Source: a virus. Taken from it: a DNA stretch of 42,937 nt. The notes under the pieces were generated by a model. That model did not search any database. It had not been told where the DNA came from and saw only the letters and a list, made by a program, of their open reading frames with translations. Location of the stretch: positions 1 through 42,937 of IMG/VR virus record IMGVR_UViG_3300034156_000034; one strand, written 5' to 3'. Within the stretch, counting starts at the first letter, position 1; every line of letters begins with the position of its first letter. This document shows, in pieces, positions 1-42,937 of this stretch. Position numbers and translations under genes: made by a program.

Positions 1-127
1 CGGGCGAGATGAAGCCGCGTCCGACGTCAGCTTTTGCAGACTCCGCGCCTGCGCTCGAAGATGAGACGATCTGGCGAATGGCCAGCACAGCGGCGAACGC
101 TGACAAGTTCATTGGCTTGTGCGAAGG
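1..127. repeat. Left copy of 127-bp terminal direct repeat
   Basis: Bases 1-127 are identical to 42811-42937. The repeat lies inside the PrimPol-helicase gene and keeps its frame, so the window closes as a 42,810-bp circle. The odd length of 127 is a common maximum assembler k-mer, so this is most simply an assembly overlap and not a biological terminal repeat. Confidence 0.95.
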
Positions 128-1709
128 CGATTGGGCAGCGATGGGGTATCCGTCACAAAGCGAAGCTGACGAAGCTCTGCTTTCAATCCTAGCTTTCTAC
201 TCAAAGTCAAATGATCAGGTTACGCGACTGTTCCGCCAAACGCACCTCGGTGAGCGCAAGAAAGCACAGCGGGACGACTATTTGCGCCGCTCGCTTGTGC
301 GCGTCCGCTCGACTGAGATCGCCCCTGTTGACTTATCAATGCTCGCCAGTCCCATCAATTCAGCGTTGCCTATCAATGCGCCCAAAGCTTTCACGCGTCC
401 GCCCGGTATCGTTGGCGACGTCGCAGATTACATCTATCAGGCGGCAGTGCGGCCTGTGCCAGAGATCGCCCTTGCGGGCGCAATCGCGCTTGTTGCTGGT
501 ATTGTTGGCCGCAGCTACAATATAAGCAACACAGGCTTGAATCAATATCTGCTGGTGCTCGCGCCAACAGGCACAGGCAAGGAAGGCGCAGCAGCGGGCA
601 TCGACCGTCTAATCACAGCCGTGCGGCAAGTAGTCCCGTCAATTGATACTTTCGTAGGTCCGCGGAGCTTTGCTTCCGGACAAGGGCTCGCGCGCGTGCT
701 TGAGAGTCAACCATGCTTCGTTTCCATCTTCGGCGAGTTTGGTCTGACGCTGCAACAAATATGCGAGCCTTCCCCGAATAGCTCACAGCTTGCCTTGCGA
801 CAGATGCTGCTTGATCTCTACTCGAAGTCTGGCCACGCGCAGACGTTCCGTATCGCTGCCTACAGCGACCGCGACAAGAACACAAAGGAAGTGCAGGCTC
901 CAGCAATTAGCATCTTCGGTGAGTCAACACCGGAGACATTCTTCGACAGCTTATCAGCATCTCATATCGCCTCAGGCCTAATCCCCCGATTCTCTATTGT
1001 GGAATACACAGGGCCGCGTCCGCCGCGCAACCTAGCGAGCAACGTGCAACCGCCAAAGGAGCTAGTAGATCGCTTCGCACAGCTTGCGGCAGTCGCGCTC
1101 GCAAGCCAACAGAACCGCACGTGCTTGCCCGTATCACTCGACGACGAAGCAACCACACTGCTAGACGCCTTCGATGTCAAGGCAGACGCAGCGATCAACG
1201 ATGCAGGCGGCGAAGTGGAGCGACAACTATGGAACCGTGGGCACCTTAAGGCGCTGAAGCTCGCCGCCATTCTAGCGGTCGGGGAAAATGCGCATTATCC
1301 ACAAGTAACAGCAGAGCATGCAGCATGGGCTATCGACTTTGTTGGTACTGAGATCGAAGCTACTGCACAGCACTACGCCTCTGGATCGGTAGGCACGGGC
1401 GACCATAGGTTGGGGCATGAAGTAAGGGAAGCCTTCGCAGCCTACTTGCAACTCACAGCGCAGCAGCGCGCACAGTACAAGGTTCCGCGCACTATGCTTG
1501 ACAAGCCGATCGCGCCTTACAGCTACTTCGTGCGCCGCTTGCAGAAGCGCACGCCGTTTCAGCAGGACATGCGCGGCGCTGACAAGGCGCTTGTTGCTAC
1601 GCTCGCCAGCCTGGTTGCTGAAGGCGTACTTATCCGCCTAGCACCACAACAGGCTGCGACGGAATTCAACAGTACACAGGCGCTCTACTGCGCCGGAGAA
1701 GGATGGTAA
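1..1709 (+). CDS. PrimPol-helicase, C-terminal part (DUF3987 helicase-like)
   Basis: This is the carboxy-terminal part of the protein that starts at 42357. The in-frame Met at base 9 is residue 155 of the full protein and not a separate start. A segment around bases 100-300 carries the SEADEALLSILAFYS signature of the domain that links PrimPol to helicase in NrS-1-like polymerases. It is followed by a DUF3987-type P-loop ATPase with Walker A APTGTGKE at about full-length residues 339-346 (bases 561-584). A primase-polymerase fused to a helicase could unwind and prime the phage origin, and a candidate origin lies one gene downstream. The gene ends with TAA abutting the next ATG. Full length of about 720 residues fits such fusions. 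Confident as a replication protein; the biochemical details are inferred. Confidence 0.85.
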   Translation, partial: GEMKPRPTSAFADSAPALEDETIWRMASTAANADKFIGLCEGDWAAMGYPSQSEADEALLSILAFYSKSNDQVTRLFRQTHLGERKKAQRDDYLRRSLVRVRSTEIAPVDLSMLASPINSALPINAPKAFTRPPGIVGDVADYIYQAAVRPVPEIALAGAIALVAGIVGRSYNISNTGLNQYLLVLAPTGTGKEGAAAGIDRLITAVRQVVPSIDTFVGPRSFASGQGLARVLESQPCFVSIFGEFGLTLQQICEPSPNSSQLALRQMLLDLYSKSGHAQTFRIAAYSDRDKNTKEVQAPAISIFGESTPETFFDSLSASHIASGLIPRFSIVEYTGPRPPRNLASNVQPPKELVDRFAQLAAVALASQQNRTCLPVSLDDEATTLLDAFDVKADAAINDAGGEVERQLWNRGHLKALKLAAILAVGENAHYPQVTAEHAAWAIDFVGTEIEATAQHYASGSVGTGDHRLGHEVREAFAAYLQLTAQQRAQYKVPRTMLDKPIAPYSYFVRRLQKRTPFQQDMRGADKALVATLASLVAEGVLIRLAPQQAATEFNSTQALYCAGEGW

Positions 1710-2438
1710 ATGCTCGCTTCACTCATGCTTAGCCAGACAACACACGTTGTAGGCTTGTCAGGTGGCAAGGATTCAACGGCGCTAGCCTTGCGTCTTGCTG
1801 AAGTTGAGCCACGCGACTACGTGTATTTGATTACACCAACAGGCGATGAACTGCCCGAGATGATAGAACACTGGGCGCACCTAGAAAACCTACTAGGTAA
1901 GCAATTCACACGAGTAACAAACCGCACGCTAGCTGAATGGATCGCTGAATTCGACGGCTTGCCTAATCATAGACAGAGATGGTGTACGCGCCTACTGAAG
2001 ATAGAGCCCACAATTGCGTTCTTAGCCAACCACGCACCTGCAATCAATTATGTAGGACTGCGCGCAGATGAAGCCGAACGTGTAGGCATCTACGGATCAA
2101 CAGCAAGCCGCTTCCCTTTGCGTGAGTGGGGTTGGGGTATCACCGAAGTACAGGGCTATTTGCGCGATAGAGGTATAACAATCCCAGAGCGTACGGACTG
2201 CGCGCGTTGTTATGGACAGCGCCTAGTTGAGTGGAAGCGTCTGCTTGTAAAGCACCCTAGCCTGTACGCCAGTGCAGAAGCAGACGAAGCGCGCACAGGC
2301 TACACATTTAGAAGCGCGCAGCGGGACACGTGGCCCGCGCCGTTAGCTGAATTGCGGGAAGCTTTCAACAGCGGGCGCAAAGTACGAGGTGACGACGAAT
2401 GCGACAACGCAACATCGTGCCGCGTGTGTAAGCTATGA
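1710..2438 (+). CDS. PP-loop ATPase, PAPS reductase-like
   Basis: A 242-residue protein of the adenine-nucleotide alpha-hydrolase superfamily. The PP-loop SGGKDS (residues 17-22) binds and cleaves ATP to the adenylyl state, and QRWCTRLLKIEP is the second signature of the PAPS reductase group. Two cysteine pairs (TDCARC and the C-terminal SCRVC) could bind a metal or an iron-sulfur cluster. ATG 1710 directly follows the TAA of the helicase gene, with GGAGAAGG as ribosome site; a second ATG at 1725 would still keep the PP-loop. Members of this group serve sulfate assimilation, tRNA or base thiolation (for example DndC in phosphorothioation), so the substrate cannot be named. Its position between PrimPol and the origin-like region suggests nucleic-acid or nucleotide modification and not sulfur assimilation; that is inference. 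Confidence 0.8.
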   Translation: MLASLMLSQTTHVVGLSGGKDSTALALRLAEVEPRDYVYLITPTGDELPEMIEHWAHLENLLGKQFTRVTNRTLAEWIAEFDGLPNHRQRWCTRLLKIEPTIAFLANHAPAINYVGLRADEAERVGIYGSTASRFPLREWGWGITEVQGYLRDRGITIPERTDCARCYGQRLVEWKRLLVKHPSLYASAEADEARTGYTFRSAQRDTWPAPLAELREAFNSGRKVRGDDECDNATSCRVCKL

Positions 2439-2891
2439 CGCCGCTAATGACCTGCAAAGTAAACCATAGAGTAACGCGAATGCGTCTAACGCTGCAGCGT
2501 CAGCGACATAAAGTAGGGGATAGCGTCTATCCCCTATGCAATGGCACTCTAGGCGGCAAGTTAGCGAAATCACGTAGCCGTGGGGGACTATCCCCTAGGG
2601 GGGTCCTATGGCGGGGGAACCCCCGGAGGGCTACCCCCCTCTCCCCTATCCCCTACTATACAAATGAGTCAAATATCCCCAATGAAATCCTGTTATATAA
2701 TAACAAAAACTTTTTTTCACATATTACATAGGGGATAGCATAGGGGATAGAGTAGGGGATAGAGTAAATTGTAGCGATCCCCTACTATACAAAAGGTAAA
2801 TAGCAGATAATGAGCAACGACACTGTAAAAGCAATTAGAGCGCGAAAGATACTGGCGGCAATTTGTAGCAGAGCTAGATAAAGGAGCAACA
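2439..2891 (+). other. Candidate replication origin: iterons, hairpins, AT-rich tract
   Basis: A 453-bp stretch with no convincing gene. The 10-mer TAGGGGATAG or its complement CTATCCCCTA occurs at 2514, 2527, 2588, 2646, 2729, 2741 and 2753, with a shorter match at 2777. The first pair forms a perfect inverted repeat with a 3-base loop, and the copies at 2729, 2741 and 2753 repeat exactly every 12 bp. An 8-bp stem (2597-2604 with 2633-2640) encloses an inner 6-bp G/C stem at 2612-2625. The palindrome TGTTATATAATAACA (2691-2705) opens an AT-rich tract reaching 2728. Iterons, a duplex-unwinding-like element and the nearby PrimPol gene fit a replication origin. A regulatory RNA or termination zone is the alternative. 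Confidence 0.55.
2729..2762 (+). repeat. Three 12-bp-period iterons
   Basis: TAGGGGATAG occurs at 2729-2738, 2741-2750 and 2753-2762 with 2-base spacers CA and AG. The period is close to one helical turn and places the same face of each copy toward a bound protein. This is the densest part of the wider iteron set in 2514-2784. Confidence 0.8.
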
Positions 2892-3131
2892 ATGTGCATG
2901 CAGGACATAAGAAAGCTAACTGAGCAACGTCAGCAAGCGATCTACTTGCTAGAAGAGCTAGGCTTTGATTGCACAATTCTGCAAGGAAACCAGCGCACAG
3001 AGCAGCTAGCGCTTGACGACAGTGTAGTCGTGCAAGCCTTCAGGCAGCAGCAACTGAAGCAACTGCAAATTGCGCTATCTAAATGCACGTTTGCCGAGCA
3101 ACGTGCTACTGTGGATAACGTAGATGATTGA
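2892..3131 (+). CDS. Small protein, unknown function
   Basis: A 79-residue protein with no recognised family. ATG 2892 follows a clear AAGGAG site 6 bases upstream. The sequence is mostly helical and rich in Gln and Leu (for example AFRQQQLKQLQIALSK), with cysteines at positions 2, 27 and 65 or close to them. It is the first gene after the origin-like region and begins a run of very small genes, each with a strong ribosome site. The reading frame is supported by the ribosome site and by its place in the series; the function is unknown. Confidence 0.6.
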   Translation: MCMQDIRKLTEQRQQAIYLLEELGFDCTILQGNQRTEQLALDDSVVVQAFRQQQLKQLQIALSKCTFAEQRATVDNVDD

Positions 3132-3184
3132 TACACAGTAGATCCAAGTGAAGCTACTTTGATTATGCACAAAGGAGACAGCAA

Positions 3185-3367
3185 ATGCTTGAACCGATAA
3201 CGAGTGAAGAGGCAGACAGGCGACACGCAGAGTACGTATCGAGGCTACCATGCTGCGCATACTGTGGCGATAAGCTTGCAGACAGCAAAGCCTACTGCTG
3301 CTTGAATTGCGTGACAGTGCACGCGCAGACGCTGCTGGGTAACTACAAAGGAGACAGCAATGTGTGA
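3185..3367 (+). CDS. Small zinc-ribbon-like protein
   Basis: A 60-residue protein with two cysteine pairs, CCAYC (about residues 23-27) and CCLNC (about 38-42), spaced as in a compact zinc ribbon. ATG 3185 follows AAAGGAGACAGCA. The 16 bases before the start codon region (3169-3184) are identical to those before the next gene (3345-3360). The end overlaps the next start by 8 bases, so translation is probably coupled. Short zinc ribbons in phage early regions often bind host proteins or nucleic acid, but the partner cannot be read from the sequence. Confidence 0.65.
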   Translation: MLEPITSEEADRRHAEYVSRLPCCAYCGDKLADSKAYCCLNCVTVHAQTLLGNYKGDSNV

Positions 3368-3596
3368 AGCAAAAGAATACAAAGCTACGCCGGCGTACAA
3401 TCAGCAAATCGCTAGCAAGCAGAAAGTACAGTGCAGACTGTGCTCGTGTGAAGGTGTTGACGGAGCTGTGCTGTGCAAAGAGCACCTCGAAGGCTATACA
3501 CTTGCGGTCAATACACTGCTTGACCACGGCATTACACTTCCGGGCAGGCAGCTTGCGCATGCAATTAAGCAGCAGAAAGGATCCGACAATGGCTAA
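3360..3596 (+). CDS. Small Cys-rich protein
   Basis: A 78-residue protein with CRLCSC near residues 25-30 and a further C-K-E-H near 40, which together resemble a C-x2-C...C-x2-H zinc site. ATG 3360 uses the same AAAGGAGACAGCA ribosome site as the preceding gene. The last 8 bases overlap the next gene. I do not recognise a family. The shared upstream module suggests that this gene and its predecessor arose or spread as a cassette. Confidence 0.65.
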   Translation: MCEAKEYKATPAYNQQIASKQKVQCRLCSCEGVDGAVLCKEHLEGYTLAVNTLLDHGITLPGRQLAHAIKQQKGSDNG

Positions 3597-3768
3597 ATGC
3601 GTGGCTCCATTTTGTGCTGAGATGGCGCACGCAGCTTTCTGCGACATCTGTAGCGGCGACTTGTGCGAAGAATGCTGCTTGGATGCGCGCATGATAGGCG
3701 CTGAAGCAATGGACGCAGCAGACGAGGTTGCAAGCAACAAGGAGGAAGATAATGGCAAAAGCAAGTAG
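3589..3768 (+). CDS. Small acidic Cys-rich protein
   Basis: A 59-residue protein starting at ATG 3589 after AGAAAGGATCC; a longer open frame upstream (from 3364) merely overlaps the previous gene. Cysteines at CVAPFC, CDIC and CEECC in the first 35 residues could form a B-box or RING-like zinc site, and an acidic tail (EVASNKEEDNGK) follows. It overlaps the preceding gene by 8 bases and the nuclease gene by 17 bases. It belongs to a series of four small cysteine-rich products; the function is unknown. Confidence 0.6.
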   Translation: MAKCVAPFCAEMAHAAFCDICSGDLCEECCLDARMIGAEAMDAADEVASNKEEDNGKSK

Positions 3769-4180
3769 AGACAAAGGCGCACGCGGCGAGCGTGAAGTTA
3801 TCGACATACTGCAGCCTATTGTGGACAACGCTTACCGGGCTGCTGGCTTGCAGCCTCCTTGCCTCAAGCGCACAAGCAGCATGCAGGCCGATGGAGGCGG
3901 CTGCGACGTGCACGGCATCGACTGGCTAGCGTTGGAGGTAAAGCGCTGCGAGACGCTGCAGCTCGAAGCGTGGTGGCGACAGTGCCTCGCGCAGGCGAAG
4001 CCAGGACAGATGCCTGTGCTCGTCTACAGACAGAACAGCAGGCAGTGGCGTGCACGCCTATGGCTGCAGGCTGCTGTTACAAACACAACCGTCGTAGCTG
4101 ACCTGTCAATAGCCGACTTTTGCAGCTACTTTGAAGCTGGGCTAATGCTGTATTTGTACAGGGAAAGGATGGCTAGCTAA
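3752..4180 (+). CDS. PD-(D/E)XK nuclease, Holliday-junction-resolvase-like
   Basis: A 142-residue probable endonuclease. The N-terminal KGARGEREV (about residues 8-16) supplies the first acidic residue E13, CDVHGID supplies D52, and LEVK supplies E62-x-K64, the order and spacing of archaeal Hjc-like and phage resolvase-like PD-(D/E)XK enzymes. Such enzymes cut branched DNA during replication and before packaging. ATG 3752 is preferred over the upstream ATG 3728 because a perfect AGGAGG lies 8 bases before it. The gene overlaps the previous one by 17 bases and abuts the next (TAA then ATG). The fold is a motif-based inference; the exact substrate is not known. Confidence 0.7.
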   Translation: MAKASRDKGARGEREVIDILQPIVDNAYRAAGLQPPCLKRTSSMQADGGGCDVHGIDWLALEVKRCETLQLEAWWRQCLAQAKPGQMPVLVYRQNSRQWRARLWLQAAVTNTTVVADLSIADFCSYFEAGLMLYLYRERMAS

Positions 4181-4438
4181 ATGAGAGTCTGTAGCATTTG
4201 CAGAAAGCAAGCGCAGCCGCACGCACAGTTCTGCTGTGACGTTCGCTTGCCGCCCACTTACAGCAATCACCACCCGCGCACGCCGCGAGGCCAGGCACGC
4301 GTCGACGCGCAAGCGCGCTTGCTCGAAGGCATGCGTGCGCCTGCTTGCGCGTGCGGCTTGCGAGGGCCTCACGAGTGCACGCGCAGCCTGGAGTGGCGGC
4401 AAGAGATGCTGTCTATGCTGTCAATGAGGCAACTATGA
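4181..4438 (+). CDS. Small Cys/His-rich protein
   Basis: An 85-residue protein starting directly after the TAA of the nuclease gene, with GGAAAGGA as ribosome site. Two potential metal sites are visible: CSICRKQAQPHAQFCC at 4-19 and ACACGLRGPHEC near 54-65. Its stop overlaps the next ATG in an ATGA, so the two genes are translationally coupled. The middle is Arg-rich, which would suit nucleic-acid contact. The family is unknown. Confidence 0.65.
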   Translation: MRVCSICRKQAQPHAQFCCDVRLPPTYSNHHPRTPRGQARVDAQARLLEGMRAPACACGLRGPHECTRSLEWRQEMLSMLSMRQL

Positions 4439-4731
4439 AACCAATTCACACAAATGCAACAAACAAAATACTAAATGCACCTGACAATTGGGAAGACGCG
4501 CACGATGCTGAATGCGTCGGTTTACCTGTGTACGTGAATAGTATTTACATATACTCGTGGTGGAAGTTGACGTGCAAAGAGCGCTTACTTTTGCTACTTG
4601 GGCGGCCTATTCAACTCTGCATTGTAGGTAGAACGCATGCGCCTGTTGCATTGCAAGTTGCTGCTATTGAGCAGCAGTCGTGGTGGCTTGAAATCAAGCG
4701 CTGGATCAAACAGCGAAAGCCTAAGATTTGA
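4435..4731 (+). CDS. Conserved-looking phage protein, unknown function
   Basis: A 98-residue protein. The start chosen is ATG 4435 in an ATGA overlap with the preceding gene, preceded by GAGGC; an in-frame ATG at 4345 would bury the start deep in the neighbour. The pattern LPVYVN...W-x-L-x-x-KERLLLLLGRPIQLCIVG-x-TH-x-PV resembles a small protein common near phage replication or terminase genes (inference from memory). A hydrophobic stretch of about 15 residues sits in the middle but is short for a membrane segment. The function is unknown. Confidence 0.65.
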   Translation: MKPIHTNATNKILNAPDNWEDAHDAECVGLPVYVNSIYIYSWWKLTCKERLLLLLGRPIQLCIVGRTHAPVALQVAAIEQQSWWLEIKRWIKQRKPKI

Positions 4732-4737
4732 CGGCGA

Positions 4738-4787
4738 GCCTACAGTCGGCGTAGGCTTGCAGGTTGAACGTCTGAAAAGACTCAACC
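4738..4787 (+). ncRNA. Tandem RNA hairpins in a 67-nt gap
   Basis: Two hairpins lie back to back in the gap before the 80-aa gene. The first pairs GCCTAC (4738-4743) with GTAGGC (4751-4756). The second pairs GGTTGA (4762-4767) with TCAACC (4782-4787), then after a 2-base bulge GTCT (4770-4773) with AGAC (4778-4781), closed by a GAAA tetraloop. The second ends 4 bases before the GAAAGG ribosome site. No U-run follows, so this is not a simple terminator; a processing site or translation control element is possible. Confidence 0.45.
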
Positions 4788-4798
4788 GAAAGGCAGCC

Positions 4799-5041
4799 AT
4801 GCACTACATGAACGGACGCGAGGCGAAGAATGGGGACAAGGTTGTCCTGGCCGCAGGCACGCCGATTGTCGGCATCCTCTACGATGCGCAGGCCGGAAAC
4901 GACTACTGCAACGGAAAGCTGGCACCCATCTCGCCGAGCGATCCTATGCCGAACCTGAAGCAATGCCTTCACCTTGACGACGTGCTAGCCGCCGTGGCCG
5001 ACAGCACGTCTTGCCAGACTCCCACCGACGTCAAGCCCTAA
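4799..5041 (+). CDS. Small phage protein, unknown function
   Basis: An 80-residue soluble protein. ATG 4799 follows GAAAGGCAGCC; a later in-frame Met (residue 4) is possible. The N-terminus MHYMNGREAKNGDKVV resembles a small protein often seen before terminase genes in phages (recalled, not searched). It is predicted to be mostly beta-strand with an acidic helix LDDVLAAVAD near the end. It lies directly upstream of the small terminase gene and after a pair of RNA hairpins, so its translation may be regulated separately from the early cluster. Confidence 0.6.
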   Translation: MHYMNGREAKNGDKVVLAAGTPIVGILYDAQAGNDYCNGKLAPISPSDPMPNLKQCLHLDDVLAAVADSTSCQTPTDVKP

Positions 5042-5053
5042 GGCTGGGAGATA

Positions 5054-5617
5054 GTGCCCCGACGTACAGTCAATCAGCGCATGAAGCTACCTCGCTCAAA
5101 AGGCGGGGTAGATCCGCGCGTGCGCGCGCAGATGAACCGCTTTGTCGAGGGGCTGTTGATGGGCCTGGGCAGCACGCAGGCCGCAGTGTTTGCCGGCGTC
5201 GCCTCTGCGTCTGCAGCGCGGACAGCCCAGAAGTACAGGGTTGACCCCTACGTGCGCGGGCGCTTCACGGCGCTGCGCGAGAAGCTCACCCGCGATGAGA
5301 TCTGCAGCTTCGCCGAACAGGCGTTGGATGTGAAGTCGATCGCCTTCGACGACAGCACTGAACGCGTGCGCATTCGTACGGCGAAGGGGCTCGTCCGCTA
5401 CGAAGACCGTGAGTCGACCAGCAAGCGTGAGCGCATCGCCGCGCACGCACTGCTTGCTAATCTCATGGGGCACAACGCGCCCACGCACGTAGCGACGACG
5501 ATCAACGGCGGTGTGCTGCTTCTGCCGGTAGCTGACAGCATGGAAGCTTGGGAAAGTCAAGCAGTAGCTGCACAGGCGGCGCTGCAGAAGGAAGTGGAGC
5601 AAGATGCCAATCGCTAA
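5054..5617 (+). CDS. terS: Terminase small subunit
   Basis: A 187-residue DNA-recognition subunit that would bind the packaging site and load the large terminase. Start is GTG 5054, 12 bases after the previous stop, with GGGAG upstream. Residues about 25-70 (FVEGLLMGLGSTQAAVFAGV followed by a second helix and VRGRFTALREK) form the helix-turn-helix usual in small terminases of the Terminase_2 type, followed by a helical oligomerisation region (KRERIAAHALLANLMGH). The C-terminus ends KEVEQDANR, repeated exactly at the end of the next gene because the DNA is duplicated there. The large subunit gene is separated from it by the lysis cassette. Confidence 0.8.
   Translation: MPRRTVNQRMKLPRSKGGVDPRVRAQMNRFVEGLLMGLGSTQAAVFAGVASASAARTAQKYRVDPYVRGRFTALREKLTRDEICSFAEQALDVKSIAFDDSTERVRIRTAKGLVRYEDRESTSKRERIAAHALLANLMGHNAPTHVATTINGGVLLLPVADSMEAWESQAVAAQAALQKEVEQDANR
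5587..5607 (+). repeat. 21-bp direct repeat, copy 1
   Basis: Bases 5587-5607 are identical to 5774-5794. Each copy contains the GGAAGTGGAG ribosome site, the start codon of the next gene and the codons for the shared C-terminal KEVEQDA of the preceding gene. The repeats frame the 66-aa gene exactly. Confidence 0.85.
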
Positions 5618-5804
5618 CTGCGGCACGTGTGTGCACTTCGCACCCAGTACGGAAGATCAGAGACGCGGGGCTTGTCTGGCGCCTGTTCCGAAGTGTTGCC
5701 CTGATTCGCACAAGTACAGCGTTTCAGCAGAAGAGGCGTTTCCTTACGATGACGAGCCAGGGTGCCCAGCGTGGAAGGAAGTGGAGCAAGATGCTAACCG
5801 CTGA
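5604..5804 (+). CDS. Small Cys-rich protein
   Basis: A 66-residue protein with CGTC (about 6-9), a further C in GACLAP, KCC, and a final GCPAW, a pattern like small zinc-binding phage proteins with C-x2-C...C...C. ATG 5604 lies within the end of the small terminase gene (14-base overlap) and has GGAAGTGGAG upstream. It ends in KEVEQDANR, the same nine residues as the small terminase, because a 21-bp DNA repeat lies at both ends of the gene. This looks like a cassette inserted or duplicated at a coupled gene junction. Confidence 0.65.
   Translation: MPIANCGTCVHFAPSTEDQRRGACLAPVPKCCPDSHKYSVSAEEAFPYDDEPGCPAWKEVEQDANR
5774..5794 (+). repeat. 21-bp direct repeat, copy 2
   Basis: Second exact copy of 5587-5607, offset by 187 bp. 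It carries the ribosome site and start codon of the 53-aa gene. The ten bases ATGCTAACCG at 5791-5800 recur at the next junction (5939-5948). Confidence 0.85.
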
Positions 5805-5952
5805 GCTATCGTCAATGACCATTGCAGAGTGGCGCTATTGGGGAGAACGTGCGCAAGAGGGCGGGATTTACCACAATCACACATATGCACGAATATGCTT
5901 TCAGTGCGCGGAACTACTGCGCACACAGCAGGTGCGCTATGCTAACCGATAG
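5791..5952 (+). CDS. Small protein, unknown function
   Basis: A 53-residue protein, ATG 5791 preceded by GGAAGTGGAG. It overlaps the preceding gene by 14 bases and the lysozyme gene by 14 bases. It contains W-R-Y-W-G near the middle and FQCAELLRTQQ near the end, ending YANR. The strict chain of overlaps (14 bases at each of three junctions from small terminase to lysozyme) supports it as real. I do not recognise a family. Confidence 0.6.
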   Translation: MLTAELSSMTIAEWRYWGERAQEGGIYHNHTYARICFQCAELLRTQQVRYANR

Positions 5953-6598
5953 CGAGCTAGATCAGACGTGCGAGGTCCTGATTAAGCACGAAGGTTTGAT
6001 CCCGTGGCTTTACTGCTGCACTAAAGGCTTCGTTACCGTCGGAGTAGGGGACAAGGTTAGTCCTAAAACGGTATTGACTATGCCCTTTGTTCATTTGCTG
6101 GACGGTAGCCACGCCATGACAGAGGAAAAAAGTCAAGCGTTTATTCGCGTGCAAAATCACTTTGCAAAAGGCTTGACAGCAGGCGACTATCGTGTTTGTT
6201 CTGACCTGCGACTCGATGAGGAGTTTTGCAATCGCAGGCTGCGCTCCAGAATCAAGAGTGAATTTGTGCCGGCTATTGAGAAGCACTGCCCGCTCTTTGC
6301 AAACTACCCGACACGAGTGAAGTTTGTTCTTGTGGACATTGTATACAACGTCGGTGTTGTTGGCTTCGCTGCGTTTGATCAGCTAATTATTGACTGCAAT
6401 AGTCTGCAATTCAGTAAAGCAGCCGAGCAAGTGCATACGCAGAAGGAAGGCGAAGATCCACGCGATCCTAAGACGTGGGGCAGGCGCAATACTTGGCGGC
6501 GCAACACTATGCTACTCGCTCACAGTGCGCAGGTAACTCTTACAGCAAATAGCATTGACAGATTGTCGATTGCACAAGCAACAAAGGGGAACAGATAA
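5939..6598 (+). CDS. Endolysin, GH24 lysozyme-like
   Basis: A 219-residue muramidase that should cleave the glycan strands of peptidoglycan at lysis. KHEGLIPWLYCCTKGFVTVG (residues 16-35) aligns with the T4 lysozyme active-site loop: E18 matches Glu11 and T33 matches Thr26, but the position of Asp20 is Cys27. VDIVYNVGVVGFAAF (about 138-152) matches the conserved N-V-G region, and TWGRRNTWRRN near 188-198 matches the usual R-R...E region. No signal peptide or anchor is visible, so export would rely on the holin. The start at ATG 5939 overlaps the previous gene by 14 bases. Larger frames upstream are not needed. Confidence 0.8.
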   Translation: MLTDSELDQTCEVLIKHEGLIPWLYCCTKGFVTVGVGDKVSPKTVLTMPFVHLLDGSHAMTEEKSQAFIRVQNHFAKGLTAGDYRVCSDLRLDEEFCNRRLRSRIKSEFVPAIEKHCPLFANYPTRVKFVLVDIVYNVGVVGFAAFDQLIIDCNSLQFSKAAEQVHTQKEGEDPRDPKTWGRRNTWRRNTMLLAHSAQVTLTANSIDRLSIAQATKGNR

Positions 6599-6808
6599 AT
6601 GCATAAGCTGCGGATTGTTTTACCGCCAGACACGTGCACAGCGTCTATTGAGATGGACGGTAAACCGCTAGATCACGTAAGCAGGATCGAGTTAGACGTA
6701 AATGCAAATAGCCTTACTGCGGTCCGGCTTACGCTGTTTGCGCATGTCGTGATCGAGGGTGATTTGAAGGAGGCGGAAATTATACACGTTGAAAGGGAAC
6801 ACACATGA
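6599..6808 (+). CDS. Small protein in lysis cassette
   Basis: A 69-residue soluble, mostly beta-strand protein that starts directly after the lysozyme stop codon and ends in an ATGA overlap with the holin-like gene. The upstream ribosome site is AAAGGGGAA. There are no cysteine clusters beyond one Cys and no membrane segment. Its strict coupling to lysozyme and holin suggests a role in lysis timing or simply operon membership. The function is unknown. Confidence 0.6.
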   Translation: MHKLRIVLPPDTCTASIEMDGKPLDHVSRIELDVNANSLTAVRLTLFAHVVIEGDLKEAEIIHVEREHT

Positions 6809-7146
6809 CTGACAGCAGACCAATTCGACAAACGATACAGGCAATCTTGGGGCTTGCAGTAGCGTGCTTGCCCACAATCGTAGCAACGCCTTTCGACTGG
6901 CGCGCGCTACTGACTGCGCTTGTCGGCGGCGCTGTACTGCTTGTGACCAACCCTCGACTGGTCACCGGTCTGCGCAAAGGCATGCCTATTGCTGGCAGCT
7001 CGATGGTAGCTCCGAAGCGAAAGCAGCGCTTTCCACAAGCAGTGCCCAATATTCCCACAAGCAGCGAAGATGCAAAAACGCCTGTGCTTCCGAAAGGCGT
7101 GCGAATCCACACCAAGATGCCGCCAGACGATCCAACCAAAACCTGA
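6805..7146 (+). CDS. Putative holin, two membrane segments
   Basis: A 113-residue membrane protein. Two hydrophobic segments are visible, about residues 9-27 (IRQTIQAILGLAVACLPTIV) and 33-50 (LLTALVGGAVLLVTNPRL), separated by a short loop and followed by a long basic, Pro-rich soluble tail (KGMPIAGSSMVAPKRKQR and onward). This fits a class II holin that opens the inner membrane for the upstream lysozyme. ATG 6805 overlaps the previous stop and has GAAAGGGAA upstream. The call rests on topology and position only; an unrelated membrane protein is possible. Confidence 0.55.
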   Translation: MTDSRPIRQTIQAILGLAVACLPTIVATPFDWRALLTALVGGAVLLVTNPRLVTGLRKGMPIAGSSMVAPKRKQRFPQAVPNIPTSSEDAKTPVLPKGVRIHTKMPPDDPTKT

Positions 7147-7155
7147 GAGGAACCT

Positions 7156-7572
7156 ATGCGAACAATTCATTACACCACGCATCTTGCCCTGGTCTGTGCT
7201 GCTACGCTCTTTGCGCTGACACTTGCATCTGCCTGTAAGACAGTGCCTGTCAACTCCGATAGCGTGTACGGCGCTGTTGTTGACTGCGCGAAGGTCAACC
7301 CGCAAGCATCGGCTGCGCTTGCGTCGGTTGAAACGTGCCTTGTTGGCGCAATGGCGCAGGACTATTCCGCATGCCTCACAGGGCTCGTCACTGGCGGTCA
7401 CTTCGTGATCGATGAGGTTGCTTGTGTCGTCGCCTGGTACGCGCAGCAGCCGCAAGCAAAGCAGCTACAGCAGCACGCGAAAGCGTCTGCGCCAACAGAC
7501 GTGACAGTGAGCAGTCACGCGAAAGCCTGGCTGTCTTCGGAAGCGATCTCGATTCGCAACCCGTATCGGTAG
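7156..7572 (+). CDS. Exported lipoprotein-like protein
   Basis: A 138-residue protein with an N-terminal signal sequence: basic start, hydrophobic core LALVCAATLFALTLA and a LASAC site near residues 23-27 that is close to, but not a perfect match for, a lipobox. Further cysteines at VVDC, ETC, SAC and VAC suggest disulfides in the periplasm. ATG 7156 has AGAGGAACCT upstream. It follows the holin-like gene, so an outer-membrane lysis role (spanin-like) is possible, though no coiled coil or proline-rich stretch is obvious. Confidence 0.6.
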   Translation: MRTIHYTTHLALVCAATLFALTLASACKTVPVNSDSVYGAVVDCAKVNPQASAALASVETCLVGAMAQDYSACLTGLVTGGHFVIDEVACVVAWYAQQPQAKQLQQHAKASAPTDVTVSSHAKAWLSSEAISIRNPYR

Positions 7573-7579
7573 GCAAACT

Positions 7580-7714
7580 GTGCGTTGGATCCTGGCCTTC
7601 GTTCTGTTTGCTGCTTGCGCGCAGGATTGCGCTTGCGCGCGGCAGTCACGTTGGCCAGGTGAGCGCGCACTGAATCGACTGTGTGACGACTACGGTGTGT
7701 GCTTTGGCTATTGA
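7580..7714 (+). CDS. Tiny exported Cys-rich protein
   Basis: A 44-residue product from GTG 7580, preceded by GGTAGG. The sequence has one basic residue, a hydrophobic core (WILAFVLFAAC) and then CAQDCACAR, like a very short lipoprotein with FAAC as an imperfect lipobox; three more cysteines or aromatic residues follow (CDDYGVCFGY). It starts 8 bases after the preceding exported protein. Two adjacent exported small proteins after a lysozyme/holin pair fit an outer-membrane spanin component. It is easily missed because of its size and GTG start. Confidence 0.45.
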   Translation: MRWILAFVLFAACAQDCACARQSRWPGERALNRLCDDYGVCFGY

Positions 7715-7940
7715 GCTGCAATTCTACGAAGTGCCTGCGCGCTGCTATCAAGCGCAGCGCAGGCACAAGATTGTATGCCAAGTGCCGTACCCTTGGCGGC
7801 AAGGAGATCGCCATGCTTACCGTTACCCGCGAATGCAGCACTTGTGGCAGTCGTGGGCGCCCGCCGTTATTGTGAACGTTGCTGACGATCTTGTGCGCGA
7901 AGCGCGACAGCGCCGAAGCAACAAGGCGCGCTGTACGTAA
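7695..7940 (+). CDS. Possible small basic protein
   Basis: An open frame of 81 codons from GTG 7695 (or GTG 7683, 85 codons) overlapping the end of the tiny exported gene. The product is basic with the recognisable stretch YEVPARCYQAQRRHKIVCQ and ends REARQRRSNKARCT. There is no strong ribosome site, and a second, well-spaced AAGGAG at 7801-7806 serves a different frame (20 codons from ATG 7813). The region may therefore hold a decayed gene. Coding support is weak. Confidence 0.3.
   Translation: MCALAIELQFYEVPARCYQAQRRHKIVCQVPYPWRQGDRHAYRYPRMQHLWQSWAPAVIVNVADDLVREARQRRSNKARCT
7813..7875 (+). pseudogene. Possible broken zinc-ribbon gene
   Basis: ATG 7813 has a near-ideal AAGGAG 7 bases upstream but the frame encodes only 20 residues (with CSTCG) before TGA at 7873-7875. 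A second cysteine pair, YCERC, is encoded in another frame at 7868-7882, and the helix-like ADDLVREARQRRSNKA in a third frame from 7881. Small indels would join these into one zinc ribbon. This may be a remnant, or chance. Confidence 0.2.
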
Positions 7941-7998
7941 CCCTTCTGCAAAGGAATTGTGATGCCCAATTTAGTACATCTGGGGAGATGGGGATAGC

Positions 7999-8175
7999 GT
8001 GTTTTCTAGCCGAGGGAAGCATGAGATCATCTCGCGCAGGACGGCGCGCATTCAGACGATGCTGGCCAACGGTGGCTCGTACGACCACCACTACGACACG
8101 GCAGCAACCACGCACGAGATCACGCAGGAGACGTGCGCTTGGATTTGGGACGACATCCTGGCGCACACGTCATGA
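7999..8175 (+). CDS. Small protein, unknown function
   Basis: A 58-residue protein from GTG 7999, the only start codon in an open frame bounded by a stop at 7972-7974. G-rich sequence GGAGATGGGGAT precedes it. The product has SRRTARIQTMLANGGSYDHH and a C-terminal helix ending CAWIWDDILAHTS, a composition typical of a folded small protein and unlike the shadow frames around it. Its TGA overlaps an ATG at 8172. The function is unknown. Confidence 0.5.
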   Translation: MFSSRGKHEIISRRTARIQTMLANGGSYDHHYDTAATTHEITQETCAWIWDDILAHTS

Positions 8176-8225
8176 CCCCACCGCTCACCCCACTCACCGA
8201 CAGCGGCACCCAGCGAGCACAGTAG
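8172..8225 (+). CDS. Micro-ORF, 17 aa
   Basis: ATG 8172 overlaps the TGA of the 58-aa gene (ATGA) and encodes 17 residues rich in Thr and Pro before TAG. The coupling is the only support. It could be a leader that keeps ribosomes on the message up to the terminase gene. Confidence 0.25.
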   Translation: MTPPLTPLTDSGTQRAQ

Positions 8226-8232
8226 GAGCGCC

Positions 8233-8274
8233 ATGCCCACCACCGCACCCGACAGCCGAATCACCACAGGGTAA
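8233..8274 (+). CDS. Micro-ORF, 13 aa, upstream of terL
   Basis: ATG 8233 follows a well-placed AGGAG (8224-8228) and encodes 13 residues ending 3 bases before the GTG of the large terminase. It could act as a coupling leader for terL translation. There is no functional evidence beyond the ribosome site and spacing. Confidence 0.3.
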   Translation: MPTTAPDSRITTG

Positions 8275-8277
8275 ATA

Positions 8278-9828
8278 GTGCAGACAGTTGCCTGGAAACC
8301 GCTTGGGACCGTCGCTGTGCAAAACAGTGATGGTACCTGGCGTCTACAGATCAAGCGTGTTACCGGGCAACTGTTGGCTATTCAGTGCAAGTGCAATCAT
8401 GTATTCTTTCACGGTGCGCGCGGACGCGGCTCGACTGAAGCACAGTTGATGGCATACCGGCGCTACGTCGGCGCAGGCTACGGCTCGCACTGGCGCGGTG
8501 TTGTGTTTGACAGGGAATACAAGAACCTCGACGATCTAGTCGCAAAGTCTCATCGACTATTCAATGGACGAGGCGACGGCGCCGAGTTTCTTGCTAGCCG
8601 CAGTGACTATAAGTGGCGTTGGCCAACAGGCGAAGAGCTACTAATCAGGCAGATTAAGAAAGAATCTGACTATTGGCTTTACCATGGCCAAGAGTTTCCG
8701 TTTCAAGGCTGGAATGAGCTGCCGAAATACCCAACACCAACGCTTTACGATGCACTTGGGAGTTGCAATCGTAGCGGCTTCACTTCTGCAGATCACTTCG
8801 CACGCACAGGCGTAATGTTGCCGCCAATTCCGTTGCTTGTGTTCTCCACAGGCAATCCGTTCGGCCCGGGGCACACATGGGTCAAGCGCCGGTTCATTGA
8901 CGTTGCCCCTGCGGGAAAGATCACGTACACGACTACGCTAGTATTCAATCCACAGACGCAGCAACGCGAGCCTGTGACTACGTCGCAGGTTGCGATCTTC
9001 GGCAGTTGGCGCGAGAATGAGCACCTTGATCCGCAGTACGTTGCTGGCCTTGAGCGTATGACCGACAAAGACAAGCAAAAGGCTTGGCGTGACGGCAACT
9101 GGAACATACTCGCGGGAGGCTCTTACGCCGTCGGTGATTTGTGGAAACCTTCTGTGCACGTCAAGCCACGCTTTCGCGTGCCTGTTGGCTGCAACGTCTA
9201 CAGAGCGCTAGATTGGGGCACCACAAAGCCATTCTCGGCAGGCTATTGGATGAAAGCTAACGGCGAAGATATCAAGATGCCTGACGGCGCTGTGTGGTGC
9301 CCAGCGCCCAACAGTCTCGTGCGCATCGCCGAGTATTACGGATCTGAAGAGCTTGGCAGCAACATAGGCTTGCGTCTCACTGGCGGAGAAGTTGCGCGCA
9401 GACTTGTAGCAATTGAGGCGGCTATGCTTGAGAATGGCTGGATCTCGCGTCCTGTGTGGGCAGGCCCAGCAGACAATAACATTTTCACAACAGGCGACAA
9501 TCTAGCGGCAGATTCAATTGCAAAGCAGATGGAAGCGGAGGGGATTACGTGGACGCGTTCCAACAAGTCGCCAGGATCGCGTAAACTCGGGCTTGAGTTG
9601 ATTCGCATCCGCCTCGACAACGCGCTACGCGGCGAGGGTCCGGGCTTGTTCTACACCGACAACTGCCGTGCAGCTATTACGCTCAATCCGACGCTTCCGC
9701 GCGATGAAGAGCGGCCCGACGAAGTAGACACCGAGTGTGAAGACCACATGCACGACGAAGAGCGCTACATGGTAGTGGACAGCGGCGCACTACTTTCTGA
9801 AAAGATTGACATTCAATTTGCGAGGTAA
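8278..9828 (+). CDS. terL: Terminase large subunit
   Basis: A 516-residue packaging motor with an N-terminal ATPase and C-terminal RNase H-like nuclease. GTG 8278 follows AGGGTAAATA. The Walker A region is GARGRGST (46-53), in which Ser replaces the usual invariant Lys before Thr; arginines at 48 and 50 might substitute. The Walker B/catalytic segment reads GWNEL (144-148), keeping the Glu. The coupling motif STGNPFGPGHTWVKRRF follows near 210. The nuclease domain starts at YRALDWGTTKPFSAGYW (first catalytic Asp), and ends with a region rich in acidic residues and His near 475-495. A head-full enzyme would fit the circularly permuted assembly. Confidence 0.85.
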   Translation: MQTVAWKPLGTVAVQNSDGTWRLQIKRVTGQLLAIQCKCNHVFFHGARGRGSTEAQLMAYRRYVGAGYGSHWRGVVFDREYKNLDDLVAKSHRLFNGRGDGAEFLASRSDYKWRWPTGEELLIRQIKKESDYWLYHGQEFPFQGWNELPKYPTPTLYDALGSCNRSGFTSADHFARTGVMLPPIPLLVFSTGNPFGPGHTWVKRRFIDVAPAGKITYTTTLVFNPQTQQREPVTTSQVAIFGSWRENEHLDPQYVAGLERMTDKDKQKAWRDGNWNILAGGSYAVGDLWKPSVHVKPRFRVPVGCNVYRALDWGTTKPFSAGYWMKANGEDIKMPDGAVWCPAPNSLVRIAEYYGSEELGSNIGLRLTGGEVARRLVAIEAAMLENGWISRPVWAGPADNNIFTTGDNLAADSIAKQMEAEGITWTRSNKSPGSRKLGLELIRIRLDNALRGEGPGLFYTDNCRAAITLNPTLPRDEERPDEVDTECEDHMHDEERYMVVDSGALLSEKIDIQFAR

Positions 9829-9833
9829 CGACG

Positions 9834-10046
9834 ATGGACATTAAAGAAGCTATAGACACTATCACGAAGGCGCTACGCGAAGATCCGGAGTATCGGATCA
9901 GCTGGGTTGCTAACATTGCTATACAGTTCAAAGATCGTGCTTCCGTGCAGACTGTTGACGGGCTGTGCATGATGACTTCTGACGAAGTCCACTCGATGGC
10001 AAATGAAGCCGCCGAAGGCTTCATTTCGCTACTTTGCAAGGAGTAA
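9834..10046 (+). CDS. Small protein, unknown function
   Basis: A 70-residue mainly helical acidic protein between large terminase and portal. ATG 9834 follows GAGGTAACGACG, 5 bases after the terL stop, and the gene ends 4 bases before the portal start. No known motif is visible. Its place in the packaging block suggests a virion or packaging accessory role, but this is only positional. Confidence 0.6.
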   Translation: MDIKEAIDTITKALREDPEYRISWVANIAIQFKDRASVQTVDGLCMMTSDEVHSMANEAAEGFISLLCKE

Positions 10047-10050
10047 TCCC

Positions 10051-11493
10051 ATGGGAAACGAAATCGAAGCCGCACGCTACATACTGCCGGAAGTAGTCGA
10101 CCGTAAGCAGGATTGGCAACTGATCGAGGATTGCCTAGCAGGCGAGCGAGCTGTCAAGGCAAAAGGTACAACCTACCTTCCGATGCCGAATGAAGACGAT
10201 CCGTCAATGGAGAATCGCGCGCGATACAAACAGTACAAGCTGCGCGCCACGTTCTATAACGTCACGAAGCGCACGCACAGTGGCCTAACCGCGCTGGCCT
10301 TCGTGGACAAGCCCATCATTGATTTGCCTGCTGGCTTGCAGATGCTATTGACTGACGTAAATGGTGCAGGCTTGGCGCTTGCTCAGCAGTTGCACGAAAC
10401 GCTTGACGGTGTAGCAGCGCATGGGCGCTTTGGCTTGTTTGTCGACTATCCTCCCGTAGATAAGCCTGTAAGTAAGAGCGCAATTGCAGGCTCGACTACA
10501 CTGCGGCCGATTATTCGCACGTACAAGCCTTGGGATATCATCAACTGGGATACTGTAATGGTAGGCGCTCGCAAGGTGCTTTCGCTTGTCGTGCTTGCTG
10601 AGACGTACAAGCAGCGCGCAGTTGACGGCTTCTCGCTTGAGGTGGGCAATCAGTGGCGCGTGCTGCGCCTCACGCCTGAAGGCTACACAGTAACTCTATA
10701 CCGTGAAGCAATAGGTAAAGGCGACGCTACCCTTGTCACTTTTGCGCCAACAGATAAGAGCGGCAATCGTATACTTGAGATCCCATTTGTAGCTTGCGGC
10801 GCTACTAACAATGATATCGAGATCGACGATCCGCCCATGCTTGATATCGCGGGAATGAACATTGCGCACTATCGCAATAGTGCTGATTACGAAGAATCGG
10901 TATTCATTTGCGGACAGCCCACTCCCACACTTACAGGCATGACAAAGGATTGGTGGGAGAATATCTTGAATAGGACCGTGCGATTTGGCTCGCGTTCTGC
11001 TGTGCCGCTGCCTACCGGCTCAGAGCTGAAGCTTGTACAAGCAGAGCCGAACGGGCTCGTTCGCGAGGCGATGCAGGATAAAGAGCGGCAGATGGTTGCC
11101 CTTGGCGCGCGACTCATTCAGTCTGCGAACGTACAGCGTACAGCAACTGAAGCGCGCATCGAAACGGCAAGCGAGATGTCTGTTCTTAGCTTGTGTGCGA
11201 GCAACGTGGCGGCTGCTTACGTGCAGTGCCTGAAGTGGGCAGGCTTATTTGCTGGCGTGCAAGAGGCGTCTACAATTGAGTTGCATCCCAATGCAGAGCT
11301 TGAACGCTTGACTTCTGATGAGCGAGCGGCGCTAATTGCAGACTTGCAAGAAGGCACGCTGTCATTCACTGAAGTACGTGCGAAGCTGCGCAGCGCTGGA
11401 CTCGCAACAGAGAAAGACGAAAAAGTCAAGGCAGAAAAGCCCGTCAAAGTTGACAAAGCCCCTACAATTCCTGTAGTGGTTCCCGGACAGTAG
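10051..11493 (+). CDS. Portal protein, DUF4055 family
   Basis: A 480-residue protein expected to form the dodecameric ring at the capsid vertex through which DNA enters and leaves. ATG 10051 has AAGGAGTAATCCC upstream; in-frame codons before it belong to the preceding gene's region. The pattern KLRATFYNVTKRTHSGLTAL (about 62-81), RPIIRTYKPWDIINW, and a helical C-terminal segment with QSANVQRTATEARIETASE matches the DUF4055 family as I remember it. The C-terminus is charged and Lys-rich. Neighbours (terminase upstream, scaffold and capsid downstream) are the usual portal context. Confidence 0.8.
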   Translation: MGNEIEAARYILPEVVDRKQDWQLIEDCLAGERAVKAKGTTYLPMPNEDDPSMENRARYKQYKLRATFYNVTKRTHSGLTALAFVDKPIIDLPAGLQMLLTDVNGAGLALAQQLHETLDGVAAHGRFGLFVDYPPVDKPVSKSAIAGSTTLRPIIRTYKPWDIINWDTVMVGARKVLSLVVLAETYKQRAVDGFSLEVGNQWRVLRLTPEGYTVTLYREAIGKGDATLVTFAPTDKSGNRILEIPFVACGATNNDIEIDDPPMLDIAGMNIAHYRNSADYEESVFICGQPTPTLTGMTKDWWENILNRTVRFGSRSAVPLPTGSELKLVQAEPNGLVREAMQDKERQMVALGARLIQSANVQRTATEARIETASEMSVLSLCASNVAAAYVQCLKWAGLFAGVQEASTIELHPNAELERLTSDERAALIADLQEGTLSFTEVRAKLRSAGLATEKDEKVKAEKPVKVDKAPTIPVVVPGQ

Positions 11494-11508
11494 ACAAAGG
11501 AGGCTCCC

Positions 11509-12246
11509 ATGTTGAACGCAGTTATTGACAAGCTAGAAGACGCAGACGAAGCAGATCGCAAGCACTACAAGCCGCTGGATGGAGGCGGCTTTTATGCCGA
11601 CGTTGGCGGGCTTGGCGAAGGAACCAAGCACCCTTCTGTTGGTGAGCTTGTGCGCGCAAAGAAGCGCGAGTCGGAAGCGGCTACGGCGAAAGCGGCGGAA
11701 GCTGCAACGCTCAAAGCTGATCTTGAAAAAGCGCGCGAAGACATGCGCAAGCGCCTCACCGGCAAGGTCGACAAGAGCGACCTAGAAGCGCTTGAGTCTG
11801 ACTACAACAAGCGGATTGCTGACTTGAAAGCTGAGAGTGACAAGCAGCTATGTGGACGCGATGCGATCATTCGCGATCGCTTTGTCGAAAGTGAAGCGCG
11901 CACACTTGCAACTGCTATTGCACTCGATGCGAATGCAGCAGACTTGCTCGCAGAGTCTGTGCAACGTCGGCTATCTGTGGAAATTACCACAGAAGGTAAG
12001 GCTGTAACTCGCGTGCTCGGCGTCGATGGCAAGCCTTCCGCCGCTTCACTGGATGACTTGAAAAAAGAAATTGTTGCAACTCCTAAGTATCATGCGCTAC
12101 TCTCAGGATCGAAGGCCAGCGGCAGCGGTGCTACGTCTGGCAGCTCAGGTAGCGGTGCTCCGAGCGGAAAAACTGATTGGCTTCACGGCAAGCCCGCAGA
12201 TGTTGCGGCGGCTGCTACGAAGAAGAACCCACAGCTCGGAGGATAA
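11509..12246 (+). CDS. Capsid scaffolding-like protein
   Basis: A 245-residue protein between portal and major capsid genes. The centre (about residues 50-120) is a long charged coiled coil (RAKKRESEAATAKAAEAATL and onward), followed by a small alpha/beta part and a Gly/Ser-rich linker near 200-225. The C-terminus is basic (WLHGKPADVAAAATKKNPQL), suited to binding the inner capsid surface. ATG 11509 has AAAGGAGGCTCCC upstream. Position, coiled coil and basic tail together support a scaffold that shapes the procapsid. No protease domain is visible. Confidence 0.7.
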   Translation: MLNAVIDKLEDADEADRKHYKPLDGGGFYADVGGLGEGTKHPSVGELVRAKKRESEAATAKAAEAATLKADLEKAREDMRKRLTGKVDKSDLEALESDYNKRIADLKAESDKQLCGRDAIIRDRFVESEARTLATAIALDANAADLLAESVQRRLSVEITTEGKAVTRVLGVDGKPSAASLDDLKKEIVATPKYHALLSGSKASGSGATSGSSGSGAPSGKTDWLHGKPADVAAAATKKNPQLGG

Positions 12247-12252
12247 GCACCA

Positions 12253-13218
12253 ATGGCCTCAAGTAATCTGTCAAACCTGCAGGTTTTTGAACGTACGTTC
12301 GAAACTGTGATGATCGAATCGATCGCGCAGGTCGTGGAACTGTTCAACGCTGCCAGCGGAGGCACTATTGTGCTTCGCGCAGGCAACAACCCGGGGAGCT
12401 TCAACACTGAGGCTTTCTACGACATGGACGACGCTGTTGTCCTGCGTGACATCAACGCGGACGACGCTGTTGCTGAAGCCAACTTGTCGCGCGAAACTGT
12501 CGGCGGCGTCAAGCTCGCTTACGGCACGAAGCCGATCCGTATGGACGAGGCGCTGTGGGACTGGATCGGGCGCAATCCTTCCGAGGCTGCCGTCGTGGCG
12601 GCACAGAAACTTGGGCCTGCGTTCATGCAGCAGAAACTGAACCTGGCGATCGCGGCTGCAGCGGCTGCTTTGCAGAACGTCGGCGCAAGTGTCATCCACG
12701 ACACCGTTGACGATGCGATCTCGCTCTCTGCACTCAACAGCGGTTCGGCAAAATTCGGCGATCGGTCGACTGCTATCGCCGCGTGGATCATGCACAGCAC
12801 GCCGTTTCACCAGTTGATCGCCGCTGGCTTGACCAACGCCACGCAGTTGTTCGTGTACGGCACTGTCAGGATCATGGCCGACGTGATGGGCCGCCCATTC
12901 GTGATCACGGATTCGCCTGACCTGATCGCGACTGATAGCGACTACCTCACGCTGGGACTCGTCGCGGGTGGCGTTGTGATGGAGGAAAACCCAGGCTTCC
13001 GTACGAACGTTGTGCGGACCAACGGCAAAACCAACATCGTGACCACGCAGCAGAGTGAGGGAACGTTCAACCTCACTCTGAAGGGCTTCAAGTGGGACGA
13101 GTCGCACGGCGGTGCATCGCCGCTTGCCGACGCTATCGCCGTCGGAACCAACTGGGATCAGGTTGTCGACTCGATCAAGGACGGACCGGGCGTTGTTGTC
13201 AGGACCGACGACACCTAA
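12253..13218 (+). CDS. Major capsid protein
   Basis: A 321-residue protein that should build the icosahedral shell. ATG 12253 follows GGAGGATAAGCACC, and only 6 bases separate it from the scaffold gene. The order of segments fits HK97-fold capsid proteins of DUF4055-portal phages: an N-terminal helical arm, a long Ala-rich spine-like helix (about 110-140), and beta-rich A domain near the C-terminus (VRTNGKTNIVTTQQSEGTFN). The codon use is markedly more GC-rich than in the early genes, as expected for a highly expressed product. A stem-loop follows the stop codon. Confidence 0.8.
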   Translation: MASSNLSNLQVFERTFETVMIESIAQVVELFNAASGGTIVLRAGNNPGSFNTEAFYDMDDAVVLRDINADDAVAEANLSRETVGGVKLAYGTKPIRMDEALWDWIGRNPSEAAVVAAQKLGPAFMQQKLNLAIAAAAAALQNVGASVIHDTVDDAISLSALNSGSAKFGDRSTAIAAWIMHSTPFHQLIAAGLTNATQLFVYGTVRIMADVMGRPFVITDSPDLIATDSDYLTLGLVAGGVVMEENPGFRTNVVRTNGKTNIVTTQQSEGTFNLTLKGFKWDESHGGASPLADAIAVGTNWDQVVDSIKDGPGVVVRTDDT

Positions 13219-13227
13219 CCCGCGCTT

Positions 13228-13262
13228 ACAGCTCGGCGCTGCTAACTGCGGCGCTGAGCTGT
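13228..13262 (+). terminator. Stem-loop after the capsid gene
   Basis: ACAGCTCGGCGC (13228-13239) pairs with GCGCTGAGCTGT (13251-13262) in a 12-bp stem with one G-U pair and an 11-base loop. It lies 9 bases after the capsid stop. No U-run follows, so partial termination or RNA stabilisation is more likely than a full intrinsic terminator. Confidence 0.5.
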
Positions 13263-13289
13263 AGCACTTCAATTGCGAAAGGCTCGACA

Positions 13290-13748
13290 ATGAAAGCACG
13301 CTTGTTTGTTGGTCTGTTTGTTGCTGCTGCTCTGCTGAGCGGCGCTGCGTACGCGGCGAAGAAAGTGATTTTCTTCGTCGATACTGACGTCCCGACGTCG
13401 GGTGAGAAGTCCTCGATCACGACGCTGCAAGGGCAGGCCGCTGCGCCCTACAATGTCGTGATTCGCAACTCGCGCAAGGCTCGCCTGCGGGCAACTCCCG
13501 AATCGGCCGACTACCTGGCCGGGGCTATTCCGCCCAACTATCGTGACGGAGGCATTGACAGCGGTACGCCGCTGCACACTGTCTACGATCCCACGAATCC
13601 GCCAACACCGCTGACGCTTGTAAGCGCACAAGCGCTTGTGCGCAACGGCGGCACTATCCACATTGTCGGTGGAGGCACGGCTACTCTTGTGGTGTCCGGA
13701 AGCACTGCCACTATTTCAACGTACGTCAAGCCGGATGGAGGGCCGTAG
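13290..13748 (+). CDS. Exported paralogue of the next gene
   Basis: A 152-residue protein with a textbook signal peptide: MKAR, hydrophobic core LFVGLFVAAALLSG and an AYA-A cleavage site near residue 23. The mature part begins KKVIFFVDTDVP and contains VVIRNSRKAR...DYLAGAIPPNYRDG. The same order (ILFFVDGPVP, FRNARKA, VAGAVPEAYR) is found in the next gene, so the two are tandem paralogues. The C-terminal third (about 95-152) is extra and Gly/Thr/Val-rich, beta-like. ATG 13290 follows GAAAGG. A signal peptide in the head-gene block is unusual. Confidence 0.7.
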   Translation: MKARLFVGLFVAAALLSGAAYAAKKVIFFVDTDVPTSGEKSSITTLQGQAAAPYNVVIRNSRKARLRATPESADYLAGAIPPNYRDGGIDSGTPLHTVYDPTNPPTPLTLVSAQALVRNGGTIHIVGGGTATLVVSGSTATISTYVKPDGGP

Positions 13749-13750
13749 TC

Positions 13751-13987
13751 ATGCGCGAACCGAAGAAAGATCAGATCCTGTTTTTCGTTGACGGGCCTGT
13801 GCCCAGCAACGAAGACAAAGCAGCCGCCGAAGCGCTGGGCACCAAGTGCTTCCGCAACGCTCGCAAGGCGGGTAGTCCGCCTGTGGGAGGCTGCCGCGTG
13901 GCCGGCGCTGTTCCCGAGGCCTATCGTCGGTCGAAGGCTGTCCAGGTTGTGACCGCACCGGTGAACGGCAAGCCGCAGGGCAAGTAA
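13751..13987 (+). CDS. Small head-region protein
   Basis: A 78-residue protein with GGAGGG 9 bases before ATG 13751. It shares ILFFVDGPVPSNEDKAA, the (F/V)RNARKA core and VAGAVPEAYRRS with residues about 25-90 of the preceding protein but has no signal peptide. Small proteins of this kind follow capsid genes in related phages (from memory) and may be capsid decoration or cement proteins; that role is not shown by the sequence. Confidence 0.6.
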   Translation: MREPKKDQILFFVDGPVPSNEDKAAAEALGTKCFRNARKAGSPPVGGCRVAGAVPEAYRRSKAVQVVTAPVNGKPQGK

Positions 13988-14003
13988 CGAAAGGTGTTGG
14001 CGC

Positions 14004-14513
14004 GTGTCACTCACAGTTGAGACTGGAAGCCTCCAAGGCGCGGCTAATAGCTACGTCTCTGTGAGTGACACGCGCGTTTTTGCAGCCGCACGCGGAATCA
14101 CGCTGCCTGCTACCGAGGCGGCTGTTGAAGTCCTGCTTACGCTGGCGATGGATTTTGTAGAGAGTTTCCGCGACGAGTACCAGGGGCGAAAGCGGTCAGG
14201 AACGCAGGGCGCACAGTTCCCGCGCGTCGGCGTTGTCGTGGACGGCTTCCCTGTAGGCGAAGATGAGATCCCCGCTGTGCTGGTGAAGGCGCAGATGCAG
14301 CTCGCGTGCGACGCTTACACGCTGGGAACGTTGACGCCTGTTGGCGACGGGCGAGTGGTAGTCGAGGAAACAGTAGCCGGAGCCACGACTACGAAGTATG
14401 CGGATCACGGAGACAGCAATCCGCAGCCGCAGTTGACCGCCGCGCGTGCGTTGCTTGCTCCGTTGCTTGCGGGCGGCACGTCGAGCGGCTACGGCATCAC
14501 GGTGCGCGTATGA
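14004..14513 (+). CDS. Head-tail connector, DnaT-like family
   Basis: A 169-residue protein from GTG 14004 with AAAGG upstream. The N-terminus LTVETGSLQGAANSYVSVSD followed by TRVFAAARGITLP and a helical LLTLAMDFVE is typical of phage proteins labelled putative DnaT-like ssDNA-binding. In this position (after capsid, before neck genes) they act as head-completion/adaptor proteins on the portal. The stop overlaps the next ATG (ATGA). The adaptor role is inferred from gene order. Confidence 0.65.
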   Translation: MSLTVETGSLQGAANSYVSVSDTRVFAAARGITLPATEAAVEVLLTLAMDFVESFRDEYQGRKRSGTQGAQFPRVGVVVDGFPVGEDEIPAVLVKAQMQLACDAYTLGTLTPVGDGRVVVEETVAGATTTKYADHGDSNPQPQLTAARALLAPLLAGGTSSGYGITVRV

Positions 14514-14893
14514 ACTATGCACGGCTCGCACAGAACGCTGACAAGCAGCTCGCGAAGTTTGGTCAGCAGATCACCGTTACACGCTACGCGCCCTCGCGCA
14601 ACGCTGCTACAGGCGCTGTAGTGAAGGGCCTGCCTACCGCCATGGGCTCGGCAAACGCGGTTGAAGTTCCCGTCACGCAAGGTTTGATACAGTCGTTTGA
14701 GACCAGGCTAGACGAGGCGTCGCTAGTTGCAAAGACGATGCGCGCGTTCAAGGTGTCCGCATTGCTCGGTTTCAAGCCGCTTCCACAAGACGAGGTTGCG
14801 CTTGCTGACGGCTCTGTTTGGCCTGTTGTCGGATGCACACCTGTCAGCCCAGCGGGCACGCCAATCATTTACACGATCGGCGTGGCCAAGTGA
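14510..14893 (+). CDS. Head closure / neck protein
   Basis: A 127-residue protein starting at ATG 14510 in an ATGA overlap. The opening MNYARLAQNADKQLAKFGQQ with ITVTRY and a following beta-rich body (FKPLPQDEVALADGSVWPVV) matches small neck proteins in this gene-order position. It likely seals the portal after packaging and offers a surface to the tail. GTGA overlap with the next gene. The assignment is based on order and general features. Confidence 0.6.
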   Translation: MNYARLAQNADKQLAKFGQQITVTRYAPSRNAATGAVVKGLPTAMGSANAVEVPVTQGLIQSFETRLDEASLVAKTMRAFKVSALLGFKPLPQDEVALADGSVWPVVGCTPVSPAGTPIIYTIGVAK

Positions 14894-15294
14894 GCTTTGA
14901 GCTTGAAATCGAGAAGTTTGCTAACGAAGCTATGAGCGCTGTCGAGAACACGCGCCGTATTTTCATTGGTAACCTGTGCATTAGGATCATCGACCGCACA
15001 CCGGTGCTAAGCGGTCACCTCAAAGGCAACTGGCAGCCGAGCATTGGCGCGCCTGAAACGGACGAGGTTCCGCGCGCATCGAAAGACGGCGCGTATGTGA
15101 AGCGCCTTGCGCTTGACGTGCTCAATCGCTTGACGGGCGACGAGACTTTCTACTTCAGCAACAACGCGCCCTATGTGCTGCGCATCGAGTACGAAGGTCA
15201 CTCCAGTGTGAAAGCGCCTGACGGCATGGCGCGAATCAGCTTGGCTGAAGTGGGCCAACTGATCAACCAGGCCGTGCGCGACGGTGCTCTGTGA
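14890..15294 (+). CDS. Neck / tail-completion protein, HK97 gp10-like
   Basis: A 134-residue protein from GTG 14890 (GTGA overlap). The sequence contains RIIDRTPVLSGHLKGNWQPS (about 37-56), the T-P-V-x-S-G-x-L-x-x-N-W pattern typical of HK97 gp10-like neck proteins, and YFSNNAPYVLRIEYEGHS (about 94-111), the conserved N-x-x-P-Y-A/V...E-x-G-S region. It joins the neck to the tail. The next gene again begins with GTG overlapping the stop. Confidence 0.7.
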   Translation: MSFELEIEKFANEAMSAVENTRRIFIGNLCIRIIDRTPVLSGHLKGNWQPSIGAPETDEVPRASKDGAYVKRLALDVLNRLTGDETFYFSNNAPYVLRIEYEGHSSVKAPDGMARISLAEVGQLINQAVRDGAL

Positions 15295-15698
15295 GCTTTG
15301 CAGCCGCACAACTAGCGCTTGAGGTGCGGCTTGCAATCCCGCTTGCAGGATGGCTTGTGCAGTGGCCGAACGGACCGAAGATCCAGCCTGCAGGCATGCC
15401 CTACGCTGAAGTGTTCCACCTCCCCGCGGGAACATTTGTGGACACGCTAGGCCAGCACGGAAGCGACGTTACACCGGGGATTACGCAAGTTGATCTGTAC
15501 TTCGCTCTCGAAACAGGCAACAACGCGGCTGCAGCGGCCGTTGATACTTTTCGCTCGTCTTTCACGGCAAGCACGTGGCTTAGCAACAGCGGGCAAGCGG
15601 TGCTTGTCCGTTCATGCGGCCCAGGTCCCGCGCGCAAAGACGGCAGCTATTACAAGTCAATTGTAACTATTGAATGGGAAGCGCGGATTTCGCGCTGA
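15291..15698 (+). CDS. Tail terminator protein
   Basis: A 135-residue protein from GTG 15291 in a GTGA overlap. It starts with a helix, then IPLAGWLVQWPN and a beta-hairpin with VDLYFALETGNNAAAAAVDT, and ends VTIEWEARISR, as in DUF4128/gpU-like tail terminators that cap the tail tube. Size and location between the gp10-like gene and the tail tube gene fit. The assignment is positional plus a general pattern. Confidence 0.65.
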   Translation: MSFAAAQLALEVRLAIPLAGWLVQWPNGPKIQPAGMPYAEVFHLPAGTFVDTLGQHGSDVTPGITQVDLYFALETGNNAAAAAVDTFRSSFTASTWLSNSGQAVLVRSCGPGPARKDGSYYKSIVTIEWEARISR

Positions 15699-15708
15699 AA
15701 GGATCACA

Positions 15709-16638
15709 ATGGCCACAGGTGCAGCGCGAAGAATGGGCATTATTGCCGAGGCAAGCTATGGCGCTGGCGCGGGCGCAGCGCCTGCTTTTGATACCATGCT
15801 TGTACGGTCGGGCGGACCGCAGCTCAGTACCGACACGCTGGAAGACGACACGATTCGAGGCGACTTTCAGCGCCAAGGCGTGCGCACCGGTGCGCGCAAA
15901 GGCACGCTGGCGATCAACGATTGGTTGCGATACGGCGCGTACGACGCTTGGTTGGAAGCGCTGCTGGGCGGCACTTGGGCAGCGAACGTGCTCAAGACTG
16001 GACTGACCCGCCGATCGTTCGCGATTGAAGAGTATTTCGCCGATCTCGCGACGGCAGAGAACGAGTACCACGAATGGGACGGCGTCGAGTTCTCGAGCCT
16101 CGACATCAAGGTTGCCAACAATCAGCTTGTGTCGGCGGACTTCGGCGGGGTTTGCCGGAATATGACACCGGCAACGGCAGCAATCACCAGCGCCACCTAC
16201 GCCGCTGCGAGCACCAATCAGCCCTTTTCGTTCAAGGATGCGAGCTTCACGGCCGACGGTAGTGCACTCGGCATCATCACAGCTTGGAACCTCAAGATCG
16301 ATCGCGGCCTGCAACCGCGCTACGTTGCGAACGGCATCTATTCGCTGCGGCCTGACAGCAAGGTAGTCAAGGTCGGTGGCAGCATCGAAGTTTGGTTGGA
16401 CGCCGGCGCATCGGCTCTGATCACGGCGTGGTTGGCTGAGACGCAGAAGGCGCTTGGGCTGTCGCTGGTTGATCCTGCGGGCAACACGCTTGCAATCAAC
16501 GTACCCGCGTTGCGCCTCACGTCGGGATCACCAAACGTGCAAGGCGACGGGTCGATCCCGGTCTCATTCACTTTCGAGGCGTACTACGACAGTGTGACGG
16601 CGTCGCAATTGACGATCACACGCACACCGCACGCGTAA
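15709..16638 (+). CDS. Major tail tube protein
   Basis: A 309-residue protein, ATG 15709 preceded by GAAAGGATCACA. The sequence opens with ARRMGIIAEASYGAGAGAAP and contains RRSFAIEEYFADLATAENEY plus repeated beta-strand pairs ending FTFEAYYDSVTASQLTIT, as in siphovirus tail tube proteins, which stack as hexamer rings. It precedes the frameshifted chaperone and the tape measure gene, the standard order. Length is normal for a tube protein with an extra domain. Confidence 0.75.
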   Translation: MATGAARRMGIIAEASYGAGAGAAPAFDTMLVRSGGPQLSTDTLEDDTIRGDFQRQGVRTGARKGTLAINDWLRYGAYDAWLEALLGGTWAANVLKTGLTRRSFAIEEYFADLATAENEYHEWDGVEFSSLDIKVANNQLVSADFGGVCRNMTPATAAITSATYAAASTNQPFSFKDASFTADGSALGIITAWNLKIDRGLQPRYVANGIYSLRPDSKVVKVGGSIEVWLDAGASALITAWLAETQKALGLSLVDPAGNTLAINVPALRLTSGSPNVQGDGSIPVSFTFEAYYDSVTASQLTITRTPHA

Positions 16639-16667
16639 GCGACTGACTGCAAAAGGAGGCTTCCACT

Positions 16668-17147
16668 ATGCAAATCAAAGAACTGTTCACGAGACAAAAG
16701 CACAACGAAGGCGTCTGGATTGACGTTCGGAACGAAGCCGGCGCTGTCGTAGGTAGGATCCGTATTCGCGGGCTCGACTCCGACGCGTATCGGTCGGCGC
16801 ATGATGGTCTCAATCAAGCCATGGTTAGGCTTGCCGGCGCTGTGCGTGCGCAAGGCGCCGACGCGCAGTTGTTGCCTGCCACGCAGGCCGAGAAGGATGC
16901 GGCGAAGCTGGCAGAACGCGTGGCGCTGGTTGCTGCGTGGAGCTTCGACGACGAGTGCAACGACGCGAACGTGACTGAGCTGTTCAAGGAGGCGCCTTTC
17001 CTGTGCGAGCAAGCATTCGCCGTCGCCTGTGACCGTGACCGTTTTTTAGGGATCAGCTCGCAGCCTTCTACCGATGGGCCGACTACCAACTCGGACTCAG
17101 CAAGCCTGCAACAGAAGGAGCCGATCACAGCCTCGCCGAATCCCTAG
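16668..17147 (+). CDS. Tail assembly chaperone, short form (gpG-like)
   Basis: A 159-residue product of normal termination. ATG 16668 has AAAGGAGGCTTCCACT upstream. The N-terminal half has beta-strands typical of gpG-like chaperones (GVWIDVRNEAGAVVGRIRIR), followed by a helical region. After codon 127 the zero frame encodes a low-complexity tail (SSQPSTDGPTTNSDSASLQQ), which is what is expected when the functional continuation lies in another frame. It should bind the tape measure protein during tail assembly. Confidence 0.75.
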   Translation: MQIKELFTRQKHNEGVWIDVRNEAGAVVGRIRIRGLDSDAYRSAHDGLNQAMVRLAGAVRAQGADAQLLPATQAEKDAAKLAERVALVAAWSFDDECNDANVTELFKEAPFLCEQAFAVACDRDRFLGISSQPSTDGPTTNSDSASLQQKEPITASPNP

Positions 17148-17377
17148 CGGCGTACAAAGCGCGCACCGGTGAGCTTCCGCCAGGGCACGCAGATGCGCCG
17201 AATCCCCCTGAAGAGCTGCTGTATTTGTGGACACTGTTCTGTGACTTAGCGACCGGAGAAGAGCTTACTTACAGTGAGATCGAAGCTTGCGCTAGAGCAA
17301 CAGGACGACAATTCGCAACGTGGGAGGCTGAGGCGTTACACTTCCTCGACAAGTTACGCAGAAAGGTTGCAAAATGA
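16668..17377 (+). CDS. Tail assembly chaperone, -1 frameshift product (gpGT-like)
   Basis: A programmed -1 shift at T-TTT-TTA (17042-17048) would join 127 zero-frame codons to 109 codons of the -1 frame (from AGG 17048), giving 236 residues. The -1 frame has no stop until TGA 17375-17377 and encodes a well-formed helical protein (RDQLAAFYRWADYQLGLSKP; later EELLYLWTLFCDLATGEE). This segment has no ribosome site or start of its own. The stop overlaps the ATG of the tape measure gene at 17374. This matches the G/GT arrangement of lambda-like tails. The shift itself is inferred from the sequence. Confidence 0.8.
17042..17048 (+). promoter_or_regulatory. -1 ribosomal slippery site TTTTTTA
   Basis: The heptamer is in the correct phase (T TTT TTA in the zero frame of the chaperone gene) and is a canonical X-XXY-YYZ site. 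The -1 frame is open for 109 codons after it. Confidence 0.8.
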
Positions 17378-20184
17378 GCAGCACAGCACGCCTGGAACTA
17401 GTAGTCACAAGCAGCGGCATACAGAGTGCTGATAAGGATCTCAAGCAGCTCACTGCGACGGCGAAAGAGACAGCACGCCAGCAGCAGCATATGGCGGACA
17501 TCTTCGCCGAAGTGGCTGCAGCCGAGGCGCAAGCGGCGAAGAAAGCCATTGAAGCTTCGAGCGCGAAGGCCGCTGCTAGCGCGAAGGCTGCTGCAGCAGC
17601 CGAGCAACAGTATGAACGCGAATTCGCCGCGCTAGCGAGCAAGGAAGCCAAAGCCGCAGACCTATCGAAGCGCGCGTATGAGCGCGAATTCGCGGCGTTG
17701 GTTGCCAAAGAAGATAAGGTCGCAGCATCCAATAAGAAGGCTGCCGAGGCTGCTGAGAAGGAAGCAAAGCGCGCGGCAGATGCGGCGGTAAAGCAAGCGC
17801 AGCGCGAAGCCGATGCTTGGAACGACGCCAAGCAGAAGGCGATCGCTCGTCACGAGAAGCAAACAGAACTAGCTGAGAAGGCATCGCAACGGCAGCTTGC
17901 CGTTGTAGAAAGGCAAGCAAAGCGTGAAGCTGAGCTGTGGAACAATCAGATCCAGCGTGCGAAGGCCGGTCTTGACGGCGTGCTGCCTATCCGCCCGCGC
18001 TTGGAAGCCATGCTTCAGGGCGTACAGCAGCAGCTTTCTACGAAGGCTGCGCCTTCCGCCGGTGTAGGCGGCGCTGCGGGTGTGCTACTTAACGACGGCT
18101 CATCGGCTGCGCTCGCGTCTCTTTCGGGTTTGGCTGCGCCTGCGGCGGCTGCGGCTATCGCGCTTGCGGGCCTGCACAAGGTAGTGGCCGAAACGTCTGC
18201 ATACGACGGCTTGATTGCGCGCCTTGCCGGCGTTGCTGGCGGAACAGAAGCCGCACGCGAAAAATTCGATGCGCTTGAGCAGTTGTCGGATTCTACGATC
18301 TTCACTGAGAATCAAGTCACTGAAGCGTTTATCCGAATGGAGCAAAACGGGCTCAAGCCTACAAACGAGACACTTTCGGCTTTTGCTAACATCGCGTCGG
18401 CTACAGGCAGCAGCATCGAGCAACTAAGCGAGGCCAGCCTAAACGCGTCGCTTGGGAACTATAAGGGCCTGCGCCAGTTTGGAATCAAAGCCGTCGCAGA
18501 GGGCGACAATCTGAAAGTCACCTTCAAGGGAGTCTCAACAACTATCGGTAATAGCGCCGATGCGATCACACAGTATCTTGTTGGCATCGGAGAAACAGAC
18601 TTCGCGGGTGCGGCTGCGCGACAGCTCGACACAATGGGCGGATCGGTCAAGCGCTTGGAAGACGCTTGGGGCGACATGTTCCGCGAGATCGGACGCGGAG
18701 CCGTGGGTGAGTTCATTTCCACGGGAATGAAGGAGGCTGCGAATGCGATCAACCTGACGACAACGGCGCTCGAAGCGTTGCTGTACACGGCATCACAGCG
18801 GCCGAAGTTCACAGGAATGAGCACAGACCTAGCCGCTTTTGCAAAAGGCGCGGCTAAGTGGGGAGCGCCGCAGACGGACGAAGAACTGTCACTTGCCGAC
18901 AAAGCGCAGGCCGCCGTGGAGACAATTGAGAAGGGTCGCATGTCTTCGGCAGACAAGGCGCTAGCGGCGTATCTTGATCGTGAAGCTACGCTGCGCGAGT
19001 CCTTGGTGCAGGGGCTTTCCGGCGATCTCGGCGCAGCTCTTGCCGAAGATAAGCGCCAGTATGAAGCCAGCGTTAACGGCGCAGGTAGCAAGGCAGCAAA
19101 AGCTGACTACACACCGACCATTTCAGCAGGGCAACAGACGGGCTTTGCTGCTTACTCGCAGATGATCAAGCAGCAAGAGCAGTCAGAGCTTGAGGCTGTG
19201 CACACTTCTCTATTGAAGAAAGAGGACTCGGCCGAGGAGTTTTACCAACACAACAAAGCGATACTTGAGCGCAGCGCAGGAGATCAGACGGGCTATCTTG
19301 TTGACAACGAAGTACGCTGGGCAAAGCACCTAGACGAGCTAGCAGCTAAACAGCTCGCAGCAGACGCTAAGCTGGCAAAAGACCAGGTGGAGCTACAGAA
19401 GCGCCTGCAAAACATCGGCATCGGCCCGCAGACGCAAGCACAGATGATACAGCGCAAGTACGCCGGCCAGTACACGGATCTCGGCGCGGCGTTGTCCGAC
19501 AATCTGAGCGGCAAAAACGGTCCGGAATTGAAAACTGAAGCTGAGGAAACGTACGCGCGCAAGTCCGTCGAAATTGAGCGTGCGCGCACACGCGAGATCG
19601 CGCAGATGAATGAAGAGCTTGTGCAGCAATCGCTGCAAAACACCGAAGCGATCTTCGGGAATCTGGCAACTGTAGCGGAAAATTGGGGCGGAAAACAATC
19701 GGACGCCTACTCGGCTATGTTCGCTGCACAGCAAGCGTTCGGCGTCGCGAGCGCGACTGTCGCTATGGGCGTTGGGTTTGCCAAGGCTGCAGAGCTTGGC
19801 TGGCCCGCTGGCATCCCTGCCGGCCTCGAAGCGCTCGCACACGGCACGCGCGCACTGTCCATGATTTCGAGCGCGAAGTATGCGGGCGCGAAGGATGGGG
19901 GCGGCTACGTACCTGAAGGAAGCTATGCGACTGTTGCCGAGAAGCGGCCCGAGATCGTGTCTCGTGAGCGCTTCGTAGCGGGGCCAGCCTACGTCACTGG
20001 CGGTGCGGAAACGGCGCGCATGCTTGGCGGCGGAAATGGCCAGCCTGTTATCAATATCAAGGTTGTGAATACGGCCGACGGCAGGCCTAACGCTTACCGC
20101 GCGTCCAGCGCTCGCGAACGCGTCGTGGTCAACGACATGCGCCGCAACCAAGGCGCTATCCAGCGCATCGCAGGCGGGCGCTAA
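17374..20184 (+). CDS. Tape measure protein
   Basis: A 936-residue protein that sets tail length and probably moves into the host envelope with the DNA. The start overlaps the frameshift product's stop. Residues about 25-200 are an Ala/Lys/Glu-rich coiled coil with near-repeated units (YEREFAALASKEAKAADLSK then YEREFAALVAKEDKVAASNK). A hydrophobic block lies around 245-270, and the C-terminal third has another hydrophobic, Gly-rich section and a basic end. At roughly 0.15 nm per residue the tail would be about 140 nm. No lytic transglycosylase or peptidase motif is obvious. Confidence 0.85.
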   Translation: MSSTARLELVVTSSGIQSADKDLKQLTATAKETARQQQHMADIFAEVAAAEAQAAKKAIEASSAKAAASAKAAAAAEQQYEREFAALASKEAKAADLSKRAYEREFAALVAKEDKVAASNKKAAEAAEKEAKRAADAAVKQAQREADAWNDAKQKAIARHEKQTELAEKASQRQLAVVERQAKREAELWNNQIQRAKAGLDGVLPIRPRLEAMLQGVQQQLSTKAAPSAGVGGAAGVLLNDGSSAALASLSGLAAPAAAAAIALAGLHKVVAETSAYDGLIARLAGVAGGTEAAREKFDALEQLSDSTIFTENQVTEAFIRMEQNGLKPTNETLSAFANIASATGSSIEQLSEASLNASLGNYKGLRQFGIKAVAEGDNLKVTFKGVSTTIGNSADAITQYLVGIGETDFAGAAARQLDTMGGSVKRLEDAWGDMFREIGRGAVGEFISTGMKEAANAINLTTTALEALLYTASQRPKFTGMSTDLAAFAKGAAKWGAPQTDEELSLADKAQAAVETIEKGRMSSADKALAAYLDREATLRESLVQGLSGDLGAALAEDKRQYEASVNGAGSKAAKADYTPTISAGQQTGFAAYSQMIKQQEQSELEAVHTSLLKKEDSAEEFYQHNKAILERSAGDQTGYLVDNEVRWAKHLDELAAKQLAADAKLAKDQVELQKRLQNIGIGPQTQAQMIQRKYAGQYTDLGAALSDNLSGKNGPELKTEAEETYARKSVEIERARTREIAQMNEELVQQSLQNTEAIFGNLATVAENWGGKQSDAYSAMFAAQQAFGVASATVAMGVGFAKAAELGWPAGIPAGLEALAHGTRALSMISSAKYAGAKDGGGYVPEGSYATVAEKRPEIVSRERFVAGPAYVTGGAETARMLGGGNGQPVINIKVVNTADGRPNAYRASSARERVVVNDMRRNQGAIQRIAGGR

Positions 20185-21353
20185 TGCCGACTTGGCCCTA
20201 TCGCCCTCGAGACACGCCGTCGGAAAGGCTCGCGTGGCGCACCGACGTGATTCGCTGTCATTCAGCGGAATACCGCGCGCGCTTGCGCGACTGTCCGCGC
20301 GTGGTATGGGATCACGCTTACATTCTAGACGCGCGCGACTACGCAGACGCGCTGGACTTCTGCAAGGCAAATGCAGCAGCGACTGTTGACGTGCCAGAAT
20401 GGAACAGCCTCGTGGACATTCCCGCTACAACTGCGGGCACAGTGGTGCTCTCAATTGCTGGCGCGGACACTATGCCCGCGTACGCAGCAGGCGGAAAAGC
20501 GATCCTTTGGGAAAGCAATTCCTCTTTCGAAGTCGTAAGCGTAACCGGAGTATCCGGGGATTCTGTTTCGATTTCGGCGACGACACGCAATCACAACAAA
20601 TCCACAGCAGCGCCGCTGCGCGCATGCGTATTTGACAAGCTGCTGGAGTCTGATCGCGAGCCCGCGATCTACGTTCGCGCAACTGCTGCTTTCGGCTGCG
20701 ATGTTACCGAAGATCTCACGCCTACTTACGGAAGCGGAATTGCATACCCTGACTATCTGGGCAGTCCCGTGGTAGCTGACAGGGTCGAAATGTTAAGCGG
20801 CGTGCGCGAGGCCATTGACTGCGAAGTGCAGACGCTGGATTCGGTCGTTGGTATGGTAGATCGGCGCGCCGTCTACGCGACAGCAGGCCGCGCATTCATG
20901 CTCGCATGGTACTGCCCAACGCGCGCCGACGTGTGGAATCTGCGACGTTGGCTGCACAGTCGCAAGGGGCAACAGAAAAACTTTTGGTCGCTCAGTTGGA
21001 CGCCTGACGTGCAGATCACAGGTGACATCGTTAGCGGAACGACAAGCATCGAGATCGAGGCCATAGGCTTCGCTTCAAAGCGGACGCTTCCTTGTGACTT
21101 TGCTGTTGTTGTCAAGCGCAATGGTGGCGTGTACCTGTTTCGTGTTGTGGGTGCATCTTCGGGCAGTCCTGGCCGCGAATTGCTTACTCTGTCGGAACCG
21201 CTTGCATGTGTTCCACTGTCTGCACAAGATATCGAGTTGACGTGCAAGATCACGCTGTCGCGGTTTGCTACTGACGAAGTAGAGATCCAGCATCTGCCGG
21301 GAGGGCAAGCAACGATCGCGGTCTCTATTGTGGAGGATCCAAACACGCCATGA
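20184..21353 (+). CDS. Distal tail / baseplate hub-like protein
   Basis: A 389-residue protein whose ATG overlaps the tape measure stop by one base (TAATG). The N-terminus WPYRPRDTPSERLAWRTDVI with a following RARLRDCPR resembles phage minor tail proteins found directly after the tape measure. The middle and C-terminus are beta-rich, with a V-K-R-N-G-G-V-Y-L-F strand pattern. It should form the collar between tail tube and tip complex. The stop overlaps the next ATG (ATGA). The assignment is from gene order; no catalytic motif is seen. Confidence 0.6.
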   Translation: MPTWPYRPRDTPSERLAWRTDVIRCHSAEYRARLRDCPRVVWDHAYILDARDYADALDFCKANAAATVDVPEWNSLVDIPATTAGTVVLSIAGADTMPAYAAGGKAILWESNSSFEVVSVTGVSGDSVSISATTRNHNKSTAAPLRACVFDKLLESDREPAIYVRATAAFGCDVTEDLTPTYGSGIAYPDYLGSPVVADRVEMLSGVREAIDCEVQTLDSVVGMVDRRAVYATAGRAFMLAWYCPTRADVWNLRRWLHSRKGQQKNFWSLSWTPDVQITGDIVSGTTSIEIEAIGFASKRTLPCDFAVVVKRNGGVYLFRVVGASSGSPGRELLTLSEPLACVPLSAQDIELTCKITLSRFATDEVEIQHLPGGQATIAVSIVEDPNTP

Positions 21354-22141
21354 GTTTTGATTCGCTAGAACAGTCGCAGCAAGACTCGCAGCCTATTGAC
21401 CTGTTCCAGTTCAAGCAGGGCTCGGCAGCTTGGCGCTATACCAATTACCCAAAGCAGATCCTGAAGATTGACTTTACGTGGGTGCCGCGCGCAATCACGC
21501 GATCCACAATCACCAAAGCGGACACTGTTCCGAAAGATACAATTGTCGTCAATCTTCCGTTTGACGACAATTTAGTGCCGTCGCTTCGCCTCGGCATACT
21601 GTCGAAGCCGACGCAAGTGATCATCTTTCGCACGCAGGCCGACGTCGATTTCGCGCGCGTAATGTGGCGCGGGCGCGTCGCCAAGACAATTCGCAATGGG
21701 CCGCACGCGGCTATTACGTGCGAGCCCATCTTTGGCAACCTGCTGCGCATGGGAATCACACAACCGTACTCGCGATCTTGTCGGCATGTCTTTGGCGGGC
21801 CAGGCTGCTTTGTGGATACCGACAGTTACAAAGTTCACGCGCAAGTTGCGTCTGTTGACGGGGCGAAGGTGCAACTGCTGTTGCTTACGCCGCCCAACTT
21901 TATCGGCGGAACATTTGTGACCGCAGGAGGAGAGTCACGCATGGTAATTGCACAGTCCGGATCAACTGTGACACTCATTCGACGCGTCTCTGTTGCCGCT
22001 GCCGATTTCGTTGACGTGATTCCCAGCTGCGATCGCTCGCTCGGAACCTGCGACACTGTTTACCACAACGCGGGCAACTTTGGCGGATTCCCTGGGATCC
22101 CACTGATTAACCCCTTCACTGTCTCAAGGTCGGTGTTCTAA
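21350..22141 (+). CDS. Minor tail protein, BR0599/DUF2163-like
   Basis: A 263-residue protein in an ATGA overlap with the previous gene. Its C-terminal half has paired cysteines: CRHVFGGPGCFVD (about 142-154) and CDRSLGTCDTVYHNAGNFGG (about 228-247) followed by FPGIPLINPF. This is the pattern of BR0599-type or lambda gpL-like proteins, some of which bind an iron-sulfur cluster in the tail tip. The N-terminal half is beta-rich. Whether the cysteines hold a metal here cannot be told from the sequence. Confidence 0.65.
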   Translation: MSFDSLEQSQQDSQPIDLFQFKQGSAAWRYTNYPKQILKIDFTWVPRAITRSTITKADTVPKDTIVVNLPFDDNLVPSLRLGILSKPTQVIIFRTQADVDFARVMWRGRVAKTIRNGPHAAITCEPIFGNLLRMGITQPYSRSCRHVFGGPGCFVDTDSYKVHAQVASVDGAKVQLLLLTPPNFIGGTFVTAGGESRMVIAQSGSTVTLIRRVSVAAADFVDVIPSCDRSLGTCDTVYHNAGNFGGFPGIPLINPFTVSRSVF

Positions 22142-25100
22142 TGGGCTGGGCTGCACTTGTTGTAACACTCGCGGCTTTCGCGTACTCGTGGTATCAACTG
22201 CACAACCTGCCTACGCAGGCAGGCCAGCAAATCAAGAATGTAACGGGACCCACCGCTGAAGAGGGTATCGCGATCCCTGTTCTGTTCGGCTCACGCGTGA
22301 TCCAGTCGCCTAATACAACCTGGTACGGTAAGCAGGCGTCAGCGCGCAAGGATGACGGCTCTATTGACTACTGGATCGGATTGCAACTTGCGCTCTGTCA
22401 CGGCAAGCTGGACGAAATTACACAGGCGTATGTAGCCGAGTCCGATACTGAGTTGATGGCTCGGCCGGTAACTGAAGATAAGGTTGTGTGGTTGAGCGCG
22501 CGGGGTAGCGGGACCGGACGACTGAATGCTACGGCTGTACCTGAGGTAGATCTCGGCCAGGTCATGCTGCGCATGGGTGCCGTCAACATAGCGGGCACAG
22601 TCAGCGCAGGATCTAGCGGTAGCTTCGCCAATAGGTGCATGGGCATCCTAGACGGGCATGCTCCGAGCTATTACGGCGTCGCTATGGTCGAAGGCACCAA
22701 GGAATTGTACGTAGGCACATCGCCTCAAATTCCAGGACAGTCGTTTCTGTGCAAGCGTATCCACACAAGGCACGGCGGCGCTGTTGCACAGTGGTACGAC
22801 GCGAAGTCTGAAATCAGACTGGGCTACTCCATTGATGACCTATGGAAGTACAAGCTATTGGACGCAGGAGTTGCAACAGACTACTCGGGAGCAAGCTACG
22901 ACGATTCTGCATGGCTCGAAGGACCGGGCGGTGTTGGTAGCGAGAACGAAGGCGTCCACGCCTGGCAGCATGTAGGCGCGACAAGTCCTGTGGACTACCC
23001 CATTCCTCCCGTAAGAACTCAGCTCACAGAAGCCGACTACCCGGGGTTGATCATCAACAGCGGCGTTACAATTCGCCAAGTGAAGCGTGGGATCATACTG
23101 TGGCTGCGTAGAGACATCGGCAGATTACCTGCACAGGATCTAGGCGTGCGTTGCTGGCACGATGACTCTGGTAAGCTGTGGTTCAATGGTACGGAAATCG
23201 CATTGAAGCCTGAAGAGACAAGCTCAGATCCGAATGTTGTCGCTAAGCTGCACTTCACGTCCACAGCAGTAATACCTGCGGCGTTGGTCAATCCGAATGG
23301 GCCGAACGTCATCGCATTCAAAGTAGTAGACAGCTTCGATCAAGCTACCGGAAAGCGCATTGGCACGAATCAGTGCATCTATGCCGGTGTTCAGGTCGGG
23401 CTTGACGTGTTTAATCCGCGCAAGACTGTCGACATGAATCCCGTGCACATCATTCGCGAAGCGCTCACTTGTCCTATTGTTGGTGCGGGCGAGCCAGACA
23501 GCTCTATCGGAGCGTCGTTTGCAGCATGCGCTGATAAGTGCTTCATTGAAAACTTGGGGCTGTCTCTTATTTGGGACGAGCCCACCAACTACAAAGACTT
23601 CATTGCAGACATTCTGCGCTACATAAGCGGCGTGTACTATGTGGATATGCTGACAGGCAAGTATGAAATGAAGTTGCTTCGTGAAGACTACGTAGAAGCC
23701 GATCTACTTTTACTCGACGGCACGAACACAACCACGATCGCAGACATCGAGAATCAAGCGATCGGCCAGTTAGTCAACACGATCACAGCAACATACTCTG
23801 TTTCGCCGCGCGGTAAGAATGGAAGCGTGACTGTACGCGAGCAAGGGCTCATAGACGCGCAAGGTGGGATAGTTGATCAGCGTGTCGACTACCCGGCAGT
23901 ATCCACGTCCTACGTTGCCGGCAGGCTTGCCTTGCGTGATCTGCGTGTCTTGTCCTGCCCGCTGCTTGGCTGCACTGTGGGCGCCAATCGCGAGGCGATG
24001 TATCTTCGCCCTGGCGACGCGTTCAAGCTCAACCGGCCCGACGTCGGTATTGAAAACGCTATCATGCGCGTTTCTGAGATCGACTTCGGCGACGGTATCA
24101 AGAACGAGATCACAATCAAGTGCATGGAAGACGTCTTTTACCTTCCGGATCTGCCCACGGTCGCGAGCAATCCGCCACTGTCGCTTCCGCCCCCTAATGT
24201 AAAAGCGGACATTGTGACTGACGATTATCAGACAGCGCACGTGACCGACGCGCGCAATAAAGGCTGGGTCGAAACTGCTTTCCACGGTGCAGCCTTTAGT
24301 GAAGGCGACGTATTCGCTGGCTTCACTGAGATCGCCCCCGGCGTAATGGAACGCAATTTCACGGGACCCTTAACTGCGGATATGTTTGACGGCGTGAATC
24401 CTTACACAGGTGTTGCTGGAAGTGGCACAGGCTCCGGAGAAATGTGGATGTTCGGGCGGGTTGTGCTTGCCTTCGAGCCGAATGCAGGCGCGATCACTGG
24501 CCGCGCCTTGCAGGGTCCCTACGTTGTGGACGATCTCGGCGGGCACTGGGTAGATTACGGCTTACCTACGCAAGCATTTGTTGCGACGAAGGCGCGCATA
24601 CACAGACATCCTGCCTTTGCACAGAGCGCCGCCTTCGCGGCGCAGATGATCTTCAAGGCGCGCAACGGCACTGCGTACTCGGCATACTTTCTGCAATTGC
24701 AGACCGCGAACGTTGTGCTTGGCATGACTGAGCAAACATGGGAGTACGTCAACGCCATGTTCGTGGACACCACTGAGCTACTTACGGTAGATCAGCTTGC
24801 TACGCGGCCTGCGAATCAAGATGGCATGCTTGTGCTCTCAGCTACTGCGACAAACAGTGCACAGGACTTCGCAGCACACTTCCAGTCGATGGCGCTCAAT
24901 ACACGCGAGATCCCTGCAGGACCCTGGACGATTACGCCGTCAATGGCGAACGTAACAGGCGCTGACGTCGGCTCGACTACTTCGCTCGGTATGAAGTTCA
25001 CGATTATCGGCGCGCATCCACGCGCACTGTTCGAAGTGCTTCACCCCGCGACGGCGCCGACGGGCGTTTACGAAATGGTGGCGCCTATCGTGTACCAGGC

Positions 25101-25560
25101 GCCTGCAATTCCGCTTGAAGTTGGTGACGAGCTTGTGGTTACGCCGACGATTCACACGACGTCTGCGACAGCGGCGACTTTGACAATTGAGTACAACGCC
25201 GCAAACGCAATCCGCATTCAGATACCGCGCGGAAAGCCGATCACAACTGTCGCCGACATTGATGAAGACTGGTTTGACGTGACTGTGGTCGACGGCGTGA
25301 TCCCTGCTTTCGGCTCACACCGCAAGCTGCGCGTGCACGGCACAGGACCACTTGTCGGCATTGTTGCGGATGGCCTGCGTGCATGTCAGCTTACTGTGCT
25401 ATTCGCAGATGCGATGCAAATTACAGTTAACGGATCGCCTTCGTCGGGCGCACCTATTGAGAATGCAGAGGCGACAAACGTAGGCGCCGACGTCAAGGCT
25501 ATCCTAATGCTGTATTTGTTCACTGACTCAGGCACTTCAACTTTTTGGAGGATCTCATGA
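22141..25560 (+). CDS. Tail tip / host-specificity protein (J-like)
   Basis: An 1139-residue central tip protein. The N-terminus has a hydrophobic segment (WAALVVTLAAFAYSW) and then GPTAEEGIAIPVLFGSRVIQ with TTWYG, the classic start of J-like tip proteins. Residues about 590-680 (SYVAGRLALRDLRVLSCPLL; later MRVSEIDFGDGIKNEITIKC) match the Phage-tail_3 region. The C-terminal third is beta-rich and probably forms receptor-facing domains. ATG 22141 overlaps the previous stop by one base, and the stop overlaps the fibre start (ATGA). Confidence 0.75.
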   Translation: MGWAALVVTLAAFAYSWYQLHNLPTQAGQQIKNVTGPTAEEGIAIPVLFGSRVIQSPNTTWYGKQASARKDDGSIDYWIGLQLALCHGKLDEITQAYVAESDTELMARPVTEDKVVWLSARGSGTGRLNATAVPEVDLGQVMLRMGAVNIAGTVSAGSSGSFANRCMGILDGHAPSYYGVAMVEGTKELYVGTSPQIPGQSFLCKRIHTRHGGAVAQWYDAKSEIRLGYSIDDLWKYKLLDAGVATDYSGASYDDSAWLEGPGGVGSENEGVHAWQHVGATSPVDYPIPPVRTQLTEADYPGLIINSGVTIRQVKRGIILWLRRDIGRLPAQDLGVRCWHDDSGKLWFNGTEIALKPEETSSDPNVVAKLHFTSTAVIPAALVNPNGPNVIAFKVVDSFDQATGKRIGTNQCIYAGVQVGLDVFNPRKTVDMNPVHIIREALTCPIVGAGEPDSSIGASFAACADKCFIENLGLSLIWDEPTNYKDFIADILRYISGVYYVDMLTGKYEMKLLREDYVEADLLLLDGTNTTTIADIENQAIGQLVNTITATYSVSPRGKNGSVTVREQGLIDAQGGIVDQRVDYPAVSTSYVAGRLALRDLRVLSCPLLGCTVGANREAMYLRPGDAFKLNRPDVGIENAIMRVSEIDFGDGIKNEITIKCMEDVFYLPDLPTVASNPPLSLPPPNVKADIVTDDYQTAHVTDARNKGWVETAFHGAAFSEGDVFAGFTEIAPGVMERNFTGPLTADMFDGVNPYTGVAGSGTGSGEMWMFGRVVLAFEPNAGAITGRALQGPYVVDDLGGHWVDYGLPTQAFVATKARIHRHPAFAQSAAFAAQMIFKARNGTAYSAYFLQLQTANVVLGMTEQTWEYVNAMFVDTTELLTVDQLATRPANQDGMLVLSATATNSAQDFAAHFQSMALNTREIPAGPWTITPSMANVTGADVGSTTSLGMKFTIIGAHPRALFEVLHPATAPTGVYEMVAPIVYQAPAIPLEVGDELVVTPTIHTTSATAATLTIEYNAANAIRIQIPRGKPITTVADIDEDWFDVTVVDGVIPAFGSHRKLRVHGTGPLVGIVADGLRACQLTVLFADAMQITVNGSPSSGAPIENAEATNVGADVKAILMLYLFTDSGTSTFWRIS

Positions 25561-28358
25561 TGCGCGTCGTTTTACGTGTTGCCGCTGTTCTGTTCGGCAT
25601 CGCATTTGCTGGCGTGTTGTTGCCTGCGCAAGGCTCGGCAGCCACGGTCACGCCGGCTGTGGACGAGACGACGATCAGCGCGCAGAAGCCGGCGCTTGGC
25701 TACCCATCTAAGAAGCTTCTGCATTCACAGCAGCAGCCCATTACCGAGGTGTTGCCCGACGGGCAGACGATCACCTATCGAGGGGGGGACACGGTCACGC
25801 GGGCGTCGCGAGACAACGGGCCGCTCCCTGTAACCCTCAAGGGTGGCCTGACCGCCTCGTGGACCGGCACCGTCACCGGCAGTGGAACGATGACGGGAAC
25901 CCAGACCACGACTACCACGCCAACGGCCACGGTCACCGACACAAACACGACGACCAACACGCTGACCGACACCCTCACCCAGACGACTACAACCACGCCG
26001 ACGGTCACCAACACCGCGACGGACACGGAGACGCTCACACGAACAATCACGGTGACGGCCACCGCAACTACAACTCAGTCGGGGTCATCTACCAGCACCA
26101 GCTACGGTACGTGGTCCAACATCACGACAGCAACTGCAAATAACAGAGGCGTAGCAGTCAATCCGACCAACGGCGATGTTTTTGCTGCTGTCTTGGGTGG
26201 TGAGGTCCAAAAGCTCGCAGGCGGTACAGGAACGTGGTCGAACATCACGACAGCAACTGCAAATAGCGTAGGAGTTGCTGTCAACTCGGCCAACGGCGAT
26301 GTGCTCTACGCGTCGATCAGTGGCTACGTTCAAAAGCTAGCCGGTGGCACTGGTACATGGTCCAACATCACGACGGCAACTGCGCTCAATTGGGGTGTTG
26401 CCGTCAACTCGACCAACGGTGATGTGTTTAAGTCCGTGTATGGCTATGGTGTGGACAAGCTCTCAGGGGGGTCTTGGGAACGCGTAGCAACAGACACGCT
26501 TTCATCTGTTGGCGTAGCGGTCAACTCGGCCAACGGCGATGTGCTCTACGCGTCGATCAGTGGCTACGTTCAAAAGCTAGCCGGTGGCACTGGTACATGG
26601 TCCAACATTACGACAGCAACTGCAAATAACAGAGGAGTTGCCGTCAACTCGGCCAACGGTGACGTGTTTGTAGGCGTGTCAGGAGGCTACGTTCAAAAGC
26701 TAGCCGGTGGCACTGGTACATGGTCCAACATCACGACGGCAACTGCAGATAACAGAGGAGTTGCCGTCAACTCGGCCAACGGTGACGTGTTTGTAGGCGT
26801 GTCAGGAGGCTACGTTCAAAAGCTGTCAGTTGTCACCACCACGAGCACCTCGACAAACACATCTACTTCGACGGCGACAGCGTCTCATACCGAAACTGAG
26901 ACGTACACGGCAACGTCTACCAGCACGTACACAGCCACGGTCACTCAGTCAGCAACCAGCACCTATACCAGCAGCCACACCGCAACCTCTACCAGCACTA
27001 GCACGCGAACCGTAACTAGCACCGCGTCCGCAACGAGCACGTACACCTACGGCTCGGCTTCCACGCACACTGATGTGCAGACGGGAACCTCGGTCGACGT
27101 TAGAGACGCCCCGACTATTGGCATGCCGGAGCTGATTGTCTGCGGCGCAGGCGGGCTAATCTGGCAAACGACGGCGACAAATACAGGCACAGCAACAGGC
27201 ACGCACACAGTTACCGCAGTTTGCGCTTCTACCTCTGTTGGTCCGACGGTGAAAGCAAAGAACACTTTCACGATAGACGGTGTATACGCAGACATGACTT
27301 GTGGTGAGTTCAGTGATCCATTGGGTGCAATAGGTTGTACGCTAGGCGGAACACAGCCCGCGTGGCAAACTGCTTTTATTCAGCATGACGGCATAAGTAC
27401 GCGCTTCGGGTCACGTGCTGTCCAGCAAACAAGTCTTGTAGCAGGAGACAATGGTGGGACTGCAATAGCTGCCGGCATTAGCGTAGGCAGTATGCTATTT
27501 ACGTCAGACGTTCCGTTTTCCGGTCCCAACTTGACTGCCGCAGGGCACGCCAGCGAAGACTTGACGGCCACAACACCGCTGTCTTCATCAGGTGGTGACT
27601 ACGCTTTTGCGTACAGGACAGGCACCAACACCACTACAAACACTGCAACAGGCACAAGCACTAGTTGTCCGCTCAATCGCGCCTGCACAATGGTTCGCAC
27701 GTCAACCACTACGGCAACGGCGACGGTGACCAACTCAGTAAACGGGCATGCAATAAGCATCAACCCCATACTGAACTACACCGACGTCGGAGCGCCCGCA
27801 ATTGCAGACATTACGGGCGATACAGGCCGCGTTGCTATTTTCAGCAATACCCACTCTGTTGGATCTGGCCCTTACTATTCCGACACGCCAGGAAGCTCGG
27901 CGTACGCACTACCTCGCACAAGCAGCGACGGCTATTTGTCATCAAACTGGATTCGCGGCAGCTCGACTACATTCAAGGTACAAGCGAATGCTAGCGACAT
28001 GACCACAGACACGGCCAACAATTGGCTTGACGTCGCGTATGACGGCGCTACCGTGCGAGCTGGAGCTAGCATTGCACTCGACGGGTCAGTGTCGGGGATG
28101 ATGTCAAACGGTGTGGGAACGCTGTCTTGCTACATCCGTGTAGTGGTTGACGGTGCTAGGATTGAACCGCAGAGCGATAGTAGTCCAATGCACGGTAACG
28201 ACACGCAATATAGAGCAATGAGCGTAACAACGTACGGCCTTGTTACAGGGCTAGCTGCCGGAAGTCACACGTTTGCGCTACAAGCTACCGCCAACGGTGG
28301 TAACACGTGCACGGTTCCCGCCCATCGGGGAATGCTCAAGGCGACAATCGTCCAATGA
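25557..28358 (+). CDS. Exported Thr-rich fibre with tandem propeller-like blades
   Basis: A 933-residue protein. Two adjacent ATGs (25557 and 25560) follow GGAGG. Residues 1-29 look like a signal peptide ending GSAA. A first Thr-rich stalk spans about 100-180 (TTTTTPTATVTDTNTTTNTL and similar). Six tandem blades of about 41 residues follow (185-428), each with TWSNITTAT, GVAVNSANGDV and YVQKL, resembling a six-bladed beta-propeller. A second Thr/Ser-rich stalk spans about 430-510. The C-terminal part is beta-rich with Cys pairs and ends in a lectin-like sandwich (GLAAGSHTFALQATANGG). Position suggests a receptor-binding fibre, but a signal peptide is not expected on a virion protein; a secreted adhesin or decoy is the alternative. 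Confidence 0.65.
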   Translation: MMRVVLRVAAVLFGIAFAGVLLPAQGSAATVTPAVDETTISAQKPALGYPSKKLLHSQQQPITEVLPDGQTITYRGGDTVTRASRDNGPLPVTLKGGLTASWTGTVTGSGTMTGTQTTTTTPTATVTDTNTTTNTLTDTLTQTTTTTPTVTNTATDTETLTRTITVTATATTTQSGSSTSTSYGTWSNITTATANNRGVAVNPTNGDVFAAVLGGEVQKLAGGTGTWSNITTATANSVGVAVNSANGDVLYASISGYVQKLAGGTGTWSNITTATALNWGVAVNSTNGDVFKSVYGYGVDKLSGGSWERVATDTLSSVGVAVNSANGDVLYASISGYVQKLAGGTGTWSNITTATANNRGVAVNSANGDVFVGVSGGYVQKLAGGTGTWSNITTATADNRGVAVNSANGDVFVGVSGGYVQKLSVVTTTSTSTNTSTSTATASHTETETYTATSTSTYTATVTQSATSTYTSSHTATSTSTSTRTVTSTASATSTYTYGSASTHTDVQTGTSVDVRDAPTIGMPELIVCGAGGLIWQTTATNTGTATGTHTVTAVCASTSVGPTVKAKNTFTIDGVYADMTCGEFSDPLGAIGCTLGGTQPAWQTAFIQHDGISTRFGSRAVQQTSLVAGDNGGTAIAAGISVGSMLFTSDVPFSGPNLTAAGHASEDLTATTPLSSSGGDYAFAYRTGTNTTTNTATGTSTSCPLNRACTMVRTSTTTATATVTNSVNGHAISINPILNYTDVGAPAIADITGDTGRVAIFSNTHSVGSGPYYSDTPGSSAYALPRTSSDGYLSSNWIRGSSTTFKVQANASDMTTDTANNWLDVAYDGATVRAGASIALDGSVSGMMSNGVGTLSCYIRVVVDGARIEPQSDSSPMHGNDTQYRAMSVTTYGLVTGLAAGSHTFALQATANGGNTCTVPAHRGMLKATIVQ
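26109..26840 (+). repeat. Six tandem 117-123-bp coding repeats
   Basis: Units start at about 26109, 26232, 26355, 26472, 26595 and 26718. Bases 26280-26368 and 26520-26608 are identical over 89 bp, and units 5 and 6 are identical over more than 70 bp. DNA-level identity, not only protein similarity, indicates recent duplication or gene conversion. Confidence 0.9.
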
Positions 28359-28363
28359 CCATT

Positions 28364-28657
28364 CTACTGCAGGCACGGGACGCCGCCGGCGGGATAGCTC
28401 GCGGCGCCTTGTCCTGTGCTTCTGGCAGCGCCGGCCTGGCACGACGGAATGCCTTCGATGCACGGAACGCCCACGCAGATGACCACGTCACCGCATCCCC
28501 AGCACGTCTGCCACTCCGACGTTGCTTCGTAAAAGACGCAGCAGACGCTAGGATCAGAGCCCACGGCAGCGGGCAAAGCGTCGGGCGCGGGTACTTTAAG
28601 CCCCTCGCCGCAGCCGATACCAAGCAAAGCAAGCATTGTCAAGAAAAATCGTTTCAT
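28364..28657 (-). CDS. Cys-rich lipoprotein-like protein on the opposite strand
   Basis: A 97-residue protein read against its neighbours, ending 5 bases from the fibre stop. ATG 28657 has a perfect AGGAGG 7-8 bases upstream. The N-terminus MKRFFLTMLALLGIGC is a lipoprotein-type signal with Cys at 16; the lipobox (GIGC) is imperfect. The mature part has eight or more cysteines (CCVF, CWGCGD, CVGVPC and others), suggesting disulfides in the periplasm. An isolated exported lipoprotein between a fibre gene and membrane-protein genes fits a superinfection-exclusion or host-altering accessory gene; that role is inference. Confidence 0.6.
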   Translation of the reverse strand: MKRFFLTMLALLGIGCGEGLKVPAPDALPAAVGSDPSVCCVFYEATSEWQTCWGCGDVVICVGVPCIEGIPSCQAGAARSTGQGAASYPAGGVPCLQ

Positions 28658-28717
28658 GGTGAAGCCTCCTGACTTAGCAGAGTACCACATTTTGCAAGCT
28701 GTAAAGGAACAAAAAGT

Positions 28718-29257
28718 ATGGAAGCAGCACTAAAAGCACTCAGCGGTTCCGGCGCAACAGGCGCTGTACTGGCCGTCGCGTTCGCCCTGCTGGCGGGGGT
28801 TGGCGGTATCCTCGGCTGGGCACTCAAGCGCTTCGTCGACGCTGCCATTGAACAGCAAAAGGCAGCAATCAAGCAGCAAGACGCAGCACTCCGGCACCAA
28901 GAGAAGTTCGGTGACTTCATAGAGGCGCTCACGAAGAGTTTGAACGCGATCGGGGTCAACTGCATGGCCTGCCGGTCGGACTCGGTGTCATCGCTGCGCG
29001 ACGTGGAAGCTACGGTGAAATCCGAAGTGGCGCACGTCGTGTGGGCATCGCATGACAAGGCGGCGCTTGAGACAGCCGCAGCCATCGGCCGCGCTGTAGA
29101 AACGCTGGAAGCATCCTTCACGGGCGCAGCCAATTCGATCCGAGCGAGCAACGCGCAGTTGCTAGTTGACGTGGAGAACAAGCGGTTACGCGCGCAAGTG
29201 GAAGATCTCAGCAGGCCCACCAACGTCACGCCAAATCCGTCGGGAGTAGTACGGTGA
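28718..29257 (+). CDS. Membrane-anchored coiled-coil protein
   Basis: A 179-residue protein, ATG 28718 with AAAGGAACA upstream. One transmembrane segment (about 14-36, GAVLAVAFALLAGVGGILGW) is followed by a Gln/Lys-rich coiled coil (FVDAAIEQQKAAIKQQDAAL), a CMAC pair near 87-90 and more helix to the end. The topology, inner-membrane anchor plus periplasmic coiled coil, resembles an i-spanin, and a small coupled gene follows, but no o-spanin signature is seen in it. A tail-associated or superinfection role is also possible. Confidence 0.55.
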   Translation: MEAALKALSGSGATGAVLAVAFALLAGVGGILGWALKRFVDAAIEQQKAAIKQQDAALRHQEKFGDFIEALTKSLNAIGVNCMACRSDSVSSLRDVEATVKSEVAHVVWASHDKAALETAAAIGRAVETLEASFTGAANSIRASNAQLLVDVENKRLRAQVEDLSRPTNVTPNPSGVVR

Positions 29258-29439
29258 GCGAAGAGGGGATCGGGGTTATTCTGGCGAAGCTCGAAGCGAT
29301 GGAGCGAGAACACGCCGCAGATATGGAAGCCATCGGCGTGCGCATAAACCTGCTCACCGAAACGCACCGCAAGTGCGCTGCGCACTGTTGGGTCGGCAAT
29401 CAAGACCAGATCCGCGAGGCGCTGCTCAAGGGCCGCTAG
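29254..29439 (+). CDS. Small coiled-coil protein
   Basis: A 61-residue soluble protein from GTG 29254 in a GTGA overlap, with GGGAG upstream. It forms one helical stretch (ILAKLEAMEREHAADMEAIG) followed by CAAHCWVG. It is coupled to the preceding membrane coiled-coil protein and probably interacts with it. Its end overlaps the end of the convergent DNA polymerase gene by 4 bases; the two transcription blocks meet here without an obvious bidirectional terminator. Confidence 0.55.
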   Translation: MSEEGIGVILAKLEAMEREHAADMEAIGVRINLLTETHRKCAAHCWVGNQDQIREALLKGR

Positions 29440-31415
29440 ACGTCGGTCAACTGCCCCCAATTCGGGCCGATTGCGCATTCGGACCGGATAGGCACGCGCA
29501 ACTTGATCTCTGTCTCCATTACGTGCTTTACGTAGTCGAAAGCATCGTTGCATGTTCCCGGATCGCTGAAGCCATACTCGTCATGCACAGTTAGTAGCGG
29601 CAGTCCTGTTACCGCGAAGACGCCTTCTTTGTGCAGCCGTACTAAGCACCGCTTGATCAACTCAGCCTCCAAGCCTTGTACGGCGTACACCAGCGCTCTG
29701 TACGTGTATGCGCGCACGATGTTGCCGTAAGCAAGCAAGGCTTCCTGGTAGGGCAGCGCCGGACGCGGCTTCTCGTTCTTTTTCCTGCGCGCAGGCTCCC
29801 ACAAATTGAATCTACACTTGCGGCCCACTACTGTCTCCACATAGCCAAGCTGTGCGGCTGACTCGCTGAAAGCTTTCAGTGTAGGCTTAGCAAAAGGCAC
29901 GCCTTTGTGGTATGCCTCTAGCAGCGGTTGAGCCTGCTTTGCTGTCATGGCGAGCACTTCTGCCAAGTGATCGCGGCCCATACCGAAAATAAATCCGAAA
30001 TTGATATTTTTGAGCGGTCCGCGCCACTGCTTGCGCAGAGCCTTTGTGGAGATGTCCCAGCCTGCGACGGGCGCCACAAGATCCAATGTCATACTGTGAT
30101 AGTCTGTTTTCGGATCGTTGTTGTAGCGCGCCCGTGCTTCGTCGCTACCAGGACCGACAGCATAGTGCACGAAGCCTCTGTATTGAATCTGACTCAGATC
30201 ATACTTGCGCCACCTATGGCCGTGATTGGACAAGAACAGGCTGCGTATCTTCGGCCCCCACTTCATATCGCGCAAAGGTATGTTCTGCAGGTTCGGATCA
30301 CTTGAGCTAAGTCGTCCGGTCTTTGCTCCATTCTCGTCGTTTCGCAGTGGGTGGAATGAGCAGTGTATGCGACCGTTCGTGCTTCCGTTCAATACGTAAC
30401 CTTCTACGAATGTAGTACGCAGCTTGTCCAGCTTGCGGATTTCGTTGATCGCGTCTGCTACTGGATTGTGACAAGCAGCAAGGAAGTCTTTATCAAAACT
30501 TGGCGCGCCCTTTGCTGTGCGCTCGTAACTGTAGCCGAATTTGTCGAAAGCCTTTGCAATTGAAGCCGCTGCGTTTACGTTGATCTCAAAGCCGACAATT
30601 GAGCGCAGCTTGGCTTGCTCTTCAATCGAAGCTGACAACAAGTCGGCGCGTACCTGTTCCGCGTGCGCAAGGTCGACGGCGACGCCAGCGAAGCGCATTC
30701 CCACAAGTAGCGGGATGAGCGCGCATTCCATGCGGAACAAGTCGAGCAAGCCTTCTGCCTGCAAGCGCTGCCATTGCTTGTCCAGCACTGCAAAGGGTAA
30801 GTCTACGTCGCCTTCCGCGTAGGGTCCGACAAGACGCGGAGGTGCGCGCCAGATGTTCGCGCGCTGATCTTCCCCGCCGCCGTACCAGGCGCGGCACCAA
30901 TCGTAAAGCTGCTGTGACGTCTTGCCGCGGCCGCAGTAGCGCTGGCCTAGGTCGCCAAGGTTCACTGTCGCGGCTTCGTCAAGCAGCGCCTCTGCAAATT
31001 CGACGTCGAATAGCTCGCCAGCGACGTGCACGCCTTCGTGGCGAAGCCACCCGGCATCGTAGATCAGGTTGGCGCCAAGCTTCGGTTGTGTCGGCCGCGA
31101 CAGCTCGGCAGCCGCCCACGCGAGCACGTGCGCGGGATTTAGGTTGTGTTCAGGCTCTACCGTGTGCCTCATCGGGTAGTAGGCGCGGAAGCCGTCGTCA
31201 GTGCCCACCGCAAGCCCGACGATGCGCCCCTTGCCGCGTGCCCAGCCTGGCCCATGATCCTGCAGTTCAGGATCATAGGTTTCAACGTCGATAGTCAGCG
31301 CGCGTGCGGGCGCAAGGTTCGGAAAGTCGCGGGGTGCCTTCCAGCCTGTTTCCGGAATCGGCGGCATAAGCCGCGTAACTGCAGGCAAGCTGTTTTGCCA
31401 GAAAAGACCGCTCAC
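29436..31415 (-). CDS. Family A DNA polymerase with 3'-5' exonuclease
   Basis: A 659-residue replicative polymerase of the Pol I/T7 type, GTG 31415. Exonuclease motifs are complete: DVET (43-46), NLIYD (D120) and YAEGD (199-203). Polymerase motifs: TGRLSSSDPNLQNIP (366-380), motif A DLSQIQYR (406-413), motif B R465-x3-K469-x3-F473-x3-F477-G, motif C VHDE (610-613). Two sites differ from E. coli Pol I: the steric-gate Glu710 is Gln411, and Tyr766 is Phe477. There is no 5'-nuclease domain. The gene is coupled (GTGA) to the zinc-knuckle gene upstream. With PrimPol and a probable clamp it forms a phage replisome. Confidence 0.9.
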   Translation of the reverse strand: MSGLFWQNSLPAVTRLMPPIPETGWKAPRDFPNLAPARALTIDVETYDPELQDHGPGWARGKGRIVGLAVGTDDGFRAYYPMRHTVEPEHNLNPAHVLAWAAAELSRPTQPKLGANLIYDAGWLRHEGVHVAGELFDVEFAEALLDEAATVNLGDLGQRYCGRGKTSQQLYDWCRAWYGGGEDQRANIWRAPPRLVGPYAEGDVDLPFAVLDKQWQRLQAEGLLDLFRMECALIPLLVGMRFAGVAVDLAHAEQVRADLLSASIEEQAKLRSIVGFEINVNAAASIAKAFDKFGYSYERTAKGAPSFDKDFLAACHNPVADAINEIRKLDKLRTTFVEGYVLNGSTNGRIHCSFHPLRNDENGAKTGRLSSSDPNLQNIPLRDMKWGPKIRSLFLSNHGHRWRKYDLSQIQYRGFVHYAVGPGSDEARARYNNDPKTDYHSMTLDLVAPVAGWDISTKALRKQWRGPLKNINFGFIFGMGRDHLAEVLAMTAKQAQPLLEAYHKGVPFAKPTLKAFSESAAQLGYVETVVGRKCRFNLWEPARRKKNEKPRPALPYQEALLAYGNIVRAYTYRALVYAVQGLEAELIKRCLVRLHKEGVFAVTGLPLLTVHDEYGFSDPGTCNDAFDYVKHVMETEIKLRVPIRSECAIGPNWGQLTDV

Positions 31416-31834
31416 TTCAAAAGACCTTGTTCACGTGCCCAAGAAAAAAGCCAGCAGCTGCGTGACATATGCCCATAGTGCCCACAGGAATGACAGGTGT
31501 AGCGGCACTCGACTGTGGCGTTCTGATGGCGCAACATTTTTCTCCAGGCACATCCGTGGCACGACGTATAGCCGGCTACGCTTTGTGCATTACCGCACGT
31601 CTGGCACAATCCCGCTTGTTTTCTGCGTAAGCGTTCAGCAGCTGATCTAGCACGGTGGTGGGCTGTTTCTTCGGGTCTATTTTTATTTAGTTTATTGCAC
31701 GCACGGCAATTTGTTTTACCCAGTCCAGCTGCGCCGCCGCATTGATTGCATCGTCCTTCGTAAAAGCGTCTGCGCGCAGCTAGTCTTAAATACAGTAATC
31801 TAATTGCTTTAGCTAACGTGTCTTGCGCGCGCAT
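31412..31834 (-). CDS. Multi-zinc-binding protein with CCHC knuckle
   Basis: A 140-residue basic protein, ATG 31834 with AGGGAG upstream. It carries two similar four-Cys units, CNQCG...CRAC (about 29-46) and CQTCG...CHGC (about 77-95), then CHSCGHYGHMSRSC (about 114-127), an exact C-x2-C-x4-H-x4-C zinc knuckle as in retroviral nucleocapsids. Arg/Lys-rich linkers suggest single-stranded nucleic acid binding. It is translationally coupled to the DNA polymerase. Homing-endonuclease-like zinc modules are an alternative, but no HNH motif is present. Confidence 0.65.
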   Translation of the reverse strand: MRAQDTLAKAIRLLYLRLAARRRFYEGRCNQCGGAAGLGKTNCRACNKLNKNRPEETAHHRARSAAERLRRKQAGLCQTCGNAQSVAGYTSCHGCAWRKMLRHQNATVECRYTCHSCGHYGHMSRSCWLFSWAREQGLLK

Positions 31835-31837
31835 GTG

Positions 31838-32764
31838 CTACGTACTCCCTAGAATCACGCCGCGTGTGCGCTCGCCCGTGAAGCGGCACGGCCGTGGATA
31901 GTCGCTGAAGTTGATCGCGGTCGCGATGCCTTCGAGCTTGCGAAGCTGTGCCATGCTGAATTGAGCGCTATCGAAGCAGGTAGGCAGCGTGCACTGTGCG
32001 TGTTCTGTTTCAATTACGTCTTCGTACACGCGCACACCCTCGCCGAAAGGCGCAAGCTGCTTGAGTGCTGCAAAGAAACCGTCGGGCAGTGGTTCCGCAT
32101 CTGTGTGACTGAGCATCGACGTAAGCGACTGCGGCCACGCCGTCGGGTAGAGCGCTGTGCGCATCCAACGCCCATCGGCGAAGTGAAAGGTGGCGCTGCG
32201 CTCAGAGACTTGCACGCGCGTCGGCTCTTCATCTATGCGCAGCAGTTCCCGCACAGCAGGCAATGGCAGGTTGACGTCAACAGGGAGCAAGTTCCCTAGC
32301 CAATACGCGCAAAGGATCGTGTTGTTGGTAGCGTAGGCAGCAGAGCCTCGTAGCAACACGCCGTTGCTCCACTGCTTGCTTGTATCTGTGGATACTAGGG
32401 GCTCAAGTGCTGCGAGCGCCGGCAGAAATTCGCCGCCTAGCGGAACCTCAAAGCCTTCCGGGAACACACGCGGAAAAGTGTCTTGTGAGCAAGGCACAAT
32501 CACGCGAAGCGCGCCGCTCTGGACAGCCAAGCCTTGCTCTGTCATGTGTAGCTGCGCTGGCTCTGTGCAAGCCGCGATCGCTTTGGCAAAGACGTCAGCA
32601 CGCGGGCAGGCGGCCAAGTCAAGCACAACAGGCGCACACAATGCAACAGTGCCGTTAAAGCTGACGACAAACCCGCCCCCAATTGCGACGTGTTGAAGCG
32701 TCGGCAGGTAGTCGCTCTTGGCGACTGCGCCGCTTACAAACTTCAATGCTTGTAATAGTTCCAT
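31838..32764 (-). CDS. Probable sliding clamp-like protein
   Basis: A 308-residue protein from ATG 32764; ATGs at 32788 and 32818 would add 8 or 18 Arg-rich residues, and no clear ribosome site decides. The pattern MELLQALKFVSGAVAKSDYL, SFNGTVAL, a middle ATNNTILCAYWLG and LLRIDEEPTRVQ recalls a phage protein family related to DNA polymerase clamps (remembered, not searched). The succession of beta-strands and helices with three similar-length segments suits a clamp ring. It sits next to the DNA polymerase gene, which supports a processivity role. Confidence 0.5.
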   Translation of the reverse strand: MELLQALKFVSGAVAKSDYLPTLQHVAIGGGFVVSFNGTVALCAPVVLDLAACPRADVFAKAIAACTEPAQLHMTEQGLAVQSGALRVIVPCSQDTFPRVFPEGFEVPLGGEFLPALAALEPLVSTDTSKQWSNGVLLRGSAAYATNNTILCAYWLGNLLPVDVNLPLPAVRELLRIDEEPTRVQVSERSATFHFADGRWMRTALYPTAWPQSLTSMLSHTDAEPLPDGFFAALKQLAPFGEGVRVYEDVIETEHAQCTLPTCFDSAQFSMAQLRKLEGIATAINFSDYPRPCRFTGERTRGVILGST

Positions 32765-32884
32765 TTTGGGCCGCTTGCGACTTCGCATCGCCGATGGACC
32801 GTAGCGCGTACTGCGCATGCCTTTTCAGGCTCTGGCGGCTATCTAGCCTTTGCCCATCACGGCGGCTTCATTTCGTTGCGGATC

Positions 32885-33076
32885 TCAGTGGCTCCGACCA
32901 CTTCGCCCGCGTAAAGCCCGTAGGCTTGAGTGGCTTATACCAAAGCCCTCAGGAATCGTCGTAATGAATCGTCGCAGCCGTTCAGTAATTGGCTGTCGAC
33001 TTCGGTGCTTGTCGCCAGCGTTGTTGCTTCCAAGCAACAGTAGCAAGCCGACACAGCACAATAACCAGATTAGCAT
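32885..33076 (-). CDS. Small membrane protein
   Basis: A 63-residue protein, ATG 33076, with GAGGAG 8 bases upstream. The N-terminus MLIWLLCCVGLLLLLGSNNA is a strong hydrophobic segment (membrane anchor or uncleaved signal), followed by a basic tail rich in Arg. It lies between the H1-tailed protein and the clamp-like gene. The strong ribosome site supports it; the function is unknown. Confidence 0.5.
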   Translation of the reverse strand: MLIWLLCCVGLLLLLGSNNAGDKHRSRQPITERLRRFITTIPEGFGISHSSLRALRGRSGRSH

Positions 33077-33136
33077 TTGTCGTGCTCCTCAGCGTGCCCC
33101 CATCTGACGAGTGATCGGGGCACAAGTGAAGCGCGA

Positions 33137-33967
33137 CTACTGCACAGCGCGGAGCCACGGAGGCAGCGACGGCGCGGGCGCAGCAGTCGGATTGATGACC
33201 GACGGCACGGCTGCAGCAGGCAACGGCGCAGGCAGCGGAAGCGCCATCGCAGTCTGCACAGGCGCCACAGGGAGCGGCGCAGGGAATGGCAGCGCAGGCG
33301 GCACAACAGGCGCAACTGCAGGCGCGGCCGCAGCAGGCGCAGGCGCAGGCGCAGCGGCGGGGCGGTTCGCTCCGAAGCCGCGAGGCAAGCGAGGCAGGCC
33401 CTGCGCCGCACGCCACTTGCTGTACTGGGTGGAAGCCGTCAGCTCGTTGACAGGCTGGCCGTTGTGATTCGGGCTGTACGCCTTGATCGCGGCGATCAAT
33501 TCGTCTTTCGTCGGCGCGTGGCCAAGCTGCTGCGTCAAGCCGTCGCAGTAGTCCCACACCATGCCGCCGACAGTGCCAGCGCCTGGGCGCGAGGCGGGGA
33601 CGGAAGGCGCAGCAGTCTGCGCAGGCGCAGGGGCGGCGGCAATGGACGCGACGCTAGCAGGCTCAGCGGCAACGGCTGCGACGGGCGCAGGTTGCACGGG
33701 TGCTTCGTACTTCTCGGCAATCTTCTTCGCGCAATAGCTTTCGATTGCGACAAGCTCGTCGAGCTTGGTAGCGATGCTCATGAGTAAAGCTTCGACGGCG
33801 CTGATCTGTGGTGCAGTGGTGGGCTGATTTTCGGTCATGGGCTTGGATCCTTTCGTGACTGGTTTCTTGGGTGACTTTTTGTGGCTCTTCTTTGTCGTCG
33901 GCTTCGCAGGCTTCTTTGCCTGCTTTGCTGGCGCCGGCTTCTTAGCCGCCTTCTTTTTCGAGATCAT
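33137..33967 (-). CDS. H1-like Lys/Ala/Pro-rich DNA-binding-like protein
   Basis: A 276-residue protein, ATG 33967 with AGGAGG upstream. The first 43 residues are a histone H1-like Lys/Ala/Pro tail (KKKAAKKPAPAKQAKKPAKP). An internal ATG (33838, residue 44) has its own GAAAGGAT ribosome site, so a tail-less 233-residue form is likely too. A folded domain at about 125-190 (MVWDYCDGLTQQLGHAPTKD; later QYSKWRAAQGL) is followed by a long Pro/Ala linker ending LPPWLRAVQ. The C-terminal PPW-x-R tip recurs in the DUF669 protein. It probably binds DNA during replication or recombination. Confidence 0.65.
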   Translation of the reverse strand: MISKKKAAKKPAPAKQAKKPAKPTTKKSHKKSPKKPVTKGSKPMTENQPTTAPQISAVEALLMSIATKLDELVAIESYCAKKIAEKYEAPVQPAPVAAVAAEPASVASIAAAPAPAQTAAPSVPASRPGAGTVGGMVWDYCDGLTQQLGHAPTKDELIAAIKAYSPNHNGQPVNELTASTQYSKWRAAQGLPRLPRGFGANRPAAAPAPAPAAAAPAVAPVVPPALPFPAPLPVAPVQTAMALPLPAPLPAAAVPSVINPTAAPAPSLPPWLRAVQ

Positions 33968-34214
33968 AGGCAGTGCCTCCTTCTGTTGTCAATATCCTAA
34001 TCGCAAGATGCTTGCAAGTTTGAAGTGCGGCGTTGTAGTCAGCGCAGGTAAGCGCAAAGCCCGTTGTGTTGGTGTAGAGTTGCTGGAGCTGCGCAAGCGT
34101 CAGCGCGCTGTAGGTCCTGCTAACTGTGGCGTCGCCTTCGACGTAGCGATCGGGTTTGCTCGGGTTGAGTACTAGGGCGAATTTCGCTTCTGCGATGTCA
34201 ATTGTAATTCTCAC
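33942..34214 (-). CDS. Small protein, unknown function
   Basis: A 90-residue protein from GTG 34214, with GGAG 7 bases upstream; it overlaps the preceding stop. The frame overlaps the start of the H1-tailed gene by 26 bases. The product begins with a beta strand (RITIDIAEAKFALVL) and has LTLAQLQQLYTNT and CADYNAALQTCKHLAI. I do not recognise a family. Confidence 0.55.
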   Translation of the reverse strand: MRITIDIAEAKFALVLNPSKPDRYVEGDATVSRTYSALTLAQLQQLYTNTTGFALTCADYNAALQTCKHLAIRILTTEGGTAYDLEKEGG

Positions 34215-34215
34215 G

Positions 34216-34683
34216 CTAGGCTCCACCTTGCGTTGTTGGGTCGAAGTCCACGATCACTGCAGGTAGCGGTGTGGTTTGCACCTTGGCAATCAGCTTGCTA
34301 TACGGCTGCGCCGCGCTTGTGTGCTCGTCTGCAAAGCGTCGCATACGCTCTACCATCTCAGGTGTGGAGCTGCCGAGCACGTTAGGGTGCGCAGCATAGT
34401 GCGCCGCTGTCTTCGTGCTTTCGCTGGCGTAGTGCATCTGGCGATCTCGCAAATCAGCTAGCACAGCAACTATGATGGCAGCGCCTTGCGCAGCAATGAG
34501 CGCGCGAACCTTTGCACGTACTGCATCCCAGCGATCCGCACTGTACATCAAGTCCAGCGGGCGATTAAGCAGCCAACAGTAGGTCAAGGCTTCTTTGCAC
34601 TTTTCAATCTCGTGTTTGCTCCATTGCGTGGACGCTATGCTTGCGCTTGCGACCGTTCCCAGCAGTATCGACGCGGCAATCAT
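34216..34683 (-). CDS. Exported or anchored small protein
   Basis: A 155-residue protein, ATG 34683, with AAGGGAC upstream; the longer frame upstream overlaps the neighbour. The N-terminus MIAASILLGTVASASIA looks like a short signal peptide ending ASA or ASIA. The rest is helical with two cysteines (KCKEALTYCW). It is the third of three coupled genes in which two have signal peptides. The function is unknown; an envelope target during the replication phase is suggested. Confidence 0.55.
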   Translation of the reverse strand: MIAASILLGTVASASIASTQWSKHEIEKCKEALTYCWLLNRPLDLMYSADRWDAVRAKVRALIAAQGAAIIVAVLADLRDRQMHYASESTKTAAHYAAHPNVLGSSTPEMVERMRRFADEHTSAAQPYSKLIAKVQTTPLPAVIVDFDPTTQGGA

Positions 34684-35006
34684 TGCGCGTCCCTTAGCGC
34701 TTTGATGGCCGCAAGCTCGCGAGCGAGCCAGCGCGCGTGCCCAGCGCGGCCTGGCACTTCCATGCACATCATTCGGATCTGGCGCTGCACAAGACGATGC
34801 ACGCGCCTGCTTGCCTCCTGCTGCTGATAGCGCGCTTGCGTGCGAGCGAGCCAGCGAGCTACTACGCGCAGCTCGACTACGCTATAATCCACTATCGCAG
34901 GTAGCTCTGTGCAGGTTTGGGCAACGCTGCGCGATGTCTCGAAGCAAACGTTACGCTGTGCGCCGATCCAGTCGAGCGCCATTTGGTTTAAGAGTGGAGC
35001 TGTCAT
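34680..35006 (-). CDS. Small helical basic protein
   Basis: A 108-residue protein, ATG 35006, in ATGA overlaps with both neighbours. The sequence is helical and Arg-rich in the second half (ARWLARTQARYQQQEASRRV), with no signal peptide and no zinc site. The strict coupling to two exported proteins suggests shared function, but nothing in the sequence names it. Confidence 0.55.
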   Translation of the reverse strand: MTAPLLNQMALDWIGAQRNVCFETSRSVAQTCTELPAIVDYSVVELRVVARWLARTQARYQQQEASRRVHRLVQRQIRMMCMEVPGRAGHARWLARELAAIKALRDAQ

Positions 35007-35404
35007 TGCGCACCTACCAGGCTGTCAGCCGAGGTATCACAACCCATGACCGCGCACCAAGCGCCGTCAGCGTCTGGCGCCGCGTCGGCGTGCTCCCACG
35101 GATCCGCGTCGTCAATCTCGAAGGGGGAAGCGTAGGCAGGCGGCTGCGTCGGCGTACAAACTGCCAGGGCCGCTTGGCGCTCGCTGCGTGCTGCGCGCAC
35201 GACAGCTAGCAAGGCACGTCGCTGCGGGGCCTGCGACGGTGGATCTAGCTGCATCTCCCACAGGCGCGCTTGCACGTCGACTAGCGTAGCCTCTGCGCTG
35301 GCTACGGCAGCAGACTGCGAACATTCCGAGGCGCATGCGTCGCAAGTGGCGAACGTCCAGCCTGCGACGGCGAGAACCAGGGCGATTTTACTAATAGTGC
35401 GCAT
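35003..35404 (-). CDS. Exported Cys-containing protein
   Basis: A 133-residue protein, ATG 35404, with AGGAGT 6 bases upstream. The first 25 residues (MRTISKIALVLAVAGWTFAT) form a signal peptide followed by CDACASEC, so disulfide formation or a lipid anchor is possible. The middle is helical (VASAEATLVDVQARLWEMQL) and the end is acidic with two more cysteines. First gene of a three-gene coupled set (35404 to 34216). Confidence 0.6.
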   Translation of the reverse strand: MRTISKIALVLAVAGWTFATCDACASECSQSAAVASAEATLVDVQARLWEMQLDPPSQAPQRRALLAVVRAARSERQAALAVCTPTQPPAYASPFEIDDADPWEHADAAPDADGAWCAVMGCDTSADSLVGAQ

Positions 35405-35482
35405 GGTGACTCCTGTGTTGGTTCAGCTCACAGGCCCCGCGAGTCGTCGTGGAGCCTGCGCGCTGGACGCGCGCGGTTTGGG

Positions 35483-35791
35483 CTACAGGGCTCGGAATCC
35501 GCTCAGACGATTGGCGTAGGCGATGCGCTCTGCCTGGGCATCGTCGACGCCGACGACGCTTACCGACCTCCCTCGCAGGGACGTGGTGACCGCATCGGCG
35601 ATGCGCGCTGCCACATCTGCCTCGGACAGGCCCAGCTCTACCAGCCGCGCCCTAGCCGCCCTGTGGACGCTCCCTGGACCTCCGCTGCATCCAGCTGCAA
35701 CCAGGACCAGAGCGTCGACGTCTGTGGACACGGCCGCAGCGGCGATCCTGATGCCAAAATGAGTGGTGCTATCTGTGAGTGTGGTCATCAT
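35483..35791 (-). CDS. Small alpha/beta protein
   Basis: A 102-residue protein with tandem ATGs (35791, 35788) after GAGGAG. Composition is Ala/Val-rich with alternating strands and helices (IAAAAVSTDVDALVLVAAGC; ADVAARIADAVTTSL). Codon use is more GC-rich than its neighbours. A candidate minus-strand promoter (TTGCGC 35853-35858, TAAAGT 35831-35836, 16-bp spacer) lies upstream, so it may be transcribed separately. Unknown family. Confidence 0.5.
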   Translation of the reverse strand: MMTTLTDSTTHFGIRIAAAAVSTDVDALVLVAAGCSGGPGSVHRAARARLVELGLSEADVAARIADAVTTSLRGRSVSVVGVDDAQAERIAYANRLSGFRAL

Positions 35792-35818
35792 CGTCTCCTC
35801 GTTGGTTGCTGTTACCTG

Positions 35819-35916
35819 CTGACAAAATAGACTTTACTCTAGCCAGCTATTAGCGCAAGCACCTTTTGCAGCTATTTTGCAAAGCCTTGATTTTGCTTAG
35901 CTATTTGCTGCTAAGC
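35819..35916 (-). promoter_or_regulatory. Candidate promoter and AGCTATT repeats
   Basis: An AT-rich gap with three copies of AGCTATT (35845, 35870 and 35899) and two imperfect direct repeats TTTTGC...ATTTTGC (35864-35880 and 35891-35908). On the minus strand TTGCGC (35853-35858) and TAAAGT (35831-35836) form a plausible sigma70 promoter with a 16-bp spacer. GCTTAG/CTAAGC (35895-35900 and 35911-35916) can pair as a hairpin. Confidence 0.4.
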
Positions 35917-36085
35917 AGACGCAGCAACTAGTCCCGATAGCAGGCTCGGCGAACATTTTGCCGCATTTGACGCACAGCGGGTAGTAAACCCAGTCTTCGC
36001 CATCTGCGTCAATTTCGTGCAAGCGTCCGCTGAGCACGAAAGTTTGTGCTTGCGCCAGCAATAGTAGTGTGCTTGCTGAGACCAT
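35897..36085 (-). CDS. Small zinc-ribbon-like protein
   Basis: A 62-residue protein, ATG 36085, sharing one base with the preceding stop (TAATG); an upstream in-frame ATG at 36112 lies inside the neighbour. It carries CVKCGKM and CCVC near the end (about 39-58), a typical zinc ribbon spacing, after a beta-rich YYPLC region. The N-terminus is moderately hydrophobic (STLLLLAQAQTF). Unknown role in the replication block. Confidence 0.55.
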   Translation of the reverse strand: MVSASTLLLLAQAQTFVLSGRLHEIDADGEDWVYYPLCVKCGKMFAEPAIGTSCCVCLAANS

Positions 36086-36339
36086 TAGAACGGAATCCCG
36101 CTGGCGAACCACTCCTGACAGCCGACAACGATCACCTCAGTCGGCGGGCGCTGGCCAAACTTCGTGCACGTCGGATTGCTCCCTCCTGCGCCGTCTGCAT
36201 TCTCGCGCCACGCGACGCAATTGAAACAGCAACGCCAGCGGCCCGCATACACTTCTTTCATTTGCAGCACAGGAACGTCGATCTTTACTACAGCTTGCGG
36301 ATTGCCTACGCTGCAGGTTTCGTGCATATCAGAAAACAT
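36085..36339 (-). CDS. Conserved-looking phage Cys-rich protein
   Basis: An 84-residue protein, ATG 36339, overlapping the helicase end by 11 bases; GTGAGGGG precedes the start. The pattern WRCCFNCVAW...CTKFGQRPPTEVIVVGCQEW...IPF matches a widespread small phage protein with C-x2-C...C...C metal-binding spacing (remembered). Codes tightly between helicase and the next small gene. Function unknown, probably zinc-binding. Confidence 0.65.
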   Translation of the reverse strand: MFSDMHETCSVGNPQAVVKIDVPVLQMKEVYAGRWRCCFNCVAWRENADGAGGSNPTCTKFGQRPPTEVIVVGCQEWFASGIPF

Positions 36340-37975
36340 GGCCCCTCACTTCCGGGTATTGCTTGTTTATCCACACTTTGATCGTCTTCGGTGTGCGTAG
36401 CTCAGTCAGTCGCTGTGTTGCCTCAATTGTCGTGGCGGGCGGCTTCGTGCTCGCGTGCTCGCGCCACCACTCATGCGCGCGATGCTTGGGATAGCCGACG
36501 TGCGAGAAGCAAAGCCACTCGTGGAAGATGCGCAGTCCACAGTGGTAACTTGCCTTCAGGCTTTCGCCCCTGCCAGCCTTACTGTGGATACCGTACGCAA
36601 CGCGGTCAACTGGCACGTCCACGATCTCAGGTGCTTCGTCCCGTTTTATAATCGCGTCTTCGGCCGCACGCGCTTTGAATCGCACCTTGATCTGAAAGGT
36701 AGCTCCACAGTGTGGGCACACGCGTGCGCTTGCGTGGCAGTAGTTCCCGCACGCTTCGCAGACCTTGATCGGCGCCTCGCCGCGTCCCTTGCCCTTTTTC
36801 TTTGGCGTGACTGGATCGTTGATGGGACCGAGGCGCCGAACATTTCCAGCAAAGTCGAGAACCAAACAGTTAGGTTTTTGCGACGCTTTGATTGCATCTA
36901 GCCTCCCCGCTGCTGTGGACACGTCAAAGCCTGGCGCGTACAACGCGCGCCCGCCCCTGCCCAGCATTTGAACGTGTAGCCCTGGCGATACTGTCGGGCG
37001 CAGCATAAGGATCAGGTCAATAGCGGGAAAGTCGAAGCCTGTTGTAAGCACGCCGTTATTAAAGCAGGCTCGAAACTCGCCAGCACGGTATGCGGCGATC
37101 CGCGCGTCTCTTTCGGCGTCTGGCATCTTGCTATGCACGACCGTCGCAGATACACTCATTTCGTTGCAGAATTGCGCGCAGTGCTCTGCGTGCTCGACTC
37201 CCGACGCAAAGCCAAGCCAGTGCGCGCGTGTGTTGCCGAGGCGCAAAGCCTCAGCCAAAGCGGCACGGGTAACCTCGGCTTTGTCAACGGCACCCTGCAA
37301 TTGCTTTTGATTGTACTCGCCTTGCCGGATTTGCACGTCGTCGACATTCAGCTCAGTAGACGTCGGCCTGGCAATAAGCGAGCACAAGTAGCCTTCATCT
37401 ACAAACCAGTTGAACACGGCCATTTCCGTCATATCAACGGCAACGTCGGTGAACAAGCCTCCGTCGACTAGATCACCCTGGCCCAACCTGTAGTGCGTAG
37501 CGGTCAAGCCTATCGTCCTAAGCTGCGGATTGGCAATGCGCAGATCACGCAAGAAAGCCTGGTATTGCGTGTCTTCTTTCGGGGATACCAAGTGGCACTC
37601 ATCCACAATCACAAAGTCGATGAATCCGAAAGCAGCTGCGCAATTGACTACAGAGCCGATACCCGCAACAGTGATCGGCGCGTAGGCTTCTTTGCGGCCG
37701 AGACCTGCTGAGTAGACGCCAACAGGTGCAGTTGTCCACAGCCGTAGCAACCACGTCATGTCTTGCTGTAGTATCTCCTTGACATGCGACAAGAGCATGC
37801 AGCGCGTGCCGGGGAATCGCTTGAAAGCCTCGACAAGAAACTGCGCAATGACAACGCTTTTGCCTGTTCCCGTCGGCATCGCAACAATGGGGTTGCCTTG
37901 CCCGCCATCGCTGAAATACTGCCAAAGGCAGTCAACACCGTACTGTTGATATTCACGCGGGCGCACGCTTGACAT
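36329..37975 (-). CDS. SF2 DNA/RNA helicase (DECH box) with zinc ribbon
   Basis: A 548-residue superfamily 2 helicase. Motif I PTGTGKS (34-40), motif II DECH (125-128), motif III LTATH, and motif VI QMLGRGGR are all present in order, so the ATPase core is intact. After the core a zinc ribbon CEACGNYCHASARVCPHCG (near 400-420) precedes a C-terminal domain of about 130 residues. ATG 37975 lies inside the 40-aa gene upstream. In this block it could unwind replication or recombination intermediates with the RecB-like nuclease. Similar phage helicases (RadD/UvsW-like) fit. Confidence 0.85.
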   Translation of the reverse strand: MSSVRPREYQQYGVDCLWQYFSDGGQGNPIVAMPTGTGKSVVIAQFLVEAFKRFPGTRCMLLSHVKEILQQDMTWLLRLWTTAPVGVYSAGLGRKEAYAPITVAGIGSVVNCAAAFGFIDFVIVDECHLVSPKEDTQYQAFLRDLRIANPQLRTIGLTATHYRLGQGDLVDGGLFTDVAVDMTEMAVFNWFVDEGYLCSLIARPTSTELNVDDVQIRQGEYNQKQLQGAVDKAEVTRAALAEALRLGNTRAHWLGFASGVEHAEHCAQFCNEMSVSATVVHSKMPDAERDARIAAYRAGEFRACFNNGVLTTGFDFPAIDLILMLRPTVSPGLHVQMLGRGGRALYAPGFDVSTAAGRLDAIKASQKPNCLVLDFAGNVRRLGPINDPVTPKKKGKGRGEAPIKVCEACGNYCHASARVCPHCGATFQIKVRFKARAAEDAIIKRDEAPEIVDVPVDRVAYGIHSKAGRGESLKASYHCGLRIFHEWLCFSHVGYPKHRAHEWWREHASTKPPATTIEATQRLTELRTPKTIKVWINKQYPEVRGHVF

Positions 37976-38075
37976 CCTTCGGGCGCAGCCACTTGAGATA
38001 AAGTGTGTACACGTTGCGGTCGATGATCTCGGCTTTGCCCGTAGTGATCAGCCAAGCAAGGTAACCCGGGCTCAT
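37953..38075 (-). CDS. Micro-protein, 40 aa
   Basis: A 40-residue protein, ATG 38075, coupled by an ATGA to the nuclease gene and overlapping the helicase start by 23 bases. The sequence has MSPGYLAWLITTGKAEIIDR and LYLKWLRPKD, aromatic-rich and compact, which resembles a conserved mini-protein near phage helicases. Too small for the usual gene finders but well supported by both overlaps. Confidence 0.6.
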   Translation of the reverse strand: MSPGYLAWLITTGKAEIIDRNVYTLYLKWLRPKDVKRAPA

Positions 38076-39034
38076 AGCTTGCGCGCCTCGTATTGTGGAC
38101 AGCCTAGCAACTGATCTTGCTTTAGCAGCGTTATGTGGTGGTGAGCACACGCCCAGTTGTCGGGGTTAGCGCTTGTTGACGTGCTGTTGAGCGGTCGACT
38201 GTGCACGCACGTTCGGCAGTTGCGCGCGGGCGCCTCCTTGCCGTAGCACACTGGCGCTTTGTCGCAGAATTTGCATTGCCACCAAGTTGGATCGTTTTTG
38301 ATTCGTGCGGGTGGTTCCTGCGCAAAGATGATCTCGCGTGCTCTGCTGGCGAATGCACCACTGATTGCTGCGTCGGTGGGGATGATCTCGCCATACAGTG
38401 CGTCGTCATCCTTGCATACTGCGATGTACAGTCCGTGCTGCAGTTGGTAAGCAGCCATATACATCTGCATCTGTACGTAATGCGTGAACTTGGATCGGCG
38501 AACGCCTTCACCGTCAAACGGCGCAGTAGCCGCGTCCGCTAGGCGCGCTTGCCAGTTGCGGCCTGCAAGCTTCGTGAAAGAATCCTTGTTGTGCGTCTTG
38601 AATTCCAGCAGCACAGGACCGTCGATGTCGGGGATCTGCTCTGCGACACCGTCAAGGCTTCCGCCGAAGTGACCGCCGTGTAGTTGGATCTTGAATTGCT
38701 CGCCAGGCGCCTTGTACTGGTACACCTTGATTCCAGCAGCGCCGAGCATAGCCACAAACCGTGGCTCTTCGAGGTGCCCTCGGTTGAACAAGCGCAACAG
38801 GCGGTCACTGTGCGCCGCTGGCGTTGTCCAGCGGAAACCATACCAGAGCTTGCGGGCGCAATCGTCGCCAATGAGCGACGCTCCGAGGTGTGTGCGGAAA
38901 CGATCATCCTCTGCGCGGTATGCATCTTCCGCCAGTGGCATAAACTCCCGCAATAGCGTGCGGAACTTCGCCCCCTGGTCGACCTCGATTGCTTGCTTGA
39001 TTGCCGCTAGTGTCTTATGCGCAATGTGGATCAT
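38072..39034 (-). CDS. PD-(D/E)XK exonuclease, RecB/YqaJ-like
   Basis: A 320-residue nuclease. ATG 39034 with GAAAGGA is preferred over the longer frame from 39154. The core has RGHLEEPRFVAML (conserved Glu of motif I), GGSLDGV (motif II Asp) and LLEFKTHN (E-x-K), then HYVQMQMYM (the Q-x-x-x-Y motif of RecB-type nucleases). A C-terminal cysteine cluster (CKFCDKAPVC, CRTC, CAHH, CPQY) could hold an iron-sulfur cluster or zinc, as in Cas4/AddB-like enzymes. It should resect DNA ends for recombination with the Sak4-like ATPase and DUF669 protein encoded upstream. Confidence 0.8.
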   Translation of the reverse strand: MIHIAHKTLAAIKQAIEVDQGAKFRTLLREFMPLAEDAYRAEDDRFRTHLGASLIGDDCARKLWYGFRWTTPAAHSDRLLRLFNRGHLEEPRFVAMLGAAGIKVYQYKAPGEQFKIQLHGGHFGGSLDGVAEQIPDIDGPVLLEFKTHNKDSFTKLAGRNWQARLADAATAPFDGEGVRRSKFTHYVQMQMYMAAYQLQHGLYIAVCKDDDALYGEIIPTDAAISGAFASRAREIIFAQEPPARIKNDPTWWQCKFCDKAPVCYGKEAPARNCRTCVHSRPLNSTSTSANPDNWACAHHHITLLKQDQLLGCPQYEARKL

Positions 39035-39275
39035 ATAATCCTTTCGGGGAATGTTGCCGTTTGAACAGCACGCCAGGTTGTACATACCTACGCATTCCTT
39101 GGCACCGATCACGCAGCTACACAGGTCTTTCTGTTCTGTAGCCACGTTTTGCAAGTGGGTGCCATACTCTGCTGCTCAAGATCCCCACCGTGAACAGCGT
39201 GCAAAAGAGCCTGCGTCGGCTCAACACTTGCTTGCACCCCAGCGCACAAGAACAAGCCAACGCAGGCAAAAGAGA
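39035..39275. other. Gap between nuclease and DUF669 genes
   Basis: A 241-bp gap. On the minus strand a frame encodes a hydrophobic, signal-like stretch (LVSFACVGLFLCAGVQA) and a short Cys-containing end, but it has no ATG, GTG or ribosome site before the overlap with the DUF669 gene. I see no convincing gene or promoter here. Confidence 0.4.
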
Positions 39276-39971
39276 CTAGCGTCGCCAGGGCGGAACAGGA
39301 CCGGCAGCAGGCGCAGGCTGCTGCATCGGTGCAGCAGGAGGAGTCCAAGCAGGCTGAGCGACAGGCTGAGCGATTGGCGCAGGCTGAGCAGGCATTCCAC
39401 CCCACGGCGTTGCGATCTGCGCAGGAAGGGCAGCAGGCTGCGCAGGCGGAACGAAAGCGGGCGCCGACGGTTGCGCAGGCAACTGCGGATTCATGCCGAA
39501 GGGCGCAGGCGCCGCAGCAGGCGCCGCGAAGCTGTTTCCTGCAGGCGCTGACGTCGCGTCTTGAATGTGCTTGACGGCTTTGACGTCATTCTGCGCGTCG
39601 TAGCCCTCGGACGCCGGACGCACAGCGAGCTTGATCTTGACGGGGATTCCGTGCAATTGCTCGGAAGCTTGCAGGATGAAAACTCCCGTGGCGTGGCAGT
39701 AGGCGGAAAGCTGACGGTGTGCGATTTCGCAGGTCTTCTCGCCATTCGGCCCTTTGTTCCAAAGGTTCAAGCGATCGAAGATCTTGCGCCCACGATACTC
39801 GCCGTCAATGATCTCAAGCTCGAATTGCAGATAGCCGGACAGATTGTCTTTCGTTGGCTTGGCTTCACTTCCGATGATCCTGGCGTTGTACCAGCCAGCC
39901 GGCAAAGCCTCGAAAGACTCGTTCGGCTTGACTTGGTTTGCGTCGAATGGCTGATCAAATAGCTGTGGCAT
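39276..39971 (-). CDS. DUF669-type single-stranded DNA-binding-like protein
   Basis: A 231-residue protein, ATG 39971 with GGGAGGAAAG upstream. Residues about 1-125 match DUF669 as I know it (GWYNARIIGSEAKPTKDNLS; YLQFELEIIDGEYRGRKIFD; LNLWN), a domain of SSB-like phage proteins. The C-terminal 90 residues are an Ala/Pro/Gln-rich flexible tail ending GPVPPWRR. The tail with a short end motif is analogous to SSB tails that recruit partners. Gene order Sak4-like ATPase, DUF669, nuclease is a common phage recombination set. Confidence 0.8.
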   Translation of the reverse strand: MPQLFDQPFDANQVKPNESFEALPAGWYNARIIGSEAKPTKDNLSGYLQFELEIIDGEYRGRKIFDRLNLWNKGPNGEKTCEIAHRQLSAYCHATGVFILQASEQLHGIPVKIKLAVRPASEGYDAQNDVKAVKHIQDATSAPAGNSFAAPAAAPAPFGMNPQLPAQPSAPAFVPPAQPAALPAQIATPWGGMPAQPAPIAQPVAQPAWTPPAAPMQQPAPAAGPVPPWRR

Positions 39972-39975
39972 GGTC

Positions 39976-40653
39976 TTACTTTCCTCCCGTGATCTTGTTG
40001 ATGATTGCTGTGAGATTTGGTTGCTCGAAAGGGTCAAGACAGCCTGAGCGATCTTTTCCCTCATACTGGTAGTCTGCTTGCGTGCAAACAACGTGCTGCT
40101 TTTTGCCCTGTTGGTCGCGCGCCACAATCAGGCGGAACACTTCGTCGAATAGGTACGGGAGCTGCTGGCCCAGCTTCTGACCCGGCATGAGGGGCTGAAA
40201 CCTCATTGCGCCGGAAGCTTCGTCTTTCGCCCACTCCTCTTTGCACGTTATGTAGACGTGCCGCCCGGCAAGGTCACGGAAGGCGCGTAAGAGCTGCATC
40301 ATCTGGTCAAGCATTTCGCCGTACGCTTTGCGCGGATCCTTGTTGGTAGCCTTCAGTGTCTGCAAAAAGACGTCGGCTAGCTCTGTGCTGCTGTCCACAC
40401 AGATAGTCGCAAACTGCTTGGCTTCAGCTGAGCCCGCTACCCACTGCCAAACCTCGTGTAGCTCGACCAGTGTGGACACTGCAGCGCCTGGTATCTTGTA
40501 CTTCGCCAGAGACAGTAGGCCAGACTCAGCCGAGATCACGAAGGGGTTGGGCGCTGTCGCACAAAGAGTGGTTTTTCCTGTGCCGCCCACACCGTAAGCC
40601 AAGATTTTGACGCCGTTTCGTGCAACCTGATCTGTCGTGAGCCATCGGATCAT
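39976..40653 (-). CDS. Sak4-type RecA-like ATPase
   Basis: A 225-residue P-loop ATPase. Walker A GVGGTGKTT (21-29) and a hydrophobic beta strand ending VDSSTEL (Walker B Asp near residue 86) give a RecA-like core of the AAA_24/Sak4 family, phage single-strand annealing/recombination ATPases. A conserved YITCKEEW and QPLMPGQKLGQQLPYLFDEV follow. ATG 40653 abuts the TAA of the previous gene. It most likely works with the DUF669 SSB-like protein encoded downstream. Confidence 0.8.
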   Translation of the reverse strand: MIRWLTTDQVARNGVKILAYGVGGTGKTTLCATAPNPFVISAESGLLSLAKYKIPGAAVSTLVELHEVWQWVAGSAEAKQFATICVDSSTELADVFLQTLKATNKDPRKAYGEMLDQMMQLLRAFRDLAGRHVYITCKEEWAKDEASGAMRFQPLMPGQKLGQQLPYLFDEVFRLIVARDQQGKKQHVVCTQADYQYEGKDRSGCLDPFEQPNLTAIINKITGGK

Positions 40654-40851
40654 TTAGTCACTTCCGCGCGATAAGGTTAGTTCTGCTTTGTCGTCAGAGC
40701 ACGTGAAGCCAGAGCAGCCGCCAACACAGTCGCAGCCTTCTGTGTTGCATAGTGTGTCCGGCGTACAGTGGCCGTCTGCAACAGCGAGCTGTAAGCGCCT
40801 GACTAACTCACCAACGGTAACGGAAGATCCGTCATTGTTGTTATACTTCAT
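40654..40851 (-). CDS. Small Cys-rich protein
   Basis: A 65-residue protein, ATG 40851, with AAGGAATTGG upstream and an ATGA overlap with the preceding gene. A helical N-terminal half (GELVRRLQLAVADGH) is followed by CNTEGCDCVGGCSGFTC, five cysteines in 17 residues, a likely metal site or disulfide knot. It directly precedes the Sak4-like gene. Unknown family. Confidence 0.6.
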   Translation of the reverse strand: MKYNNNDGSSVTVGELVRRLQLAVADGHCTPDTLCNTEGCDCVGGCSGFTCSDDKAELTLSRGSD

Positions 40852-41015
40852 TGTTCCAATTCCTTCCGCTCTGCATGCTCGGCTTGCCTTACATTGGCGT
40901 CTGCGTCCGCAAGCTCAATTTCTGCAGTCTGCAGCATCTTGCGCGCGTCTGTCAAGCGCTGACGTGCGAGCGAGCGACGGCGCACGGCATGAAGCAACTC
41001 TTCACTAACCGCCAT
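40848..41015 (-). CDS. Small coiled-coil protein
   Basis: A 55-residue protein, ATG 41015, preceded by GAAGAAGAG and overlapping the previous gene by 11 bases. It is almost entirely helical and charged (RRRSLARQRLTDARKMLQTA; later EIELADADANVRQAEHAER), a probable coiled coil. Overlaps on both sides support it; the upstream part of the open frame to 41090 is not needed. Confidence 0.55.
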   Translation of the reverse strand: MAVSEELLHAVRRRSLARQRLTDARKMLQTAEIELADADANVRQAEHAERKELEQ

Positions 41016-41271
41016 GGCTAAACTCTTCTTCGATTGTACGCTTGACTGTAGCCTGCAGTGCTTCGAGCTGCTTTCGGGATTCACGCACAATCTGCGCCGG
41101 CAAGGCTTCTAGCGGTGCAGCTTCAAGCGCGGTAACTGTCTTCTCCCATTCAGTCATGATTGCGCAGCGCTGAGAGAAAGCGCGGAACCAGTGCACAGCT
41201 TCGTAGGTTTCTACGTCTTGCACTTTACCTGCGTAGTGCGTAAGCGCGGCAAGCTTTTCAGCAGTTGTCAT
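41005..41271 (-). CDS. Small helical protein
   Basis: An 88-residue helical protein, ATG 41271, with GAAGGTGAAG upstream and an ATGA overlap with the preceding gene. Segments such as YEAVHWFRAFSQRCAIMTEW and LPAQIVRESRKQLEALQATV suggest a helical bundle. No known family. Confidence 0.55.
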   Translation of the reverse strand: MTTAEKLAALTHYAGKVQDVETYEAVHWFRAFSQRCAIMTEWEKTVTALEAAPLEALPAQIVRESRKQLEALQATVKRTIEEEFSHGG

Positions 41272-41723
41272 GACTTCACCTTCGGCGGCACAAGCTCGAG
41301 TGTCGGAGCGCCTGGCGAAGTGGTCAGGCACGTGTCAAATACCGCGCGCGCCTCAGCGGTCAGCTCGCGATACTCTTTCGTGACTAGCGTCGCCTTCCAG
41401 CGTAACAACGAGTCCAGCGACGTTGACCGCGCGGCCAGTGGTGCGCGCAGGCTCTCGACCTGGCGGATATCGATCTCGCGGCTGAAAGTACACTTCGTTT
41501 TCAGCATCCATCCGTCAAGCAGATCGATCGTTCGCGTGCCTTCCTCGACGGTGGGAAAAAATGCCTCTCGTGCTACAGTCTCAAGCAGCGCTGCTTGCTG
41601 CGCGGTTACGTCGGCGGCGCGCTTCAGCGGGCTAGCTGCGAGCGCGGCCGCTGCTTGCTCGGCTGCTTGCTCTGCTTGGTGCCACGCTGCTAGCGCTTGC
41701 TGCTGTGCTGAGGTTAGGTTCAC
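41268..41723 (-). CDS. Phage protein with EGT...GW-x-LK motif
   Basis: A 151-residue protein from GTG 41723 with GGTAAGG upstream (GTGA overlap). An Ala/Gln-rich helix leads to FFPTVEEGTRTIDLLDGWML then KTKCTF, a pattern I recall from a small protein family that accompanies phage PolA/Sak4 blocks. The second half is helical. Function unknown; association with replication is positional. Confidence 0.6.
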   Translation of the reverse strand: MNLTSAQQQALAAWHQAEQAAEQAAAALAASPLKRAADVTAQQAALLETVAREAFFPTVEEGTRTIDLLDGWMLKTKCTFSREIDIRQVESLRAPLAARSTSLDSLLRWKATLVTKEYRELTAEARAVFDTCLTTSPGAPTLELVPPKVKS

Positions 41724-41908
41724 GACTGCACCTTACCTGCGAGTGTTGAGAGCACGCAGAGTATTTCAAAGGACTGCACACGCAGATGCGCAAGCGTGTC
41801 TTGTTCTTCGGTGCCTGAGCAAGTTGCGGGAGCGCTAAGAAATAGCGCGCGTAGCTCTTTTGCCTTCACGAGCGCTTGCGCTACCATTTCCTTTTGCTTG
41901 TCGGTCAT
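41720..41908 (-). CDS. Small helical protein, first gene of the minus block
   Basis: A 62-residue protein, ATG 41908, with AAAGGAT upstream; an in-frame ATG at 41995 lies in the control region. The product is one or two helices (KQKEMVAQALVKAKELRALF; HLRVQSFEILCVLSTLAG) with two cysteines. It begins the leftward replication block, whose candidate promoter lies at about 42029-42056. Confidence 0.55.
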   Translation of the reverse strand: MTDKQKEMVAQALVKAKELRALFLSAPATCSGTEEQDTLAHLRVQSFEILCVLSTLAGKVQS

Positions 41909-42129
41909 AGCTGGGGATCCTTTGCTGGGGGTTTGCGTTTGGCTATAGGTCCTGCGAGATGCTGTCAGGCTCGAAATCTGCGCTGGGTTCACCAAGTACG
42001 GCTGATGATCTCGAACCTGACAACGCCTACTCTACTCGCTTGAAAACCGATGTCAAGATACTAAAACGAATATTTTCAAACCAAAATGTTCTTGCGATTT
42101 TCAGCGGGAATCGACCATACTCCCGAACC
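41909..42129. promoter_or_regulatory. Divergent control region with inverted operator-like arms
   Basis: The gap between the diverging blocks. Leftward: TTGACA (42051-42056, complement strand) with TAGAGT (42029-42034) and a 16-bp spacer. Rightward: TTGCGA (42092-42097) and CATACT (42116-42121) with an 18-bp spacer, placing the start of transcription close to ATG 42130. Two 16-bp arms, 41963-41978 and 42007-42022, are inverted copies with 14 of 16 matches, the right one at the leftward start site. They are candidate operators for the adjacent HTH protein. Confidence 0.5.
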
Positions 42130-42354
42130 ATGCGCGAGCACAAGGATCAAACAGAAGTCGGAAGCCTACATCGCACCACATTGGATTTGCTGCAATCCTC
42201 GGAAGAAACGAAGTTTTCGATCGCCGTTGCGACGGGACTCACCTACGGGTGGATAGTCGCATTTTCGGCAAACGGCATGCGAAATCCCAGCGTCTCAAAA
42301 GTCCAGCGCCTCTACGAATACCTCACGGGCAAGCCGATCAAGCTGGCGAGGTAG
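42130..42354 (+). CDS. Helix-turn-helix regulator
   Basis: A 74-residue DNA-binding protein from ATG 42130. The frame is open back to 41959, but that part covers the control region and its inverted arms, so the short form is preferred. Residues about 15-70 (LHRTTLDLLQSSEETKFSIA; ATGLTYGWIVAFSANGM; PSVSKVQRLYEYLTGKPI) match a Cro/CI-type HTH. No ribosome site precedes ATG 42130 and the predicted transcript starts within a few bases of it, so the mRNA may be leaderless. It probably controls the divergent promoters. It is followed 2 bases later by the PrimPol gene. Confidence 0.6.
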   Translation: MREHKDQTEVGSLHRTTLDLLQSSEETKFSIAVATGLTYGWIVAFSANGMRNPSVSKVQRLYEYLTGKPIKLAR

Positions 42355-42356
42355 CC

Positions 42357-42937
42357 ATGCGCAATCGTATCCCTGCAGAGTTGCGCAGGCGTGCGCAGTG
42401 GGTTTGCTGCCGTCCAGACAAAATACCGCTCGACCCTCGCACAGGACAGCGAGCGAGCGTAACCGATCACGATTCGTGGGGCACATTCGAGCAAGCGCTC
42501 GCTTCTCAATTGTGGACAGGCTTTGTCCTCAATTCAGATCCCTACACCGTGATTGACCTAGACGACAAGGGCAACCTTACTCGAGACCAGCAAGATGTCC
42601 ACGCGCGCATCCTTTCCGCTTTCTCTGACACGTATATAGAGCGCTCAATCAACGGCAGGGGTTATCACATTTGGTGCATCGGCTCTGTGCCCGAAGCAAT
42701 CAAGCGTGACTCGGTAGAAATCTACACTCGCGATCGCTACATGATTTGCACGGGTGACGTTGCTTGCGACAAGCCAATTGCAGACAAGCAGGCGTTGCTG
42801 TTACAGCTTGCGGGCGAGATGAAGCCGCGTCCGACGTCAGCTTTTGCAGACTCCGCGCCTGCGCTCGAAGATGAGACGATCTGGCGAATGGCCAGCACAG
42901 CGGCGAACGCTGACAAGTTCATTGGCTTGTGCGAAGG
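42357..42937 (+). CDS. PrimPol-helicase, N-terminal part (continues at base 1)
   Basis: This is the amino-terminal part of a replication protein that should prime and copy DNA. The ATG at 42357 follows GAGGTAG and lies 2 bases after the HTH gene. The first 154 residues look like an archaeo-eukaryotic primase-polymerase domain of the phage NrS-1 type: DPRTGQRASVTD near 26-37, an acidic metal-binding stretch VIDLDD at 65-70, and NGRGYHIW at 99-106, matching the family's G-x-G-x-H motif. EIYTRDRYMICTG follows at 121-133. The frame runs into the repeated 127 bases and continues at base 1 without a stop, giving about 720 residues in total. The family assignment is from remembered motifs; the junction is read directly from the sequence. 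Confidence 0.85.
   Translation, partial: MRNRIPAELRRRAQWVCCRPDKIPLDPRTGQRASVTDHDSWGTFEQALASQLWTGFVLNSDPYTVIDLDDKGNLTRDQQDVHARILSAFSDTYIERSINGRGYHIWCIGSVPEAIKRDSVEIYTRDRYMICTGDVACDKPIADKQALLLQLAGEMKPRPTSAFADSAPALEDETIWRMASTAANADKFIGLCE
42811..42937. repeat. Right copy of 127-bp terminal direct repeat
   Basis: Exact copy of bases 1-127. It should be trimmed before any circular analysis. Joining the two copies restores one uninterrupted 720-codon reading frame, which supports true circularity or circular permutation of the packaged DNA. Confidence 0.95.

Follow-up and report, generated by a model that had tools for sequence, protein, structure and literature searches.

Uncultured phages with predicted export signals on a tail-fibre-type and a head-region protein

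The fibre gene and its surroundings

The DNA analysed here, called the window, is 42,937 bases long and constitutes one IMG/VR virus record. Matches to PHROG families give it a siphovirus-type gene order (terminase, portal, scaffold, major head protein, adaptor, tail genes, tape measure and tail-tip proteins), with a DNA polymerase on the minus strand after the tail-tip region. The first 25 kb has no DNA-level match among cultured phage records, and the closest cultured tail-tip proteins, those of Septimatrevirus, Titanvirus and related phages, are 31-38% identical. A lipoprotein- or spanin-like protein is encoded on the plus strand at 7156-7572, adjoining endolysin-like (5822-6598) and holin-like (6805-7146) genes, and a small exported-looking protein with 4.5% Cys (MRTISKIALVLAVAGWTFATCDACA) is encoded on the minus strand at 35003-35404.

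The tail-tip (J/megatron-like) protein, of 1139 aa, is encoded on the plus strand at 22141-25560. It opens with an uncharged hydrophobic helix (22141-22203, plus strand) that resembles the iris/penetration helix of phage R4C and is a signal-peptide look-alike; the tail-tip proteins of cultured relatives also begin with a hydrophobic helix. The last part of the gene (24190-25557, plus strand) encodes a C-terminal extension that had no match in a PDB profile search and whose homologues are encoded directly before signal-peptide fibre genes in other contigs. Directly downstream, in a gene order matching that of R4C, lies the gene for a signal-peptide-bearing protein of tail-fibre type (25557-28358, plus strand; 933 aa), an open reading frame that was confirmed in place. 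The overlap of the two genes reported in the first-pass annotation is real: the ATG at 25557 shares four bases (ATGA) with the TGA of the tail-tip gene, and direct reading places a strong ribosome-binding site, GGAGGA (25547-25552, plus strand), four bases before that ATG. The fibre protein has no Pfam or PHROG match and none in 50,697 cultured phage records, and scanning of bacterial genomes found no homologues.

A predicted signal peptide on the fibre

Residues 1-28 of the fibre (25557-25640, plus strand) are predicted to form a Sec signal peptide, with a charged start, a hydrophobic core free of charges and, between AQGSA and ATV, a cut site of small residues. On a home-made scorer that looks for n-, h- and c-regions and a -3,-1 cleavage motif, the start of the protein (MMRVVLRVAAVLFGIAFAGVLLPAQGSA, then the cut and ATVTP) reaches 9.9. 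The reference range, set by ten E. coli signal peptides, is 8.9-12.1, whereas the phage's own cytoplasmic or virion proteins mostly stay below 6. Starting from a second ATG makes no difference, and an upstream TTG scores 8.2. The scorer is rough, in that holin-like and spanin-like genes are also high, of 179 candidate starts across the window 12 exceed 8.7, and gp27 of the cultured phage RcHartney reaches 7.9.

The feature recurs in related contigs. Scanning with the fibre found a single relative, L002 (67% identity over 109 residues). The gene upstream in L002 proved to be a homologue of the window's tail-tip C-terminal extension (E 1e-21). With that extension as the query, five more contigs were found, and the next gene in each has a signal-peptide start and a Thr-rich product; three of these contigs are siphovirus-like (L007, L008 and L009), and the neighbouring genes of the other two (L011 and L012) resemble those of other tail types. 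Four further contigs (G007, G008, G009 and G011) came from a scan with the head-region protein described below; the tail-tip gene is present in them, and the next gene has a signal peptide in all four. The set of eleven contigs, the window included, was thus assembled through the tail-tip region or the head-region protein and, apart from L002, not through the fibre's signal peptide. In 11 of 11, a predicted signal peptide is found on the gene that immediately follows the homologous tail-tip region, so that extension and signal-peptide gene co-occur across siphovirus-like contigs and non-siphovirus-type neighbourhoods. A chance hydrophobic start is ruled out by this recurrence. The apparent cleavable signal peptide noticed at first pass is of textbook form and constant at this gene slot across the eleven contigs, and export of the fibre product is a well-supported prediction from sequence.

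Among ten cultured relatives that were checked, four have no gene in this slot (DLP_1, KL1, Kimi and FtMidnight), and none of the slot genes of the other six (SCUT-S3, RcHartney, RcTitan, Eidolon, Langgrundblatt1 and phiH2) has a signal peptide. Further fibre-like genes that lack a signal peptide occur in L007 (9085-10295), L008 (14411-15790) and L046 (8086-10620 of the reverse complement), and in G011 too.

Architecture of the fibre protein

The overall architecture of the protein is fibre-like. Its mature N-terminal domain (residues 29-98; 25641-25850, plus strand) is homologous to the N-terminus of the L012 fibre (36% identity), which combines this domain with blade-like repeats. There follow, all on the plus strand, a first Thr-rich stretch (residues 99-182; 25851-26102; 52% Thr), six repeats of about 41 aa (residues 183-423; 26103-26825) and a second, Thr/Ser-rich stretch (residues 424-516; 26826-27104; 40% Thr and 23% Ser), which bears out the earlier description of two such stretches flanking six repeats. 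The T-x-T alternation in both stretches exceeds that in 2000 shuffles, and Thr at every second residue suggests long beta strands with a Thr face, not a plain mucin-like stalk. An 85-aa module further on (27537-27791, plus strand) is common to the L002 and G011 fibres at 67-80% identity, the part shared with G011 spanning 81 residues at 80%. Such mosaic modules are counted as a fibre hallmark, as are the jelly-roll tip described below and the DPRLTDARxST motifs of L007 and L008.

The repeats are likely, on sequence grounds, to form a six-blade propeller: their sole PDB sequence match is a designed six-blade propeller (E 9e-4). The blade-like repeats of the first-pass annotation stand as repeat units, and the fold itself was not recovered, the AF2 model of this region being poor (pLDDT 42) and set aside as unusable. 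Structure prediction, which that annotation had proposed as a check, was informative for the C-terminus. Residues 790-933 (27924-28355, plus strand), which contain an invariant Cys pair (C858/C918), are modelled with moderate confidence as a TNF/C1q-like jelly roll (pLDDT 68, pTM 0.65), and the model matches phage fibre tips, TNF/C1q domains and TNF-like lectins. The proposed lectin-like end is upheld by these matches, and the domain appears to be a beta-rich C-terminal domain of the carbohydrate-binding type. As a check for disulfides, the Cys of the mature fibres were counted, and their number is even in only 7 of 10 cases.

A second signal peptide in the head region

The gene directly after that of the major head protein (13290-13748, plus strand) also has a strong predicted signal peptide (MKARLFVGLFVAAALLSGAAYA, then the cut and AKK, with the mature protein predicted to begin at residue 23) when the window is scanned with the home-made scorer. 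From residue 22 onwards its product matches phrog_10405 (E 7e-14), whose label 'virion structural protein' derives from PHROG/record annotation and not from mass spectrometry; PDB profile searches gave weak matches. A paralogue that resembles gp12 of DLP_1 and has no signal peptide is encoded next (13751-13987, plus strand).

Cultured homologues of the head-region protein align from about residue 24, and the five inspected all start exactly at the predicted cut (MAAKKVIFF, against GAAYA, the cut and AKKVIFF in the window). The signal segment has accordingly been added cleanly in front of a domain whose other versions begin at that point. Scanning with the window and L009 versions found ten more contigs, in which every copy with an intact 5′ end has a signal peptide. 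Counting the window there are six distinct versions, and all six lineages score 11.2-12.0 on the home-made scorer, against 1.1-7.3 for the five cultured homologues. Divergence is mostly greater in these signal peptides than in the mature part. The case for a signal peptide is arguably stronger here than on the fibre. The window's head-region protein contains no Cys, and disulfides are therefore not a general reason for export.

A convergent lipoprotein gene

Convergent with the fibre gene is a gene for a small Cys-rich lipoprotein of 97 aa (28364-28657, minus strand; MKRFFLTMLALLGIG, then the cut and CGEG). In 6 of the 11 contigs (the window, L002, L007, L008, L011 and G011) the gene after the fibre gene is convergent with it and encodes such a small lipoprotein, with similar starts after the lipoprotein cysteine (CGEGLKVP, CDGAGL, CGGALEVP, CGGIGLGVP, CEGAGLP and CDVGGLTV); none was found beside the fibre of L009. 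The lipoproteins of L002 (starting at 2919, minus strand) and L011 (13124-13384, minus strand) share the C-terminal motif CTSWGRVSxCPDGTVGCD. Lipoproteins with DAGADS and DAGAEA tails may hint at a host among the Myxococcota. The window's lipoprotein has no Pfam or PHROG match and no family-level match to Llp/Cor, and a promoter and terminator scan around its gene gave nothing. What it shares with the superinfection-exclusion lipoproteins Llp/Cor is its place as a small lipoprotein beside what would be a receptor-binding gene, if the fibre itself is the receptor-binding protein. In phage T5 the llp gene adjoins that of the receptor-binding protein, and its product Llp acts from the periplasm to block the receptor (PMC9586334, PMC4728585). 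By analogy with T5 Llp, the window's lipoprotein would probably shield the receptor of an infected cell.

A possible periplasmic route for virion parts

Cryo-EM of roseophage R4C has shown that the N-terminal helix of the megatron lies in the tail channel, that the protein has a C-terminal fibre-binding domain, and that the next gene encodes the bound fibre (PMC10276861); work on FtMidnight has linked such distal tails to pilus-binding phages (PMC10055259). Because the window's gene lies in the corresponding slot, after a tail-tip gene whose product has a hydrophobic start and a long C-terminal extension, its most likely role is that of a virion fibre. The window fibre has no match to the R4C/RcGTA fibre in cultured phages or PDB sequences, and it is classed by analogy as working like that fibre, not as a homologue.

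Phage particles are normally built in the cytoplasm, and the structural proteins of tailed phages are expected to stay there. Phage DGR target proteins are reported to be without signal peptides, and absent signal peptides have been taken as support for a phage, not cellular, origin of surface adhesins (PMC6199706). The uncultured phages described here appear, from sequence, to carry export signals on two proteins that resemble outer virion parts, a tail fibre and a head-region protein. Sec export together with a virion role would place the joining of the fibre to particles after or during lysis. The reading that we put forward, and hold with confidence evenly balanced against doubt, is that the protein serves as tail fibre in a siphovirus baseplate of the R4C/RcGTA type, and that it is made as a precursor for Sec export, matures in the periplasm and joins the particles at lysis. 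Its translation, from the late tail operon, would be coupled to that of the tail-tip gene, and its signal peptide would direct it across the inner membrane, where signal peptidase would cut after residue 28. Folding in the periplasm would probably involve disulfides, given the invariant Cys pair, and the Thr-rich stalks might be glycosylated there. At lysis the mature fibre would meet particles assembled in the cytoplasm and bind to the tail-tip protein by the latter's C-terminal extension, so that the jelly-roll end (and the propeller) would face the host. The head-region protein would take the same export route. The wider form of this reading, in which capsid, tail and DNA are put together in the cytoplasm, the fibre and head-region protein reach the periplasm via Sec, and the two sets are joined only at lysis, is offered more tentatively.

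Among the alternatives, the one that survives best is an exported adhesin that never joins the virion, as when a free fibre, secreted or displayed, occupies receptors along with the lipoprotein and so either excludes superinfection or keeps progeny off debris. The first-pass annotation had likewise raised an exported adhesin, decoy or envelope-displayed protein. Its export part is retained, since the fibre has a predicted signal peptide, and a free adhesin would also fit the adjacent convergent lipoprotein gene, as in T5 llp/oad, and the additional fibre-like proteins, lacking a signal peptide, that some contigs encode (L007/L008 and G011). However, the gene belongs to the late tail operon with coupled translation, and receptor masking leaves the signal peptide of the head-region protein unexplained. 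Exported virion parts are favoured over a stand-alone secreted adhesin because the slot is that of the R4C virion fibre, the gene is co-transferred with the tail-tip extension, and a second structural-type protein bears a signal peptide; the free adhesin is thus unlikely, if a serious contender.

An uncut hydrophobic start that serves as an anchor, either in the particle like the megatron iris/penetration helix or at the inner membrane during assembly, is less likely still. The tail-tip proteins of this phage and its cultured relatives do begin with an uncharged hydrophobic helix, which is virion-located in R4C, but in the compared copies the starts of both the fibre and the head-region protein combine a positive n-region with an A-x-A-like site, and the segment on the head-region protein is added cleanly before its domain. 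The anchor suggested at first pass loses ground because all fibre copies keep these features, with an uncharged core, while their sequences diverge. A wrong start codon, with real translation beginning downstream to give a normal cytoplasmic fibre, is highly improbable and already largely contradicted. The starts are predictions only, but in the window, L007, L008 and L009 the signal-peptide start is immediately preceded by a strong ribosome-binding site, synonymous codon changes between close relatives keep the signal-peptide pattern, and the feature recurs in 11 of 11 fibre genes and 6 of 6 head-region versions.

Conserved signal peptides on two structural-type proteins of a single clade would breach the cytoplasm-only rule, and, if assembly is indeed divided between two compartments, tail assembly would be completed outside the cytoplasm. 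A periplasmic route would open disulfides, glycosylation and folding factors to phage fibres, and the annotation of fibres in metagenomes would be affected.

Comparison with known systems

Open-licence papers yielded no description of a signal peptide on a phage fibre, nor of a similar phage system, in keeping with the first reading of this architecture as undescribed. The nearest functional likeness is the R4C/RcGTA fibre (vBDshSR4C_017), which is also encoded directly after the megatron and is trimeric, has a lectin-like end and is bound to the megatron C-terminal domain; it has 230 aa, binds the megatron by its N-terminus and is described with no mention of a signal peptide (PMC10276861), whereas the window protein has 933 aa, a signal peptide, Thr-rich stalks and repeats, and no sequence match to it was found. 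The gp27 proteins of Rhodobacter phages RcHartney and RcTitan occupy the identical slot in related siphoviruses, and gp27 looks propeller-like by eye; they differ in having no convincing signal peptide (7.9 and 5.9 on the rough home-made scorer), no Thr-rich stalks and no detectable sequence match. In T5 oad/llp a small lipoprotein gene likewise adjoins the receptor-binding gene, but Pb5 is a soluble virion protein, the window genes are convergent, and the lipoproteins are likened by gene position, not sequence. Phage endolysins with signal peptides (such as those of fOg44 and the J5a clade) offer a precedent for a phage protein that uses Sec (PMC8878798), although there the exported product is a lysis enzyme and not a structural protein.
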